This document shows, one piece after another, positions 1-64,000 of a DNA stretch of 64,000 nt. Numbering within the stretch: the stretch's first letter is position 1; every line of letters starts with the position of its first letter. Made by a program: the position numbers and the translations under genes. The notes below the pieces were generated by a model. The model had not been told where the DNA came from, made no database searches, and was given only the letters and a program-made list of their open reading frames with translations. The stretch is from positions 1 to 64,000 of the forward strand of contig JARLIO010000007.1 of the NCBI GenBank assembly GCA_031291675.1, read 5' to 3'. This DNA comes from Azospirillaceae bacterium. GTDB taxonomy: Bacteria > Pseudomonadota > Alphaproteobacteria > Azospirillales > Azospirillaceae.

Positions 1-219
1 TCGGCTGGGACCTTCCACCTTCAGGACGGCGTCGGTTCCCGCGTGAATTTTCGAGGCTCAATAGGTTCACTTACGTTACGGCCTGCACCCCCCTGTTCTA
101 CGCTTGGCGGCCGTCGTCACCGACGGACGCGCCCAAGAACGCGGTTCCGTACCCTGTCGCTACCAGCGCACGGGCGGGATTCTTCACCCGCTTGAAACAC
201 GCGCCTTTCCCTGGCGCAC
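1..219 (-). mobile_element. Group II intron, 5' portion (truncated by window edge)
   Basis: Read on the minus strand, the sequence from 219 downward starts GTGCGCC, which fits the GUGYG 5' end of bacterial group II introns, and then folds like domain I. A stem GCGCC/GGCGC uses 201-205 with 213-217, and a second stem uses 174-178 with 187-191. A perfect six-base-pair hairpin at 111-126 is capped by a GNRA (GTGA) loop and enclosed by a CTTGG/CCAAG stem (103-107 with 133-137). These nested stems are seen directly; the family assignment is inference from the start motif and fold. The maturase gene and domains V-VI would lie left of the window. Short open frames over this stretch are judged non-coding. 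Confidence 0.6.
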
Positions 220-376
220 CCCAGACCCCATTGTTTTTGTCAAAATAGAGGGGGATTCGGGGTTCACCCCGAGCGGGTGCAGGCGGCAGCCCGCGGGCCG
301 GCAGCCAAAATGAGAACTGCTGGTCCAATGCCCATCCGTGTCATGATCGCCGGGGAATCCGCCCGGTGCCGCCGTC

Positions 377-2056
377 ATGCCCGATCCCGTCCGCCGTCCC
401 GCCGCCCGCCCTGCGACACGCATCGCCCCCGACCGCGTCGCCGACCCGGTCCGGACCGCGTCGCCGGGCCTCGCCCTGGTGATCGGTCCCGACAGTGGCC
501 GGGACCTCGCAGCCCTCGCCGCGGCGGGGTTCGCTGTCGTCGTCGCCGGCGAGATGACGCCCACGCCGGTGGGCGGGCTCGTACGCCAGATCGACGACAT
601 GCTACCCGATCTGGTCCAGGTACAACGCCTCGGTCTGACCTTCGAACGGATCAGCCTGGGCCCCGCCTGGCGCCAGGTGCCGCCGCCGTCGCGCGGCCGG
701 GCGTTTCGCCGCCTTGCCGTTCTGCTGAAACCGGGCGGGGTGCTGCGAGTAACCACGGGCCCTGCCAGCCCGCACCAAACCCGCCCGAGCTGGCCGGCCC
801 CGCTGGCCGAGATCGAGGCCCTGGCGCGCAGCCATGGCCTGGTCGCGCTGCCCCCGACCGGGCCTGCCGCCGCACCGGGGATCGGCGAGGCGGCGGGCGA
901 GGCGACAGGCACCAGCGTGAGCCTGCGCGCGCCCGACGACGCCACGGCGGCACTGCCGCTGTTGCGCGCCCTGATCCTCCATGACGACAAATCCTCGACC
1001 TACAAGCTGGCCCTGTTGCGCAGCCTGGCCCGAATCGCCGAGGCGACACCGTTCCTCGCGACCGACGCGCTCGACGGCGACGCGGTGCAGGTGCCGCTCG
1101 GGCTGGTGGCGCTCAACTGGCTGCGCCAATATGTGCCGCTGGTGACGGCCGGCCTGCCCCAGCGTCCCGGCCGCACGGGTCTGCGCTTCGCCAAGACTGG
1201 CTTCCACGCCCTGGTCGCGCAGGGCGTTCCGGCCACAGCGCTGCGTCTGGGGATGCGTTTTGCCGGCAGCGCCGGCATGGCGCTGGTCCAATCCCTCGCC
1301 GCGGCCCGGACCACCATCACGACAATGCCCGTCGCCTATCTCCGGATCCCCGATACCGGGGAACCGCTGTTGATCGCGGCGCCGCGCGGCGCCCCGCGCA
1401 GCCGTGGCGATGTTGTGGTTACCCCGGAACTGCTGGCGGCCTTCGGGACATTGCAGATCCCCGGACCGATCTGGCGCGCCCTGCAGCGGCTCGGCCCCTG
1501 GATCGACGCCGTGCTGGTCGGCGAGTGGGCGCGTCTGGTCCAACATTATGGCGACCGCCTCGGTCTTGCCATCCCGCCGGGGCTGGTGGCAAAGACCTTG
1601 CTCTGGAGCGACCCACTCCACGACACCCACCTGGCCCGCACCACCGCGGCACGTCTGCTGGCGGCGGGCACACCGCTGCACTGCGTATGGACCGGGTGCC
1701 GGCTCAAGGCCGAAACCCTCGACATCGACCATTGCCTGCCCTGGTCGATCTGGCCGTGCGAGGATCTGTGGAACCTGGTGCCGGCCAGCCCCCGGGTCAA
1801 TCGCGACCTGAAACGGGGCCGCCTGCCCGCGGCCGCGACCCTGGCCGCGGCTCGACCGGCGATCATCGCCTGGTGGCAGGCCGCCTGGGATGCCGACCCG
1901 CTCCTGGCACAACGGTTCGCGATCGAAGCCGCGGCGGCCCTGCCGACCGGTGGCCGCACCGCGACAGAGGCCGTATTTGCCGGACTGGAATGGCGGCAGT
2001 GGCAGTTGCAGCGTGATCTGCACCTGCCACTGTGGCACGGGCCCCGGGGCGGCTAG
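377..2056 (+). CDS. HNH endonuclease with N-terminal methyltransferase-like domain
   Basis: This is a 559-residue soluble protein. The N-terminal part (about residues 30-130) resembles a class I SAM-methyltransferase fold: a glycine-containing first strand (LVIGPDSGRDLAALAAAGF) and a late RLAVLLKPGGVLRV segment, without a clear catalytic motif IV. The middle contains a conserved-looking DDKSSTYKLALLRSLARI helix. The C-terminal third (about residues 436-485) is an HNH nuclease core, with CVWTGC, the DIDHCLPWS motif, LWNLVP and a downstream N-x-D-x-K. Such fusions occur as stand-alone genes and could act in DNA defence or in a mobile element, but the substrate is unknown. It reads away from the intron end at 219. 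The ribosome-binding site before the ATG is weak, so the start is moderately certain. Confidence 0.75.
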   Translation: MPDPVRRPAARPATRIAPDRVADPVRTASPGLALVIGPDSGRDLAALAAAGFAVVVAGEMTPTPVGGLVRQIDDMLPDLVQVQRLGLTFERISLGPAWRQVPPPSRGRAFRRLAVLLKPGGVLRVTTGPASPHQTRPSWPAPLAEIEALARSHGLVALPPTGPAAAPGIGEAAGEATGTSVSLRAPDDATAALPLLRALILHDDKSSTYKLALLRSLARIAEATPFLATDALDGDAVQVPLGLVALNWLRQYVPLVTAGLPQRPGRTGLRFAKTGFHALVAQGVPATALRLGMRFAGSAGMALVQSLAAARTTITTMPVAYLRIPDTGEPLLIAAPRGAPRSRGDVVVTPELLAAFGTLQIPGPIWRALQRLGPWIDAVLVGEWARLVQHYGDRLGLAIPPGLVAKTLLWSDPLHDTHLARTTAARLLAAGTPLHCVWTGCRLKAETLDIDHCLPWSIWPCEDLWNLVPASPRVNRDLKRGRLPAAATLAAARPAIIAWWQAAWDADPLLAQRFAIEAAAALPTGGRTATEAVFAGLEWRQWQLQRDLHLPLWHGPRGG

Positions 2057-2100
2057 CCCGGCTTGATGGCCCGGGCACCGTGTGTGAACAGCCGACGGCG

Positions 2101-3594
2101 TCAGCGCGCGACCAGATCGACGCTTTCAATCCGGGGATCGCCGGTGTCCGTGCCGCTCGGCACCAGCACCAAGGTCGGTTCCTCGTTCAGGCCCAGTTGC
2201 GCCAGGGTCGCCATAAGTTCGGTGACTTCGAAACTGGCCTCCTGCTCAGCCATGCCCTCGTGTCCGGCATGACCATGACCTTCCGTGCCAAAGAAACCGA
2301 CATTGTCGACAAAGTGCGCGTCGTCCGTGCCGGTGTCATAGCGCTTGTTCAGATAAACATCGATATTGGCGTCCGTTGCGCCGTGAACACTGAGACCCCT
2401 GAACGAAACATAAAGCTTGACGCCCGACCCCATGTCTTTCAGCCGTTCCATGAACGAAGTATTCTTTGAATCGGCGGGCCGGTCGAGATTGACGATGATT
2501 CGCGTGTCGTTCAAACTTGTCGTTGCCAGCGACGCCGTCGCCAACGTGATCCCGGTGAGGCGCCGGGGAGTGCCCGCCACCAGGCTCTGCGGTTTTGGCG
2601 GAACCGGGAGCACATCGTAGGCGTAGCCCAGACTGGCAATATCGAGCACGTCGCCGATCCGCGGCGTGACCCTGTCGCCCTCACCATTGACAAAAACATA
2701 GGTCCGCGCTTCCCAGGCCGGGTCGCTGGGATTCTGTCCACCGGCCTTGTTCCAGCCGGCCCAGACCCGGTCGACATTGCAATGATGCAGCCAGAAAATG
2801 GGATCACCGGCCGCCGTCGTCACCGCCCCCATCCCCGTCTCGTTGCCGGTGAAATCGTGAACCGAGCCATGGAGACCGGACTCAAGCAATTTACAGAAGC
2901 CATAGTTTCCGCTGTAGTCGGGCTCATTCATCGAATTCAAATTGAGCGCCGCCGGCGGGTGCTTCACCGTTCCCCCCGTGGTGATGGATTGCCCGAGATT
3001 GACCCAGGAATTGCGCGTCTCGCGAAACAACGCCCCGAATTTCGGGTCGACCGACGATGGCCGGCGAAACTCTTCCGGCAATGTCTGCGCGTCGGGATTG
3101 GTATAATCCCAGTAAGGCAGGGCGAAGGCGGGTTCACCGGAAACGCTGGCGATGATCGCCTCGAAATACCAGACATACATGCGATGCCAGGGCAGGAAAT
3201 CATCATTGCGCGTCGAATAGTGCGGCTGGCAGGTGGCCCACATCTCGCCCGCCAGGATCGCATGGGGAACGGTCGCGCCGGCGCCATAGACCTCGTTGAT
3301 CGCTTGTTGGCGCGCGACATCCGGCCCCAGCTTGTCGGCCCCGGGCAGGGAGTGGGTATACCACTGGAACTGCCAGGACCGCGGATCACCCTTCCATTTC
3401 TGATCCCATTCCATCATGGTTTTAACGGCGCCGGCATAGATGCCGAGCATTTCCTTGCCTTCCTTGGAATGGGCTGAAGAACGCACCCGCGGCGGCGTGG
3501 CGGCCCGAGCCCGGTGGCCCCCGCCCGACAATAAACCAACGCCCAGCCCGGCGGCACCGCCGGCAATGACGGCGCGACGCGAGAATTCCATCAT
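2101..3594 (-). CDS. Tat-exported tyrosinase (type 3 copper oxidase)
   Basis: The 497-residue protein begins MMEFSRRAVIAGG, a twin-arginine signal, so it is probably folded with copper in the cytoplasm and exported. CuA ligands appear as H81 (QWYTHS), H125 (CQPHY) and H137 (FLPWHRMY). CuB ligands are H242 and H246 (GLHGSVHD) and H270 or H271 (FWLHHCNVDRVW). A C-terminal beta-sandwich of about 150 residues resembles the capping domain of plant and bacterial polyphenol oxidases. The family oxidises phenols or catechols to quinones. The ATG at 3594 is preferred because it follows an AAAGGGG site and puts the twin arginines near the N-terminus; the frame stays open upstream. The gene converges on the HNH gene with a 44-base gap. 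The natural substrate is not deducible. Confidence 0.9.
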   Translation of the reverse strand: MMEFSRRAVIAGGAAGLGVGLLSGGGHRARAATPPRVRSSAHSKEGKEMLGIYAGAVKTMMEWDQKWKGDPRSWQFQWYTHSLPGADKLGPDVARQQAINEVYGAGATVPHAILAGEMWATCQPHYSTRNDDFLPWHRMYVWYFEAIIASVSGEPAFALPYWDYTNPDAQTLPEEFRRPSSVDPKFGALFRETRNSWVNLGQSITTGGTVKHPPAALNLNSMNEPDYSGNYGFCKLLESGLHGSVHDFTGNETGMGAVTTAAGDPIFWLHHCNVDRVWAGWNKAGGQNPSDPAWEARTYVFVNGEGDRVTPRIGDVLDIASLGYAYDVLPVPPKPQSLVAGTPRRLTGITLATASLATTSLNDTRIIVNLDRPADSKNTSFMERLKDMGSGVKLYVSFRGLSVHGATDANIDVYLNKRYDTGTDDAHFVDNVGFFGTEGHGHAGHEGMAEQEASFEVTELMATLAQLGLNEEPTLVLVPSGTDTGDPRIESVDLVAR

Positions 3595-4017
3595 GATCGG
3601 CCCCTTTGCTGCGGCATCGAAATGAATGCCGGTCGGACCGATCATCGTTTAAAGAAAAAATAAAAGCAATTATTGCACCAATGCCATTCTATTGTATGCG
3701 ATTGACTTACACAATTCCGTCTTCAGCGCGGCGAAAACGCCTGAATACAATAGTATTTACTTTGCCACCATAGAACGACTAGCACTATCTATCCGATCCT
3801 ATACCGAGAACTCTATTCCACGACACAAGACGCGAGAAGCGCCATCACAAAACAGCACAGCGTTTCGTGGTTAACCAGAATGGCATGTCGTCAAACATGG
3901 CATCGCGCCGGTCCTGGAGCCCTCCCGCTCCCCCGCCGCTCCGACGCCGCGAGGCGTCCCGGCATGGCCCCGAATCGACAAGATCGCGCGCCGCCCGAGC
4001 AACGAAGATGCGGCGAT
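3595..4017. other. Intergenic, AT-rich, upstream of tyrosinase
   Basis: About the first 280 bases are clearly AT-richer than the flanking genes and probably carry the tyrosinase promoter, although no convincing -35/-10 pair was found. A 60-codon open frame at 3692-3874 has no ribosome-binding site and no recognisable product. The last 100 or so bases return to normal composition and precede the end of the amidase gene. Confidence 0.5.
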
Positions 4018-5409
4018 TCACCCCGGCCGGCGCGGCCAGGTCGTGACGCCGCCGGTCCAGGTCTCGAAGGCCCGGGCCAGCCGCAGCACCCGCAGATCAT
4101 CATGGCGCGGACCGACGATCTGCACGCCGATCGGCAGGCCGGACACGGAAAACCCGCCATTGATCGACGCCGCCGGCTGCTCCGACATGTTCCAGGGCAC
4201 GGTGAAGGCGATGTGCTCGAACGGCCGGGCCGGGTCGTTGGTCGGTGACGCCCAGTCGGCGGGATAGCAGACGATCGGGTTGGTCGGCGACAGCACCGCG
4301 TCGACGTGTTGGAACAGCCGCCCGCAGGCACGCCGCATCGCCAGGGTCTGATTGAACCCCGCGGCGGCGCGAACCCCGGTGATCGCCGCCCCGCCCTCGG
4401 CCCAATCCCGGATAAAGGGCAGGATCAGCGCCCGGCGCGCCGGATCGAGGGCGCCGATCTCGCCCCAGAATTTGGCCCGCCAGAAATCATCCAGGCCATC
4501 CAGCATGGCCCGGGTCAGCACCGGTCCGACCGGCTCGATGATCGCACCGGCGGCGGCGAAGCGGTCCGCGGCGGCGATGACGACGTCGCGCACCGCCGCC
4601 TCAACCGGCAGACCACAGCCGGCGTCGAGCATCAGGCCGATCCGCAAGCCCCGCACATCGACCGCCAGATCCAGCCAGTCGATGCTGTTGGGCGGCAGGC
4701 TGGTGTCATCGCGGGGATCGGGCCGCGTCAAGGTCGCCATCGCCCGGGCGGCATCCTCGACAGTGCGGGTCATCGGGCCGGCGCAGCGACCGACATAATA
4801 GGGATCGATCGGGATCCGGCCGAGGCTGGGCTTGAAACCGAACACCCCGGTCCAGCCGGCGGGCAGGCGCACCGAGCCACCGATATCGGTGCCGATATGC
4901 AGCGGCCCATAGCCCGCCGCAGCCGCAGCCGCGGCCCCGGCGCTCGAGCCTCCGGGATTGCAGGTCGGATTCCAGGGATTGCGGCTCAAGGCGTGGAAGC
5001 TGGAGAGCCCGGAAGACAGCATGCCATAGTCGGGACAGGTGGTTTTGGCAAAGATCACCGCACCGTCTTCCCGCAACCGCGCCGCGATCGGGGCATCGGC
5101 CGCGGCCGGCACCGGGTCGACGGCGCGGGTCCCCATCGGCACCGGGACGCCCCGGGTCGCGATCAGCTCCTTCAGGCTCACCGGGACCCCGTCGAGCGGC
5201 CCCTGCGGCGCCCCCCGGGCCCAACGCTCGGTCGAGGCTTTGGCCATGGCCCGGGCGCCATCGGGATCATAGGCATAGAGCGCGTGAATCACCGGTTCCC
5301 ATGCCGCAATATGATCTTCCAGGGCCAGCCAATATTCCAGCGGCGACAGGGTCCGGGCCCGGTAGCGCTCGAGCAGCTGTTTCAGCGTCAAACCCGTCAA
5401 TTCGGTCAT
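4018..5409 (-). CDS. Amidase (amidase signature family)
   Basis: The 463-residue amidase carries the Ser-cisSer-Lys catalytic set of the family: K80 (PVSLKEL), S155 (NPGGSSAG) and S179 (GTDIGGSVRLPAG). It hydrolyses a carboxylic amide to acid and ammonia; the true substrate could be a peptide amide or a short amide-bearing compound. The start codon overlaps the stop of the upstream ATPase gene as ATGA, which fixes the start at 5409 although the frame is open further upstream. It is the last gene of the peptide-transporter operon, so it probably acts in the cytoplasm on what the transporter imports. No signal peptide is seen. Confidence 0.9.
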   Translation of the reverse strand: MTELTGLTLKQLLERYRARTLSPLEYWLALEDHIAAWEPVIHALYAYDPDGARAMAKASTERWARGAPQGPLDGVPVSLKELIATRGVPVPMGTRAVDPVPAAADAPIAARLREDGAVIFAKTTCPDYGMLSSGLSSFHALSRNPWNPTCNPGGSSAGAAAAAAAGYGPLHIGTDIGGSVRLPAGWTGVFGFKPSLGRIPIDPYYVGRCAGPMTRTVEDAARAMATLTRPDPRDDTSLPPNSIDWLDLAVDVRGLRIGLMLDAGCGLPVEAAVRDVVIAAADRFAAAGAIIEPVGPVLTRAMLDGLDDFWRAKFWGEIGALDPARRALILPFIRDWAEGGAAITGVRAAAGFNQTLAMRRACGRLFQHVDAVLSPTNPIVCYPADWASPTNDPARPFEHIAFTVPWNMSEQPAASINGGFSVSGLPIGVQIVGPRHDDLRVLRLARAFETWTGGVTTWPRRPG

Positions 5410-6440
5410 GGGACAAACTCCGCGTCCGGTTGCGTCGGGCGAGAGAACGCCGCCCGCATCGTTTCGGCATGGTGGCAGGCGACATCGCGCCCGGGAACCA
5501 GAGTGCGCAATTCGGGTCGCTCGATCCGGCAACGGTCGGTCACCAGCGGACAACGCGGCGCAAAGGCGCAGGCCGGCGACGGCACGCCCACCGCCGGCGG
5601 CGACAACGACCGGGTTTGGGGCTGGGAACGGTGCGGCGGCGGACCGATCCGCGCAATATCCGGTTCGGCCTCGAGCAGCAGCCGGGTATAGGGGTGGTGC
5701 GGATGCTCGAACACCGCGTGGGCCGGCCCGCTTTCCACCAGCCGGCCGCGATACATCACGCCGATCCGGTCGGCGATGCAATCGACAGCGCCGAGATTGT
5801 GGCTGATGAACAAAAAGGTCACGCCCCGTGTCTCGCGCAGATCCAGCAGAAGATTGAGGACCTGGGCCTGGACCGATAGATCGAGCGCCGACACCGCCTC
5901 ATCCGCAACCACCAGCCTGGGTTCGGTGATCAGGGCACGGGCGATCGCGATGCGCTGACGCTGTCCGCCCGAGAACTGATGGGGATAGAGGGTGGCGGCA
6001 TCGCGATGAAGACCGACGCTGTCCAACATTGCCGCGACGCGCTCCCGCTGCTCGTCGCGGCTGGGCCTTGTCTCCAGCACATGCAGCGGCTCAGCGACAA
6101 TCCGCTCGACGGTCTGACGTGGATCCAGCGAACCGAAGGGATCCTGGAACACCATCTGGAACGCGCGGCGCTTACGCTTCAGGGCCGCGGCGCTCAGGGC
6201 AAACAGATCCTCGCCATCAAAGCGCACCGTGCCGGCGCTGGGGCGATCGAGCGCCATCACCAGGCGCGCCAGCGTGGATTTGCCACAACCGCTTTCGCCG
6301 ACAAGGCCGAAGATCGTGCCGGCGTCGATGCTCAGCGAGACATTGTCGAGCGCGCGCAGCGCCGGCCCCCGGCCAAAGCCGGCGCGACCGGCGTAGTCGT
6401 GGGTCATGCCACGGATTTCCAGCAGCGGGGCCGCGGTCAT
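5406..6440 (-). CDS. Peptide ABC transporter ATP-binding protein (DppF/OppF type)
   Basis: This 344-residue ABC ATPase has Walker A GESGCGKST, signature FSGGQRQRIAIA, Walker B LVVADEAVSALD and the H-loop ISHNL. The C-terminal extension ending near CAFAPRCPLVTDRC is the oligopeptide-transporter C-terminal domain, whose spaced cysteines can bind a 4Fe-4S cluster in this family. It would pair with the adjacent DppD-like ATPase to energise peptide import. The start at 6440 overlaps the preceding gene's stop by four bases, and the stop overlaps the amidase start in the same way, indicating tight translational coupling. Confidence 0.93.
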   Translation of the reverse strand: MTAAPLLEIRGMTHDYAGRAGFGRGPALRALDNVSLSIDAGTIFGLVGESGCGKSTLARLVMALDRPSAGTVRFDGEDLFALSAAALKRKRRAFQMVFQDPFGSLDPRQTVERIVAEPLHVLETRPSRDEQRERVAAMLDSVGLHRDAATLYPHQFSGGQRQRIAIARALITEPRLVVADEAVSALDLSVQAQVLNLLLDLRETRGVTFLFISHNLGAVDCIADRIGVMYRGRLVESGPAHAVFEHPHHPYTRLLLEAEPDIARIGPPPHRSQPQTRSLSPPAVGVPSPACAFAPRCPLVTDRCRIERPELRTLVPGRDVACHHAETMRAAFSRPTQPDAEFVP

Positions 6441-7477
6441 AGCGGCATAACCCGGTCTGGTTCGGGCCGGTCCGGTTCGGCCGCGTCCAATTGGGCATGG
6501 AGGCAGCGAACCCCGCGCCCGCCGTCGCTGCCGAACAGACGCCAGGCCGGGGTTGCCTCGCGACACGCCCCGGTCTGCCGCGCGCAACGACCGGCGAAAC
6601 GGCAGCCGGCTGGCATGTCGGCAAATCCCGGCACGGTGCCGGGGATCGTCGCCAGCCGGGATCCCGGTCCCGATCCGACGCCGGGACGGCGCCGCGGCAT
6701 CGCGGCCAGCAACCCGGTCGTGTAGGGATGGCGCGGGTCGCGCAGCAGCGCCACGGTCGGTCCGGCCTCCATCCCGGTTCCGGCATACATCACGATCGTG
6801 CGATGCGCGGCGCGGGCGATCACGCCCAGGTCATGGCTGATAATGATCAGCGCCATGCCCCGCTCCCGCACCAGCTCGTCAAGGATGTCGAGGATTTCCG
6901 CCTGGACCGTGACGTCGAGCGCCGTCGTCGGCTCGTCGGCGATCATCAGATCGGGCTGCAGCGCCAGCGCGATCGCGATTCCGACGCGTTGGCGCTGACC
7001 GCCCGACATCTCGTGCGGATAGCTCGCGGCACGCCGCTTCGCGTCGGGAATCCGCACCTGGTCCAGCAGATCGATCGCCGCGCGCCGCGCCACGGCGCGG
7101 GCCACGCCGCGATGCCAGATGATGCCCTCGGCGATCTGGTCGCCGATCCGCATCGCCGGATTGAGGGCGGTCATCGGTTCCTGAAAGATCATGCCGATGC
7201 GCCGGCCGCGAATCCGGCACCAGGCGGACTCCGGCAACGTCAGCAACTGCCGGCCGTTCAGCGCGATAGTCCCGGCGGCGCGCGCGGTCGGCGGCAGCAG
7301 CCCCATGATCGCCAGCGACAGCATCGACTTGCCCGAACCCGATTCACCGACGATCCCCAGCGTCGCCCCTTTGTCCAGCGTCAGGCTGACATCGCTGAGG
7401 ATCGGCACCGGCGCCGCCCCCGGCGGCATCATCGTGACCGAAAGATTGTCGATTTGCAGCAACGGCATCGTGGTCAT
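6437..7477 (-). CDS. Peptide ABC transporter ATP-binding protein (DppD/OppD type)
   Basis: The 346-residue ABC ATPase has Walker [10 protein letters not shown], signature [12 protein letters not shown], Walker [13 protein letters not shown] and an H-loop histidine in ISHDLGV. A cysteine-bearing C-terminal region ([14 protein letters not shown]) is typical of OppD/DppD proteins. It is the first of two adjacent ATPase genes and should form a heterodimer with the next one, docking on the two permeases upstream. Its start overlaps the permease stop as ATGA. The Walker A ends KSM rather than KST, a minor variation. Confidence 0.93.
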
Positions 7478-8427
7478 GGCGCCCCGCGATCCGGCGTTTG
7501 CGGGGGTTCCAACGCCGGCAGGGACAGGCCGCGCCGCCCGCCCGCCCGCGGATCAAGCAGATCACGCAAACCGTCACCCAGCAGATTGAAGCCGAGGACC
7601 GTCACCACGATCGCGCAACCGGGAACGATCGCCAGCCAGGGCGCCACGCCGAGATAGGTCTGGGCGTCGGCCAGCATCCGCCCCCAGGTCGGCGTCGGCG
7701 GCGGCATGCCCAGGCCCAGGAAGCTCAATCCCGCCTCGGTCAGGATCGCCAGACCAAGCTGGATCGCGACCTGGACGATGATCGGGTTGGCGATGTTCGG
7801 CAAGACATGCTCGATCGTGATCAGGGTTGCCCCTTTGCCGGCACCGCGCGCGGCCAGGATGTAGTCACGCGCCCAGATCTGCCGCGCGGCACTCCCGGTG
7901 ACGCGGGCGAACACCGGCACCATGAAGACCGCGATCGCCACGATCGCGCCCCGGCGCCCGGGCCCGAGGAAGGCATCCAGCATCATCGCCGATAGAATCG
8001 GCGGAACGGCGAACAGCACATCGCAACCCCGCATCAGCGCCGCTTCGATCAGGCCGCGCCGCGCGGCGCCGGCCACACCGGCCAGGGTGCCGATCGCGGT
8101 CCCGATCGCGACCGCGCTCGCGGCGATCGACAGCGAATTCCAGGCCCCGGCCATCAGCATCGACAGAACGTCGCGCCCGAATTGATCGGTACCGAGCAGA
8201 CCGCGTGCCAGCGGCGCCTGAAGCCGGAACGCGATCTGCATCCGCGCCGGGGACACCGGCGTCCAGACCAGCGACAACAAGGCGATTGCCGCCAGCGCAA
8301 CGGTGATCAGCGCACCGAGAGCCAGCGGTGGATGGCGCAACCAGACACGCGACGCCGGGGCGCGGTGCCCCGCGCGGTCAGCGGCGCGGCCCGCGGCCGG
8401 TTCAGACAGGGCGGCGGACCGCGGCAC
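7474..8427 (-). CDS. Peptide ABC transporter permease (DppC type)
   Basis: A 317-residue inner-membrane permease with about six hydrophobic helices. It has the N-terminal helix and TDQFGRDVLSMLMAG segment typical of DppC/OppC, and the EAA loop near ILAARGAGKGATLITIEHVL, which contacts the ATPases. A GTG at 8427, two bases after the stop of the DppB-like gene, is the most economical start: it leaves a short cytoplasmic N-terminus before the first helix (LALGALITVALAAIALLSL). Upstream in-frame ATGs would overlap the neighbour extensively. Confidence 0.88.
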   Translation of the reverse strand: MPRSAALSEPAAGRAADRAGHRAPASRVWLRHPPLALGALITVALAAIALLSLVWTPVSPARMQIAFRLQAPLARGLLGTDQFGRDVLSMLMAGAWNSLSIAASAVAIGTAIGTLAGVAGAARRGLIEAALMRGCDVLFAVPPILSAMMLDAFLGPGRRGAIVAIAVFMVPVFARVTGSAARQIWARDYILAARGAGKGATLITIEHVLPNIANPIIVQVAIQLGLAILTEAGLSFLGLGMPPPTPTWGRMLADAQTYLGVAPWLAIVPGCAIVVTVLGFNLLGDGLRDLLDPRAGGRRGLSLPALEPPQTPDRGAP

Positions 8428-8429
8428 CG

Positions 8430-9380
8430 CTATGTCGCCCGCCCGGCCAGCCGGGGATCGAGAACCAGATAGGATAGATCGACCAGGAAATTGGTGACGA
8501 TCACCGATGCGGCGAAAAACAGGACGACGTCCTGCATCACAATCAGGTCGCGCCGCGCCAGCGCCTGATAGGCGAGCTGGCCAAGACCCGGCAAACGGAA
8601 GATGTTCTCGATCAGCACCGCCCCCGCGATCAGAAAAGTGAACTGGAGCCCCAGCACGGTGACGACCGGGATCAGGGCGTTGGGCACCGCATGCCGCCAC
8701 AACACCGCGCCATGGCTCAGCCCCTTGGCCCGGGCGGTGCGCACGAAATCCTCATCAAGCACATCGAGAACCGCGGCGCGGGTCACCCGCGTCAGCACAC
8801 CGGCCTGTGGCAGCGCCAAGGCGATCGACGGCAGCACCAGCGCGCCCAACGCGGGCATAATCCCCGCCGACCATCCCGGGAAACCGCCCGACGGCATCCA
8901 GCCAAGCCGCGTCGCGAACAGGATGATCAGCAGCAGCCCGACCCAGAAAGCCGGGACGGCGATACTGAACTGCGCGAACACCGCGGCCAGATAGTCGACC
9001 GCCCGGCCCCGCCGCGCCGCGGCCATGACCCCGAGCGGAACCGCGATCGCGACCGACAGCAGGATCGCCATGACCGCGAGCGGCACCGTGACCGCCACGC
9101 GTTGCCACAGCAGGTCCGCCGCCGGGACGCCATAGGTGGTGGACAGGCCGAAATCGCCCGTGACCATGCCGCCGAGCCAGCGGCCATAACGCAGCATCAC
9201 CGGCTGGTCGAGCCCCATGGCATGGCGCAAGGCCGCCAGCGTGTCCGGCTGGGCCGACGTCCCGAGCATCACCGCGGCCGGATCGCCCGGCAGCACGTCC
9301 ATGACGACAAAGATCAGCAGCGAAACCGCCAGCAGGGTCAACAGCAAACCGCAGACGCGGCGCGACAGCACGGCGATCAT
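8430..9380 (-). CDS. Peptide ABC transporter permease (DppB type)
   Basis: A 316-residue permease with a first helix at the N-terminus (GLLLTLLAVSLLIFVVMDVL), the DVLPGDPAAVMLG segment diagnostic of DppB/OppB, and an EAA loop around FVRTARAKGLSHGAVLWRHA. It forms the translocation channel with the DppC-like subunit. The ATG at 9380 lies ten bases after the binding-protein stop and places the first helix correctly; an ATG at 9410 would overlap the preceding gene and add a polar tail. Confidence 0.9.
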   Translation of the reverse strand: MIAVLSRRVCGLLLTLLAVSLLIFVVMDVLPGDPAAVMLGTSAQPDTLAALRHAMGLDQPVMLRYGRWLGGMVTGDFGLSTTYGVPAADLLWQRVAVTVPLAVMAILLSVAIAVPLGVMAAARRGRAVDYLAAVFAQFSIAVPAFWVGLLLIILFATRLGWMPSGGFPGWSAGIMPALGALVLPSIALALPQAGVLTRVTRAAVLDVLDEDFVRTARAKGLSHGAVLWRHAVPNALIPVVTVLGLQFTFLIAGAVLIENIFRLPGLGQLAYQALARRDLIVMQDVVLFFAASVIVTNFLVDLSYLVLDPRLAGRAT

Positions 9381-9390
9381 CCCGGACGGC

Positions 9391-10923
9391 TCATGGTTGC
9401 CAATTGACATCCGCCAGCACATTGGAAGGGATCGGCTCATCCGGCCACAGGCCTTGGAGCTTGCGCTGCCACACCCCCAGTTTCGGCATGACGAACAACG
9501 GCAGCGCCGGCACATCGCTGGCGAGGATCTTTTGCGCCTCGCCATAGATCCGGTCCTGCGCCGTGGCGTCCGTCGTCTCGTCGATCTGCCGGATCAGGGC
9601 ATCAAAGGCCGGATTGCGATAACCGAAATAATAGGGATCGCGGGCATAGATATCGATATCCATCGGCTCGGCATGAGCGACGATCGTCATGTCAAAATCG
9701 TGCTCGGTGAAAACGTCATGCACCCATTTGGCCGGGAACTCGGTGGGTTCGATCGTCATCGTGACACCGATCTGTGCGAACATCGCCTGCATCACCTCGG
9801 CGGTACGCGTCGCATAGGTCATCTGCGGCACCTTGATCGTGAAGCTGAAGCCGTCAGGATAGCCCGCCTCGCTCAGGAGCGCCTTGGCCTTATCGGGATC
9901 GTAGGGCAGAACCCCGGTGAGATCGAGATAACCGCGGTCATTCGGGGTATAGTGGCTGCCGATCGCGGTGCCATAGCCCGACCAGGCACCGGTGATCAGG
10001 GCCGGCCGATCGATCGCCATCATCAACGCCTGGCGCACCCGCTTGTCGTTGAATGGCTTGCGCCGATTGTTGACGCCGGCGACGACCTTCAATTCGGTGT
10101 TGCCGATCACCGTCACCAGATCGGGATCACCGGCGAAGCTGCCCATCAACTCCGGTGCGGCGAATTCCGGAAAGGCGTCGACGTCGCCCGATCGCAACGC
10201 GGCGACCTCGGCTTGCGGGTCGCCAATGAAACGGAAAGTCACGTGGTCGAGCGGAACCTTGAGCGAAGCATTCCAATAGTCCGGGTTGCGCACCAGTTCG
10301 ACCCGGTCACCCTTGGTCCAGCTGGAAAATTTGAAGGGCCCGGTACCAACCGGCGCGGTCTTGTCGCTATCGGCCGACCGCGTTCCGACCATGCTGGCAG
10401 CCGGCCAGGCCAGCCAATAGAGCAGATTGCCCGCGGGCTGGCTGAGATGCAGGACCAGCGTCGCCGGGTCGGGGGTCTCGATCGACTGGATCGCGGCAAA
10501 GAAGCGTTTTTGCGGATTGACCGACGCGGCGCCCCGGGCGCGGTCGAGCGCGAACCGGGCCGTGCCCGCGTCGAACGGCTCCCCGTCGTGGAACCGGACA
10601 CCCTGGCGCAAATTGAAGCGATAGGTCAGGCCGTCCCGGGCGATCGTCCAGCTCTCGGCGAGTTGGGGGACGACGCGCCCGCCACGATCGATCGTCACCA
10701 GACCTTCAAAGATGTTCTGCCAGGTGACCTGGCCCACCGCGACCGGTGCGGCAACGGTCGGGTCCAGGCCCGCGGGCTCGATATTCATGCCCAGAACCAG
10801 CGCGGTCTTCGCCGCCTCGGCCGGATGCGGGAGCGATCCGGCCGCCACAACGGTGATCCCGAGGATGATCCCCAGGGTCGCGCTCCGAAACCGGCCGCCC
10901 GCAATCACCAGCAAGGTCTTCAT
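9391..10923 (-). CDS. Peptide ABC transporter periplasmic substrate-binding protein
   Basis: The 510-residue precursor has a Sec signal peptide ending near HPAEAA and belongs to solute-binding family 5 (DppA/OppA-like). Family features include LGMNIEPAGLDPT at the start of the mature chain, LAESWTIARDGLTYRFNLR and FKFSSWTKGDRVELVRNPDYW. It should deliver peptides or peptide-like ligands to the permease pair encoded next. The ATG at 10923 is preferred over one six bases earlier because it leaves proper spacing from a GGGGGAG ribosome-binding site. This is the first gene of the transporter operon; a palindromic repeat lies just upstream. Confidence 0.92.
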   Translation of the reverse strand: MKTLLVIAGGRFRSATLGIILGITVVAAGSLPHPAEAAKTALVLGMNIEPAGLDPTVAAPVAVGQVTWQNIFEGLVTIDRGGRVVPQLAESWTIARDGLTYRFNLRQGVRFHDGEPFDAGTARFALDRARGAASVNPQKRFFAAIQSIETPDPATLVLHLSQPAGNLLYWLAWPAASMVGTRSADSDKTAPVGTGPFKFSSWTKGDRVELVRNPDYWNASLKVPLDHVTFRFIGDPQAEVAALRSGDVDAFPEFAAPELMGSFAGDPDLVTVIGNTELKVVAGVNNRRKPFNDKRVRQALMMAIDRPALITGAWSGYGTAIGSHYTPNDRGYLDLTGVLPYDPDKAKALLSEAGYPDGFSFTIKVPQMTYATRTAEVMQAMFAQIGVTMTIEPTEFPAKWVHDVFTEHDFDMTIVAHAEPMDIDIYARDPYYFGYRNPAFDALIRQIDETTDATAQDRIYGEAQKILASDVPALPLFVMPKLGVWQRKLQGLWPDEPIPSNVLADVNWQP

Positions 10924-10940
10924 CGCCATCTCCCCCGCTC

Positions 10941-11006
10941 GAGCATTTTCCGGCCAGGTGGGTTCCGGTTGGGCGTAGAAAATGCGACAAAACAAAGATC
11001 GAGAGC
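10941..11006. repeat. Alphaproteobacterial palindromic intergenic repeat
   Basis: The element starts GAGCATTTTCCGG, contains GTGGGTTCCGGTT, and continues GAAAATGCGACAAAACAAAG to ATCGAGAGC. Its arms GCATTTTC (10943-10950) and GAAAATGC (10978-10985) are perfect inverted copies. The architecture (GAGCAT arm, CCGGTT centre, returning ATGC arm, then AAACAAAGATC and AGAGC) matches an abundant intergenic element known from Rhizobiales and related alphaproteobacteria. A degenerate partial copy lies at 36740-36784. It sits 17 bases upstream of the transporter operon start, so it could affect leader mRNA structure. Confidence 0.6.
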
Positions 11007-11151
11007 TGTTTGCGATCCAATGTGACCGGAAACCGCTCCAGGGTCGTCCCCGGACGAACGAACCGGCGACACGCCGACCCGATCCCGGGAAAGGGTGTCA
11101 CTTTGGCCTGTTCCCGACAACGGCGATTTTATCGGCACCGCAACAGCGCTG

Positions 11152-12153
11152 TCATCGGCGCCGCGCCGGGGCGAACCGATCGACCCAGGCGGCCTGGCTG
11201 CCGACGATCGGCAGCGCGGTCGCCTGATAGACCCCGCGGGCCACGGCCCGTGCCGTGACCTGCACCGTGACATGGCACAGCGCCAGGAAACCGGCGTCGT
11301 CGTCGAGGGGCCGCGCACCGGTCGCCGCCGCGAAGAGCGTATCGCCGTCGCTGGGCAGATGGGCCGGCAGTAGCGCGCGGGCCAGCCCGTCATGGCCCAG
11401 AATCGACAGACGATGCAGTTGGGCCTTGGACAAGGTGGCATCGGTGACCACGGCCCCGATCGTGGTCGCGGTCAGATCGACGCCCTTGACGCGCAGCGCG
11501 AGATCCGCCGGTGTGAAGGCGGGGGGCCAACCCAGCCCGCCGAACTCGCCATCGCGCTCGAACGGCGCGGCCCAGAAATGCGGGCCCTCGCCGATCGTTG
11601 CCGAACCCATGGCATTGACGGCAACCAACGCCGCGACGATGTGGCCGGCCGGGGTCACGGCGCTGGCCGCCCCCAGCCCGCCTTTGACCGTCGCCGTCGT
11701 CGCGCCGGTCCCGGCGCCGACGCTGCCCAAATCGAAGTCCCCGGCGGCCGCAGCGCGGAAGGCGTCATAGCCCAGCTCGCGATAGGGCGAATGCCGGCCC
11801 CACGCCTTGTCGCCCCCGTTCAGCAGGTCCATCAGGATTGCCTGAGGCACGATCGGCACCCGGGCGGTGCCGACGCGCAAGCCGCGCCCGATTTCGCGCA
11901 GGCCGGCCTGGACGCCGCCCGCGGCATCGAGCCCGAAGGCCGAACCGCCGGACAGCACCAGGGCGTCGACCCGCTGTAGCGTCATCGCCGGGTCCAGCAG
12001 CCCGATATCGCGCCCACCCGGCGCACCGCCCAGCACCGAACCGGAGGCCATGGCCGGCTGGTCGAAGACAATGACCGTGACCCCCGAACCCAGCACCGGA
12101 TCGGTGGCGTGACCCACTGCGACACCAGGCACATCGGTCAGGAGATTGCGCAT
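11152..12153 (-). CDS. P1 family peptidase (DmpA/NylC-like N-terminal nucleophile hydrolase)
   Basis: The 333-residue protein belongs to peptidase family S58 (DmpA aminopeptidase, BapA, nylon-oligomer hydrolase NylC). Family segments seen are LSGGSAFGLDAAGG, the GAGTGATTATVKGGLGAAS stretch, TTIGAVVTDATLSKAQ and DGDTLFAAATG. By family precedent the precursor cleaves itself before a Ser/Thr nucleophile in the TTIxxVVxTDA segment, here probably T230. The residue before it is alanine, whereas NylC has asparagine there. Such enzymes release N-terminal residues, including D- or beta-amino acids, or cut amide oligomers. No signal peptide is seen. The gene is co-oriented with the transporter operon 228 bases downstream, suggesting shared substrates. 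Confidence 0.87.
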   Translation of the reverse strand: MRNLLTDVPGVAVGHATDPVLGSGVTVIVFDQPAMASGSVLGGAPGGRDIGLLDPAMTLQRVDALVLSGGSAFGLDAAGGVQAGLREIGRGLRVGTARVPIVPQAILMDLLNGGDKAWGRHSPYRELGYDAFRAAAAGDFDLGSVGAGTGATTATVKGGLGAASAVTPAGHIVAALVAVNAMGSATIGEGPHFWAAPFERDGEFGGLGWPPAFTPADLALRVKGVDLTATTIGAVVTDATLSKAQLHRLSILGHDGLARALLPAHLPSDGDTLFAAATGARPLDDDAGFLALCHVTVQVTARAVARGVYQATALPIVGSQAAWVDRFAPARRR

Positions 12154-12245
12154 GATCGCTCCGTCGACGAAGATGGCTTCAACCCGGAGGCCGCGCCGGT
12201 GGCGCCGCCCTTCGGCCACAAAACACGATCATGGGGGAAACGACG

Positions 12246-12593
12246 ATGTCTGGCGATGGCTATTACGCCGTGATCTTTTCGTCACAAAGAACGGCCGAAG
12301 ACAACGGCTATGAGGACATGGCGGCCCGAATGGTCGAAATCGCGGCGGCACAACCCGGCTTTCTCGGGATCGAAAGCGCACGCGACCCCGGCGGTGCCGG
12401 AATCACCGTGTCCTATTGGCGCAGCCTGGACGATATTACGCGCTGGCGTGACCACAGCAATCATCGCGATGCACGACGCCGCGGCAAGCAATACTGGTAC
12501 GATTCCTTCTCTGTCCGCATCGCCCAGGTCATTGACGAACGGTCCTGGCCGCCCGCGCCAAACGAGAGCGGATCGGTTCAGGAAATGCGCTGA
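12246..12593 (+). CDS. Antibiotic biosynthesis monooxygenase (ABM) domain protein
   Basis: A 115-residue single-domain protein of the ABM dimeric ferredoxin-like fold. Typical signs are YYAVIFSSQRT, the AAAQPGFLGIESARD segment and ITVSYWRSLDDITRWRDHS followed by H-x-x-A. Members include small cofactor-free monooxygenases and haem-degrading enzymes, and many are of unknown function. The second ATG (12246), eight bases after GGGGGA, is chosen over the in-frame ATG at 12231. It is divergent from the P1 peptidase gene with 92 bases between starts. Substrate unknown. Confidence 0.82.
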   Translation: MSGDGYYAVIFSSQRTAEDNGYEDMAARMVEIAAAQPGFLGIESARDPGGAGITVSYWRSLDDITRWRDHSNHRDARRRGKQYWYDSFSVRIAQVIDERSWPPAPNESGSVQEMR

Positions 12594-13075
12594 GCCGCCG
12601 CGGCGCCACCGACATCAACGGGGCGCGGACGCGAGGCCGCGGCGGACTACATCCCTAAAATATAAATGGATAAAAAGGCTATTATCCATAAATAAATTAA
12701 TGTTATTGGACCTCGATCTGTCAACGATGCGGTGACGGCACCGTCATTTTGCCGGCACCGCCGACTTCAATGCCCATTTCGACAGTTCAGCCTTCCAAAT
12801 TTCTCAGGGATGCGTTAGGAAAAATTCGCCTATGGTTCAAACTATGGAGAATGGGTCAGTATTAGCATATTGATATTGTGATTCATTTCATCGATCGGCT
12901 GATCGCGGCCCAAAATCTCGGGCACCTGACGATTGCACGTTCCACCGACAGGAACGTCCGGTCCGCGACACCCCCTCTCCCCCCATCGAGCCCGGCACAG
13001 GGGCCGGTCAAACCGTCCGGCGCGACAGGGATGCCTGCGACGGATGCTCGGAAGATTTTCTCAGGAGATCAGCGA
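12594..13075. other. Intergenic, partly AT-rich, with hairpin at 12666-12689
   Basis: This 482-base gap contains an AT-rich stretch around 12650-12880. A perfect eight-base-pair inverted repeat (ATGGATAA ... TTATCCAT, 12666-12673 and 12682-12689) is followed by an A/T run and may act as a terminator for the ABM gene. The reductase frame is open from 12878, but that N-terminal extension is not homologous-looking and lacks a ribosome-binding site, so it is treated as leader DNA. Confidence 0.5.
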
Positions 13076-13849
13076 ATGAGCAATTTGCGCCAGGAAACGG
13101 TCCTGTCGGTGCATCACTGGACCGAGACCCTTTTCAGCTTCACCAGCACCCGCGACCCGTCTTTCCGCTTTCAAAGCGGTCAGTTCACCATGATCGGGTT
13201 GCCGATCGACGGACGTCCCCTGCTGCGCGCCTACAGCATGGCCAGCGCCAACTACGAGGACAAGCTTGAGTTCTTCAGCATCAAGGTGCCCGACGGGCCG
13301 CTGACCTCACAGTTGCAGCATCTGAAAACCGGCGACCAGATCTATGTCGGCAAGAAGGCCACGGGAACGCTGCTGATGGACAATCTGCTGCCGGGCCGTA
13401 CGCTGTACCTGCTGGGCACCGGGACCGGCCTGGCGCCCTTCATCAGCATCATCAAGGACCCGGAAACCTACGATCGCTTTGAACAGATCGTGCTGGTCCA
13501 TGGCTGCCGCTGGATTCGTGAGTTGGCCTACGGCACGCTGATCACCGAAACCCTGCCCACCGATGAATTTCTCGGTGAAAGCGTCCGCGACAAGCTGCTC
13601 TATTATCCCACGGTCACGCGCGAGCCGTTTCGCAACCAGGGTCGGATTACCGACCTGATCACCAGTGGCAAGCTGTTCGATGATCTGGGGCTCGACGCCC
13701 TCAACCGGGAGTTCGACCGGGTCATGCTGTGCGGCAGCCCCGACATGCTGCGCGACACCCGCGCCGCGCTGGAAGCCGCCGGTTTCACCGAAGGCAATAG
13801 CGGCACCCCGGGCGCCTTCGTCATCGAAAAAGCTTTTGTCGGCGAATAA
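13076..13849 (+). CDS. fpr: Ferredoxin--NADP+ reductase
   Basis: A 257-residue flavoprotein reductase of the bacterial FNR/Fpr family. The FAD-binding half has RAYSMAS (flavin stacking) and FFSIKVPDGPLTSQLQHL. The NADP-binding half has LLGTGTGLAPFISIIKD and MLCGSPDMLRDT. The C-terminus ends AFVIEKAFVGE, typical of subclass IA reductases in alpha- and gammaproteobacteria. It moves electrons between NADPH and ferredoxin or flavodoxin and often supports oxidative-stress responses. The start is set by AGGAG followed by a short spacer before ATG at 13076. Confidence 0.93.
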   Translation: MSNLRQETVLSVHHWTETLFSFTSTRDPSFRFQSGQFTMIGLPIDGRPLLRAYSMASANYEDKLEFFSIKVPDGPLTSQLQHLKTGDQIYVGKKATGTLLMDNLLPGRTLYLLGTGTGLAPFISIIKDPETYDRFEQIVLVHGCRWIRELAYGTLITETLPTDEFLGESVRDKLLYYPTVTREPFRNQGRITDLITSGKLFDDLGLDALNREFDRVMLCGSPDMLRDTRAALEAAGFTEGNSGTPGAFVIEKAFVGE

Positions 13850-13859
13850 CACCCATCCG

Positions 13860-13881
13860 CTTTGATCGTGACCGATCAAAG
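13860..13881. terminator. Perfect 9-bp inverted repeat after fpr
   Basis: CTTTGATCG and CGATCAAAG form a perfect nine-base-pair stem with a four-base loop (TGAC), starting ten bases after the fpr stop. No T-run follows on the plus strand, so it may be a weak or Rho-assisted terminator or an mRNA 3'-end stabiliser. Confidence 0.5.
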
Positions 13882-14174
13882 CGCAGCCTCAGGCGGCGGC
13901 GCCAACCGCCGCGGCGGCCAAGCCAAGGGCGGCAGGGCGGCCTTCTGCACGGGTTTCGGCCAAACCCGCCACGCCCGGTCGATCGCGGTTGGCGATCGGA
14001 TCGCGGCGGTCGTATTCGCTTGAATTTGGTGTCAGGCCTGCTCATCCTGGCTCTGTCACTCTGCCTCGGATTACCGTCTTGGCCCGCTCGGGCTTTAAAC
14101 CTGGCGTGTCCCTGGATCGCAGACTGATGCGCTGGGCAGTCCCGCTCGGCGCCATACTTGAAATGGAGGACGGT

Positions 14175-14384
14175 ATGCCGAGCGGCACCGTTAAATGGTT
14201 CAACACCACCAAGGGCTATGGCTTTATCCAGCCTGATGATGGGACGGCGGATGTGTTCGTGCACATCTCGGCGGTGGAACGCGCCGGTATGGGTAATCTG
14301 AAAGACGGTCAGCGGTTGTCGTACGAGTTGCAAAGAGACCCGAAAAAGGGCAAATCTTCGGCCGCGAACCTGAAGACCCTCTGA
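14175..14384 (+). CDS. Cold-shock protein (CspA family)
   Basis: This 69-residue protein is a single cold-shock domain. It opens with SGTVKWFNTTKGYGFIQP, containing RNP1 (KGYGFI), and has RNP2 as VFVHIS, followed by the GLxxGQ-like NLKDGQRLSYEL strand. Such proteins bind single-stranded RNA or DNA and act as RNA chaperones. A GGAGG ribosome-binding site seven bases upstream fixes the start at 14175 even though the frame is open from 13989. The long untranslated leader is consistent with post-transcriptional cold regulation, which is inference. Confidence 0.95.
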   Translation: MPSGTVKWFNTTKGYGFIQPDDGTADVFVHISAVERAGMGNLKDGQRLSYELQRDPKKGKSSAANLKTL

Positions 14385-14788
14385 GCAGTTTTGACGAAGG
14401 AAAGGGCGGGACCCGGTCCTACCCTTTCTTCCATTCCTGCTCCCGGCTCCCGCGTTGAACCTTGATGGGATGGGGCGCGACACGCCGATCCCGGCACTTC
14501 GGAAAAGATCCCGCCACAATCCTTGTGACCGGAGAACCGAAAGCTTCCGCAAAACCACAAAAATATTGAAAATATATTTCAATATCCTCGATCATTCTCA
14601 TAGATTCTTTACTTTTTGCCATACCCTGTCCGCCAGGCTCTGGCATCGGCATTTTTCTGATATTCCTTTATCATTTGATACCATTTATACTTCGTATATA
14701 CTCATAGTACCCAACAGGATATCATCCTTATGGCATATAATCAAATATTTCTTCTTTATCATGAGATTATGCGATAATATGTCCTGAA
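14385..14788. other. Intergenic, AT-rich second half; palindrome at 14563-14585
   Basis: Just after the cold-shock gene, AAAGGG and CCCTTT around 14402-14428 can pair as a possible terminator. From about 14550 the DNA becomes markedly AT-rich up to the kinase gene and probably holds its promoter. A perfect inverted repeat ATATTGAAA-N5-TTTCAATAT at 14563-14585 looks like an operator. A 110-codon open frame crossing the region (14455-14787) shows no coding character and is not called. Confidence 0.5.
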
Positions 14789-16348
14789 ATGGATCGTAAT
14801 GACACCTGGATCCACATCATGAATGGACGCATTTCGCAACGCGCTACCACGAAATATCATATTCGCACCCCAAAGCCCCTCCGCGAAAGTGGTGATTATT
14901 ATCGCCTCATGGTCGAAAACATCGTTGACTATGCCATTATAAGTCTTGATGCCGAAGGTTATATCCGCAGTTGGAATCCCGGCGCTTCCCGAATCAAGGG
15001 CTATCGAGCCGATGAGATTCTGGGCCAGCATTTTTCCCGCCTCTATCTTGCCGCGGATATCCAAGCGGCCCGGCCACAGCATGCGTTGGCAATCGCCGCG
15101 GCGCAGGGGCGGTTCGAAGATGAGGGATGGCGCCTGCGCAAGGACCAGTCCGCATTCTGGGCCAACATCGTCATTACCGCGATCCGGGACCGCAACGGCC
15201 ATCTGTGCGGTTTTGTCAAACTGACCCGCGACCTGAGCCAACGCCGCCAGGAAGAAGATGCCTTGCGCCAGGCCAAGGAGGGGTTGGAGCGCCGGATCGA
15301 TGAGCGCGCCCGCGAATTGATGGCGGTTAACCAGGCTCTGAGCAAAAGCGAAGCCCGATTTCGCACCGTCGTCGAACGTGCCCCCAACGCCATGATCATG
15401 ATCAATGCCCGGGGGCAAATGGAAATGATCAACGCCCACACCGAACTGCTGTTCGGCTATCCGCGCCAGGAATTGCTCGGCCAACCCATCGAGATGCTGG
15501 TCCCGGCCCGGTTTCGTCACCATCATCCGGGTTTGCGTGCGACCTTCTTCGGCAACCCCCAACCCCGACCAATGGGCGCGGGCCGCGATCTCTATGGCTT
15601 GCGCAAGGATGGCAGCGAATTCCCGGTGGAAATCGGTCTCAATCCGATTGAAACCGAGGAAGGCCCCATGGTGCTGTCCGCGATTCTCGACCTTTCCGAC
15701 CGGAAGCAAAAAGAGAATAATATCCGCCAGGCACTGAAGGAAAAAGACGTCCTCCTGGCCGAAATTCATCATCGCGTCAAAAACAACCTTCAGATCATCT
15801 CGAGCCTTCTGCACATGCAGTCGGCCCGAATTGTCGACCGGGATGCCCTCGATCTGTTGGCATCAAGTCAGAATCGAATCAAGTCGATGGCCCTGATCCA
15901 TCAGACCCTCTATCAGTCCAATGATTTCTCTCATGTTGATTTCGCACTGTTTCTTGACACCCTGATCCCCAATCTGACCTCATCCTATGGCGCGGATTTG
16001 TCCCGCATCACGATTGATGTCGATGCGACGCAGGCCCTGTTTCCCCTCAACACCGCAATCCCCTGCGGCCTGATCGTCAACGAGCTGATCGCCAACGCCT
16101 TGAAGTACGCCTTTCCCGACAACCGCTGCGGCAAGATCGCCATCTCGATGGCCAAGGATGCTGACCAGAACGTCACTTTGATCCTCAGCGACGACGGGAT
16201 TGGCATCCCGGCGGACCTGGATCTGGAGCTCAGCGCCGCGTTGGGGCTGAAACTCGTCAACCTGCTGACCGACCAGTTGGGCGGAACCGTGGAGATGCGG
16301 CGCGCCGATCCGACCCGTTTCACGTTCCGTTTCCCCCTTCACCGATAA
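14789..16348 (+). CDS. PAS-PAS sensor histidine kinase (HisKA_2 type)
   Basis: The 519-residue soluble kinase has an N-terminal PAS domain (about residues 35-150, with WNPGASRIKGY), a short coiled linker, a second PAS (about 185-305, with INAHTELLFGY and YGLRKDGSEFPVEI), and a HisKA_2 dimerisation domain. The phospho-acceptor is probably H328 (EIHHRVKNNLQIISSLL). A HATPase_c domain follows, with NELIANALKYAF and DDGIGIP. HisKA_2 kinases are common in alphaproteobacterial light, stress and general responses. No transmembrane segment is present, so the signal is cytoplasmic. The gene lies 13 bases upstream of the response regulator, its presumed partner. The start is uncertain; an ATG 30 bases on is possible. 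Confidence 0.92.
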   Translation: MDRNDTWIHIMNGRISQRATTKYHIRTPKPLRESGDYYRLMVENIVDYAIISLDAEGYIRSWNPGASRIKGYRADEILGQHFSRLYLAADIQAARPQHALAIAAAQGRFEDEGWRLRKDQSAFWANIVITAIRDRNGHLCGFVKLTRDLSQRRQEEDALRQAKEGLERRIDERARELMAVNQALSKSEARFRTVVERAPNAMIMINARGQMEMINAHTELLFGYPRQELLGQPIEMLVPARFRHHHPGLRATFFGNPQPRPMGAGRDLYGLRKDGSEFPVEIGLNPIETEEGPMVLSAILDLSDRKQKENNIRQALKEKDVLLAEIHHRVKNNLQIISSLLHMQSARIVDRDALDLLASSQNRIKSMALIHQTLYQSNDFSHVDFALFLDTLIPNLTSSYGADLSRITIDVDATQALFPLNTAIPCGLIVNELIANALKYAFPDNRCGKIAISMAKDADQNVTLILSDDGIGIPADLDLELSAALGLKLVNLLTDQLGGTVEMRRADPTRFTFRFPLHR

Positions 16349-16361
16349 GGAAAAGCCCCCG

Positions 16362-18800
16362 ATGGCTGGAGAAAACGTCCTTGTTGTTGAAGATGAACGC
16401 ATTCTCGCCATGCACATGCGACAACAACTGTTAAAACTTGGCTACACCGTGAGTTCGGTCGCTTTTTCCGGTGACCAGGCAATCCAGCAGGCGCGGCAGT
16501 ATGGACCAGACGCCATTTTGATGGATATTCACATCGATGGCGATATTGACGGCATCCAGACCGCCGCGCTGATCGGCGATGAACTGAATATTCCGATCAT
16601 CTATGTCACCGCCTATTCTGAGGAAGCGACGCTGAAACGGGCCCGGGCGACCAAGCCCTTTGGCTATCTGATCAAGCCTTTCACCGAGCGCGAACTGCAT
16701 GCGACGATCCAGATGGCGCTCGAACGCCGGGCCGTCGAAATCGCCTTGCGCCGCAGCAAGGAACATCTCAGCCTCGCCCTCGACGCCGCGGAGATGGGAT
16801 CATGGGATTTCGAGGCATCGACACAACGGATCCGCCGCCATCCCTGGATCGATCCCACCGTTGCGGACTGTCCGGATGGATTTTTCGGAACCGTCGCCGA
16901 AATTATGGGTCGGGTCGAGACCGAGGATCAGGCGCCGTTTGCCGACCGGGTCAACGCGCTTCTGAGCCGGCAACCCTCGGCCCCGATCGAATTCCGCATC
17001 GCCAACGGCGACGGGCAGATCCGGTGGCTCAAAATTCAAGGCCGATCCTTCGCCACCCAATTCGATCGGGACCCCCGGATTATCGGGGTGGTCCAGGATG
17101 TCACGCAACAGCGTATCGCCGAGGTCCGCCTGAGTCAGGCCGAGATCCTGCTTAGAACAACCCAAGATGGTATTGTTATTTTGAGCAGCGCCTTGGAGGT
17201 GCTCGCCGCCAATCGCGGCTTTTGCGATATCACCGGCCATGACGAAGCGACCTTGTTGGGCCACACCCTGGAAATCCTGGCCCCGGCAATCCATCGCGAA
17301 CTTTCCGGACACCGCTTCGAGAGCAGCTTGGCGACGGCGGGATACTGGCGCAACCAGTTCCAGATGTCGCACCGCAATGGCACGCCGCTGTCCCTGATCA
17401 TCAACGTCACACCGATCAATTCCGGTCATCGCGATACCACCCGGTATGTCGCGGTGTTTTCCGATATGACCGCGATCCGCCGGGCCGAACGGGACCTGGA
17501 ACACCTCGCCCACTATGATCCGCTGACCGATCTGCCGAACCGGTTCCTGGCGATGGATCGTCTCGATCAGGCGATCGCGAGCCATCAACGCGATCAGGAA
17601 CGCGTCGGGCTGATGTTCGTCGACCTCGATCATTTCAAGGACGTCAACGACACGCTGGGCCATAGCGCCGGAGACGAGCTCCTGCGCATCGTCGCCGGCC
17701 GCATGCGGGATGCCCTGCGCAGCGAGGATACCGTGGCGCGCCTGGGTGGCGACGAATTCATGATCATCCTCACCCAGATTGACAGCATCGACGAAATCGC
17801 CGGGCTCGCCCGGCGGCTTCTGGCCTGCATCAGCGACCCCACTGCGGTCCCCGAAGGCCGACTGAGCACCTCGGCCAGTATCGGCATCAGCCTGTATCCC
17901 GGTGACGGCAACACGCGAGAGGAATTGATTCGCGCCGCCGACACCGCAATGTATGAAGCAAAGGCGAAAGGCCGCAACACATTCGCCTTTTACACTGAAG
18001 AGATGACGCAAGCCGCGATTTTCTATTTCTCGATGGCGCGTGATTTGCGACGCGGACTCGCCGATGGCGAGCTGCGACTCTATTATCAACCGCAGTTTTC
18101 GATCGAAAGCGGCGCGTTGACGGGTGTCGAGGCGTTGATCCGCTGGCAGCATCGTGATGAAGGGCTGCGGGGCGCCGCTTCCGTGATTCCGATCGCCGAA
18201 CGCAGTGGCCTGATTGTCGAGATTGGCGAGTGGGTCATCCGCGAGGCCTGTCGCCAAGCCCAGGATTGGCGTCAGGCCGGTCTGGCACCGGTCCGAATTG
18301 CGATCAATGTCTCGCCCTCCCAGATCAGGGACGACCGCCTGTCCCTGATCATCGGACAGGCGTTGCAGGATTTCGACATCCAGCCGGCGCAGCTCGAAGT
18401 CGAAATCACCGAAACCGTCCTGCAGAACGGACCCGATTGCATCGAACAGCTTCAGAGATTGAAAGAAATTGGCATCATGCTTTCGATCGATGATTTCGGA
18501 ACCGGCTATTCGTGCCTCAGCTCCCTCAAGACCATGCCGATACAACGGATCAAGATCGATCAATCATTTATCCAGGGCATCCCGGACAATCATGACAATG
18601 TCGCAATCACCGAAGCAATCGTCGCGATCGCGCACCGGCTCGGCCTTCTGGTTCTCGCGGAGGGCGTTGAGACTGTCGAGCAGCTCGACTTTCTTCGAGG
18701 GCTCGGCTGCGAGGAAAGCCAGGGCTATTACCATGCCCGCCCCCTGCCGCCGCAAGCTCTTGCCGATCAACTGCGCCGGTGGGGCGCCACAACAGGGTGA
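16362..18800 (+). CDS. Response regulator with REC-PAS-PAS-GGDEF-EAL domains
   Basis: This 812-residue protein begins with a receiver domain (phospho-acceptor D55 in ILMDIHIDG, K105 in YLIKPF). Two PAS-like domains follow (about 130-250 and 255-375). A diguanylate cyclase domain has an intact GGDEF (462-466), and an RxxD inhibitory site (R453-D456) lies five residues before it. The phosphodiesterase domain has an intact EAL (590-592) and DDFGTGYS. By motif both cyclic-di-GMP synthesis and breakdown are possible; which dominates probably depends on phosphorylation. AAGGA precedes the ATG. It is the evident output of the adjacent kinase. The 3' end overlaps the convergent oxyR gene by 34 bases. 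Confidence 0.94.
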   Translation: MAGENVLVVEDERILAMHMRQQLLKLGYTVSSVAFSGDQAIQQARQYGPDAILMDIHIDGDIDGIQTAALIGDELNIPIIYVTAYSEEATLKRARATKPFGYLIKPFTERELHATIQMALERRAVEIALRRSKEHLSLALDAAEMGSWDFEASTQRIRRHPWIDPTVADCPDGFFGTVAEIMGRVETEDQAPFADRVNALLSRQPSAPIEFRIANGDGQIRWLKIQGRSFATQFDRDPRIIGVVQDVTQQRIAEVRLSQAEILLRTTQDGIVILSSALEVLAANRGFCDITGHDEATLLGHTLEILAPAIHRELSGHRFESSLATAGYWRNQFQMSHRNGTPLSLIINVTPINSGHRDTTRYVAVFSDMTAIRRAERDLEHLAHYDPLTDLPNRFLAMDRLDQAIASHQRDQERVGLMFVDLDHFKDVNDTLGHSAGDELLRIVAGRMRDALRSEDTVARLGGDEFMIILTQIDSIDEIAGLARRLLACISDPTAVPEGRLSTSASIGISLYPGDGNTREELIRAADTAMYEAKAKGRNTFAFYTEEMTQAAIFYFSMARDLRRGLADGELRLYYQPQFSIESGALTGVEALIRWQHRDEGLRGAASVIPIAERSGLIVEIGEWVIREACRQAQDWRQAGLAPVRIAINVSPSQIRDDRLSLIIGQALQDFDIQPAQLEVEITETVLQNGPDCIEQLQRLKEIGIMLSIDDFGTGYSCLSSLKTMPIQRIKIDQSFIQGIPDNHDNVAITEAIVAIAHRLGLLVLAEGVETVEQLDFLRGLGCEESQGYYHARPLPPQALADQLRRWGATTG

Positions 18801-19705
18801 TCGGCGGAAGCCGCGCGACTGGGCAGGTCCAGGTCGCGGAGGAAATCGGCGATCATGATGTGATGGGCCGCCCGGGTATCGCGGCGGCGCCACACCATCC
18901 CGATGGTTCGGCCCAACGATGTGCCCGCCGGCTGGTGCTGGTACTGGATCAGCCCGGCCATGGTCGTCGTCGCCCCGGCGGCCAAGGCCGGCATCAGAGT
19001 CCAGCCGGCACCGCTGGCGACCATGTGGCGCAGCGTCTCAAGACCGGTGGCATGTCGGCGACCCGGAGCCGAACGCGGCGCCGCGCATGCGGCCAGGGCC
19101 TGATCGCGCAAACAATGCCCTTCCTCCAGGAGCAGCAGGCCATCATCGCTGCCAGGATCGATATCGCGGTGCCAATCGGATGGCGCCGCGACGACGAAGG
19201 GCTCGAAGAACAACGGCACCTCCGTCAGCGACGGGTCGCCCGCCGGCAGCGCCAGCAGCACCGCGTCCAGCCGGGCCGCGCGGAGATCTGCCAGCAGCCC
19301 CTCGGTCCGGCCTTCCTCCAGGCGCAGCTCAAGCGCCGGAAAGCGGTCGCGCAGCGGGCGGAGAATATGGGGAAACAGATAGGGGCCAAGGGTCTGGATC
19401 GCGCCCAGCGCCAGCGGGCCGGCGGGGGCCTCAGTCCAGGCCTTGGGCAGATCCAGGAGGGCCCGGGCTTGAGCCAGGACCGCGACCGCGTGCTGTAGGA
19501 CCTGATCGCCAAATCGCGTCGGCACCGCACCTTTGCCGGTTCGCTCAAAAACCGCCACGCCGAGCACCGCCTCGACCTTGGCGACCTGCGCGCTGAGGCC
19601 GGGCTGGCTGACGCCGCACCATGCGGCGGCACGCCCAAAATGCCGATGTTCGGCGACCGCAACGAGATATTCCAGATCGCGAAACGACAGGCCGCCAAAG
19701 CTCAT
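18767..19705 (-). CDS. oxyR: Hydrogen peroxide-inducible transcriptional activator
   Basis: A 312-residue LysR-family regulator with an N-terminal helix-turn-helix (FGRAAAWCGVSQPGLSAQVAKVE). The redox module is diagnostic of OxyR: LEEGHCLRDQAL then C, giving C198 and C207 at the same spacing as E. coli C199 and C208, followed by ATGLETLRHMVASGAGWTLMPA. Peroxide would form the disulfide and switch on transcription. It is divergent from katG, the classic target. ATG 19705 is preferred over the adjacent GTG. An OxyR-type operator overlaps its 5' leader, implying autoregulation. Confidence 0.95.
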   Translation of the reverse strand: MSFGGLSFRDLEYLVAVAEHRHFGRAAAWCGVSQPGLSAQVAKVEAVLGVAVFERTGKGAVPTRFGDQVLQHAVAVLAQARALLDLPKAWTEAPAGPLALGAIQTLGPYLFPHILRPLRDRFPALELRLEEGRTEGLLADLRAARLDAVLLALPAGDPSLTEVPLFFEPFVVAAPSDWHRDIDPGSDDGLLLLEEGHCLRDQALAACAAPRSAPGRRHATGLETLRHMVASGAGWTLMPALAAGATTTMAGLIQYQHQPAGTSLGRTIGMVWRRRDTRAAHHIMIADFLRDLDLPSRAASADHPVVAPHRRS

Positions 19706-19715
19706 CACAGACTCG

Positions 19716-19752
19716 ATAGGTTTTTTCTATCGAAATCATAACATTCATCGCT
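19716..19752. promoter_or_regulatory. Putative OxyR-binding site upstream of oxyR
   Basis: ATAG-N7-CTAT is perfect at 19716-19730. After a seven-base spacer comes ATAA-N7-CGCT (19738-19752), a degraded second half. The arrangement follows the OxyR consensus of four tetrads spaced by seven. It lies just upstream of the oxyR start codon, in the oxyR-katG divergent region, and so could mediate both autorepression and katG activation. Confidence 0.65.
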
Positions 19753-22248
<2,496 letters not shown>

Positions 22249-22264
22249 CACGGCCCGGTGATCC

Positions 22265-22290
22265 CCAGGCCGCGCGAAAAAGCGGCCTGG
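22265..22290 (+). terminator. Hairpin after katG
   Basis: CCAGGCCGC (22265-22273) and GCGGCCTGG (22282-22290) form a perfect nine-base-pair GC-rich stem with an A-rich loop, 16 bases after the katG stop. There is no downstream T-run, so termination strength is uncertain. Confidence 0.6.
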
Positions 22291-22336
22291 AGGTGCCGGC
22301 GATCGCTGTCCGTCATGCGTTCGGCCTGAACTGAAA

Positions 22337-22425
22337 TTCCGGCGACAACGTCCCGCCCTTGCCCGATCTTGTCGCCGGAACACCACAGCCAGGAGCCCGC
22401 CATTTTGCGGTAATCGCGAAAATGG
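22337..22425. repeat. Two inverted repeats upstream of the 22460 gene
   Basis: The first is a perfect 12-base inverted repeat, TTCCGGCGACAA (22337-22348) with TTGTCGCCGGAA (22369-22380), across a 20-base spacer. The second (22400-22425) pairs CCATTTT-GCG with CGC-G-AAAATGG around a five-base loop with one bulge. Both lie within 125 bases of the next gene's start and may be operator or mRNA structures, or relics of a mobile repeat. Confidence 0.5.
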
Positions 22426-22459
22426 AGCGCGACGCGGGTGGACTTGCTATAACAGCCCC

Positions 22460-24061
22460 ATGATTACGACGCTGCGCTGTTCTCTGGCCGCCTTGTTGCT
22501 GTTCGCCTCCGTCATCGACGACCGAGCCCAATCCGTCGCGAGCGCACCAGCGGCCGAGGCGGCAAACACCACGGCCGGACCGACGCAGAGCGCGGTGTTT
22601 GACCTGTTGTCGCAACGCCCCGGGGCGCGAACGGGACGGGTTTCGATCACCACCGAATCCGGCGGCCTGCTCGTCAGCGGCGACGTCGACGGTCCAGTAC
22701 CCCGCTTCCCAACGACGATTAGTGAAATTCCCAATTCCGACCATGTCGAGTTGTGGCTCGCCGTCGAGACGAGTTGGGGCAGCCCGCCGATCGGCTGGGG
22801 CAATCCATTCGAGGACCGCACCCTCGACAGCGAAAAGGATTGCAGCTCCGACGACGGCACCGATGATTCCAACGCTGCCGAGACCTGTCGCCTGTGGTAT
22901 CGCGCCCAACAGCGCTATCGCGCCAAATTCGACCGGTTGCTGATCCGCCAATGGCAGCTGGCACCGCGGATCGCCATCGAGAGTTTCGCAGCCCCCGCCT
23001 TCCGGGCCCTGGGCACCAATCTGCAACAACAGCTGCAAATCCTGAGGCCAACGGGACTGCCGGTCCTGGCCGCCGTCACGCCCGCTTCGCCGGGGGCTCC
23101 GGGTTACGGCTTCACCGTTCGGATCCCCTGGAGTGCCTTTCCCCCGACCGGCAGCCTTTCTCTGGGCCGGGTCCATCTGATGGTTGAGGTGTTCTCGCCC
23201 GGCTCGGAGACAGGACAATACGGTCCCTTCGCGTCAACCAGCCGTCACCGCAACTATGGCCAAGCCGACAGTTTCCCGATCGTGACCTTGGATCCGCCGC
23301 GACAATACCGCATCACGCCGTGCGATTACCCGCTGCGGGCCCGCAACAGCCGCGACGACCGCGACCTGCCGGCCTTTTTCCTGCCGACCGCCGATAGCGA
23401 CGTGCGCGAAATCTTCGTCGTTGAGAACCCGGTGATCGGGGATCGTGATCCCGGCACCCGGAATTCCCCGGTGATCACGACGACTCCGTTCGCCGTTCAT
23501 GTGCTGGCCCCCGAAACCTTCGCCTGCGGTCCGTCCCTGGCACTACGAAGCGGCGACCGGGTGTTGCGATCCGACGACGTCCTGGACGGTGATTTCACGG
23601 TGCTGCCGCTGGGACCGCGGCGTTGGCTCGCCAAGTTCGGCCCGACCCTGGGCGACGACGACGACGAGGCCCACTGGCCGTGTGGCGCCTGTTCATCGCT
23701 TGACTTGTCGATGGTCGTGTTCGATCTCGACACCGGCCCCCGCGTGGTGCTGTCGGAAACCCGCCCGCTCGACGACACCGAAAATCCGACCGATCAACAT
23801 TTCATCTTTTCACCCGACTGGCGCCGCATCACCCTGGTAACCCGTCCCGGCGGTGAACCGGCCGGTCCCGACGATGGTCCGGACAAGGACCATCCGGACA
23901 GGGACCATCCGGACAGGGACCATCCGGACAAGGCCGCCCCTGGGATCGGTGCCGACGCGCCCCAGCCGCGCCGCCAGGAATGGTGCCTGCGGGACCTAAC
24001 CGGCAGCTACCAGTCTTGCGCCGACGACAGCGCGCGAATCGGCGGTGACAACCCTCACTGA
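22460..24061 (+). CDS. Secreted protein of unknown function, possible CBM9/DOMON-like fold
   Basis: The 533-residue protein has a signal peptide at its N-terminus (CSLAALLLFASV core). The mature N-terminal third includes LLVSGDVDG and SDHVELWLAVE, and later YGFTVRIPWSAFPP. This pattern resembles DOMON- or CBM9-like beta-sandwich domains that bind haem or sugar, but the match is by eye only. Several acidic clusters (GDDDDEAHW, SSDDGTDD) and paired cysteines suggest an extracytoplasmic, perhaps calcium-binding, role. Near the C-terminus is a tandem DHPDR repeat. The end (QEWCLRDLTGSYQSC) has two cysteines that could pair. It stands alone, not in an operon. I do not recognise a specific function. 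Confidence 0.75.
   Translation: MITTLRCSLAALLLFASVIDDRAQSVASAPAAEAANTTAGPTQSAVFDLLSQRPGARTGRVSITTESGGLLVSGDVDGPVPRFPTTISEIPNSDHVELWLAVETSWGSPPIGWGNPFEDRTLDSEKDCSSDDGTDDSNAAETCRLWYRAQQRYRAKFDRLLIRQWQLAPRIAIESFAAPAFRALGTNLQQQLQILRPTGLPVLAAVTPASPGAPGYGFTVRIPWSAFPPTGSLSLGRVHLMVEVFSPGSETGQYGPFASTSRHRNYGQADSFPIVTLDPPRQYRITPCDYPLRARNSRDDRDLPAFFLPTADSDVREIFVVENPVIGDRDPGTRNSPVITTTPFAVHVLAPETFACGPSLALRSGDRVLRSDDVLDGDFTVLPLGPRRWLAKFGPTLGDDDDEAHWPCGACSSLDLSMVVFDLDTGPRVVLSETRPLDDTENPTDQHFIFSPDWRRITLVTRPGGEPAGPDDGPDKDHPDRDHPDRDHPDKAAPGIGADAPQPRRQEWCLRDLTGSYQSCADDSARIGGDNPH
23882..23932 (+). repeat. 15-base tandem repeat inside the secreted-protein gene
   Basis: Three 15-base units of the form GACARGGACCATCCG (23882-23896, 23897-23911, 23912-23926) are followed by a partial fourth. 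The frame is kept, encoding DKDHP-DRDHP-DRDHP. Units two and three are identical, indicating recent expansion; copy number may vary between strains. Confidence 0.9.
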
Positions 24062-24102
24062 TCCCCAGACCACGACGAGTGGCGCTCCTGGCGGCTTGGG
24101 AA

Positions 24103-24426
24103 TCAGCCGACGACCAGCGCCCGCCAAGCCACGAACGTGACCATCCCGGTGACAATGGTTGGCAATTGCCGGCGGCTGACCGCGGCAACACCGATGGCGG
24201 TCACGGCAGCGACCAGATAGGCGTTTCGACCCGTCAGTTCGACGCCATGGCCATGGGGCATCAGCACCCCCGGGACGATGATCGCAGCCAGAACCGCGAC
24301 AGGAACAAACCCCAGCCCAAGCGACAACCAATCCGGGAACACGACACCACGGCCGAGCACAAAGAACGCCGCCTTGACGGCCAGGGTTACCACCGCCATC
24401 CCGACAATGATCAGCATTTCATTCAT
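24103..24426 (-). CDS. azlD: AzlD family branched-chain amino acid exporter subunit
   Basis: A 107-residue membrane protein with about four hydrophobic helices. The N-terminal MAVVTLAVKAAFF and central FVPVAVLAAIIVPGVL segments are typical of AzlD. AzlD partners AzlC to export branched-chain amino acids or their analogues. Its start overlaps the azlC stop by eight bases, confirming co-translation. Confidence 0.88.
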   Translation of the reverse strand: MNEMLIIVGMAVVTLAVKAAFFVLGRGVVFPDWLSLGLGFVPVAVLAAIIVPGVLMPHGHGVELTGRNAYLVAAVTAIGVAAVSRRQLPTIVTGMVTFVAWRALVVG

Positions 24427-25147
24427 GGTGCACCATCATCCGCCCGCGACCCCGCACCATGCTGACCACCATGCCGGTGACGACGCCACCAACCACCGCA
24501 GCCATCAGACCGGAGCGATAGGGCCAGTCGGCCCCGATCAGCGCCACGCCCCCGGCCACCAACGCCGCAGCCACCGGGGCCAGCCCCACCAACTGCGGCA
24601 CCACAATCGCAATAAAGGTCGCGATCATGGCGAAGTCCAGCCCGCAAGCCTGGAGCTGCGGGATCGCCTGACCGAAGCAGAGCCCGGCCAGCGTTCCCAA
24701 TTGCCAGGTGACGTACAAGGTGACGGCGGATCCCAGAAAGTACCAGTGACGATGCACACCTTCCGGTTGTCGACGGAAATGCCCGGCGACGACGGCGAAC
24801 GTCTCATCCGTCAACAGGAAACCCAGCGCCCAGCGCCACCGCGCCGGCAAACGCGCCACATCGGGTAACAACACCGCGCCATACAGAAGATGACGCATAT
24901 TGACGATGCCCGTCGTCAGCCAAATCACCACCATCCCGGCATGGCCGGCAATCAGCCCCAGGGCGATGAACTGGCTCGATCCGGCAAAAACCAGCAGTGA
25001 CATCAGTTGCGCCTGCCACAAGCTCAGGGGACCGGCGGCAGCGACCGCACCGAATATGATCCCGAACGGCAGGGCCCCCAGCGCGAGGGGAATCGTATCA
25101 CGGGCGCCCCCGATGAACCGGATCCCCCAACGCGGGCCCGGGTTCAT
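24419..25147 (-). CDS. azlC: AzlC family branched-chain amino acid exporter subunit
   Basis: The 242-residue inner-membrane protein carries the AzlC hallmarks ALPFGIIFGAVAAAGPLSLWQ, FAGSSQFIALGLI, GIVNMRHLLYGA and LLTDETFAV. With AzlD it forms a small export system for branched-chain amino acids. The genes form a two-gene unit convergent to the secreted-protein gene. Nothing in the sequence reveals the regulator. Confidence 0.93.
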   Translation of the reverse strand: MNPGPRWGIRFIGGARDTIPLALGALPFGIIFGAVAAAGPLSLWQAQLMSLLVFAGSSQFIALGLIAGHAGMVVIWLTTGIVNMRHLLYGAVLLPDVARLPARWRWALGFLLTDETFAVVAGHFRRQPEGVHRHWYFLGSAVTLYVTWQLGTLAGLCFGQAIPQLQACGLDFAMIATFIAIVVPQLVGLAPVAAALVAGGVALIGADWPYRSGLMAAVVGGVVTGMVVSMVRGRGRMMVHHE

Positions 25148-25184
25148 GTCGTTGGCCCATCATTGGCCCGGCTGCGGGTCAATT

Positions 25185-25523
25185 TCACGGCACCACGTGG
25201 CCACGGATCGGTCCACAATGGCAGGTTGATCCCAGTGGCCGTGGACCCCGGGTCGGACAGGTGAAAGGCGGTGGCGGCATGGCCCCCGGGAATGGCGGCC
25301 GCGGAAACGCTTCGCACTGGAATCCAGCCGGACGCGGATGATAGCGCGGCGGCGGCGGCGGCGGACACGGCACCGGCCCATAGGGACCCGCGCACATCGG
25401 CGGCGGCCCGCCGCAGGGAACCGGTCCATTGGGGCTGGGGCAAAGCTGCGGCTGAGCCGCGGCACCGGTGGAGACCACAAACAATATGGCCAGGGCCAAC
25501 GCCATTTTGACGAGAGATGCCAT
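25185..25523 (-). CDS. Small secreted proline- and cysteine-rich protein
   Basis: The 112-residue precursor has a clear signal peptide (ALALAILFVVSTGAAA) and a mature part dominated by proline. Two related units, PNGPVPCGGPPP and PYGPVPCPPPPPP, are followed by spaced cysteines. Eight or so cysteines in a Pro-rich background suggest an extracytoplasmic, disulfide-linked structure. The frame is open upstream, but ATG 25523 is chosen because it starts the signal peptide and follows a G-rich site. The function is not recognised. It lies 37 bases downstream of azlC's start on the same strand, with no overlap. Confidence 0.6.
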   Translation of the reverse strand: MASLVKMALALAILFVVSTGAAAQPQLCPSPNGPVPCGGPPPMCAGPYGPVPCPPPPPPRYHPRPAGFQCEAFPRPPFPGAMPPPPFTCPTRGPRPLGSTCHCGPIRGHVVP

Positions 25524-25662
25524 AGGTGAAACCCCCTTTGAGAACGAAAGTCCGGCGCGGACGCCGTATTGTCCGAGGCGCATATCCTGCCTGATCGTTC
25601 GCGTCCAGCGACAAGAACGGGACAGGGACGGCGGGATGCCGTGACCCGGCGATATCCTGGCC

Positions 25663-26052
25663 TCAGTACAGGCGCCCACCATCCGGGACCGACCGGTCGG
25701 GCTGGATCAGCACGACACGTCCGGCGTCATCGGGGACACCGAGGGTCAGGACCTCGGAACGGAACTTTCCGATCTGCCGCGGCGGAAAATTGACGACCGC
25801 CAAGACCTGGCGGCCGATCAGGGCTTCGGGCTGATAGAGCCCGGTTATCTGGGCCGAACTCTGCCGAATGCCCAGGGGCGCCCCAAAATCGATTTCGAGT
25901 CGATAGGCCGGTCGCCGGGCGCCCACCAGGGGCGCGGCCGTTCTAATCGTGCCGACTCGAATATCCAGCCTTAGAAAGGTCGCGATGTCGGTAACCAGGC
26001 ATTCGCTGGCGACATCGGACGGGACGGCTTCAGCAGCATCGGAGTTGGTCAC
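25663..26052 (-). CDS. csaA: tRNA-binding protein of the CsaA family
   Basis: This is a single tRNA-binding OB-fold domain like that at the C-terminus of bacterial MetRS. It has LDIRVGTI, RRPAYRLEIDFGAPLGIRQSS, AQITGLYQ, GRQVLAVVNFPPRQIGKFRSEVL and a closing VPDGGRLY. CsaA proteins bind tRNA and have been described as chaperone-like in Bacillus. The domain core begins about 30 residues into the frame. No ATG is available there; a GTG at 26052 is taken as start, and an upstream TTG (26070) is possible. The start is therefore uncertain. Confidence 0.88.
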   Translation of the reverse strand: MTNSDAAEAVPSDVASECLVTDIATFLRLDIRVGTIRTAAPLVGARRPAYRLEIDFGAPLGIRQSSAQITGLYQPEALIGRQVLAVVNFPPRQIGKFRSEVLTLGVPDDAGRVVLIQPDRSVPDGGRLY

Positions 26053-26115
26053 GCGATCACCAACGGACAAGGATGCTGTGAGTTTAGGCTAAGCTTCGAC
26101 CACAGGCAAGGTCCC

Positions 26116-26144
26116 GTTCGGGCGGTGCCTGGCACCACCCGAAC
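26116..26144. repeat. Long hairpin between csaA and phasin genes
   Basis: GTTCGGGCGGTGCC and GGCACCACCCGAAC form an almost perfect 14-base stem (one mismatch) around a single base. It lies 63 bases upstream of csaA and 101 bases beyond the phasin stop, so it may end phasin transcription, though no T-run follows on that strand. Confidence 0.5.
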
Positions 26145-26245
26145 AGCTACGGTCCGCCTTACCGGCAGCCTTTCACCAAAAGTCAAAAAAAGCAAAAGTC
26201 GACAGGACCCCGGCTTGTCGCAACCGCCCCCGACTTTGCCCCACC

Positions 26246-26674
26246 TTATTTCTTGTGCTTGGTAACCTGCTCTTTGAGCTCTTCGAGGCTTTCGCGGACG
26301 CGATTGCTGATCACTTCAGCGGCCTCATGGTTCGACTTGGTGACCAGCTCGGTCAATTCCTTGGCGTTGACCAGGGCGCGCTCAAAGGCGGCCTTCACCA
26401 GCTCCGCCTGCTTGGCGACCTTTTCTTCCGGCGTGCCGGCGCCCAGGGCTTCCTGCAACACCTGGCTGGCCTGCTCCAGCGTCTGACGCAGGATCTCGGT
26501 CTGACGGCGAACCAAAGTCTGAACGCCTTCGAAAGCCAACTGATTGGCGGCGGTCAGGGCTTCGATGTTCTTCCGCTGGGTCGCCAGCACGGCCTCGACA
26601 TCAACGCCCGGCACCTTGAACTCAGAGAGAATCTTGCTGAAGTCGACGTCAAAAAACGGATTTGCCTTAGCCAT
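26246..26674 (-). CDS. Phasin family protein
   Basis: A 142-residue, almost wholly helical amphipathic protein. Phasin-family features are the N-terminal NPFFDVDFSKILSEFKVPGVD, the QRKNIEALTAANQLAFEGVQ segment, RRQTEILRQTLEQAS and a charged C-terminal tail. Phasins coat polyhydroxyalkanoate granules, so the cell probably stores PHA. An AGAGGA ribosome-binding site nine bases before the ATG supports the start. The adjacent TetR-type gene may control it, which is inference from position. Confidence 0.92.
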   Translation of the reverse strand: MAKANPFFDVDFSKILSEFKVPGVDVEAVLATQRKNIEALTAANQLAFEGVQTLVRRQTEILRQTLEQASQVLQEALGAGTPEEKVAKQAELVKAAFERALVNAKELTELVTKSNHEAAEVISNRVRESLEELKEQVTKHKK

Positions 26675-26882
26675 TTGATGTTCCTCTGTTTGTCGTTCGC
26701 CCCCGGACGGTCGATCGCGGGAGGCCTAATCCAGACGGGAAGGTCTTGCTGGCAAGAAGTGTCGGCACCGATGCTGCACCGCAGCGATCGATGATACATT
26801 GTGCGGATTGCCCGTTCCGGCGTCAACCACCTTTGATGCACCGCAACATGATCAGAGCGAAGTGTCGCACCACAGCATCAAC

Positions 26883-27530
26883 TTAATCAACCTTCGGCCC
26901 CGCTGTCGGCCCGGCCGGGGGTTTGCGCCGGATGCCACGACGCAAACAGGAATAGAGCGAATCAGCCTGCCGCAACCGGGCGTCGAGCGCAGCCAGCGTT
27001 ACGGCACAATCATCAGTTTCATCATCCAGCCACACCCGAAACACCGAGACATAGAGGGCGGCCAAGGCATGCCGGCGGAGCAGACCGCCGATTCCGCCGC
27101 CATCAATCCCTGCGGCCTCGAGCATCCATCCCATCGATCGGGTCAGGGGCGGCCCGAGCGCGATCACGCTAAACAGATCACGGGGCGCTTCGCGCGCAAT
27201 ACGGCGCAGGCCATCACGGTAGCGCGCCAACGCATCAAAGCGCCGCATCAGAACTTCAAACAACCGGTCGCGCGGCGGTTCCTCCTCGTCGGTGGGCACC
27301 GCCAGCACGGTCATGTCGACTTCGCGGATCAAGCCGGCCAGGATCGCGGACTTCGCCGGAAACATGCGGTAGAGCGTGCCAAGTCCGATTCCCGCGGCGA
27401 CCGCAATCTGGTTCAGCGTCACGCCACGCCAGCCGTCGCGCGCCGCCAGCGTCAGCGCGGCACTGACGATCCGATGGTGAACCGGATCATGAAACAAGGG
27501 TGGCTGGTCGGGGTCGGTCTGGTCGGACAT
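26883..27530 (-). CDS. TetR family transcriptional regulator
   Basis: The 215-residue protein has an N-terminal TetR DNA-binding domain (RIVSAALTLAARDGWRGVTL then IAVAAGIGLGTLYRMFPAK) and a helical ligand or dimerisation domain. The ATG at 27530 directly precedes the short polar leader typical of the family; the open frame upstream is not TetR-like. It is co-oriented with and 208 bases upstream of the phasin gene. A perfect TTGACA on the minus strand at 27620-27625 could be its -35 box, although the matching -10 is poor. The ligand is unknown. Confidence 0.88.
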   Translation of the reverse strand: MSDQTDPDQPPLFHDPVHHRIVSAALTLAARDGWRGVTLNQIAVAAGIGLGTLYRMFPAKSAILAGLIREVDMTVLAVPTDEEEPPRDRLFEVLMRRFDALARYRDGLRRIAREAPRDLFSVIALGPPLTRSMGWMLEAAGIDGGGIGGLLRRHALAALYVSVFRVWLDDETDDCAVTLAALDARLRQADSLYSCLRRGIRRKPPAGPTAGPKVD

Positions 27531-27838
27531 GCCTATCCCTGATCGCGGGGGTGATCGGATCCGAAGCCGGCGGCCCGCAACCGCAGGCACTTTGCCATGG
27601 AGCGACGACCGCGCCCCTCTGTCAAGGGTTTCATGCCGGTTCCCCCCGTCGACATACGACAGTATCGCCGTCCGTGATATTTGTGCCCGGGAAATTGCGC
27701 CACCGCGTGCACGCGACGCGATCAGAATCGCGCTAACGCGTTGTTCTATCGAATTTTCGACAGCCAACGGGAACCCAATTGATCGGGACATGCCCGGACG
27801 CTGCGATCGCCGGCCAAAGCAACGTCCGGATCAACCCG
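27531..27838. other. Intergenic between tetR-type gene and proC
   Basis: These 308 bases hold no convincing gene. They contain the leader of the TetR-type gene, with a TTGACA at 27620-27625 on the minus strand, and the 3' flank of proC. An imperfect A/T-rich patch near 27655-27690 could be an operator, but nothing more can be supported. Confidence 0.4.
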
Positions 27839-28654
27839 TCATTGCGCCAGTTCGCGCGAACGCGCGGTCGCTGCGGCAATCGCCCGGTCGAACAGCGGCT
27901 GCAGGCCGTCGGATGCCATCAGCACCTGCAGCGCCGCCAGCGTTGTCCCACCCGGGCTCGTGACGTTGCGCCGCAACTGTTCGGCGGATTCGGCGGAGCG
28001 GTGGGCCAGTTCCCCGGACCCCGTGACCGTGGCCCGCGCGAGTCGCATCGCCAGATCGCCGGAAAGCCCGGCGGCCTCGCCGGCCTTGGCCAACACCTCG
28101 ATCAGCAAGAAGACGTAAGCCGGTCCGCCTCCCGACAGCGCTGTGACGACGTCAATCAGCGGTTCCTGTTCGATCCAGGCCACCTCACCGACCGCCTGCA
28201 TCAGCCGCTGCGCCAGTTGCCGCCGCCCGGGATCAACCGCCGCGTTGGCCACCAGAACCGACATGCCGCGTCCGACGGCCGCCGGGGTATTGGGCATCAC
28301 CCGCACCACCGGCGTCGTCGCACCGCCCAGGCGCGCCTGAAGATAATCCAGCGTCTTGCCCGCGGCGATCGACACGACCAGAGCCGGCGCCGGGCCGCAA
28401 ACGCCGGTAAAGCGGGCGTAGTCGGCGATCACCGCGTCCATCGCCTGTGGCTTGACCGCCAGGATCACGACATCCGGGCGAAAATCCACGGGAATCACCG
28501 CCGCGTTGGTTACGGCGGCGATGCGACTGTCGTCCGGCACCGCGTCAGCCGACGGCTCAACCACAACGACTCGGTCGGCAACGCCGTCCGCCAGCCAGCC
28601 ATCAAGCAGGGCACGGCCCATCTTGCCGCACCCCACCAGGAGAAGTGTCGTCAT
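27839..28654 (-). CDS. proC: Pyrroline-5-carboxylate reductase
   Basis: The 271-residue enzyme performs the last step of proline synthesis, reducing 1-pyrroline-5-carboxylate with NAD(P)H. The Rossmann motif is LLLVGCGKMGRALLDGW. The family signature region appears as MPNTPAAVGRGMS and ALSGGGPAYVFLLIEVLAKAG, and the C-terminal substrate site as NVTSPGGTTLAAL. It follows the ybjN-type gene by seven bases, so the two are probably co-transcribed. Confidence 0.96.
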   Translation of the reverse strand: MTTLLLVGCGKMGRALLDGWLADGVADRVVVVEPSADAVPDDSRIAAVTNAAVIPVDFRPDVVILAVKPQAMDAVIADYARFTGVCGPAPALVVSIAAGKTLDYLQARLGGATTPVVRVMPNTPAAVGRGMSVLVANAAVDPGRRQLAQRLMQAVGEVAWIEQEPLIDVVTALSGGGPAYVFLLIEVLAKAGEAAGLSGDLAMRLARATVTGSGELAHRSAESAEQLRRNVTSPGGTTLAALQVLMASDGLQPLFDRAIAAATARSRELAQ

Positions 28655-28661
28655 GACCGGA

Positions 28662-29165
28662 TCACGCCTCGCCGACGGTATCGAGAATCGCCGCGGTTAC
28701 CGCTTCCGCCGCGGTCTTGCCGCCCCAGATCACAAACTGGAACGCCGGGTAATAGCGCTCGCATTCTGACAAGGCGATTTCGACCAGATCCTCCATTTGC
28801 TCGACGCTGGCCCCCCGGGCGCCCCGCAACAGCACGGTATGGCGAAACATTGGGGTGTGTTCATCAAGACAGATGTCAAAATGGCCGAGCCACATCTTCG
28901 CGTTGATTTCCGCAAGCAGCTCGTTAACCGCAGGGCGGCGTCCGGCCTGGACCTTCATGTCAAATTGGCAAGAAAACTGCATGGCGCTAATTTCCGGCTG
29001 CCACACAAAATACAGGCGATAATCACACCAGCGTCCCGAGATCTCGACGATCATTTCGTCGTCGTTCGAGCGGTCGAACGGCCACTCATTGGCCGTCACG
29101 ATTTCCTCGATCAGGTCCAGGGGATTATGCGTGGCGTGGGTGGTCTCGACGGCGACTGCCGACAT
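28662..29165 (-). CDS. YbjN domain-containing protein
   Basis: A 167-residue cytosolic protein of the YbjN family. The opening NPLDLIEEIVTANEWPFDRS, the WCDYRLYFVWQPE strand pair and AEINAKMWLGHFDIC are typical. YbjN proteins resemble type III secretion chaperones in fold and are linked in enterobacteria to stress and motility, but a defined biochemical role is lacking. Its position immediately before proC is common in alphaproteobacteria. Confidence 0.9.
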   Translation of the reverse strand: MSAVAVETTHATHNPLDLIEEIVTANEWPFDRSNDDEMIVEISGRWCDYRLYFVWQPEISAMQFSCQFDMKVQAGRRPAVNELLAEINAKMWLGHFDICLDEHTPMFRHTVLLRGARGASVEQMEDLVEIALSECERYYPAFQFVIWGGKTAAEAVTAAILDTVGEA

Positions 29166-29497
29166 GCCTGCGGCCTCCTTTCACACGCGGTAAACGCCCG
29201 GAGCCCCGATCCCAAAAACCGGCTCACTCCCGTGGCTGCACGCGGCCCCGAAACACGACAGTCCCGAGATCTTGTAGCATCCGACGACTGCACTACCACC
29301 ATCAGTAGGCTGCCAGAACGTTAAACACCACGCAAGAAATTTCAAGTTGGTTTCGTTGATGGTTTTATGACGACTCCCGGACCGGGAGTCGTCTCGAAGT
29401 TTTAAGCCGTCGGGCGATGAACGCCGGCGCGGCACGGACCGATCCAAATCGCGCCCCGGGGCCGCGCCCGGGGCGGGAAACACGGCGCCGCGGCGCT
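29166..29497. other. Intergenic with strong hairpin at 29369-29393
   Basis: The gap includes the promoter region of the ybjN-type gene. GACGACTCCCGG and CCGGGAGTCGTC are perfect inverted arms around a single A, followed on both sides by short T or A runs (AGTTTTAAG on the right, ATAAAACC reading left). This suits a bidirectional terminator. No gene is seen. Confidence 0.55.
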
Positions 29498-29812
29498 TCA
29501 GGTCTCCGGTGGCGTGATAATATCGCTGGCGGCCAACGCGGCTCCCGGATCCGGCTGTGCCGTCGTACCGAACACCGCCCGTTCCAACTGGGCGATCCGG
29601 TCGGCCCCCGCCTCCTGCTCGGCGCGAGCCTTGGTGGCAATCGCGCGCACCGCCTCGAACTCCTCCCGGCTCACCACGTCCATCTGGCTGAGAATCCGTT
29701 CGAACTGTTCGCGCAGGCGCGCCTCGATCTCACCGCGCAGCCCGGTCAGCGCGCCAAAGGCGCCGCTGGCCACCCGCGCCAGATCGTCCAGGATTTTGTT
29801 GTCGACTTGCAT
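29498..29812 (-). CDS. ubiK: UbiK family accessory factor (BMFP domain)
   Basis: A 104-residue protein of the membrane fusogenic (BMFP/UbiK) family. It begins MQVDNKILDDLARVASGAFG, has an amphipathic N-terminal helix and a C-terminal coiled coil with VVSREEFEAVRAIATKARAE. In E. coli and Salmonella UbiK assists aerobic ubiquinone biosynthesis. ATG 29812 starts the conserved domain, although the frame is open upstream. Divergent from lgt. Confidence 0.88.
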   Translation of the reverse strand: MQVDNKILDDLARVASGAFGALTGLRGEIEARLREQFERILSQMDVVSREEFEAVRAIATKARAEQEAGADRIAQLERAVFGTTAQPDPGAALAASDIITPPET

Positions 29813-29932
29813 GCCACCCAAACCGGTCAAAGGCTCCACAGCCGGAGCCCGCATCCGGAATATGACCATTGTTGCCCACCGCTGCAATGCCGCTGCATGC
29901 TCAAAGGGCGGCAAATACGCGCGGCAGGACGG

Positions 29933-29962
29933 TTGCTCCGTTCTGGCGCTCCGGCTTATAAG
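29933..29962 (+). promoter_or_regulatory. Candidate promoter for lgt operon
   Basis: TTGCTC (29933-29938) and TATAAG (29957-29962) lie 18 bases apart, a fair match to a housekeeping sigma-70 promoter, about 100 bases upstream of the lgt start. This rests on sequence match only. Confidence 0.45.
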
Positions 29963-30062
29963 ACCGTGCCGCGTCGCGGCGCCGGCGCCCCAACCCGGTT
30001 CGCCGGACCGCACACCCCGGCTGTTTCCTGACACCAGCTGTTTCCTGACAGAGGTCCGCCCG

Positions 30063-30893
30063 ATGCTGGCACTCGCCTTTCCCACCCTTGACCCGGTGGC
30101 CATCGCGTTCGGCCCGATTGCCATCCGCTGGTACGCGCTGGCCTATCTGGCCGGCTTTATCCTGGGCTGGCGCTATTGCCTGCACCTGACCCGGCGTGCC
30201 GGCGGTCGGCCCAACCCGGCCGATTTCGACGATTTCCTGACCTGGGCGGTCCTGGGCGTCATCCTGGGCGGTCGGGTCGGCTATGTCCTCTTCTATCAAT
30301 TCGACCTATACAGCCACGACCCGCTTGAGGCGCTGCGCCTATGGCATGGCGGCATGTCATTCCACGGCGGGATGCTGGGCGTCGTCATCGCGATCGTGCT
30401 GTTTGCCCGCCAGCGCCGCATTGATCCCTTCGCGGTCGGCGATGTCGTGGCCTGCGCCGTGCCGATCGGGCTGTTTTTTGGGCGGATCGCGAATTTTGTG
30501 AATGGTGAGCTGTTCGGGCGTTTCAGTGACCTTCCCTGGGCCATGGTGTTTCCCCGTGGCGGCCCGTTGCCGCGTCACCCCAGCCAGCTCTACGAAGCGG
30601 CGATGGAAGGGCTGTTGCTGTTTGTCGTCCTGACCGTGCTGGTTCACCGGACCCGGCTGCGCGAACGCCCCGGTTGCCTGTGCGGGCTGTTCCTGATCGG
30701 CTATGGGCTGTGCCGGATCGTCGGCGAATTCTTTCGCGAACCCGACGTCCAACTGGGTTTCCTGCTCGGTGGCGCAACGATGGGACAGTTGCTGTCGATC
30801 CCGATGGTGATCGGCGGCGCCGCCATCCTGATCTGGGCACTGCGGCGCCACCTGGCGACCACCACCGCGATTGTGCGGCCGCCGGCCCCATGA
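30063..30893 (+). CDS. lgt: Prolipoprotein diacylglyceryl transferase
   Basis: The 276-residue inner-membrane enzyme attaches diacylglyceryl to the lipobox cysteine of prolipoproteins. Family motifs are WHGGMSFHGGMLG, the signature RIANFVNGELFGR and RHPSQLYEA, with about seven hydrophobic helices. AGAGG eight bases upstream supports ATG 30063. Its stop overlaps the midA-like start (ATGA), so the genes are translationally coupled. Confidence 0.96.
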   Translation: MLALAFPTLDPVAIAFGPIAIRWYALAYLAGFILGWRYCLHLTRRAGGRPNPADFDDFLTWAVLGVILGGRVGYVLFYQFDLYSHDPLEALRLWHGGMSFHGGMLGVVIAIVLFARQRRIDPFAVGDVVACAVPIGLFFGRIANFVNGELFGRFSDLPWAMVFPRGGPLPRHPSQLYEAAMEGLLLFVVLTVLVHRTRLRERPGCLCGLFLIGYGLCRIVGEFFREPDVQLGFLLGGATMGQLLSIPMVIGGAAILIWALRRHLATTTAIVRPPAP

Positions 30894-31990
30894 CCGCGGA
30901 ACCGGCGCCGCTGCTGGCGCTGCTGCGGCGGCGCATCGACGTTGAAGGGCCGCTGACAATCGCGACCTATATGGCGGACTGTCTGGGTCATCCGATCCAC
31001 GGCTATTACCGGATGTCTGACCCGCTGGGCGCACGCGGCGACTTCATCACCGCGCCCGAGGTCAGCCAGATGTTCGGTGAGCTGATCGGCCTGTGGTGCG
31101 CCGATCTGTGGCAGCGGCTCGGCGCCCCCGATCCGGTCCGGCTGGTCGAGCTGGGGCCGGGACGCGGTACCCTGATGGCCGATGCGTTGCGCGCGGCGCG
31201 CCTGGTCCCGGGTTTTCGGGCGGCGATCCGACTGCATCTGGTCGAGACCGGCCTGGTCTTTCGCCGGCTGCAGGCCGCGGCTTTGGCCGGGAGCGGTCTC
31301 GACCCGCAGTGGCACGACCACTGGGACCAGGTTCCCGACGACGCCCCGACCCTGGTCATCGCCAATGAGTTTTTCGACGCGTTGCCGATCCGTCAGTTCC
31401 AGCAGACCGAACAGGGCTGGGCGGAACGCTGCGTCGCGGCCGATGCCGAGGGGCCCGGGCTGCGCCTGATCCTGGGTCGCGCCACGCCCGCGATCGCCAA
31501 CCTGATTCCCGCGGGTTTCCGCGACGCCGCCAGCGGCACCATCGTCGAAGTGGCCCCCGCGGCCCTGGCCACCGCTGCCGCGCTGGCAGACCGGATCGCG
31601 CGGCGCGACGGCGGTGCCCTGGTGATCGATTACGGCTATTGCCGCAGTGCCCCGGGCGATACCTGGCAGGCACTCCGCCGCCATCACCCGGTGTCGCCGC
31701 TCGACGGGCCGGGTACCGCCGATCTGACGGCGCATGTCGACTTCCAGGCGCTGGGCGACATCGCACGGCTCCAGGCCGCCACGGTTCACGGTCCGGTCGA
31801 ACAAGGCGCGTTTCTGGCCGCGCTGGGGATCCGGCAGCGGGCGGCGCGGTTGCGCCAGGCCGGCGCCCCCGATATCGATGCCGCGCTGGACCGCCTGATC
31901 GCGCCCGATCAAATGGGCAGCCTGTTCAAGGTCATGGCCCTGACCGCCCCGGGCCGCCCGGTGCCGGCGGGATTTTCCGGTTCGCTCTGA
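30890..31990 (+). CDS. MidA/NDUFAF7-like SAM-dependent methyltransferase
   Basis: The 366-residue protein matches the MidA/NDUFAF7 family (formerly DUF185). It has ARGDFITAPEVSQMFGELIG, the SAM-binding LVELGPGRGTLMAD, IANEFFDALPIRQF and ALVIDYGY. The mitochondrial relative methylates an arginine of the complex I subunit NDUFS2; the bacterial role is presumably similar but is inferred. Position between lgt and pgeF is a conserved alphaproteobacterial arrangement. Confidence 0.92.
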   Translation: MTAEPAPLLALLRRRIDVEGPLTIATYMADCLGHPIHGYYRMSDPLGARGDFITAPEVSQMFGELIGLWCADLWQRLGAPDPVRLVELGPGRGTLMADALRAARLVPGFRAAIRLHLVETGLVFRRLQAAALAGSGLDPQWHDHWDQVPDDAPTLVIANEFFDALPIRQFQQTEQGWAERCVAADAEGPGLRLILGRATPAIANLIPAGFRDAASGTIVEVAPAALATAAALADRIARRDGGALVIDYGYCRSAPGDTWQALRRHHPVSPLDGPGTADLTAHVDFQALGDIARLQAATVHGPVEQGAFLAALGIRQRAARLRQAGAPDIDAALDRLIAPDQMGSLFKVMALTAPGRPVPAGFSGSL

Positions 31991-32091
31991 ACCGGGGCTT
32001 CGACCCTCGCGGGCGGCGGCCGCCGCCGATCCGAATCCGTTTGCGGCGTCCCCGATACCGGGAAAGCCGCCTCTATCAGGAATGATGCCGG

Positions 32092-32862
32092 ATGATCACG
32101 CTGGACGCGCTGAATGAACTGACGGGCCTGCAACACGGCTTCCTGACCCGGAACGGCGGCGTCAGCCAGGGGCTCTATGCCTCGCTCAATTGCGGTCTTG
32201 GTTCCCGTGACGACCCGGTGGCCGTCGCGACCAACCGCGCCCGGGCTATGGAGCGGTTCAACCTGCCGGCCGACCGGCTGATCGGGTTGTATCAGGTGCA
32301 CAGTGCGATTGCGATCACCGTCACCGGTCTCGCCACGACCGCGGACCCGCGCCCGCGGGCCGATGCCCTGGTGACCCGGGTCCCGGGACTAGCATTGGGC
32401 ATCCTCACCGCCGATTGCGCCCCCGTCCTGTTCGCCGATCGCAAGGCCGGCGTGATCGGCGCGGCACATGCCGGCTGGCGCGGGGCACAATCGGGCGTCG
32501 TCGAAGCCACGCTGCGCGCCATGGTCGCCCTGGGCGCCAGCCTCGCCGACATCACGGCGGGGATCGGCCCGTGCATCGGCGCCGCGTCCTACGAGGTCGG
32601 TCCCGAATTTCCGCACCCGTTCCTCGACGACACGCCCGACAATGCCGCTTTTTTCACGGCGGCGCAGCGCGCTGGCCATTTCATGTTCGATCTGCGCGGC
32701 TATCTGGTCCGGCGTCTGACGCAGGCCGGTGTCGGCCGGATCGCATGCTGTGCGCAGGATACTGTGACCGACGAGCCGCATTTCTTCAGCTACCGCCGTG
32801 CCACGCTGCGCGGCGAATCGGACTTTGGCCGAGGTCTTTCGGCCATCGCGCTGGCCGAATGA
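32092..32862 (+). CDS. pgeF: Peptidoglycan editing factor PgeF (YfiH, multicopper-like fold)
   Basis: A 256-residue member of the YfiH/laccase-domain family. The putative metal or active-site residues H70 (LYQVHS), C109 ([11 protein letters not shown]) and H126 (AHAGWRG) are all present. Work in E. coli shows that PgeF removes wrongly incorporated serine from peptidoglycan precursors. AGGA lies nine bases before the ATG. It follows midA by 101 bases, likely in the same operon. Confidence 0.94.
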
Positions 32863-33136
32863 TCCGCGCGGGAAACGCCGCCAGGGCTTGCAACCCGGGA
32901 CGATTCCGGGGCAAGATCACAGCGCGGCGGATTGGCCTGAGTCCGCGATCCATCGCCAATTCATCACGCTGTGCTGTCCTGTCGGCATGGCGGATGCGCG
33001 TCCGTGTGTTACAGGTCGGCGACGCGGAAAGATTTACAGCGCGCCGAGCCCCTGTTATGGTCGCCGCCGTTTCCAGGAAAACGATTCAACGGGGTCATCC
33101 CGTTGTTGTCGGGTTGATCGAGAGAGCGGCGCGCCC

Positions 33137-34072
33137 ATGAAAGTGCTTGCCGGCAACAGCAACAGGCCGCTTGCCGAGGCCATTTCTGCTTGTTTGAATG
33201 TGCCGTTGACCAAGGCCAACATCCGCCGGTTTTCCGATCTCGAAGTGTTTGTCGAGATTCAAGAGAATGTGCGCGGTCAGGATGTGTTCGTTGTCCAATC
33301 GACATCGTTCCCGGCCAACGACAATCTGATGGAATTGCTGATTACAATCGACGCGTTGCGCCGCGGCTCGGCCCGTCGCATTACCGCCGTGTTGCCCTAT
33401 TACGGCTATGCCCGTCAGGACCGCAAGACCGGACCGCGGACGCCGATCTCGGCCAAGCTGGTCGCCAATCTGATCACCGTCGCCGGCGCCCACCGCGTGC
33501 TGACACTGGATCTTCATGCCGGTCAGATCCAGGGATTCTTTGACATTCCCCTGGACAATCTCGAAGCGGCGCCGGTTTTCGTCAAGAGAATCAAGGAAAG
33601 CCTGGCACCGAACGAGCAGCTCACGATTGTGTCGCCGGATGTCGGCGGCGTGGTTCGGGCCCGGGCGATTGCCAAGCGCCTTGATGCCGATCTGGCGATC
33701 ATCGACAAACGCCGCGAGCGCGCCGGTGTGTCAGAGGTGATGAACATCATCGGTGACGTCGATGGCCGGACCTGCATCCTGGTCGACGACATCGTCGATT
33801 CGGGCGGAACCCTGTGCAATGCCGCCGAAGCCCTGCGCAACCGCGGCGCCCGGTCGGTCAGTGCCTTTTGCACCCATGGCGTTCTGTCCGGCGGTGCGGT
33901 CGCCCGGGTTTCCGCCTCGCCGTTGGATCTGCTGATCACCACCGACAGCATCCAGGCCACCGAGGCGGTTCGGGTTTCGCGCAATGTCCGGCAATTGACG
34001 ATCGCACCGCTGATCGCCGAGGCCATTCTGCGGATCAGCGAGGAACGTTCGGTCTCCAGCCTGTTCAACTGA
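33137..34072 (+). CDS. prs: Ribose-phosphate pyrophosphokinase
   Basis: The 311-residue PRPP synthetase makes phosphoribosyl pyrophosphate for nucleotide, histidine and tryptophan synthesis. Motifs are [47 protein letters not shown] and the PRPP loop [14 protein letters not shown]. Length is that of the usual class I enzyme. The frame is open upstream, but homology begins at ATG 33137. A strong terminator follows. Confidence 0.97.
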
Positions 34073-34102
34073 GCCCAGGCGTTTCACGATCCTGTTTTTT
34101 TT

Positions 34103-34138
34103 CGGAAAGCGCGATGTCCCGATCGCGCTTTCCGTTTT
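34103..34138 (+). terminator. Rho-independent terminator after prs
   Basis: CGGAAAGCGCGAT (34103-34115) and ATCGCGCTTTCCG (34122-34134) form a perfect 13-base-pair stem with a six-base loop, followed directly by TTTT. This separates prs from the rplY-pth-ychF group. Confidence 0.85.
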
Positions 34139-34276
34139 GCCTTATCAACCCACCTGCCGCCGGTATCCATCCGGCGGCGGTACGTCGGCACCCCTGGAGG
34201 CCGGCGTCCACCCAAGGTGGCCTCGACCGTGGCGGTGCCCGGTTGGCGCTACCGTAGCTGTTCAGGAGCGGATGTT

Positions 34277-34906
34277 ATGACCAAGGTAATCAATCTGACC
34301 GCTGAGACGCGGGAACGGGCCGGCAAGGGGACCGCCCGCGCCACACGTCGCACCGGTCGGATTCCCGCCGTGATCTACGGCAACAAGGAAAAGCCGTTGA
34401 TGATCTCCCTGGAGGAGCGCGGCTTCAACAAGGTGCTGCATGCACCGGGCTTCTTCACCCACCTGTTCGACATCACCGTCGACGGCGCGGCCCACCGGGT
34501 CCTGCCCCGCGATGTGCAGTTCCATCCGGTCAGTGATGCCCCGTTGCATGTCGATTTCCTGCGCATCAGCAGCGAAACGTTGATCACCGTCGAAATCCCG
34601 GTTCACTTCGTCAACGAACTGCAGTCCCCCGGCCTGAAGCGGGGTGGTGTGTTGAACATCATCCACCACACCATTCAGGTCGAATGCCGTGCCGATGCGA
34701 TTCCGGAACAGATCGAGATCGACGTCACCGGCTTCGAGGTTGGCCACTCGATCCACATCTCGTCGGTCAAGCTGCCCGAAGGCGTGACCCCGGTCGACGA
34801 GCATGATTTCGCGATCGCGACGATCTCCGCACCGTCGGGCCTGCGTTCGGAAGAGGCGGCGGAAACCCCCGCTGCCACGACGACGACAGCGACCCCGGCC
34901 GCCTGA
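34277..34906 (+). CDS. rplY: 50S ribosomal protein L25 (general stress protein Ctc type)
   Basis: This 209-residue protein has the L25 5S-rRNA-binding domain (GKGTARATRRTGRIPAVIYG) and the C-terminal TL5/Ctc beta domain (FEVGHSIHISSVKLPEGV), then a low-complexity Ala/Thr tail. CAGGAG before ATG 34277 sets the start. It heads a group with pth and ychF, a widespread gene order linked to translation. Confidence 0.96.
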   Translation: MTKVINLTAETRERAGKGTARATRRTGRIPAVIYGNKEKPLMISLEERGFNKVLHAPGFFTHLFDITVDGAAHRVLPRDVQFHPVSDAPLHVDFLRISSETLITVEIPVHFVNELQSPGLKRGGVLNIIHHTIQVECRADAIPEQIEIDVTGFEVGHSIHISSVKLPEGVTPVDEHDFAIATISAPSGLRSEEAAETPAATTTTATPAA

Positions 34907-34978
34907 TCGGAACACCGGGTCGCCCTCGATCCGTCGGGTGCGACCCGGGCGTTCTGATGCCCTCAAAGCGGATTTGCT

Positions 34979-35599
34979 ATGCTGCTCTTGGTTGGCCTCG
35001 GCAATCCGGGCACGCAGTACGCCCGAAACCGCCACAATGTCGGCTTCATGGCCGTCGAGACGATCAGCGACCGTTATCGCTTCGCCCCCTGGCGCCGGCG
35101 CTTCCAGGGCCGCAGCGCCGAAGGTGCGGTCGACGGCGACAAGATCCTGGCGCTGGAACCGGCGACATTCATGAATCTGTCGGGCCAGGCGGTCGGCGAG
35201 GCCATGCGCTTTTTCAAGCTGACGCCGGGCGACATCGTCGTCTACCATGATGATCTCGACCTCGCGGCGGGCCGGGTCAAGGTCAAGCGCGGCGGCGGCC
35301 ACGGCGGTCACAACGGCCTGCGTTCGATCGACGCCCATATCGGCGCTGATTATTGGCGGGTTCGCATCGGTATCGGCCATCCGGGTGACAAAGACTTGGT
35401 GTCCGGCTATGTGCTGCATGATTTCGCCAAGGCCGATGAGGTCTGGCTGCCACCGCTTCTGCAAGCCCTGGCCGAGGCCCTGCCGCTCCTGGTCGCCCGC
35501 GACGACAACGGCTATAATTCACGGGTGGCGCTTCTGACGCGGCCGCCCCGCAACAACCCCCGCAACACCAACGATCCGGAGCCGAGCCATGGGGTTTAA
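34979..35599 (+). CDS. pth: Peptidyl-tRNA hydrolase
   Basis: The 206-residue enzyme recycles peptidyl-tRNA. Catalytic N9 and H19 lie in [20 protein letters not shown], and the family DDLD occurs in [26 protein letters not shown] is diagnostic. It has a short, disordered-looking C-terminal tail. The 3' end overlaps ychF by 11 bases. Confidence 0.97.
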
Positions 35600-36689
35600 T
35601 TGCGGTATCGTCGGCCTGCCCAATGTCGGCAAGTCGACCCTTTTCAACGCCTTGACCGCAACCCAGGCGGCCGAGGCGGCCAATTTTCCGTTCTGCACCA
35701 AGGAACCGAATGTCGGCCGCGTCGGCGTCCCCGATCCGCGTCTCGACCAGTTGGCCAAGGCCGCCAAATCGGCCAAGATCATTCCGACCCAACTGGAGTT
35801 CGTCGATATTGCCGGCCTGATCCGGGGCGCCAGCAAAGGCGAAGGGCTGGGCAACCAGTTCCTGGGCAACATCCGCGAGGTCGATGCCATCATTCACGTC
35901 CTGCGCTGCTTCGAAGACGACGACATCACTCATGTCGAGGGCTCGATCGATCCGCTCCGCGACGCGGAAACCGTCGAAACCGAATTGATGTTGTCGGACC
36001 TCGACAGCCTGGACCGCCGCCTGTCGCCGCTGCAGAAAAAGGCCAAGGGTGGTGACAAGGAGGCCAAGGCCCTCGCCGACGTCATGGAAAAGGCACTGAC
36101 CGCGCTGCAGGCGGGCAAAGCCGCCCGGACCGTGGCCCTGACCGACGACGAGAAACCCCTGTTCCGTTCGCTGGGCCTGCTGACGGGCAAACCCGTGCTT
36201 TATGTCTGCAATGTCGAGGAAGCCGCAGCCGCCACCGGCAATGGCCTGTCGGCCGCCGTCGCCCGGATGGCCCAGGCCCTGGGCGCCGGCAGCGTTGTGA
36301 TCTCGGCCGCCATCGAGTCCGAAGTCGCGCAACTCTCCGATGCCGAGGAAAAGCGCGAGTACCTCTCTGCCCTCGGCCTGGCGGAGCCCGGCCTCAACCG
36401 GGTGATCCGCGCCGGCTATAAGTTGCTGGATCTGATCACTTTTTTCACCGTTGGCCCCAAAGAGGCCCGGGCCTGGACCGTGCGGCGCAATGCGCGCGCG
36501 CCCGAGGCCGCGGGTGTGATCCATTCCGACTTCGAGCGCGGCTTCATCCGCGCCGAAACGATCGATTTTGACAGCTATGTAACTCTCGGCGGCGAACAGG
36601 GCGCCAAGGAGGCCGGGAAAATGCGCCAGGAAGGCAAGGATTATATCGTCCAGGACGGCGATATTTTCCATTTCCGATTTAACGTATGA
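35589..36689 (+). CDS. ychF: Ribosome-binding ATPase YchF/OLA1
   Basis: The 366-residue Obg-family P-loop protein has [18 protein letters not shown], the G3-like [20 protein letters not shown], and NVEE in place of NKxD at G4, the change that makes YchF prefer ATP. A C-terminal TGS domain follows ([15 protein letters not shown] to [11 protein letters not shown]). It overlaps pth, so the two are co-translated. Confidence 0.97.
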
Positions 36690-36739
36690 TCGTGCCACCG
36701 GGCCGGCCGAAAGGACGTCGCGCGGCGCGCTTCCTCCGA

Positions 36740-36784
36740 CCTGGCAGGGCCCGGTTGGGTGCGGAAAATGCGATGAAACAAGGG
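36740..36784. repeat. Degenerate copy of the palindromic repeat at 10941
   Basis: CCTGGCAGGGCCCGGTTGGG followed by TGCGGAAAATGCGATGAAAC matches the central and right parts of the 10941-11006 element at roughly three of four positions; the left arm is missing. It lies between ychF and the unknown two-gene module. Confidence 0.45.
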
Positions 36785-36925
36785 GCTGCACCCTGCGCGT
36801 TAACACATTGTTTACGATAGGTTTCTGCAATTTTTCGCTTGTCACGCAAGGGGTCGCTTCGCTAGTTTTGACAATGCGGCTGAACCAATGACGTCTGCAA
36901 CACAGGATCACAGGTTGACCCGGTC

Positions 36926-38092
36926 ATGACCGTCCCGTCCCTTGACGATGTCCTGGGCAATCCATCCGATTATTCGCCCGCGACCTTTGCGGAGCGTGGC
37001 GTCACTGTTGGTTTCACCTCGCCGGTTGTGGCCCAGGCGCGCATCCGGGCCAGCCGGCACAAGGGCATGGAACTGGTCATGCCCAATCTGACCGGCGGCA
37101 AAGGCTTCTACCTGTTCCAATGGACCGCGGTGCTGCACTCCTCCACCGTAACGGTTCATGACCGTCGGCTTTACGGGCTGATCGCGGCCACCCGCGTGCT
37201 GGAACCCGGCATGGTCCGCCGCCAGGCTTTGCGTGCCGCCAGCGAAGGGCTGGCCGGGCGCCGCGCCGCGCAGCGGGCCCGTCAGGTGATCCGCGAGGAT
37301 CAGGAATATTCGGTTCTGACCAACTTCCTGCTGTTATCGCGCCTGCTGCAGACCGGCGACGCCGCGATCGTGCCCCTGCTCGACGCCAACAACATGCCGG
37401 TTGTCAACAGTGACATCCGCGAGGCGGCTCAGCAGGTCGCCACCGATCTCGGTCTGACGCCCGACGCGCTGTATGATCGCATTGAAACCCTGGGGCAACT
37501 GGTGCTGCCGCTCGGTTTGCCCTGGGCACCGACGTCGGGGCGTCTGCGTCGCCTGATCGGGGATCTTGAGCGTTTCGCCGGCGAGGCCGCGGCCTTGAGC
37601 GCGCTCAGCTTCGGCGATTTTGCGATGCTGGCCGATGTCGCGTCGCGCTCGGCCCGCAACGTCGCGGCCCTGGGCCGGGCCGCCATCGCCGAGATCGACC
37701 GCACCATCGAGAATGATTTGACCTGGATCGTGGGTGATTGGCCGACAGCGCGAAAGACGTTCCCGGGAACGCTGTTCTGGGTTGGCTGGCTGCTCGATGG
37801 CTGGGATTACATCATCACGGCCTGGCAGGCGGTGGTTGGGCTGTCTGACCGGGCCGCATCGAACGGCGTGGCCGGCGGGTCGATCGAGCGTCAGCGCGAC
37901 GCCCTGGTTGATCTGGCCTGGCTGCTGCCGCTGATGCCCAAGGAAGTTCAGGACGCCACCGCGCAAAGCCTCAATGATGAGACCCGGGATGTCCAGCGTC
38001 GCTGGGCTCACGCCCAGCCCGAAACGCTCGCCGGTCGGACATTGCTACCCGCAATTCGCCACAATGAAGAGCTAAAGGCAGCCGTCGCCTGA
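36926..38092 (+). CDS. Protein of unknown function, first of a two-gene module
   Basis: A 388-residue protein with no signal peptide and no clear membrane helix, predicted mostly helical. The N-terminal 100 residues contain GVTVGFTSPVVAQARIRASR and LTGGKGFYLFQWTAVLH, and a tryptophan-rich segment occurs near residues 265-300 (LTWIVGDWPTARK, FWVGWLLDGWDYIITAW). I do not recognise a family. The stop is three bases before the next ATG, so the two are a translationally linked pair. The upstream gap of 236 bases after ychF suggests an own promoter. Confidence 0.8.
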   Translation: MTVPSLDDVLGNPSDYSPATFAERGVTVGFTSPVVAQARIRASRHKGMELVMPNLTGGKGFYLFQWTAVLHSSTVTVHDRRLYGLIAATRVLEPGMVRRQALRAASEGLAGRRAAQRARQVIREDQEYSVLTNFLLLSRLLQTGDAAIVPLLDANNMPVVNSDIREAAQQVATDLGLTPDALYDRIETLGQLVLPLGLPWAPTSGRLRRLIGDLERFAGEAAALSALSFGDFAMLADVASRSARNVAALGRAAIAEIDRTIENDLTWIVGDWPTARKTFPGTLFWVGWLLDGWDYIITAWQAVVGLSDRAASNGVAGGSIERQRDALVDLAWLLPLMPKEVQDATAQSLNDETRDVQRRWAHAQPETLAGRTLLPAIRHNEELKAAVA

Positions 38093-38095
38093 CCG

Positions 38096-39454
38096 ATGGC
38101 GTCGTCAGAGGCATTACGGAGTGGAATGGAAATCTCGCGCGCCAATTTGACCACCCTCGCTCAGCAACTATCGCAGAGCACCGATCGGCAACTGACCAAG
38201 GTGGTCGGGCTGATTGACAAGCTCAGCGACCGCGGAACGCTGGATGCCGCGATCAGTCAGGTTCGTGACCGTTTGGCGACGCTGCGTCCGGCCCGCCCCT
38301 TGTCTCTGGCCCGCCTGCTTTTCAATCCGGTCGAAGATCTGCTGGACAATGATGACGTCTATCGCCGTCAAAGCCGTCGCGTCAACCGGGCCCTGATCCG
38401 CACCGTAACCCAACTCGTCGAACAGGCGTTGGGGCCCGAGGCCGAGACGCTGCGCACCCGGCTCGCCGACAAGACCACCCATGACGAGGCGCTGGCCTTT
38501 CAGATGGGATGCCTGGTATGGCCACGATCGGCCCAGGCGCTCGAGGCGGTGCTGGCGCGGGCCGCCCGGGATCCCGCGTTTCGGGTCGCGACGCTGGGAC
38601 GCAACCTTGATGTCGCGGACCAGATCCAGGATCTGATTATTTTTCTCAAAGCCGCCGCCGAAATCGAAGAGCTCAAAGTCAACCTGCCACCGCGTCCGTT
38701 CGGCACCTTGGCACTGCAACATATCGCGGCGCTCGAAAAGACCTTTACGGCGATTGACACCGCCGAGGCGATTGACGCGATCGCGCGGGTGCTGATCGCC
38801 CGGGCCTCGCGCCCCGGAGAGTTGATGGCCACCATCGACGCCCTGTGCGCCCGCCTGTCGGCGACACAGGCCCGGCTGCTGACGACGGCGATCACCGCGG
38901 CCGCCGTCGCCGCCTTTGATCGCGACCTTCAGGGATTGGCCCAGCGCACCGCACGCACCGCCCCGCAGAATGCCGACATCGCCGAGCGGTTGTTGTCGTT
39001 TCTGGTGTCGCTGGACCGGCAGAAACTCGGCGGGAATTTTCGCGTCGGCTCCGCGACGCTGGTCGATGCCCGGCATTTTATCGCGGCTTTCCTGAGCCCG
39101 GCGGTCGCCGAAGGTGTTGCCGAAGCGATCGCCCTGTTGGCCGCCCTGCCCCGGGGCGAAGCGGGAAATGACGCCGCGATCGAACGGCTGGAACGGACCC
39201 TGATCGCGGTCCGTGTCCTGGCCGATATCGATCGGACGGTGCGCGGCGATCGCAAGGCTGAGGGCCAGATTGACCGCCTGATCAGTGATCTGACGGTCCG
39301 GGCCCGTGACCATATCAGCGAAGCCGCGGCGCGCGATGCCGACACCGCCTGTGCCCTGGCCGGTGATTTCTGCCGGATGATCGAACTGGTCAAGGACTCG
39401 GAATTTGCCGAGCCCCTGTGGCGCAACTGGATGACGGAATTGAACCGGCTGTAG
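38096..39454 (+). CDS. Protein of unknown function, second of a two-gene module
   Basis: The 452-residue, almost entirely helical protein has no signal peptide or membrane helix. Repeated leucine/alanine-rich helices such as LTKVVGLIDKLSDR, LIRTVTQLVEQALG and DQIQDLIIFLKAAAEIEEL suggest an alpha-solenoid or scaffold. No catalytic motif is recognised. A short hairpin (GTCCCG/CGGGAC, about 39517-39537) follows and may end transcription. Function unknown; it is probably a partner of the preceding gene. Confidence 0.78.
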   Translation: MASSEALRSGMEISRANLTTLAQQLSQSTDRQLTKVVGLIDKLSDRGTLDAAISQVRDRLATLRPARPLSLARLLFNPVEDLLDNDDVYRRQSRRVNRALIRTVTQLVEQALGPEAETLRTRLADKTTHDEALAFQMGCLVWPRSAQALEAVLARAARDPAFRVATLGRNLDVADQIQDLIIFLKAAAEIEELKVNLPPRPFGTLALQHIAALEKTFTAIDTAEAIDAIARVLIARASRPGELMATIDALCARLSATQARLLTTAITAAAVAAFDRDLQGLAQRTARTAPQNADIAERLLSFLVSLDRQKLGGNFRVGSATLVDARHFIAAFLSPAVAEGVAEAIALLAALPRGEAGNDAAIERLERTLIAVRVLADIDRTVRGDRKAEGQIDRLISDLTVRARDHISEAAARDADTACALAGDFCRMIELVKDSEFAEPLWRNWMTELNRL

Positions 39455-39591
39455 CGGGAGGCACCGCATGGTTTGCGCGCCGACCGACGGAATCGCCGCG
39501 CTGAACATGCCGCGTCCCGAATTCCATCCGGGACGGACAGGCTGATTGCCCCAAAATCCCAAACAATGGCTCGGCCGTATCTGCGCGTCTG

Positions 39592-39996
39592 TCAGGCGTT
39601 CCGCGGCAAAAGCCTTCGCTCGCCGGCTTTAAACCACGCTTTGACAATCTTTTTGTTTTCGACCTCGTAGAGACAAACGACATCCACCTCGCCTGTTCCC
39701 TCCGGGAAGTTTCGCGTGACGATTTCGTGGTCGATGACGACATTGCCGACAACAATACGCGTCCGCAGCTTGCCATATAGATCGGGCTCCTTGAAGCGTT
39801 CGATATGGCGCTCTCGAATTTCTGCCGCGCTTCCTGCCAGAATCGTGGACGGAAATGCGTAATACTGACAGTCGTCGGCCCACCAGAGCATGAACGCGTT
39901 GATGTCCCTGGCGTTGTAGGCCTCAAGTTGCTTTTGCACAGGGAGCTCAATTTCACTCTTCAAGGGGCACCTCTTCGGGACGGTTGTGGCTTGCAT
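39592..39996 (-). CDS. Nuclear transport factor 2 / SnoaL-like protein
   Basis: A 134-residue protein of the NTF2-like cone fold. It opens ELPVQKQLEAYNARDINAFM, followed by WWADDCQYYAFPS, AAEIRERHIERF, a central beta sheet and a final VENKKIVKAWF strand. The fold hosts small-molecule isomerases, hydratases and binding proteins, so no reaction can be named. ATG 39996 is preferred over an upstream TTG. Confidence 0.85.
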   Translation of the reverse strand: MQATTVPKRCPLKSEIELPVQKQLEAYNARDINAFMLWWADDCQYYAFPSTILAGSAAEIRERHIERFKEPDLYGKLRTRIVVGNVVIDHEIVTRNFPEGTGEVDVVCLYEVENKKIVKAWFKAGERRLLPRNA

Positions 39997-40025
39997 CGCT
40001 GACAATGACAGGATCTCTCGCCACC

Positions 40026-40112
40026 GTCATGCGCGCGAACGCGGGCATCCAGGGCCAGACGCGCCATCGTTCGGAGCTTGCGGCCCTGGGCCCCCGCGTT
40101 CGCGAGGGCGAC
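40026..40112. repeat. REP-like palindromic intergenic repeat
   Basis: A 31-base left arm (40026-40056, with CGCGAACGCGGG and CCAGGGCC) and a 31-base right arm (40082-40112) are inverted copies differing at about eight positions. The arms resemble the widespread proteobacterial motif in which a CGTTCGCG core ends intergenic hairpins. It sits between the NTF2-like gene and the MFS gene, both transcribed leftward. Confidence 0.65.
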
Positions 40113-40231
40113 GGTCGCAAATTCGATGACGCACTCCAGTCGCCGGGATCGTTACGAAACACGCGGAGATCGGCTCGAAATTCGGTGCTGTCCCGCTCGA
40201 TAGGGGCCGGGGCCTTGCGGCGCGCCCCGCC

Positions 40232-41431
40232 TTATGCGCGGCACAGGGCCGGCTTGCGGCGGAACGCGGCCTGCAAGAACAGGGCGAGCAGGGCAAACAG
40301 GCCGCCGAGCGCGCTCACCGCCATCCAACCACCCGCCGTCCAGGCGGCCGTGGCACCGGCCGATCCGATCGAGCCCCCGAGAAACATCCCCGTCATATAG
40401 ATCGTGTTGAGCCGGTTCCGCGCATCCGGGCGCAGTGCAAAGATGACGTGCTGATGGGACACCATCGCTGCCTGGACGCCGAAATCGAGCAGAATCACAC
40501 CGGCGACGAGGCCCAGGAGGCTGTTCCATCCGGCGAAGACCAGCCACGAGGCCAGCGTGACGACCGCACCGAGGCCGATGACGAGTTGCGGACCCCGGCG
40601 GTCCGCCAGCCGCCCGGCCAATGGAGCGGCAAACACCCCGACGGCGCCGACGATACCGAACAATCCCGCAACCGCGGCGCCCTGGTGCAATGCCGGTTCC
40701 TGGAGATGCAGGACCAGGATCGTCCAGAAGGCGGTGAACGAAGCAAACAGGCCCGCCTGGGTCAACGTCGCCAGGCGGAGCGTCGGTTCGGTAACCCAGA
40801 GATGCGCCAGCGACTTCAGCGCAGCCCCATAGCCGATCGTCGCCGGCCGATGAGCCCGCGGCAACAGGATCGCCATCGCCAGCGCGCCCACCAGCGCCAG
40901 AGGCATCCCCAGCCAGAACATCGCGCGCCAACCCGCGGCGGTCGCGACAAACCCGGCCAGAGTCCGACTGAACAGAATGCCGCACAACAATCCCGCCATC
41001 ACCGTTCCGATGGTCCGACCCCGGGTTTCGGGGCTGGCCAGGGCCGCGGCAAAGGGCACGATCTGCTGGGCAACCGTGGCGCCGACGCCGACCAGCAGGG
41101 AGGCGCCGAGCAGAAGCGCCGCCGTCGGGGCGATCGCCGCCGCGGCCAGGGCGACTGCCAGGATCAGGAACTGGGTCACGATCAGGCGACGGCGGTTCAG
41201 CAGATCACCCAGGGGTACGACCAGAAACAAACCGGCCGCGTAACCGAGTTGGGTCGCGGTCGGGATCAAGGTCGGTAGCGTCGAGGCCGGGAAGTCCCGC
41301 TCAATCACCCCGAGCATCGGCTGATTGTAGTAGATGTTGGCGACGGCGATACCGCAGGCCACCGCCATCGCGAAAGTCAGGCCGCCGCCGGCGGACGCTG
41401 TCGCGGGACTGTCGGTTGTAATCGCGCTCAT
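40232..41431 (-). CDS. MFS transporter
   Basis: The 399-residue membrane protein has about twelve hydrophobic helices and the major-facilitator cytoplasmic loop motif GDLLNRRRLIV. A second loop resembles it at LAGRLADRRGPQLV. The opening VACGIAVANIYYNQPMLGVI is typical of proton-driven multidrug or metabolite exporters of the YnfM type. It is divergent from a LysR regulator with a perfect LysR box between, which probably controls it. Substrate unknown. Confidence 0.9.
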   Translation of the reverse strand: MSAITTDSPATASAGGGLTFAMAVACGIAVANIYYNQPMLGVIERDFPASTLPTLIPTATQLGYAAGLFLVVPLGDLLNRRRLIVTQFLILAVALAAAAIAPTAALLLGASLLVGVGATVAQQIVPFAAALASPETRGRTIGTVMAGLLCGILFSRTLAGFVATAAGWRAMFWLGMPLALVGALAMAILLPRAHRPATIGYGAALKSLAHLWVTEPTLRLATLTQAGLFASFTAFWTILVLHLQEPALHQGAAVAGLFGIVGAVGVFAAPLAGRLADRRGPQLVIGLGAVVTLASWLVFAGWNSLLGLVAGVILLDFGVQAAMVSHQHVIFALRPDARNRLNTIYMTGMFLGGSIGSAGATAAWTAGGWMAVSALGGLFALLALFLQAAFRRKPALCRA

Positions 41432-41488
41432 CGAAAGTGCCTTTCACGGCTGCAAGGAGACGACAGGGGGTGTAGCACTTCATCGAAA

Positions 41489-41509
41489 ATTGCGGTATTG
41501 GCTGGCAAT
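41489..41509. promoter_or_regulatory. LysR-type operator (ATTGC-N11-GCAAT)
   Basis: A perfect five-base inverted repeat with an eleven-base centre follows the T-N11-A rule for LysR regulators. It lies 57 bases upstream of the MFS start and 29 bases upstream of the lysR-type start, so one bound regulator could control both. Confidence 0.7.
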
Positions 41510-41538
41510 GTTAATCCAGCATCACGAAAGTCGTTATA

Positions 41539-42417
41539 ATGGATACCGATGCCGTTGCCGTCCTGGTCGCCGCCGCCTCGGCAGGCAGCCTGTCCGCCGC
41601 GGCACGCCGGCTGGGCATCACCCCGATGATCGCCACCCGCCGGTTGGCGGCGCTGGAGCATGATCTCGGCGTGCGCCTGATGCAGCGGACCACGCGCTCG
41701 CTGTCGCTGACGCCGGAAGGCGAGACCTTCCTGCCTTTTGCCCAGGCGCTGATCGAAGGCGAGGCCGCGGGTCGCGCGATGCTGCGATCCTCGACCGCCG
41801 GCGCGTCCGGACTGCTGCGCGTCTCGGCGCCGGTCGCGTTCAGCCGAAAGATCATCGCGCCCCTGGTTCCGGCGTTGCTGCGGGCCAATCCCGCGCTGCG
41901 CATCGATTTGGACCTGACCGACCATGTCGTCGACATCGTCGCCACGGGCATCGATCTGGCCATTCGCGTCGCTCCCCTGCGCGATAACGGCTTGATCGCC
42001 CGTCGCTTGGCCCCCAGTCCGCGCTACCTGTGCGCGTCGCCCGGCTATCTGGAGCAACGCGGGGCTCCGGACACGCTGGAAGCCCTGGCCGACCATGACT
42101 GTCTGGCCCTGACGGGGACAACCCATTGGGCCTTTCAGCTTGACGGGCAGGAGCGCCGGGTCCGCGTCGCCGGGCGGTTTTCGGCGAGCAGCGTCGAGGG
42201 ACTTTACGAGGCCGGACTCCATGGCGCCGGCATCATGCTTGCCGCCGAGTGGAATGTCCGCAATGACCTGCGCCGGGGCCGGCTGATCGCCATCACGATC
42301 CCCGGCGCCGCGCCGGTCGATCTGTCGGTCTGGGCGGTTTACCCGACGACCCGGCTGGTTTTGCCCAAGCTTCGGGTGTTCGTCGCCGCGATCGAGGCCG
42401 CACTGGCGCCGCCGTGA
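41539..42417 (+). CDS. LysR family transcriptional regulator
   Basis: The 292-residue regulator has an N-terminal winged helix-turn-helix (GSLSAAARRLGITPMIATRRLAALE) and a periplasmic-binding-protein-like effector domain of the CrgA/DmlR subgroup (LIARRLAPSPRYLCASPGYL). It is divergent from the MFS transporter with 107 bases between starts and is its likely regulator. The inducer is unknown. Confidence 0.93.
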   Translation: MDTDAVAVLVAAASAGSLSAAARRLGITPMIATRRLAALEHDLGVRLMQRTTRSLSLTPEGETFLPFAQALIEGEAAGRAMLRSSTAGASGLLRVSAPVAFSRKIIAPLVPALLRANPALRIDLDLTDHVVDIVATGIDLAIRVAPLRDNGLIARRLAPSPRYLCASPGYLEQRGAPDTLEALADHDCLALTGTTHWAFQLDGQERRVRVAGRFSASSVEGLYEAGLHGAGIMLAAEWNVRNDLRRGRLIAITIPGAAPVDLSVWAVYPTTRLVLPKLRVFVAAIEAALAPP

Positions 42418-42501
42418 CGCCGCGACGGCGACGGCGCCCCGGATCGTCAGCGTCCCGGCGCGCCGTTTCAAGGGCCATGCCGGGACGCCGTTACAACCGC
42501 G

Positions 42502-43266
42502 TCAGTGGGCGTCGGCCCAGACCTGGCGCTTGACCGCATACATCAGACCGGCGAAGACCAGCAGGAACAGGACGACCTTGACCCCCATCCGCTTGCGTTC
42601 CTCAAGGTTCGGCTCCGCCGCCCAGGTCAGGAAAGTGGCAACATCGGTCGCCATCTGGTCCTGCGTCGCCTTGGTGCCGTCGGCATAGGTCACCAGATCC
42701 GGCTGCAGGATCGGCGGCATGCCCATCTGATGGCCGGGGAAGTACTTGTTGTAATTCATCCCGTCCATGAGCTTGACCCCGACCGGCGGATCCTCGAACC
42801 CGGTCAGCATCGCGTGGACATAATCCTCGCCGCCCTCCCGGGCCTTGACGATCAGCGACAGATCCGGCGGCAGGGCCCCGTTGTTGGCGGCGCGCGCCGC
42901 CTTGTCATTGGGGAACGGCCGCTTGAAGTGATCGGACGGCAGGGCCGGGCGATCATACATCTCTCCCTGGTCGTTGGGACCGTCCTGAACCTGATACTGC
43001 GCCGCGATCGCCTTGACCTCGTCATCGGAGAAGCCGAGCGCGGTCAGATCGCGATAATAGAGCAGATTCAGCGAATGGCAGGCCGAGCAGATTTCCTTGT
43101 AAACCTGGAACCCGCGTTGCGCCGCCGCACGATCGAAGGTGCCGAAAATGCCGTCGTGGGGCCATTCGACATGGGGCAGGCTGATTTCAGCCTCCTCGGC
43201 GCAGACCGGTGCCGCGAGACCAAGCCCGAGAACCGCCGCCAGAATCACCGACTTCACGATACGCAT
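42502..43266 (-). CDS. petC: Cytochrome bc1 complex, cytochrome c1 subunit
   Basis: The 254-residue precursor has a signal peptide, a covalent haem c site C60-SA-C63-H64, and a C-terminal membrane anchor (VVLFLLVFAGLMYAV). The likely axial methionine lies in HQMGMPPIL. It passes electrons from the Rieske protein to soluble cytochrome c. The ATG shares a base with the petB stop (TGATG); a GTG just upstream is possible. It is the last gene of petABC. Confidence 0.95.
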   Translation of the reverse strand: MRIVKSVILAAVLGLGLAAPVCAEEAEISLPHVEWPHDGIFGTFDRAAAQRGFQVYKEICSACHSLNLLYYRDLTALGFSDDEVKAIAAQYQVQDGPNDQGEMYDRPALPSDHFKRPFPNDKAARAANNGALPPDLSLIVKAREGGEDYVHAMLTGFEDPPVGVKLMDGMNYNKYFPGHQMGMPPILQPDLVTYADGTKATQDQMATDVATFLTWAAEPNLEERKRMGVKVVLFLLVFAGLMYAVKRQVWADAH

Positions 43267-44522
43267 CACGCCTTCTCCATCGGCTTGGCATGGGCCCCAG
43301 CCGGTACGGGACCGCTCCCCTTGAGAACCGGTTCACTGATACTGGTCGGTAGCGGCAGCGGCCGCTCCAGCTTGCCCAGCAGCGGCAACAGGATCAGGAA
43401 GTGGAAGAAATAATAGACCGCCCCGACGCGGGCGACCACCAGCCAAATCCCCTCGGCCGGCTGCGATCCGGCATAGCCGAGAACCAGGCAGGCGGCGACC
43501 AGGAACCAGAAGAACTGCTTGTAGATCGGCCGGAACTTGGCGGAGCGGATCTTGCTGGTATCAAGCCACGGCAACACGAACAGCACCAGCAGCGAGCTGA
43601 ACATGGTCAAGACGCCGCCCAGCTTGCTCGGCACCGCACGCAACATCGCGTAGAACGGCAGAAAGTACCATTCCGGAACGATATGGGACGGCGTCACCAA
43701 CGGATTGGCCGGTATGTAGTTATCGGCGTGGCCCAGATAGTTCGGCGCGAAAAACACGAAGCAAGCATAAACCAGAAAAAACAGAACCAGCGCGAAACCA
43801 TCCTTGATCGTGAAATAAGGATGGAACGGCAATCCGTCCTGGGGCCCCTTCATGTCGATGCCATAGGGATTGTTGGAGCCGACAATGTGCAACGCCGCGA
43901 CATGCAGGACGACAACGCCCAGGATCAGGAACGGCAGCAGGTAATGCAGCGCGAAGAACCGGTTCAGCGTCGGATTGTCGATCGAGAATCCGCCCCACAA
44001 CAGGGTCACGATCGGATCACCGATGATCGGGAAGGCGGAGAAAAGATTGGTGATGACCGTGGCACCCCAGAAGCTCATCTGGCCCCAGGGCAGCACATAG
44101 CCCATGAACGCCGTCGCCATCATCAGGATCAGGATGACAACGCCGAGCATCCAGAGAATCTCTCGTGGGGACTTGTATGAACCGTAATACAGCCCCCGAA
44201 ACACGTGAATGTAAACGACGATAAAGAACATCGACGCGCCATTCATATGGATATAGCGCAGCAACCAGCCGTAATTGACGTCACGCATGATACGCTCAAC
44301 CGACGTGAATGCCAGGAGCGTATTATCCGTATAGTTCATCGCCAAAAAGATTCCGGTCACGATCATGATCATCAACGTGATCGCGGCGAACGCACCGAAG
44401 CTCCACAAATAATTACAATTACGCGGCATCTGGTAATCGTAATATTCGTGACGCATCATTGTGAAGACCGGCAGGCGACTATCGATCCAGCGCACGATGG
44501 GATTGGTATAATTGGCAGCCAT
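43266..44522 (-). CDS. petB: Cytochrome bc1 complex, cytochrome b subunit
   Basis: The 418-residue membrane protein carries the b-haem histidines in [16 protein letters not shown] and [24 protein letters not shown], plus the quinol-oxidation-site PEW motif ([13 protein letters not shown]). It oxidises ubiquinol and pumps charge. ATG 44522 after GGTAGGA is the start; upstream open codons lie inside petA. 28 bases separate it from petA. Confidence 0.97.
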
Positions 44523-44550
44523 AGGGCAGGTTCCTACCAAATGAGCCGGC

Positions 44551-45126
44551 TCATCCAAGCCGAATCTGGGTGTCGGACAAAAAGGCGTACGGTGGCACCA
44601 CGAGATTGGCGGGTGCCGGCCCCTTGCGGATCCGCCCCGAGGTGTCATATTGCGAGCCATGGCACGGGCAGAACCAGCCGCCGAACTCGCCGCGCGGATC
44701 GGTATTCTTCTGGCCCAGCGGCACACAGCCCAGATGGGTGCAAATGCCCACCAGGATCAGCCACTCCGCCTTTTTGACCCGCTGATCATCGGCCTGGGGA
44801 TCGGGAAGATCGGCAACCTTGACGTCCCGCGCCGCGGCGATCTCTTCCGCCGTGCGATGGCGGATGAACACCGGCTTGCCGCGCCAGGTCACGGTGATCG
44901 ACTGGCCGACCTGGACCGGCGACAGATCGACATCAATCGACGACAAGGCCAGCGTATCCGCCGCCGGGTTCATGCTGCTGACGAAGGGCCAAACCGCACC
45001 GACCACACCCACCGCACCAACGGCCGCAGTCGCCAGGTAGAGGAAATCTCGGCGGGACGCTCCCTCATCGTCATGACCCGACGCTTGTCCGCCATGACCG
45101 CCGGCGGAATGGGTGGTGTCAGACAT
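44551..45126 (-). CDS. petA: Cytochrome bc1 complex, Rieske iron-sulfur subunit
   Basis: The 191-residue protein has a Tat signal-anchor ([14 protein letters not shown]) and the 2Fe-2S ligands in CTHLGCVP and CPCHGSQYD. It takes the first electron from ubiquinol. AAGGAG upstream of ATG 45126 supports the start. It is the first gene of petABC, transcribed leftward, with its promoter in the gap to trmL. Confidence 0.97.
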
Positions 45127-45390
45127 AGTTGATATTCTCCTTGGCCATCCGAAATGCTGGGGCTCTGCAAACCGCGGGCGGACTATAACAATTGGCAATG
45201 ACCTTGTCTTGGAAAGGACGTTGATCACACCCGGTTGCACGGTTGCGACCGACAGCACCATGGCGAACGTCCGCTTGCCACGGTCCTTGCCGGGTGGGAC
45301 GGTCGGGACATAGTGTCGCGTTCGTATCGAGGCACAGGTTTTCGTAACGTCTCACCCCTTTGGCAAGCACAAACTGCATGGCACCCGATC

Positions 45391-45864
45391 GTGATCCGGC
45401 TCGCACTCTATCAACCCGACATTCCGCAGAACACCGGAGCCCTGATGCGCCTGGCCGCGTGCCTGGGATTGGCGATGGATCTGATCGAACCCTGCGGCTT
45501 CGTCCTCGATGATCGCCGCCTGCGTCGCTCGGGAATGGACTATCTCAGAGGACTCGATCTGACCCGCCATGCCTCGTGGGACCGGTTCCTGGCGACGCGG
45601 GCCGTGGAAAACCATGGCGCCGGCCGCCTGGTCCTGCTGACGACGCAGGGATCCATGCGGCATCTGGACTTTCGCTTCCAGGCCAACGATACGCTGCTGC
45701 TGGGACGGGAGAGCGCCGGCGTACCGCCCGTGATCCACAACCACGCCGACGCCCGGATCCGGGTGCCGATGCAACCGGAGGCCCGATCGCTCAATGTCGC
45801 GCTGGCCACCGCCCTGGTGCTGGGCGAGGCGCTGCGCCAGACCCAGGGCTTTCCGGCCGGCTGA
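45391..45864 (+). CDS. trmL: tRNA (cytidine(34)-2'-O)-methyltransferase
   Basis: The 157-residue SPOUT-class enzyme methylates the wobble base of certain leucine tRNAs. Motifs are YQPDIPQNTGALMRLAACLG, LLLGRESAGVPP and SLNVALATALVLGEAL, which build the trefoil-knot SAM site. Homology starts at GTG 45391; no in-frame ATG is suitable. It is divergent from petA. Confidence 0.93.
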   Translation: MIRLALYQPDIPQNTGALMRLAACLGLAMDLIEPCGFVLDDRRLRRSGMDYLRGLDLTRHASWDRFLATRAVENHGAGRLVLLTTQGSMRHLDFRFQANDTLLLGRESAGVPPVIHNHADARIRVPMQPEARSLNVALATALVLGEALRQTQGFPAG

Positions 45865-45997
45865 TCCGCGCTCACGACCGCCCGACCGGCCCGACAAACC
45901 CCCGATTGTCGCGGCGCAACGCGACTCGGAAACCGGCGGGCCGCCGGCCTTGACCCGCCCGCCATGACAGACTCCACCCCCCACGATCGAGGGCGCC

Positions 45998-46876
45998 ATG
46001 CCGCCAACAATTCCCAGCGAAACCCAGAAACAAGCCGCCGTGACCTGGTTCGAAAGCCTGCGCGATCAGATCTGCGCCGCGTTCGAGGCGATCGAGGACG
46101 ATCTGACCGGCCGCCACGCCGACCAGCCCGCCGGCCGGTTCGTGCGCAAGCCCTGGCGGCGCAGCGATACCAGCCACCCCGACAGCGACGCCGGGGGCGG
46201 CACGATGGCGCTGATGCACGGCCGCGTTTTCGAGAAGGTCGGCGTCAACGTCTCGACGGTTCAGGGCTATTTCAGTCCGGAATTCCGGGCCACGATCCCG
46301 GGTGCGGCCGAGGACGGCGCCTTCTGGGCCAGCGGCATCAGCCTGGTCGCCCATCTGCATTCGCCCCTGGTCCCGGCGGTCCATATGAACACGAGGCATA
46401 TCGTCACCAGCACCGGCTGGTTCGGGGGCGGCAGCGACCTGACGCCAATGATCCCCGACAGCGAAGACGCCACCCGGTTCCACGCCGCACTGCAGCAGGC
46501 CTGCGACCGCCACGACCCCGATTATTACCCGCGCTTCAAGGCGTGGTGTGACCGCTATTTCTTCCTGCCCCACCGCAACGAGCCGCGCGGCGCCGGTGGC
46601 ATCTTTTATGACCATCTCGACAGCGGCGACTGGGACGCCGACTTCGCCTTCACCCAGGATGTCGGCCGCGCCTTTCTCGCGATCTATCCCGAGCTGGTGC
46701 GCCGTCACATGAACGCGCCCTGGACCGCGGCGCAACGCGAGCACCAACTGGTCCGCCGCGGCCGCTATGTCGAATTCAACCTGCTCTATGACCGCGGCAC
46801 GACCTTCGGCCTCAAGACCGGCGGCAATGTCGAGGCCATCCTGATGAGCCTGCCGCCCGAGGTGCGCTGGCCGTAG
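45998..46876 (+). CDS. hemF: Oxygen-dependent coproporphyrinogen III oxidase
   Basis: The 292-residue enzyme of aerobic haem and tetrapyrrole synthesis shows [50 protein letters not shown] and a final [13 protein letters not shown]. It decarboxylates two propionates of coproporphyrinogen III using oxygen. GAGGG precedes the ATG. It converges with the reductase gene four bases downstream. Confidence 0.97.
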
Positions 46877-46880
46877 CGGG

Positions 46881-47750
46881 TCAGGCGGCGGCCACACCGT
46901 CGAGCGCGGTCATCGCCTCCTCGGGCAACACCAGCGCGGCAACCGCAAGATTCTCCCGCAGATGGGCGAGCGACGCGGTCCCGGGGATCAAAAGAATGTT
47001 GGGCGCGCGACGCAGCAGCCAGGCGAGCGCGATCTGCATCGGCGTAAACCCAAGGCGCGTCGCGACCTCGGACAAGGTCGACGACTGCAAGGGGGTGAAC
47101 CCGCCCAGCGGGAAGAACGGCACATAAGCGATGCCGTCGCGGGCCAGATCGTCGATCAGGGCGTCGTCGTCGCGATGCGCGACATTGTACAGATTCTGCA
47201 CGCAGACGACCTCGCAGATCCGGCGTCCTTCGGCGATCTGTGTCGGGGTGACGTTGCTGAGCCCGATGTGACGCACCCGTCCCTGCCGCTGCAATTCGGC
47301 CAGAACCGTGAGCGGCGCCTCGATCGATCCTTCGGCGGGCCCGTGAACACTGTACATGCTGCGAAAATTGACGACATCGAGCACATCCAGACCCAGATTG
47401 CGCAGATTGTCGTGAACCGCCTGGCGCAGCTCTTCGGGCGAGAACGCCGGAATCCAGGATCCATCCGCACCGCGCCGCGCGCTGATCTTGGTGACGATAA
47501 CCAGCTCGTCGGGATAGGGCGCCAGCGCCTCGCGGATCAGACGGTTGGTGATGTGCGGGCCATAGAAATCACTGGTGTCGATATGGTTCACCCCGCTGGC
47601 AACGGCTTCGCGCAGCACGGCCAAGGCCGTAGCGGGATCCTTGGGCGGGCCAAACACGCCGGGCCCGGCCAGTTGCATTGCGCCATAACCGATGCGCTTC
47701 ACGATGCGGTCGCCGAGCTTGAAGGTGCCGGATTGATCGATGTTGGACAT
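46881..47750 (-). CDS. Aldo/keto reductase, YdbC/PdxI (pyridoxal reductase) type
   Basis: The 289-residue protein has RIGYGAMQLAGPGVFGPP and NHIDTSDFYGPHITNRLIREA, which closely resemble E. coli YdbC (PdxI), an NADPH-dependent pyridoxal reductase. The catalytic Asp and Tyr lie in TSDFYG and the lysine in VIVTKISAR. GGGAG eight bases before ATG 47750 sets the start. Pyridoxal as the substrate is inference from that resemblance. Confidence 0.87.
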   Translation of the reverse strand: MSNIDQSGTFKLGDRIVKRIGYGAMQLAGPGVFGPPKDPATALAVLREAVASGVNHIDTSDFYGPHITNRLIREALAPYPDELVIVTKISARRGADGSWIPAFSPEELRQAVHDNLRNLGLDVLDVVNFRSMYSVHGPAEGSIEAPLTVLAELQRQGRVRHIGLSNVTPTQIAEGRRICEVVCVQNLYNVAHRDDDALIDDLARDGIAYVPFFPLGGFTPLQSSTLSEVATRLGFTPMQIALAWLLRRAPNILLIPGTASLAHLRENLAVAALVLPEEAMTALDGVAAA

Positions 47751-48089
47751 GAGCAAATCTCCCGATGGATTTCCATCAAGCTAAGCGTCACCAGTTCGTA
47801 CGACAATGCGCCATAATCCGCACAGACTGTGCGTTGTTACGAACAATAGGCCTCGATCTTGTGACGAAAGCGCGACGAACGCCGGTTGACGACGATTGCC
47901 GGGTTGGGCGATATGATGAGGCACGCTTGGCACCACGGCACGCGAACACCGGACCCTCACGGTCTTCTTCGGATAGAACCATTCCGCAAGAGCAAGGCGC
48001 ATCGCCCCAGGAAAACAGAGTATTATCACAACCCTGAAGATTTAAAATGCCAACGACCAGGACAATTCTCTGAAAATACATTCCAATGA
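47751..48089. other. Intergenic, AT-rich right half
   Basis: This 339-base gap lies between two divergent genes. From about 47990 it becomes AT-rich into the start of the next gene. A 67-codon open frame at 47886-48089 lacks a ribosome-binding site and is not called. The promoters of both flanking genes should lie here but none is clear. Confidence 0.4.
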
Positions 48090-49082
48090 ATGGGGATAAT
48101 ATTGAGAATAGATCGAGTCGTGATACTAACATCGCTATTTTTCATGGCAATTTTGCTATTGTCTTCAAAAATAATCCTTGCCCAATCTCTCCCAGACGAT
48201 GAAATGTTTGACCCGGCCAAAGTCATCAGCGGGATCACGATCACTCGTACCGCCTGCAACGAAATGGAGCGGCGCCAGACAGCGGTCTGGGTTCGCGTCG
48301 ATGGGCGAAGTTACTGCCTGCGATACTACGCCGCCGGCCTCACGCTCAATGGCCCGAATCCGCTTGTTGCGGCCTGGATGCCGGGCGACGTGATGGGAGG
48401 CCCGAACAGTGTCGGTCATCAGCAAGGGCTGGGAAGTGCGGCGATGATCGAACAGTCCACGACCTTATCCCGCCGCTACGCGGTGCCTTATATTTTTCTC
48501 GCGCGACCCGGCAGCTATGGCAGCGCCGGCAAACATTATGAAATCAGGCATACGCCCTTGGAAGCGAGGCTGGTGAACGCTCAGATCGACGCCTTGAAGG
48601 TGCGTTACCACATTGGCGGATGGGTGCTTGGAGGGCACAGCGGCGGTGGAACCCTTGCCGCCGAATTTATCGCCCGGCGTCATGACATACAATGTGCGGT
48701 CCTTTCGTCGCCTGCCGCCGCTTATCGCGCCAGGCTCGAGAAAAGGGGCTTTACGAACCGGCTGAAGACCGAGGTCTTTTTTGATCCCTACGACGAGATC
48801 GATCACATACCCAGGCAAACCGCGCTGCGGATCTTCCTGATTGCCGACCCGCGCGACACCAATATTCCGTTCTCGACCCAACGGCTCTATTTCGACGGAT
48901 TGAAGCGGCGAGACCTTGATGCTTGGCTTGTACCCCTGAAAAAAGCTCCCAAACCGAAGTATCACAGCCTCGTTGACTTCGGCGAAACCGCGACCGGAAT
49001 GTGCGCGAGCGGAGCACCAACAGATGCAATCTTAGAGAGATTGCGCCCCATGCCGCAACAGTCAGATCGCATATCGAACTGA
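48090..49082 (+). CDS. Secreted alpha/beta hydrolase
   Basis: The 330-residue precursor has a long hydrophobic signal (ILTSLFFMAILLLSS, likely cut near ILAQS). The mature protein shows an alpha/beta-hydrolase nucleophile elbow GGHSGGGTLAAEF (Ser as nucleophile), an oxyanion-side FLARPGSYG, an acid candidate in LIADPRDTN, and a C-terminal histidine in KYHSLVDF. It is probably a periplasmic esterase or peptidase-like enzyme. Its first 100 bases are unusually AT-rich relative to neighbours, hinting at acquisition. It converges with cca, five bases apart. Confidence 0.8.
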   Translation: MGIILRIDRVVILTSLFFMAILLLSSKIILAQSLPDDEMFDPAKVISGITITRTACNEMERRQTAVWVRVDGRSYCLRYYAAGLTLNGPNPLVAAWMPGDVMGGPNSVGHQQGLGSAAMIEQSTTLSRRYAVPYIFLARPGSYGSAGKHYEIRHTPLEARLVNAQIDALKVRYHIGGWVLGGHSGGGTLAAEFIARRHDIQCAVLSSPAAAYRARLEKRGFTNRLKTEVFFDPYDEIDHIPRQTALRIFLIADPRDTNIPFSTQRLYFDGLKRRDLDAWLVPLKKAPKPKYHSLVDFGETATGMCASGAPTDAILERLRPMPQQSDRISN

Positions 49083-49087
49083 TCGGT

Positions 49088-50317
49088 TTACGACGCCTCC
49101 CCGCCCTGCACCCGCCGTCGCAGCTCGCCCAGACACGCCACGCGATCGGGGCCAAAGCCCTGGTCGCGCCACCAGGCTTCCACTGCCGCCAGCACCGCGC
49201 CCACCGCCGGTCCTGGTCGCAGCCCCAGCGCCAGCACATCCCGGCCGCTCAGGGGAAACGTCACGCCCCGCCACGCCGCCGCCGCGGCCAGCGCGGGGCC
49301 CGGGTCACCGCCGCGGCGCGCCGCGGTCACACGGGCCAGATCGCCCACCAGCGCCGGCCCCTGCTCATACAGCAACCCGGCGAACGGCCCGGCCAGGTCG
49401 ATCGTGCCGCCCAGCCGTGTCAGCCGCTCGGCCTCGACGTTCGACAGCCGCAGGCGCTGCGCCGTCGCCGCCAGCACGGCCGGATCGGGCGGCAACAGCG
49501 CCGCCAGCCGCAGCAGCGGGTCAGCCTGGTCATCCGCCACCAGCCGCGTCAGCGCCGCGATATTATCGGCCTCGGGCAACAGGAAGGCGGTGATCCCGCG
49601 CTCGATCATCAGCCGCCACGTCGCCACCGGCGCCGCGGTTGCCAGCAGCTTCAAGGTTTCGTCGCGCACCCGTTCCGCCGACAGGGTCGGCAGCAGCGGC
49701 GCCAGCCGCGTTGCCGCGTCCAGGGCCGCGGGATCCGGGTCGCCACGACCAAAGCGGGCATGAAACCGGAAGAAGCGCAGCAGCCGCAGCACATCCTCGC
49801 GGATCCGTTGTTCGGGATCGCCGACAAAGCGGATCCGGCCGGCCCGCAGGTCGGCGACGCCGTCGAAATAATCCGAAAGCACCAGATCGCGGTCGCAGGA
49901 CATCGCGTTCACGGTGAAATCGCGGCGCGCCGCGTCCTCGCGCCAGTCGTCGGTGAAGCGGACGACCGCATGCCGGCCGTCGGTTTCGACATCGCGGCGC
50001 AGGGTCGTGATCTCGAACGGCTGATGGTCGACCAGGGCGGTGATGGTGCCGTGCGCGATCCCGGTGGGCAGGGCGCGAAAGCCGGCACGGCGCAGCAGCG
50101 CCAGGGTCCGGGTCGGCACCGCGTCGGTGGCCAGATCAAAATCGGCGATCGGCCGCCCGAGCAGGGTGTCGCGCACGCAGCCACCGACAAAGCGCAGCGA
50201 CACGCCCGACAGCGCGTCGAACAGCGCCGCCGCGGCATCACAGCCCAACCAGGCCCGGGCCACCAGCCGCCCCGCGACCGGCCCGCCGACCAGCGGCGGC
50301 ACGGCCGCGGCGTTCAC
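49088..50317 (-). CDS. cca: CCA-adding tRNA nucleotidyltransferase
   Basis: The 409-residue enzyme has the class II nucleotidyltransferase core: FVGGCVRDTLLGRPIADFDLATDA (GG and DxD metal site), RRDFTVNAM, and GDPEQRIREDVLRLLRFFRFHARFG for nucleotide selection. It repairs or adds the CCA end of tRNA. A GTG at 50317 overlaps the upstream stop (GTGA), which fixes the start. It is the last gene of the DUF1285-Nudix-DUF6111-cca set. Confidence 0.93.
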   Translation of the reverse strand: MNAAAVPPLVGGPVAGRLVARAWLGCDAAAALFDALSGVSLRFVGGCVRDTLLGRPIADFDLATDAVPTRTLALLRRAGFRALPTGIAHGTITALVDHQPFEITTLRRDVETDGRHAVVRFTDDWREDAARRDFTVNAMSCDRDLVLSDYFDGVADLRAGRIRFVGDPEQRIREDVLRLLRFFRFHARFGRGDPDPAALDAATRLAPLLPTLSAERVRDETLKLLATAAPVATWRLMIERGITAFLLPEADNIAALTRLVADDQADPLLRLAALLPPDPAVLAATAQRLRLSNVEAERLTRLGGTIDLAGPFAGLLYEQGPALVGDLARVTAARRGGDPGPALAAAAAWRGVTFPLSGRDVLALGLRPGPAVGAVLAAVEAWWRDQGFGPDRVACLGELRRRVQGGEAS

Positions 50318-50640
50318 GGCAATGACGGGGGCTGTGGCGGCGGCGCCGGGGGCACGGTTGGCGCGGTTTCGCCTTCGATGACGCGGCCATCGACGACATG
50401 GGCCGGGATATAGGGGGCGTGGATCGGTGGCGGGGAACGCAGCAGCACCGTCAGAAATAGGGTCAGCGCCGCAAGGGCAACCCCGGCCAGCACCAGCCAT
50501 TCCCAAGGCAGTGTCACCAGCCGGCCGTCCCAGCGTTTGCCCCAGTCGGTACCGCGACGCCGCTCCAGCGTCAGCCAGCCCAGATAGACCAGAGCCGGCA
50601 GCAGCAGCGGAATGATCAGGGTCACCAGACGTCGGATCAT
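50314..50640 (-). CDS. DUF6111-type small membrane protein
   Basis: A 108-residue protein with two hydrophobic helices (LVTLIIPLLLPALVYLGWL and WLVLAGVALAALTLFLTVLL), a charged loop with RRRGTDWGKRWDG, and a proline-rich C-terminus. It sits between a Nudix gene and cca with four-base overlaps on both sides, a conserved alphaproteobacterial arrangement. Function unknown. Confidence 0.82.
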   Translation of the reverse strand: MIRRLVTLIIPLLLPALVYLGWLTLERRRGTDWGKRWDGRLVTLPWEWLVLAGVALAALTLFLTVLLRSPPPIHAPYIPAHVVDGRVIEGETAPTVPPAPPPQPPSLP

Positions 50641-51224
50641 GGCTTGGCCAGCACGTCGCAAAGATTAACCAGCATGCCGGCGGTCGCCCCCCAGATCACC
50701 CAGTTCTCGAAAGCAAAGGCGTAGAATTCCCGGGACACGCCGCGCAACTCCCGTCGTTCGATGCGCCGGTTGGCAGGATCGAGCAGGAAGGCCAGCGGCA
50801 CCTCGAAGATCTCGGCAACCTCAAACGGATCGCGTTGCAGGGTCAACGGCGGCGCCACCACGCCCACCACCGGTGTCACCTCGTATCCGGTCCGGGTGAC
50901 ATAGGTGTCGAGCCGCCCCACGACCGTAACCTGGTTTGGCGGCAGCCCGATTTCCTCCCAGGTTTCGCGCAGCGCCACCGCAACCGCGTCGCGGTCCTCC
51001 GGCTCCCAGCGGCCGCCGGGAAAACTGACCTGCCCGGCATGGCTCGATAGATGATCGGTGCGGCGGGTAAAGATGACGCTTGGCCCCTCCGGCCGCTCGA
51101 CAATCGCCACCAGCACCGCCGCCGCCACCGGCGGCGCCGGGTTCGGCGACAGGGTCGGGTTCAGGTCATGGTCGCCGCGGAGCCCGGTTCCGGCGCAACG
51201 CAGACGATCGCGCCAAGTTGTCAC
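50637..51224 (-). CDS. Nudix hydrolase, CoA pyrophosphatase type
   Basis: The 195-residue protein contains a Nudix box (GGRWEPEDRDAVAVALRETW then EEIGLP) preceded by HLSSHAGQVSFPGG, the extra motif of CoA pyrophosphatases (NudL/PCD1). It likely hydrolyses CoA or derivatives to phosphopantetheine and 3',5'-ADP. The GTG at 51224 is the only good start, 23 bases after the preceding stop. It overlaps the DUF6111 gene (ATGA). Confidence 0.88.
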   Translation of the reverse strand: MTTWRDRLRCAGTGLRGDHDLNPTLSPNPAPPVAAAVLVAIVERPEGPSVIFTRRTDHLSSHAGQVSFPGGRWEPEDRDAVAVALRETWEEIGLPPNQVTVVGRLDTYVTRTGYEVTPVVGVVAPPLTLQRDPFEVAEIFEVPLAFLLDPANRRIERRELRGVSREFYAFAFENWVIWGATAGMLVNLCDVLAKP

Positions 51225-51247
51225 GCCAGCGCACCCGCCCTGCCCGA

Positions 51248-51784
51248 TCACGGCTGGGGCAGAACCCCCAGTTCGAAGAAGATCCCTCTGCTCCATATCC
51301 CCACCCGCGCCGCATCCCCGGTCGCCCGGGGCACGGCCAAATCAACCAGCTGGTAATAGACGGGCCGGGCAATTCGGGCCTCGATCCCGTCACGAACCTC
51401 TAGATAAGGAATCGGAAAACCCGGCCCCCGGCTCCCGCCGTCCGCCTCGACCCGGATCGCGTGCTCCGGTCCCGCCGCGACCCAGTCATCAACATTCGTC
51501 CGGAAATCGAGCGTCTGGCCGGAGCCCTGGCCCCCGACACGAAGTTCGACCGCCAAAAACGGGACATCCTCAACGACAATGCGCTGGCGTTCGCTCTTGT
51601 TGACCAGCCAATAGCCGCCCGCGGCGTCCCGCCGCAACATCCCGGCAAACAGCCGGACCAGCGCCGGCCGCGGGATTCCCGATCCCTGGTACGTCCAGGT
51701 GCCGTCACGCCGGATCATGAAAGCCGCGGGATCGGCGCCGGCCGCGTCAGGCATGCTGATCCGCTCGCTTGGTTCCGCGGTCAT
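51248..51784 (-). CDS. DUF1285 domain-containing protein
   Basis: The 178-residue cytosolic protein matches DUF1285 proteins: MIRRDGTWTYQGSGIPRPALVRLF, YWLVNKSERQRIVVEDVPFLAVEL and SRGIFFELGVLP. No biochemical role is established for the family. It is the first gene of a leftward operon and is divergent from the MoxR gene, an arrangement widespread in alphaproteobacteria. The second ATG (51784) is preferred. Confidence 0.86.
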   Translation of the reverse strand: MTAEPSERISMPDAAGADPAAFMIRRDGTWTYQGSGIPRPALVRLFAGMLRRDAAGGYWLVNKSERQRIVVEDVPFLAVELRVGGQGSGQTLDFRTNVDDWVAAGPEHAIRVEADGGSRGPGFPIPYLEVRDGIEARIARPVYYQLVDLAVPRATGDAARVGIWSRGIFFELGVLPQP

Positions 51785-51968
51785 GCTCCGGCCCTCGTCG
51801 CCTGGCACCGTGATCGGGTCAGGTCACAACTCTATGCGAAGTTTTGCCATATTGGTAACATATCACCACCATGCTGCGGAATTCGATTTCGGGCATCCGC
51901 GCGGGCCGGGTCACACCGGACAAATCAGGATCTTCGGGTTTTGCCCGGCCTGGCGTATAGATCACCCG

Positions 51969-53072
51969 GTGACATCCTTCCCCCTGGGCCGGAGTTCCAG
52001 AGACTTGACAGCATCCCCTCCCCCGCACCCCACAACCCCGCCGGATCTTTCGGCCGCTCCCGGGCCCCTCGCGTCCGGAACCTCCGACGTCCCCGCCGCA
52101 CGGCTGGTGGCGGAAATGGAACGGCTCGTCGACCATCTGGGACGGGTGCGCCAGCATATCGGCCGGCTGATCTTCGGCCAGGACGTGGTCGTCGATCTGA
52201 CACTGGCCAGCCTGCTCGCGGGCGGCCATGTGCTGTTGATCGGGGTTCCGGGGCTGGCGAAGACGCGGCTGGTGGAAACCCTGGGAACCGTGCTGGGCCT
52301 GTCGGCCAAGCGGATCCAATGCACCCCGGACCTGATGCCGGCTGATATCCTGGGCTCCGAGGTGCTGGAGGAAAACGAGGCGGGCCGGCGTTCCTTCCGC
52401 TTTCTGCCCGGCCCGGTATTTTGCCAGCTGTTGATGGCCGACGAAATCAACCGGGCCAGCCCGCGGACCCAATCGGCCCTGCTCCAGGCGATGCAGGAGC
52501 ATCGGGTTTCGGTCGCCGGCGCCTATCACGCCCTGCCCGCGCCGTTTCACGTCCTGGCAACCCAGAACCCCCTGGAGCAGGAGGGGACCTATCCGCTGCC
52601 CGAGGCGCAACTCGACCGCTTCATGATGCAGATCGATGTCGACTATCCGGACCGCGAGGCGGAACGGCGCATGCTGCTGGCGACCACCGGGGACAGCCAG
52701 GAGGTCGCAGCGCCGATCATGGCCGCCGCAGATCTGCTCGCGGCCCAGGATCTGGTGCGACGGCTGCCCGTGGGCGACAGCGTCGTCGAGGGCATCCTGA
52801 CCCTGGTCCGCTCCGGCCGCCCCGACAGCAGCGCGATCGCCGAGGTCCAACGCCACGTCGCCTGGGGCCCGGGGCCGCGCGCCAGTCAGGCGCTGATGCT
52901 GGCGTCACGGGCGCGGGCCATGCTCGACGGCCGTCTGTCGCCGTCGATGGACGATGTCATCGCCCTGGCCAAGCCGGTGCTGCGCCACCGCATGGCGCTC
53001 AATTTCGCGGCCCGGGCCGACGGCATCACCCTCGATAATGTGATTGATCGTCTGTGCGCGCCGCTGCAATGA
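51969..53072 (+). CDS. MoxR family AAA+ ATPase
   Basis: A MoxR-type AAA+ chaperone with Walker A (GVPGLAKTRL), Walker B (LLMADEINRASPRTQSALLQ), sensor 1 (LATQNPLEQEGTYPLPEAQL) and the C-terminal lid. MoxR proteins mature or remodel partners bearing von Willebrand A domains, which are encoded just downstream. The start is uncertain. GTG 51969 gives 367 residues with a Pro/Ala-rich leader; ATG 52116 gives 318 residues, close to the usual family length. Confidence 0.92.
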   Translation: MTSFPLGRSSRDLTASPPPHPTTPPDLSAAPGPLASGTSDVPAARLVAEMERLVDHLGRVRQHIGRLIFGQDVVVDLTLASLLAGGHVLLIGVPGLAKTRLVETLGTVLGLSAKRIQCTPDLMPADILGSEVLEENEAGRRSFRFLPGPVFCQLLMADEINRASPRTQSALLQAMQEHRVSVAGAYHALPAPFHVLATQNPLEQEGTYPLPEAQLDRFMMQIDVDYPDREAERRMLLATTGDSQEVAAPIMAAADLLAAQDLVRRLPVGDSVVEGILTLVRSGRPDSSAIAEVQRHVAWGPGPRASQALMLASRARAMLDGRLSPSMDDVIALAKPVLRHRMALNFAARADGITLDNVIDRLCAPLQ

Positions 53073-53106
53073 CGGACCGTCCTCCCGTTTGCGCGGGCCG
53101 TCGCTG

Positions 53107-53994
53107 ATGGCCACCAGCGACCGGACGCTGCCGTTCCGCCAGCGTGCCGAAGCCCTGGCCGCCCGGCTGCCGCCCCTGCTGGCCGCGGCGCAACGGGTCG
53201 CCGCCACCGTGGCCCAGGGCGTCCATGGCCGGCGGCGTATCGGCACCGGAGAGGCATTCTGGGAATTCCGCCCCTATGATCCGGCGGACCCGGCGCAGAA
53301 GATCGACTGGCGTCAATCGGCCAAGAGCCAAAACCTCTATGTCCGGGAAACCGAATGGGAGGCGGCGCAGAGCCTGTGGCTGTGGCACGATCGCACCGCG
53401 TCGATGGCATGGCGCTCGGCGCCGACGCTGCCGACCAAGCGCGAGCGCAGTGATCTGCTGACCCTGGCGCTCGCCGTTCTGCTGGTGCGCGGTGGCGAGC
53501 GGGTCGCGCTGCTGGGCAGCGACCGGCCGCCGGCGTCGGGTTCGGCGGTGCTGGAGCGCCTGGCCACGACGATGAGCGGACAACAGCCCCCCGGTTCCGC
53601 CCTGCCGACGCCGCAGCCCCTGCCCCGATTCGCCCAGGTCGTGCTGATCGGCGACCTGCTGGCGCCGCTGGATCAGACCCAGGCCGTCGTCGCGGCGTTG
53701 CTGGCGCGCGGCGTGCGCGGCCATCTGCTTCAAGTGCTCGATCCCGCGGAGGAGGCCCTGCCCTATGACGGACGGGTGCGTTTTGCCGGGCTCGAAGGCG
53801 AGGACGCGATCCTGGTGCCGCGGGTCGAGGATTTGCGCCCGGCCTATCGCGTCCGGATGCAGGCCCACCGCGACGGCTTGGCCGCAATCGCCCGGGCCGC
53901 GGGCTGGAGCTACGCCTGTCATCACACCGACCGGCCGCCGCAGGCCGCGCTGTTGACGCTCTATGCCGCCGTGTCGCGACACCTGACCGCGTGA
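53107..53994 (+). CDS. DUF58 domain-containing protein
   Basis: The 295-residue protein shows the DUF58 core GEAFWEFRPYDPADPAQKID then WRQSAKSQNLYVRETEWE, followed by a vWA-like stretch (LWLWHDRTASM). DUF58 proteins almost always follow MoxR ATPases and are thought to be their partners in envelope processes. It lies 34 bases after the MoxR gene in one operon. Confidence 0.92.
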   Translation: MATSDRTLPFRQRAEALAARLPPLLAAAQRVAATVAQGVHGRRRIGTGEAFWEFRPYDPADPAQKIDWRQSAKSQNLYVRETEWEAAQSLWLWHDRTASMAWRSAPTLPTKRERSDLLTLALAVLLVRGGERVALLGSDRPPASGSAVLERLATTMSGQQPPGSALPTPQPLPRFAQVVLIGDLLAPLDQTQAVVAALLARGVRGHLLQVLDPAEEALPYDGRVRFAGLEGEDAILVPRVEDLRPAYRVRMQAHRDGLAAIARAAGWSYACHHTDRPPQAALLTLYAAVSRHLTA

Positions 53995-54140
53995 TCGCGG
54001 CGCAACGACTCGAGCATTGCCCCCTTGTTTCCCGATCGCCCCCAACCCTAATCCAGCGGTGACACAGCGCCGGGCCCCCGGGTCCCCGTCCCGATCCGCG
54101 GCCCGATCCGCGGCCCTGCGCGTCACAGTCGAGAGCAAAC

Positions 54141-56900
54141 ATGCTGCACCTGGGTCCGATTGCGTTTGCCTCACCGTGGTTGCTGGCGGCGTTCCTGATC
54201 CTGCCGATCCTGTACTGGCTGCTGCGGGTAACGCCGCCGGCGCCGCGGGTCCAGGCATTTCCCGCCATCGCACTGCTGCGCGATCTGCTGGTCCGGGAGC
54301 AGACCGCGGCCCACACCCCCTGGTGGCTGTTGCTGCTGCGATTGATCGTGGCCGCCGTTCTGATCCTGGCCCTGTCCGAGCCGCTGCTGAACCCCACCGC
54401 GGGTCCGACCGGCGACACCCCGCTGATCCTGGTGGTCGACAATGGCTGGGCCGCCGGCCGTGACTGGCCCAGCCGGCAACAGGCCATGGCGACCCTTCTG
54501 GATCAGGCGGAACGCCAGGGACGCGACGTCGCTCTGGTCGCCACGGCGCCCGCGCCCAATGGCGATGCGCCGCGGATCCGCGGCCCGCTGCCCGCGGCGG
54601 AGGCCCGCCGTCTGGCCCAGGCCCTGGAGCCGGAGCCCTGGCCGGTCGACCGCGCCGCGGTCATCGTCGCGATCGACGGACTCGCCTTGTCGGGGGCCAT
54701 CCATAGCTTCTGGCTGTGCGATGGTCTCGACGACGGTCAGGCCCGGGCCCTGGCCGAGCGCCTGCAGCATCTCGGCGATCTCACGGTCATGGTTCCGGCG
54801 GGCGATCACCTGGCGCGATTGCTGTTGCCGCCCCGCACCGATGGTGACGCGCTGGCGCTGCCGGTGGTCCGTGCCGACCCGACCCTGCCGGACCCGGTCA
54901 CGATCCGCGTCCTGGGGCCTGACGGCCGTCTTCTGGCCCGCCCCACGACCACGATCCCAGCGGACGAAACGACCGCGACGATCAAGCTCGAACTGCCGCT
55001 GGAACTGCGCAACCAGGTCACACAGATCGCCATCGACGGCGAAACCGATGCCGGCGCCGTCGTCCTGCTGGATCAACGCTGGCGCCGCCGGCCCGTCGGA
55101 CTGGTTGCCGGCCGATCCGAGGGCGACGGCCAGCCGCTGCTGTCTGATCTGTTTTATCTGGAACGGGCGCTGGCGCCGTTCAGCGAGGTGCGCAAAGGCG
55201 ACATCCAGCAACTGATCAAGGACGGCCTCGCTGTTCTGATCCTGGCCGATATCGGCACCATGACCGACACCGAGGTCACCGCCCTCAACAACTGGGTCGA
55301 GCATGGCGGCATCCTGATCCGCTTCGCCGGACCGCATTTGGCGCAACATAGCGACGGGCTGATCCCGGTGCGGCTGCGCGCCGGTGATCGTGCCCTGGGC
55401 GGCGCCCTGTCCTGGAGCGAGCCGGCCCATCTGGCCCCGTTCGCCCCCGACAGCCCGTTCGCCGGCCTGGCCGTGCCCGGCGATGTCACAATCCAGCGCC
55501 AGGTTCTGGCCGAACCGGCACCGGATCTGACCGCCCGGACCTGGGCGCAACTGGCCGACGGCACGCCCCTGGTCACCGGAGACAATCGGGGCGATGGCAA
55601 GATTGTCCTGATCCACGTCACCGCGAACCCGGATTGGTCCAACCTGCCGCTGTCGGGATTGTTCGTCGACATGTTGCGCCGCCTGACGCGCCTCAGTCCC
55701 GGCCTTGCCGGCGCCCCGGCCACGGGTCCGCTGCCGCCCGTGGAAACGCTGGATGGTCTGGGACGCCTGGGCGCCCCGCCCGCCAACGCCTTTCCGATCG
55801 CCACCGGCACCACCGCAGCCGTCGATCCGCATCACCCACCGGGGTTTTACGGGACCGAGGACACCCGTCTGGCCGTCAATCTGACCACGTCGGTGACGCG
55901 GCTGCGCCCGATCGCCGGCCTGCCGCAGGGCGTCACCACGGCGCGCTACGGCAGCCGCGGCGAGACGGCCTTGAAGCCGTTCCTGCTGTCGGCGGCGCTG
56001 GGGCTGATTCTGCTCGATCTGCTGCTGGCGCTGGCGCTGCGGGGCGTGATCGGTCGCGGCGGCCGCTGGTCGCGCAAGGCCGGCGCCGCCGTCCTGCTGG
56101 CCGGTCTCGTGACGCTTCTGGCAGGGACCACGGTCAGCCACGCCAGCCCGTCGCCCGGCAATGACCTCACACAAAGCCCCGACGAACGCGCGATGCAGGC
56201 GACCGCCGACACCGATCTGGCCTATGTCATCACCGGCGATGCTATCGTCGATGACACCTCGCGCCGCGGCTTGCTGGCGCTGAGCGATGTCCTGACCCAG
56301 CGCACCTCGATCGAAACCGCAGGCGCGGTCGGCGTCAATCTGGAGACCGACGAACTGGCCTTCTATCCGCTGCTGTACTGGCCGATCACCACCGCCCAGG
56401 CGACATTGTCCGATAACGCGCGCAGCAAGATCAATCAGTTCATGCGTTCGGGCGGCACGATCCTGTTCGACACCCGCGACCAGCAATTCGGCAGCGACCC
56501 GCTGGGCTCGAGCCCCGGGGCCGCCACCCTGCGGTCGCTGGTCCACGGCCTGGATATCCCCTCGCTGGCGCCAATCGCCCCGGACCATGTGCTGACCAAG
56601 TCATTCTATCTGCTGAGAGACTTCCCGGGCCGCTATGCCGGGGGCGAGCTCTGGGTCGAGGCCCGCGAAGGCCGCAACAACGATGGCGTCTCGACGGTCA
56701 TCATTGGTGCCAATGACTGGGCCGGGGCCTGGGCGCTGGATGGCGACGGCCAACCGGTGAATGCGGTTGTGCCCGGCGGACAACGCCAGCGCGAGATGGC
56801 GTACCGGTTCGGCGTCAATCTGGTGATGTATACCCTGACCGGCAATTACAAGGCCGATCAGGTGCATGTCCCGGCGATCCTTGAACGCCTGGGACAGTAG
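54141..56900 (+). CDS. Membrane protein with BatA N-terminus and C-terminal DUF4159
   Basis: The 919-residue protein begins with two membrane helices of the BatA type (WLLAAFLILPILYWLL near residues 13-28 and WWLLLLRLIVAAVLILALSE). A vWA-like domain follows in which the metal site is degraded (VVDNGWAAG instead of DxSxS), then a GATase-like segment. Two more helices lie at about 610-665. The C-terminal DUF4159 domain (about 700-915) has LLYWPITTAQ, FMRSGGTILFDTRDQ and RFGVNLVMYTLTGNYKADQ. It is probably an inner-membrane component working with MoxR and DUF58; the process is not established. Confidence 0.88.
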   Translation: MLHLGPIAFASPWLLAAFLILPILYWLLRVTPPAPRVQAFPAIALLRDLLVREQTAAHTPWWLLLLRLIVAAVLILALSEPLLNPTAGPTGDTPLILVVDNGWAAGRDWPSRQQAMATLLDQAERQGRDVALVATAPAPNGDAPRIRGPLPAAEARRLAQALEPEPWPVDRAAVIVAIDGLALSGAIHSFWLCDGLDDGQARALAERLQHLGDLTVMVPAGDHLARLLLPPRTDGDALALPVVRADPTLPDPVTIRVLGPDGRLLARPTTTIPADETTATIKLELPLELRNQVTQIAIDGETDAGAVVLLDQRWRRRPVGLVAGRSEGDGQPLLSDLFYLERALAPFSEVRKGDIQQLIKDGLAVLILADIGTMTDTEVTALNNWVEHGGILIRFAGPHLAQHSDGLIPVRLRAGDRALGGALSWSEPAHLAPFAPDSPFAGLAVPGDVTIQRQVLAEPAPDLTARTWAQLADGTPLVTGDNRGDGKIVLIHVTANPDWSNLPLSGLFVDMLRRLTRLSPGLAGAPATGPLPPVETLDGLGRLGAPPANAFPIATGTTAAVDPHHPPGFYGTEDTRLAVNLTTSVTRLRPIAGLPQGVTTARYGSRGETALKPFLLSAALGLILLDLLLALALRGVIGRGGRWSRKAGAAVLLAGLVTLLAGTTVSHASPSPGNDLTQSPDERAMQATADTDLAYVITGDAIVDDTSRRGLLALSDVLTQRTSIETAGAVGVNLETDELAFYPLLYWPITTAQATLSDNARSKINQFMRSGGTILFDTRDQQFGSDPLGSSPGAATLRSLVHGLDIPSLAPIAPDHVLTKSFYLLRDFPGRYAGGELWVEAREGRNNDGVSTVIIGANDWAGAWALDGDGQPVNAVVPGGQRQREMAYRFGVNLVMYTLTGNYKADQVHVPAILERLGQ

Positions 56901-56957
56901 GCGGCCTGAAACCGGTAGTGAAGCCCGGCCGCGGCCGGTGACGAAGGCAACATCTGC

Positions 56958-59048
56958 ATGAACGAGCATCTCAGCATCGCGATCTCTCCGCTGCTGCCCT
57001 GGACAATCCTGGCGCCGCTGTTTGCCGTCGCGGCCCTATTGATCCTGCTGGCCTTGTGGCGCCGCGCCCGGGGCGCGCTGTGGCGGGCGCTGGTGCTGGC
57101 GATCCTGATGGTCGCGCTGATCAATCCCGCGTTGATCCAGGAACAACGCGATCCGGTCAAGGACGTCGTCGTCATCGTGGTCGACCAATCCCCGAGCCAG
57201 GCGATCGGCGAGCGCCGCGTCCGCACCGAACAGGCGTTGAGCGAACTGCAGCACAAGCTTGAGCGCTTCGGCGACCTTGAGGTCCGTGTCGTCGGCAGCG
57301 GCGGAGATTTTGGTACGGGTCCAGGCGCCAACGACGTCACCGAGACCCGGCTGTTCGAGGTCTTGCGGCGCGCCATCGCCGATGTGCCGCGCCGCCGCCT
57401 GGCCGGGGCGGTCCTGATCACGGACGGCCAGGTTCACGACGTCCCCTCCGACCTCAAGGAGATCAATGATCTGGGGCCGATCCATGTCCTGTTGAGCGGC
57501 AACCATGACGAGGAGGACCGGCGCCTGACCCTGGTCAGTGCCCCCGGTTATGGCATCGTCGGCAAGGATGTCCCGCTGACCATCAAGGTCGAGGACATGC
57601 CGACGCCGCAAAGCCACGAAGCCATGGTCACGGTGCGCCAGGACAATCAGCCGCCGACCACCATCCCGGTGGTGGTCGGCCAGGAAAGCACCGTCACCGT
57701 CACTGTCGACCATGGTGGCGCCAATGTCATCGAACTGAGCGTCGAGCCGGCGCCGCACGAGTTGACGCTCGCCAACAACCATGTCGCGGTTGTAGTGAAC
57801 GGTGTCCGCGACCGGCTCCGCGTCCTGCTGGTTTCCGGCGAACCCCATAATGGGGAGCGAACCTGGCGCAACCTGCTGAAGGCCGACCCCAGCGTCGATC
57901 TGGTTCATTTCACCATTCTGCGCCCCCCGGAAAAACAGGACGGGACCCCGATCCGGGAATTGTCGCTGATCGCCTTCCCGGTCCGTGAACTGTTCGAGGA
58001 CAAGCTCAGCGAATTCGATCTGATCATTTTCGACCGCTATCGCAAACGCGGCGTCCTGCCGTCGCTCTATCTCGGCAATATCGCGGACTACGTTCGAAAG
58101 GGCGGCGCCTTGCTGGAGACCGGCGGTGCCGACCTCACCACGCCGTCCGCGCTGTATCGGACCCCGCTGGGCGCCGTATTGCCGGGCGAACCCATCGGCG
58201 AAACCATCGACGAACCGTTCTGGCCCACCGTCACCGATCTCGGTCAACGCCATCCGGTCACCGCCGGGCTGGAGAGCGCCAAGGCCGGCGACCACCCGCC
58301 GTGGGGGCGGTGGTTCCATATGGTCAACAGCACCGTGCGTCACGGCAGCGTGGTAATGACCGGCGCGGAGGGGCGCCCGCTGCTGATCCTGGACCATGTC
58401 GGCGAGGGCCGGGTGGCACAACTGATGAGCGATCAGATCTGGCTGTGGTCGCGCGGCTTCGAGGGCGGAGGGCCCCAGGCCGAATTGCTGCGCCGTCTGG
58501 CCCACTGGTTGATGAAGGAACCGGAACTGGAGGAAAACAATCTGCGGGCTTCGGTTGACGGGACCCATATCACCATCGAACGCCAAAGCCTGGATCCCGA
58601 CACCACGCCGGTCGCGATCACCGCACCGTCGGGGCAACAACAACAGATCACGCTGACCCCGGGCACGGGCGGTGTCGCCAGCGCGGATTTTGCCGCAACC
58701 GAACCCGGCATCTATCACATCGTCTCGGGCTCCCGCAGCACGCTGGCCGTGGTCGGCACAATCAATCCCCCCGAATTTGCCGATGTCCGAACCACCGCCG
58801 ACAAGCTGGCACCGGTCACCAAGGCCAGTGGCGGCGGCATGTTCTGGCTGGTCGACCCGAGCGGCGTCCCGGATGTCCACCGCACCCACCCTGGTGCCAC
58901 GGCGGCCGGCCGGACCTGGCTCGGGCTGCGAACCAATGGCGACTACACCGTGACCAGCGTCAACCAGGTGCCGCTGCTGCCGGCGGCGGCGATCCTGGCC
59001 CTGGCCCTGGCGGCCCTGCTGCTGGCCTGGCGCCGCGAGGGGCGATAA
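56958..59048 (+). CDS. Membrane vWA-like / glutamine amidotransferase-like protein
   Basis: The 696-residue protein has two N-terminal helices (TILAPLFAVAALLILLALW and WRALVLAILMVALINPAL). A vWA-like domain has an intact DxSxS metal site (VVDQSPSQ), unlike its neighbour. Later comes a class I GATase-like region (VLLVSGEPHNGERTWRNLL; YVRKGGALLETGGADL) without an obvious catalytic Cys-His pair. The last helix is near the C-terminus (AAAILALALAALLLAW). It completes the MoxR operon. Role inferred only from context. Confidence 0.88.
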   Translation: MNEHLSIAISPLLPWTILAPLFAVAALLILLALWRRARGALWRALVLAILMVALINPALIQEQRDPVKDVVVIVVDQSPSQAIGERRVRTEQALSELQHKLERFGDLEVRVVGSGGDFGTGPGANDVTETRLFEVLRRAIADVPRRRLAGAVLITDGQVHDVPSDLKEINDLGPIHVLLSGNHDEEDRRLTLVSAPGYGIVGKDVPLTIKVEDMPTPQSHEAMVTVRQDNQPPTTIPVVVGQESTVTVTVDHGGANVIELSVEPAPHELTLANNHVAVVVNGVRDRLRVLLVSGEPHNGERTWRNLLKADPSVDLVHFTILRPPEKQDGTPIRELSLIAFPVRELFEDKLSEFDLIIFDRYRKRGVLPSLYLGNIADYVRKGGALLETGGADLTTPSALYRTPLGAVLPGEPIGETIDEPFWPTVTDLGQRHPVTAGLESAKAGDHPPWGRWFHMVNSTVRHGSVVMTGAEGRPLLILDHVGEGRVAQLMSDQIWLWSRGFEGGGPQAELLRRLAHWLMKEPELEENNLRASVDGTHITIERQSLDPDTTPVAITAPSGQQQQITLTPGTGGVASADFAATEPGIYHIVSGSRSTLAVVGTINPPEFADVRTTADKLAPVTKASGGGMFWLVDPSGVPDVHRTHPGATAAGRTWLGLRTNGDYTVTSVNQVPLLPAAAILALALAALLLAWRREGR

Positions 59049-59402
59049 CCCTCGTGGCCTGATGTCCGAACCGGACCGGCGCAGGGGGAGTGGTGTTCCC
59101 GCCGCGCATGGTTCTATCGTCGAACATTGTCATTTGACATGGATCAATGTCCCTGCCGTTTGTCGGGGCGATGGTACGGCGACCTGGACGCGTTTCGCTT
59201 GTTTTTCGCGAATCCGGTCGGCAAGGGCCGTCGCGATGGCGCCCGTTGCCACGGAGCCTCTTTTGCGTGCCCCGATCGTTGGCCCTCGCGCACCGCGGAC
59301 CATCCCCGTGTCCGTGGCGTGCTGTCGGCCGACCCTCGGGACTCCGGACAATCGATTTCAGCGTGCACGACCACAAAGCCCCCCAAAGGTGAGGACCCGA
59401 CG
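59049..59402. other. hupS upstream region
   Basis: This 354-base gap separates the MoxR operon from the hydrogenase operon. It contains an FNR-type box (59134-59147, listed separately) and overlapping short open frames without ribosome-binding sites. No terminator for the upstream operon was identified, and no sigma-54 promoter with correct spacing was found. Confidence 0.5.
59134..59147. promoter_or_regulatory. FNR/FnrL-type box upstream of hupS
   Basis: TTGACATGGATCAA matches the FNR consensus TTGAT-N4-ATCAA at nine of ten defined positions. It lies about 255 bases upstream of hupS, in the only gap before the operon. In many alphaproteobacteria FnrL activates hydrogenase genes under low oxygen; its use here is inference. 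Confidence 0.6.
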
Positions 59403-60506
59403 ATGGCGATGACGGAAACTTTCTATGATGTAATCCGCCGCCAGGGCATCAGCCGTCGCAGTTTCACGAAATTCTGCTCGCTGACCGCGGCCTCGCTGGG
59501 CCTGGGGCCGGCGTTCGGCCCCCGGATCGCCGAGGCGATGGAAACGAAGCCGCGTATCCCGGTCTTGTGGCTCCATGGGCTGGAATGCACCTGCTGTTCC
59601 GAAAGCTTCATCCGCTCGGCCCATCCGCTGGTCAAGGATGTCGTGCTGTCGATGATCTCGCTCGATTACGATGACACGCTGATGGCCGCCGCCGGCACCC
59701 AGGCCGAAGCGATTTTCGACGAGATCCGCCAGACCTACCGCGGCCGCTACATCGTTGCGGTGGAAGGCAATCCACCGCTCGACGAAGACGGCATGTTCTG
59801 TATCATCGGCGGCCGGCCCTTCGTGGAACGGCTGCGCGAGGTCGCGGCCGACAGCATGGCGGTGATCTCCTGGGGATCGTGCGCCTCCTGGGGCTGCGTC
59901 CAGGCCGCCAAGCCCAATCCGACCCACGCGGTCCCGGTTCATGAGGTCGTCAGCGGCAAGCCGATCATCAAGGTGCCCGGCTGTCCCCCCATCGCCGAGG
60001 TCATGACCGGCGTCATCACCTACCTGCTGACCTTTGACCGGTTGCCGGAGCTGGATCGCCAGGGCCGGCCCAAAATGTTCTACAGCCAGCGCATCCACGA
60101 TAAATGCTATCGCCGGCCCCATTTCGATGCCGGACAGTTCGTCGAGGCCTGGGACGATGAACAGGCACGCAAGGGTTATTGCCTCTACAAGATGGGCTGC
60201 AAAGGGCCGACGACCTATAACGCCTGTTCGACGGTGCGCTGGAATGACGGCGTTTCCTTCCCGATCCAGTCCGGCCACGGCTGCATCGGTTGTTCCGAGG
60301 AAGGGTTCTGGGACCAGGGTTCCTTCTATGATCGCCTGACCACGATCTCACCCTTCGGTGTCGAGGCCAATGCCGACCAGATCGGTGGCACGGCTGCCGG
60401 CGTCATCGGCGCCGGCATTGCGGTCCACGCGGCCCTCTCGGCGGTCAAACGCGCTCGCGACAAGGCGGTAACGCCACCGCCCGCCGATCCCAAGCCACAC
60501 CCGTAA
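59403..60506 (+). CDS. hupS: Uptake [NiFe] hydrogenase small subunit, oxygen-tolerant type
   Basis: The 367-residue precursor has a Tat signal (SRRSFTKFC) likely cut after AEA at residue 45. Counting from there, the mature protein has cysteines at 17, 19, 20, 115, 120 and 149 ([23 protein letters not shown]). These are the six ligands of the [4Fe-3S] proximal cluster of oxygen-tolerant enzymes such as E. coli Hyd-1. Distal and medial cluster ligands are present ([25 protein letters not shown]). A C-terminal helix anchors it in the membrane. GGTGAGGA precedes the ATG. Confidence 0.96.
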
Positions 60507-60568
60507 TTCCGCCCCGTTCCGGGCCCGATCGCGGCCCCGTCGGCATTGCCCCGAGTTGAGGAACCGTC

Positions 60569-62362
60569 ATGACCGCCGTCACCACCGCCAATGGCTTCGC
60601 CCTCGACAATAGCGGCAAGCGAATCGTCGTTGATCCGGTCACCCGGATCGAAGGCCACTTGCGGGTCGAGGTTAATCTCGACGACCACAATGTGATCCGC
60701 AACGCCGTCTCGACCGGGACCATGTGGCGTGGTCTGGAGGTCATTCTCAAGGGCCGTGATCCGCGCGACGCCTGGGCCTTCACCGAACGGATCTGCGGCG
60801 TCTGTACCGGAACCCACGCCTTGACCAGTGTCCGCGCGGTCGAGGACGCGCTGTCCATCAAGATCCCGGAGAATGCCAACACGATCCGCAATATCATGCA
60901 GCTCACGCTGCATGTGCATGATCACCTGGTTCATTTCTATCATCTGCACGCGCTGGACTGGGTCGACGTCGTCAGCGCCCTGAACGCCGACCCCAAGGCG
61001 ACATCGGAACTCGCCCAGAGCCTGTCGCCGTGGCCCAAATCCTCGCCCGGCTATTTCCGCGATCTTCAGGGCCGCCTCAAGAAATTCGTCGACAGTGGTC
61101 AGCTCGGCCCGTTCAGGAATGGCTATTGGGGGCATCCGGCCTACAAGCTGCCGGCGGAAGCCAATCTGATGGCGGTCGCCCATTATCTTGAGGCACTCGA
61201 TTTCCAGAAGGAGATCGTCAAGATCCACACCGTGTTCGGCGGCAAGAATCCTCACCCCAACTGGCTGGTCGGCGGCGTACCCTGCGCCATCAATCTCGAC
61301 GGGATCGGCGCCGTTGGCGCCATCAATATGGAACGCCTCAACCTGGTCACGTCGATCATCAATCAATCGATTGACTTCGTCGAACAGGTCTACATTCCCG
61401 ACCTTCTGGCGATCGCCGGCTTCTACAAGGACTGGCTCTATGGCGGCGGTCTGTCCTCGACCTCGGTGCTGGCCTATGGCGATATTCCTGACCATGCCAA
61501 CGATTATTCGCCGGCCAGCCTGTTGTTGCCCCATGGCGCCATCATCGACGGCAAGTTGAGCGAAATCCACGAGGTCGACCTGCGCGACCCGACCCATGTC
61601 CAGGAGTTCGTCGGCCATAGCTGGTACCGCTACCCCGACGAGACCAAAGGCCTCCATCCCTGGGACGGGGTCACCGAAGCCAATTTCGCCCTGGGCCCGC
61701 AGACCAAGGGCAGCAAGACCCGGATCGAAGCGCTCGACGAGAGCGGCAAATATTCCTGGATCAAGGCGCCGCGCTGGAAGGGCCATGCGATGGAGGTCGG
61801 GCCGCTGGCCCGCTATATCGTCGGCTACGCCCAGAACAAGCCCGAATTCAAGGAGCCGGTGGAAAAGGTCCTGAAAACCCTCGACCTGCCGGTTGCCGCC
61901 TTGTTTTCAACCCTGGGGCGCACCGCGGCACGCGGTCTGGAATGCCAGTGGGCCGCAAACAAGATGAAATATTTCATGGACAAGCTGATCGCCACCATCA
62001 AGGCCGGCGACAGCGCCACCGCCAACACCACGCGCTGGGATCCCAAGACGTGGCCCAAAGAGGCCAAAGGTGTTGGCTTCTCCGAGGCGCCGCGCGGCGC
62101 TCTGGGGCACTGGATCCGTATCGCCGATGGCCGGATCGCCAACTATCAGGCCGTGGTGCCGACAACCTGGAACGGCTCGCCGCGCGACGCCGAAGGCCGG
62201 ATCGGCGCTTTCGAGGCCTCCCTGCTCGAGACCCCGGTGGCCGATCCGGAACGGCCGGTCGAAATCATCCGGACGTTGCACAGCTTCGACCCCTGCCTGG
62301 CCTGCGCGGCTCATGTCATGAGCCCCGACGGCCAGGAAAAGGTCGCTGTCACCGTGCGCTGA
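60569..62362 (+). CDS. hupL: Uptake [NiFe] hydrogenase large subunit
   Basis: The 597-residue subunit holds the NiFe site. Its nickel ligands are C76 and C79 (RICGVC) and C576 and C579 in DPCLACAAH. The family RIEGH motif is near residue 27. After H582 there are 15 extra residues ([15 protein letters not shown]), the tail removed by the maturation protease encoded downstream. GAGGAA precedes ATG 60569. It pairs with hupS for export as a folded complex. Confidence 0.97.
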
Positions 62363-62390
62363 TCCGGCTGCAACAAAGGCGCCAGCCCCC

Positions 62391-63152
62391 ATGACCATGA
62401 CCCCGCCCATCGCCACGCCCGCCGAATCTTTTGAACTTGAGCCGATCGCCGATCTCTCGGATGCCGACACGCTGCGGGCCAACCGCCAGACCGCCATCTA
62501 TGTCTACGAGGCACCGGTCCGGCTCTGGCATTGGATCAACGCCGCCGCGATCATGGTGCTCGTGGTGACCGGTTTCCTGATTGCCCGGCCCCTACCCAGC
62601 ATGCCGGGCGAAGCCGCTTTCACCTTCCTGATGGGCGACATCCGTTTCGCCCATTTCACGGCCGGCTACATCCTGGCGGTGGGCTTGATCGGTCGGCTTT
62701 ACTGGGCGTGCGTCGGAAATCACCACGCCCGCCAGATGCTTTATATCCCCTTCTGGCGGCGGCAATATTGGCGTGATGTCGGAAACCAGGCCGCGTGGTA
62801 CCTGTTTATGGTCAAGTACCCCCGGAAATATGTCGGCCACAACCCGCTGTCGCAACTAGCGATGTTCGGGATGTTTTTCCTGGGTGCCCTGTTTATGATC
62901 TGCACCGGCTTTGCCCTTTATTCCCAGGGCGAGGGGGCCGCCAGTTGGCAGGCCAAACTGTTCGGTTGGGTGCTCGACCTCGCCGGGAACAGCCAGAATC
63001 TGCACACGGCCCATCATTTCGGCCTGTGGCTGATGGTGGTCTTCGTGATGCTCCATGTTTACGCCGCGATCCGTGAAGACATCATGAGCCGGCAGAGTAT
63101 CGTATCAACGATGATCAGCGGCTGGCGCATGTTCAAGGATCACGGCCAGTGA
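62391..63152 (+). CDS. hupC: Ni/Fe-hydrogenase b-type cytochrome subunit
   Basis: The 253-residue protein has four hydrophobic helices and histidines typical of HupC/HyaC (LWHWINAAAIMVLVVTGFL, FAHFTAGYILAVGLIGRLYW, FGLWLMVVFVMLHVYAAI). It binds haem b, anchors the hydrogenase and passes electrons to quinone. Its stop overlaps hupD (GTGA). The N-terminal 35 residues are a longer polar leader than usual. Confidence 0.95.
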   Translation: MTMTPPIATPAESFELEPIADLSDADTLRANRQTAIYVYEAPVRLWHWINAAAIMVLVVTGFLIARPLPSMPGEAAFTFLMGDIRFAHFTAGYILAVGLIGRLYWACVGNHHARQMLYIPFWRRQYWRDVGNQAAWYLFMVKYPRKYVGHNPLSQLAMFGMFFLGALFMICTGFALYSQGEGAASWQAKLFGWVLDLAGNSQNLHTAHHFGLWLMVVFVMLHVYAAIREDIMSRQSIVSTMISGWRMFKDHGQ

Positions 63153-63781
63153 CCCCTGCGCCCGAGCCGATGCCGGCAGCCGGCCCGGTGCTGGTTCTGG
63201 GAATCGGCAATCTGCTGTGGGCCGACGAGGGCTTTGGTGTTCGCTGCATCGAGCAACTGAACCGGACCCATGTCATGGCGCCCGGGGTCATGCTGATGGA
63301 TGGCGGCACCCAGGGGCTGTATCTGCTCCATCACGTCCAGGCGGCGCGCCGCCTGATCGTGTTCGACGCCATCGATTACGGCCTGCCGCCCGGCACCCTG
63401 AAACTGGTGCGCGATGACGACGTCCCGTGCTTTACCGGGGTCCGGAAGATGAGCCTGCACCAGACCGGGTTCCAGGATGTCCTCAGCGCCGCCAGCCTGC
63501 TGGGCGCCACGCCCGAGGCAATGTTGTTGATCGGCGTCCAGGCCGGTGAGCTGGAAGACTGGGGCGGCAGCCTGACCGCCGTGGTCCGGGCCCAGTTGGA
63601 CCCCGCCGTCGCGATCGCGCTGGATCAATTGGCGGCGTGGGGCGTTCCGGCAACCGCCCGTCCGACGGCGTCGGGAACGGCACTGCTGGGGCCAGGGCTC
63701 GACATCGTCGCCTACGAAACCGGGCGGCCCGATGCCGCAACGGCGTGCCGCGACCGCGACGACCGGTTTTACCGCGGATAG
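63149..63781 (+). CDS. hupD: Hydrogenase maturation protease
   Basis: The 210-residue endopeptidase of the HyaD/HupD family starts its domain at VLVLGIGNLLWADEGFGVRC, with the nickel-sensing Glu in DEG, and has VFDAIDYGLPPGTLKL and the MSLHQTGFQDVL segment with the conserved His. It cleaves the HupL C-terminal tail after nickel insertion. GTG 63149 overlaps the hupC stop. Confidence 0.94.
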   Translation: MTPAPEPMPAAGPVLVLGIGNLLWADEGFGVRCIEQLNRTHVMAPGVMLMDGGTQGLYLLHHVQAARRLIVFDAIDYGLPPGTLKLVRDDDVPCFTGVRKMSLHQTGFQDVLSAASLLGATPEAMLLIGVQAGELEDWGGSLTAVVRAQLDPAVAIALDQLAAWGVPATARPTASGTALLGPGLDIVAYETGRPDAATACRDRDDRFYRG

Positions 63782-63798
63782 GACGGAGCCCCCTGATC

Positions 63799-64000
63799 AT
63801 GTGCTTGGGAATTCCGATGCGGATCCGCACCGGCGACGCGGTCAGCGCCGAGGCCGAAGGCCGTGGCGACACCCGCCGGATCAGCATGATGCTGGTCGGC
63901 GCGCAGCCTCCGGGATCCTGGGTCCTGGTTCACATCGACACCGCGATGCGCACGCTTGACCCGGATGAGGCCAGCCTGATCAACCGGGCTCTGGACGGCC
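63799..64000 (+). CDS. HypC/HupF family hydrogenase maturation chaperone (5' part)
   Basis: The frame opens MCLGIPMRIRTGDAVSAEAE, with the essential Cys2 of the HypC/HybG/HupF family, and continues GAQPPGSWVLVHIDTAMRTL, the conserved strand. The chaperone would hold the large-subunit precursor during NiFe(CN)2CO assembly. The gene runs off the window after 67 codons, close to its expected end. It starts 17 bases after hupD. HypC and HupF cannot be told apart here. Confidence 0.9.
   Translation, partial: MCLGIPMRIRTGDAVSAEAEGRGDTRRISMMLVGAQPPGSWVLVHIDTAMRTLDPDEASLINRALDG

Follow-up and report, generated by a model that had tools for sequence, protein, structure and literature searches.

Two adjacent genes in an Azospirillaceae genome are passed on and duplicated together. 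They occur throughout one group of bacteria from soil and water and belong to widespread alphaproteobacterial families that have so far gone unnamed. A reading made from the sequence alone (hereafter, the sequence-only reading) had found no recognisable family for either protein; this has to be revised, since each half of the pair also belongs to a larger family of its own. A connection to cyclic di-GMP (c-di-GMP), chemotaxis and surface attachment is suggested by remote homology and by the neighbouring genes at some loci, and a link of the pair, as adaptor and scaffold, to c-di-GMP is plausible.

A gene pair inherited as a unit

The window, by which we mean the whole 64,000-nucleotide stretch of DNA analysed (65% G+C), contains the pair with the following features.

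36926–38092, plus strand: gene 1, 388 aa, of an unnamed family with homologues in 31 of 59 relatives; beta unit at the N terminus, then a helical bundle
37040–37120, plus strand: beta unit of gene 1 (residues 39–65) with three short strands by DSSP of the model
37787–37804, plus strand: WLLDGW motif of gene 1, residues 288–293; conserved part of the Trp-rich segment
38093–38095, plus strand: spacer between genes 1 and 2, exactly 3 bases; sometimes a 4-base overlap in relatives
38096–39454, plus strand: gene 2, 452 aa; all-helical, rod-like; unnamed family
38264–38338, plus strand: residues 57–81 of gene 2, its most conserved segment; invariant R57, R59, R67, R73 and P78

The coordinates and lengths agree with those given by the sequence-only reading, as do the gaps it had placed on both flanks: the gap between gene 1 and the upstream ychF, which ends at 36689, is 236 bases long, and that between gene 2 and a downstream SnoaL-like gene on the minus strand (low end 39592) is 137 bases long. 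The good coding character that it had described is evident from G+C by codon position (0.70/0.49/0.78 in gene 1 and 0.70/0.48/0.77 in gene 2), a bias typical of coding DNA. The best proof that both genes are real is that homologues of both occur as direct neighbours in further genomes, with best identities of 37–38% for gene 1 and 32–35% for gene 2.

Profile searches detected gene 1 in at least 76 of the 82 genomes searched in the order (78 matched, of which G014 and G032 were dropped because their weak match is a gene of the A6 family described below) and in at least 21 of 240 genomes of the class (24 matched; the weak G041, G124 and G176 were dropped). The gene-2 profile matched at least 37 of the 240 class genomes, comprising 18 of the 21 gene-1 genomes (all except G202, G263 and G305), 16 genomes with gene 2 alone and 3 (G122, G266 and G307) whose weak matches were left unused. 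These figures are lower bounds, as up to 24 (order), 8 (class, gene 1) or 7 (gene 2) first-look candidates were profile-scored per genome.

Two peptide patterns retrieved 164 loci, of which the best 80 were named; in 77 of these 80, gene 2 comes after gene 1 on the same strand. For 70 pairs with starts set by a home-made gene finder, the distance is within 30 bases in 55, and 14 show a 4-base overlap. The trees of the two genes match closely (r = 0.935 over 88 pairs, partly owing to shared species history; the largest value in 1000 permutations was 0.152) and have 65 of 85 bipartitions in common, including 49 of the 54 strong ones, indicating that the pair travels as a unit. Some genomes of the order carry it in several copies, and the settings around it are syntenic among relatives. 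Clustering the neighbours of the 80 loci revealed no third general operon gene among gene calls from this simple finder, which is set for high G+C and misses genes in low-G+C loci. The tight coupling noted from the sequence, for which co-occurrence across genomes had been suggested as a check, is thus confirmed.

Neither protein matched Pfam or NCBIfam above the curated cut-offs, and NCBI annotates the Azospirillum relatives as “hypothetical protein”. We took the best remaining matches, all to gene 2, as chance: TraF_2 in Pfam (E = 0.013; 15.1 bits against a cut-off of 25), dnaQ_proteo in NCBIfam (E = 0.039) and a single unnamed phrog in PHROGs (E = 0.0055). No solved relative of either protein was found by sequence, and none convincing by fold; nor are the two related to each other (hhalign probability 1.3%). 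Openly licensed papers, searched by locus tag, accession and topic, gave no named function for genes of the pair. A clear profile match to a characterised family was sought and none found, and the description of the pair as an undescribed two-gene module stands.

Predicted folds of the two proteins and their relatives

The AlphaFold2 model of gene 1 (pLDDT 89; 43 of 80 aligned sequences kept by the redundancy filter) consists of a small beta unit and a helical bundle, and that of gene 2 (pLDDT 93; 48 of 76 kept) is a long, essentially all-helical rod. The claim that both proteins are helical therefore holds for gene 2, but gene 1 departs from it in its three short strands. The maximum 19-residue hydropathies of 1.41 and 1.63, respectively, give no reason to expect a transmembrane helix. 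In the beta unit of gene 1, R39 and Y62 are invariant and R41 is at least 90% conserved (44 sequences). The Trp-rich segment noted from the sequence is also present, with six Trp within residues 267–300. Of these, W288 (43/44), W293 (44/44), W300 (40/44) and W272 (33/43) are conserved to differing degrees, and W267 and W285 occur in the window copy only (1/44 each). Within the WLLDGW motif, D291, G292 and W293 are invariant and W288, L289 and L290 at least 90% conserved in the same 44 sequences. The fold of gene 1 has no good match (best E = 0.19 by Foldseek against the PDB and 0.20 in a viral library; VIA Z ≤ 6.0), and a profile search of PDB sequences returned mostly designed or other helical bundles (best E = 0.00034).

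For gene 2, the best Foldseek match was Exo70F2 (7pp2_A; probability 1.00, E = 0.011, TM 0.33), with Exo70p, Sec10, Sec8 and Munc13 recurring among the others. Such tethers are all-helical rods, as gene 2 is predicted to be, and the model might be read as a bacterial member of the Exo70/CATCHR fold acting as a membrane tether. We consider this highly improbable and did not accept the membership. No Foldseek match reached E ≤ 0.001, and the VIA-align score against Exo70 (Z = 7.8, rmsd 10.1 Å over 273 residues) was tied with or below those of importins, a cullin complex and designed repeats, that is, within the range of unrelated helical repeats. A sequence relation is absent too: the PDB profile search gave no Exo70/CATCHR match at E up to 1, its only match (E = 0.45) being deemed chance.

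Gene 1 is related to an unnamed alphaproteobacterial family of 320–370 aa, here called A6, whose members begin with STHFLFxxKVF and, where scanned, have no above-cut-off match in Pfam or NCBIfam. A6 was assigned to 35 of 240 class genomes (37 matched; the weak G305 and G312 were dropped). Because helical composition can mislead, we accepted the link only on three combined lines of evidence. First, hhalign aligned the two families with 95.4% probability (E = 2e-8, about 13% identity) over 283 columns that include the C-terminal LLDGWDxxxxxW / LMxWDxxIxxW region. Second, the gene-1 profile matched A6 genes in distant genomes, at 10 of 30 A6 loci below E = 1e-6 (E = 8e-7 to 3.5e-10). Third, three copies (L238, L239 and L240) matched both the gene-1 profile (A4, E ≤ 1e-39) and the A6 profile (E = 5e-5). 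By these profile comparisons, gene 1 is a remote homologue of A6, with which it has common ancestry.

Unlike gene 1, A6 is not accompanied by gene 2 (0 of 30 loci) and instead lies at some loci near CheZ, FliL, PilZ-like or degenerate EAL genes: FliL is 1.1 kb away in L187, PilZ-like genes are directly downstream in L184 and L190, and a degenerate EAL gene is upstream in 5 of the 8 loci L061–L068. Gene 2 is related neither to this EAL partner (hhalign probability 0.1%) nor to A6 itself (0.5%), so the gene 1/gene 2 and A6/EAL pairs are not simply paralogous as pairs. Gene 2 in turn has homologues of about 460–530 aa elsewhere in the alphaproteobacteria that match its profile (E = 7e-21 to 3e-38). 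In contrast to the gene 2 of the window, they are unpaired, gene 1 not being found by profile search in their 16 genomes, and an OmpR-type two-component system and genes for cytochrome c maturation are found close to many of them.

Gene neighbourhoods and candidate roles

Using four query domains (E 1e-5), we found six EAL/GGDEF genes in the 1.49 Mb that flank 120 stretches holding gene 1, six of these stretches being a locus reached twice. Four of the genes lie 119–137 bases from the module on the same strand, encoding a REC-GGDEF protein in L246 and EAL proteins in L126, L045 and L057; a fifth lies one gene upstream, also on the same strand, in L145. Gene 2 is present in L045, L057 and L145, and gene 1 stands alone in L126 and L246. 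In L227, where gene 2 is again lacking, gene 1 shares 4 bases with a PilZ-like gene bearing RxxxR and DxSxxG. The PilZ-like neighbours were found by motif, and their PilZ matches are under the Pfam cut-off (E = 0.00097, 0.059 and 0.036). A rough probability of 0.011 was obtained for the adjacency in a test framed after the first cases had been seen. Of the five gene-1 copies that have an EAL, GGDEF or PilZ-like gene as direct neighbour, three lack gene 2, so these links count in favour of gene 1 rather than of the pair. Genes for such c-di-GMP proteins directly adjoin a few copies of gene 1 and some A6 genes, but the domains of these proteins are absent from both window proteins (no GGDEF, EAL or PilZ in Pfam at E up to 10).

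At two further loci, L060 and L245, the pair lies within a chaperone-usher pilus cluster. Most module copies have unrelated neighbours, such as thioredoxin, SelO and pepN (many names were read by eye, and a subset run through Pfam). In the window, the ten neighbours examined are housekeeping or metabolic (prs, rplY, pth, ychF, SnoaL-like, MFS, LysR, cytochrome bc1), with no chemotaxis or c-di-GMP gene among them.

Across the class, the flagellar marker FliL occurs in 20 of 21 gene-1 genomes versus 120 of 219 others, and CheZ in 15 of 21 versus 79 of 219. The class-wide association with FliL reaches significance, but genome size and relatedness confound it, and it is not specific: in a control, FliL occurred in 13 of 16 genomes with solo gene 2. 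Within the order, flagellar co-occurrence is uninformative, because 80 of 82 genomes carry FliL, including all 6 without the module.

Some relatives lie beside genes of the switch between swimming and settling, so the pair may be helper proteins of that switch. We tentatively propose that the two genes could form an operon for an adaptor and a scaffold in a c-di-GMP motility and attachment network of Azospirillales and some related alphaproteobacteria. The two proteins would bind each other; gene 1 might dock, through its beta unit or the WLLDGW bundle, onto an EAL, GGDEF or PilZ protein encoded elsewhere in the genome, and gene 2 would keep the complex in the place where it acts. The existence of paralogues would be explained if separate copies served separate outputs (control of flagella or chemotaxis, pili, other surface structures). 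We propose no enzymatic activity for the pair. The pairing, the matched trees, the EAL/GGDEF/PilZ-like neighbours, the A6 links, the pilus clusters and the FliL co-occurrence are consistent with this proposal. Against it count the housekeeping neighbours in the window and mostly unrelated ones elsewhere, the missing gene 2 at direct loci, the sub-cut-off PilZ matches, the unspecific FliL signal and the lack of a detected c-di-GMP domain in either protein. A bolder version, in which gene 1 would stand for a previously undescribed kind of c-di-GMP effector or of EAL/PilZ docking protein, with gene 2 as its rod scaffold and a dedicated pair for each output (flagellum, pili, other surface structures), seems to us doubtful.

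Quite possibly, the pair is instead a lineage-specific scaffold with a cell-envelope or other housekeeping role, and its EAL, GGDEF and PilZ neighbours are incidental. Such a general role fits the presence of gene 1 in 76 of the 82 genomes searched in the order, the unrelated surroundings at most loci, the window included, the absence of gene 2 beside three of five direct c-di-GMP neighbours, and the frequent two-component and cytochrome c maturation setting of the solo gene-2 family. It sits less easily with the flanking EAL/GGDEF genes being mostly immediate and co-directional, and with the separate links of A6 to CheZ, FliL and PilZ-like genes.

It is rather unlikely that the pair serves as an adaptor for chemosensory or two-component signalling rather than for c-di-GMP itself. 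CheZ is adjacent to A6 in L186 and lies no more than 1.5 kb from a second family (G287), chemotaxis-like clusters surround A6 in L184 and L202 (by eye), and a histidine kinase or response regulator gene adjoins gene 1 in L057 and L246. A6 also co-occurs with CheZ, in 28 of 35 genomes versus 66 of 205 others, a test uncorrected for relatedness or genome size. However, EAL/GGDEF genes lie closer to gene 1, and neither protein shows a CheW, CheA, CheY or receiver domain in Pfam or NCBIfam.

A toxin–antitoxin, phage-defence or mobile module, as two coupled genes with paralogues might suggest, is very improbable for long, co-diverging proteins in syntenic settings common to relatives, with gene 1 so widespread in the order, no known defence protein matching either in PADLOC at E up to 5, and no relative on viral contigs in a pattern-based scan.

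Possible significance for c-di-GMP specificity

PMC5845226 gives 29 to 41 GGDEF/EAL proteins per genome in nine Azospirillum genomes. Dedicated adaptor–scaffold pairs, if our proposal is true, would be a testable answer to the question of how specificity is achieved among such proteins. The pair was found in most searched genomes of the order to which plant-associated Azospirillum belongs, yet it has no Pfam or NCBIfam family. Even if the c-di-GMP model fails, several unnamed alphaproteobacterial families are now defined, together with their relations.

The gene pair and its predicted proteins

The module consists of two open reading frames separated by a three-base spacer:

36926-38092, plus strand: gene 1, an open reading frame of 388 amino acids
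38096-39454, plus strand: gene 2, an open reading frame of 452 amino acids

The codon-position G+C of both genes follows a coding pattern (window G+C, 65%), and the overlying minus-strand open reading frames of 225 and 464 amino acids, although long, were judged mechanical. Among the ten window neighbours, Pfam identified prs, rplY, pth and ychF upstream and SnoaL-like, MFS, LysR and cytochrome bc1 genes downstream. Neither gene matched Pfam or NCBIfam over the curated cut-offs or had a match in PADLOC, and comparison of gene 2 with PHROGs returned a single unnamed family (E 0.0055). Relatives bear the NCBI product name ‘hypothetical protein’, and searches of openly licensed papers by locus tag, accession or topic found no published description of the pair. 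The sequence-only reading had proposed a tightly coupled, undescribed module; the module proved to be real, conserved and undescribed.

AlphaFold2 modelled gene 1 (pLDDT 88.7, pTM 0.86) with three short strands at residues 39-65 followed by a helical bundle, and gene 2 (pLDDT 93.2, pTM 0.86) as almost wholly helical. Across 44 sequences, gene 1 retains invariant R24, G25, R39, Y62, D79, P94, R98, G108 and G111, together with G197, D291-G292-W293, P335 and P338; the tryptophan-rich segment noticed from the sequence alone comprises the conserved WLLDGW region together with tryptophans peculiar to this copy. The N-terminal segment of gene 2 is conserved and arginine-rich (R57, R59, R67, R73, P78). 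Sequence and fold comparison with solved structures gave no convincing match for gene 1. For gene 2, the top Foldseek match was Exo70, likewise a helical rod, but its likeness to helical rods was no better than unrelated helical repeats attain, and membership of the Exo70 fold was not adopted.

Pairing and co-inheritance

Of 59 relatives, 31 gave a gene-1 match in a single-sequence search; for gene 2 the figure was 24 of 33 genomes. The gene-1 profile matched 78 of 82 genomes of the order Azospirillales (76 once two weak matches to A6, a second unnamed alphaproteobacterial family, were set aside) and 24 of 240 genomes of the class Alphaproteobacteria (21 after three weak cases were dropped), counts that are lower bounds because candidates were only partly scored. 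Up to six matches occur per genome, some being two halves of one split copy.

Gene 1 and gene 2 are paired at the genome level. Scanning named bacterial genomes with sequence patterns yielded 164 relatives, the best 80 of which span Azospirillum, Niveispirillum, Aerophototrophica, Minwuia, Thalassobaculum, Nisaea, a Kordiimonadales bacterium, Geminicoccaceae, Rhodopila, Roseomonas and other Acetobacteraceae. Among these best 80, gene 1 is followed by gene 2 in 77 loci: 76 have a gene-2 profile match, one of these cut off where its contig stops, and L128 has a truncated start. Gene 2 does not follow in L124, L126 and L127. Where both genes were called, 55 of 70 pairs lie within 30 bases and 14 of 70 overlap by exactly 4 bases; gene order is reversed in some divergent copies (L044, L045, L057). 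Gene 2 is also present in 18 of the 21 gene-1 genomes of the class.

Tree distances of the two genes correlate at 0.935 (88 pairs, paralogues included), against a maximum of 0.152 over 1000 permutations, with common species history contributing to the correlation. The trees have 65 of 85 bipartitions in common, including 49 of the 54 strongly supported in the gene-1 tree, and the nearest neighbours of paralogues mostly agree. These comparisons indicate that the pair duplicates and diverges as one unit.

Wider families of each gene

The gene-1 profile weakly matches A6, whose proteins are 320-370 amino acids long and which 37 of the 240 class genomes carry. By hmmsearch the match is better than E 1e-6 at 10 of 30 A6 loci, and copies L238, L239 and L240 are matched by both profiles. 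Profile alignment with hhalign (95.4% probability, E 2e-8, 283 columns) confirms the link. Gene 2 has solo homologues in 16 genomes where gene 1 was not found (gene-2 profile, E 7e-21 to 3e-38); none of the members scanned reached the Pfam or NCBIfam cut-offs. The pair thus seems to have arisen when two older families were joined into one operon that then multiplied, the direction of this history being inferred.

The solo genes (L203-L218) share a recurrent setting close to an OmpR-type two-component system, and many of these loci, by eye, also carry cytochrome c maturation genes (ccmI/ccmE/ccmF). The window’s own genome, G000, has two A6 genes, with neighbours read by eye: L172 (G000:C70:55045-55971) adjoins a response-regulator-like gene with an MCP-like gene about 4 kb off, and L173 (G000:C43:12487-13470) stands divergently to a pepN-like gene. 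In Acetobacteraceae loci L138, L143 and L144 the pair is followed by a gene for a pepN-type aminopeptidase, which also adjoins A6 in two other genomes (L173 and L187, Pfam-scanned in L187 alone), perhaps a trace of a shared ancestral site.

Genomic neighbours and a possible role

Some A6 genes lie beside or near chemotaxis or flagellar genes: a CheZ gene adjoins A6 in L186 (Pfam E 1.5e-14) and lies within 1.5 kb of it in a second family (G287), and in L187 the distance from A6 to a FliL gene (E 7e-10) is 1.1 kb. CheZ occurs in 28 of 35 A6 genomes (the 37 matches minus two weak ones) versus 66 of 205 others, and FliL in 20 of 21 gene-1 genomes versus 120 of 219 others. This co-occurrence is weak evidence, since 13 of 16 solo gene-2 genomes have FliL too; a flagellum does not require the module, because all six module-less genomes of the order keep FliL.

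Other neighbours point to c-di-GMP. A degenerate EAL gene (Pfam E 5e-6, under cut-off, one member scanned) stands upstream of A6 at L061, L062, L064, L066 and L068, five of the eight loci L061-L068, with one gene intervening in L062. Genes with RxxxR and [DN]xSxxG motifs, which we take to be PilZ-like marks, lie directly downstream of A6 in L184 and L190 (PilZ Pfam E 0.00097 and 0.059, both under cut-off); in L227, in the same genome as L190 (G208), such a gene (E 0.036) is overlapped by a gene-1 copy lacking gene 2. The motifs match 6 of 687 small genes; unlike these three, none of the matches in L050, L187 and L191 is an immediate downstream neighbour on the same strand.

Around gene 1, the flanks of 120 stretches (six representing a locus reached twice), 1.49 Mb in all, yielded six EAL/GGDEF genes. 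In four cases the gene is separated from the module by 119-137 bases and shares its strand, encoding REC-GGDEF in L246 and EAL in L126, L045 and L057; the fifth (L145) is one gene further upstream, same strand, and the sixth is at 3 kb. The chance of at least four immediate neighbours in six is ~0.011 under random placement among ~1350 flank genes, in a test devised once the first cases had come to light. Gene 2 is present in L045, L057 and L145 and absent from L126 and L246. Of the five gene-1 copies that directly adjoin an EAL, GGDEF or PilZ-like gene (L045, L057, L126, L246 and L227), three lack gene 2, which tells against a c-di-GMP link of the pair. L045, L057 and L126 encode EAL proteins of one subfamily, which 66 of the order’s 82 genomes carry; in five of them (G006, G015, G016, G030, G034) its gene is, by coordinates, no more than 5 kb from gene 1. 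In L060 and L245 the pair stands among chaperone-usher pilus genes (L060: usher 2e-17, PapD_N 3e-7; SCPU, 0.014 and 1.8e-4, both under cut-off).

In several genera of the order (L047, L049, L051, L052, L054), inspection by eye placed a thioredoxin gene on the other strand, upstream of gene 1. Also by eye, three small genes, two apparently encoding one-helix coiled-coil membrane proteins, follow the pair in L048 and L050, and similar-looking genes lie some kb away in L051. A divergent gene-1 copy on a large plasmid (L053:6748-9040) has nearby a gene for a C39-type peptidase (Pfam E 4e-18) and, by eye, genes resembling those of type II secretion.

CheZ, FliL, PilZ-like, EAL/GGDEF and pilus neighbours are absent at the window copy and at most copies, and neither protein contains a c-di-GMP domain. 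We tentatively propose a complex, inferred together with its partner, in which gene 1 would be an adaptor and gene 2 a rod scaffold, and which may take part in controlling motility, attachment and surface structures through c-di-GMP. Slightly more likely is the main rival, in which the pair has a structural role outside c-di-GMP signalling and its neighbours are incidental.
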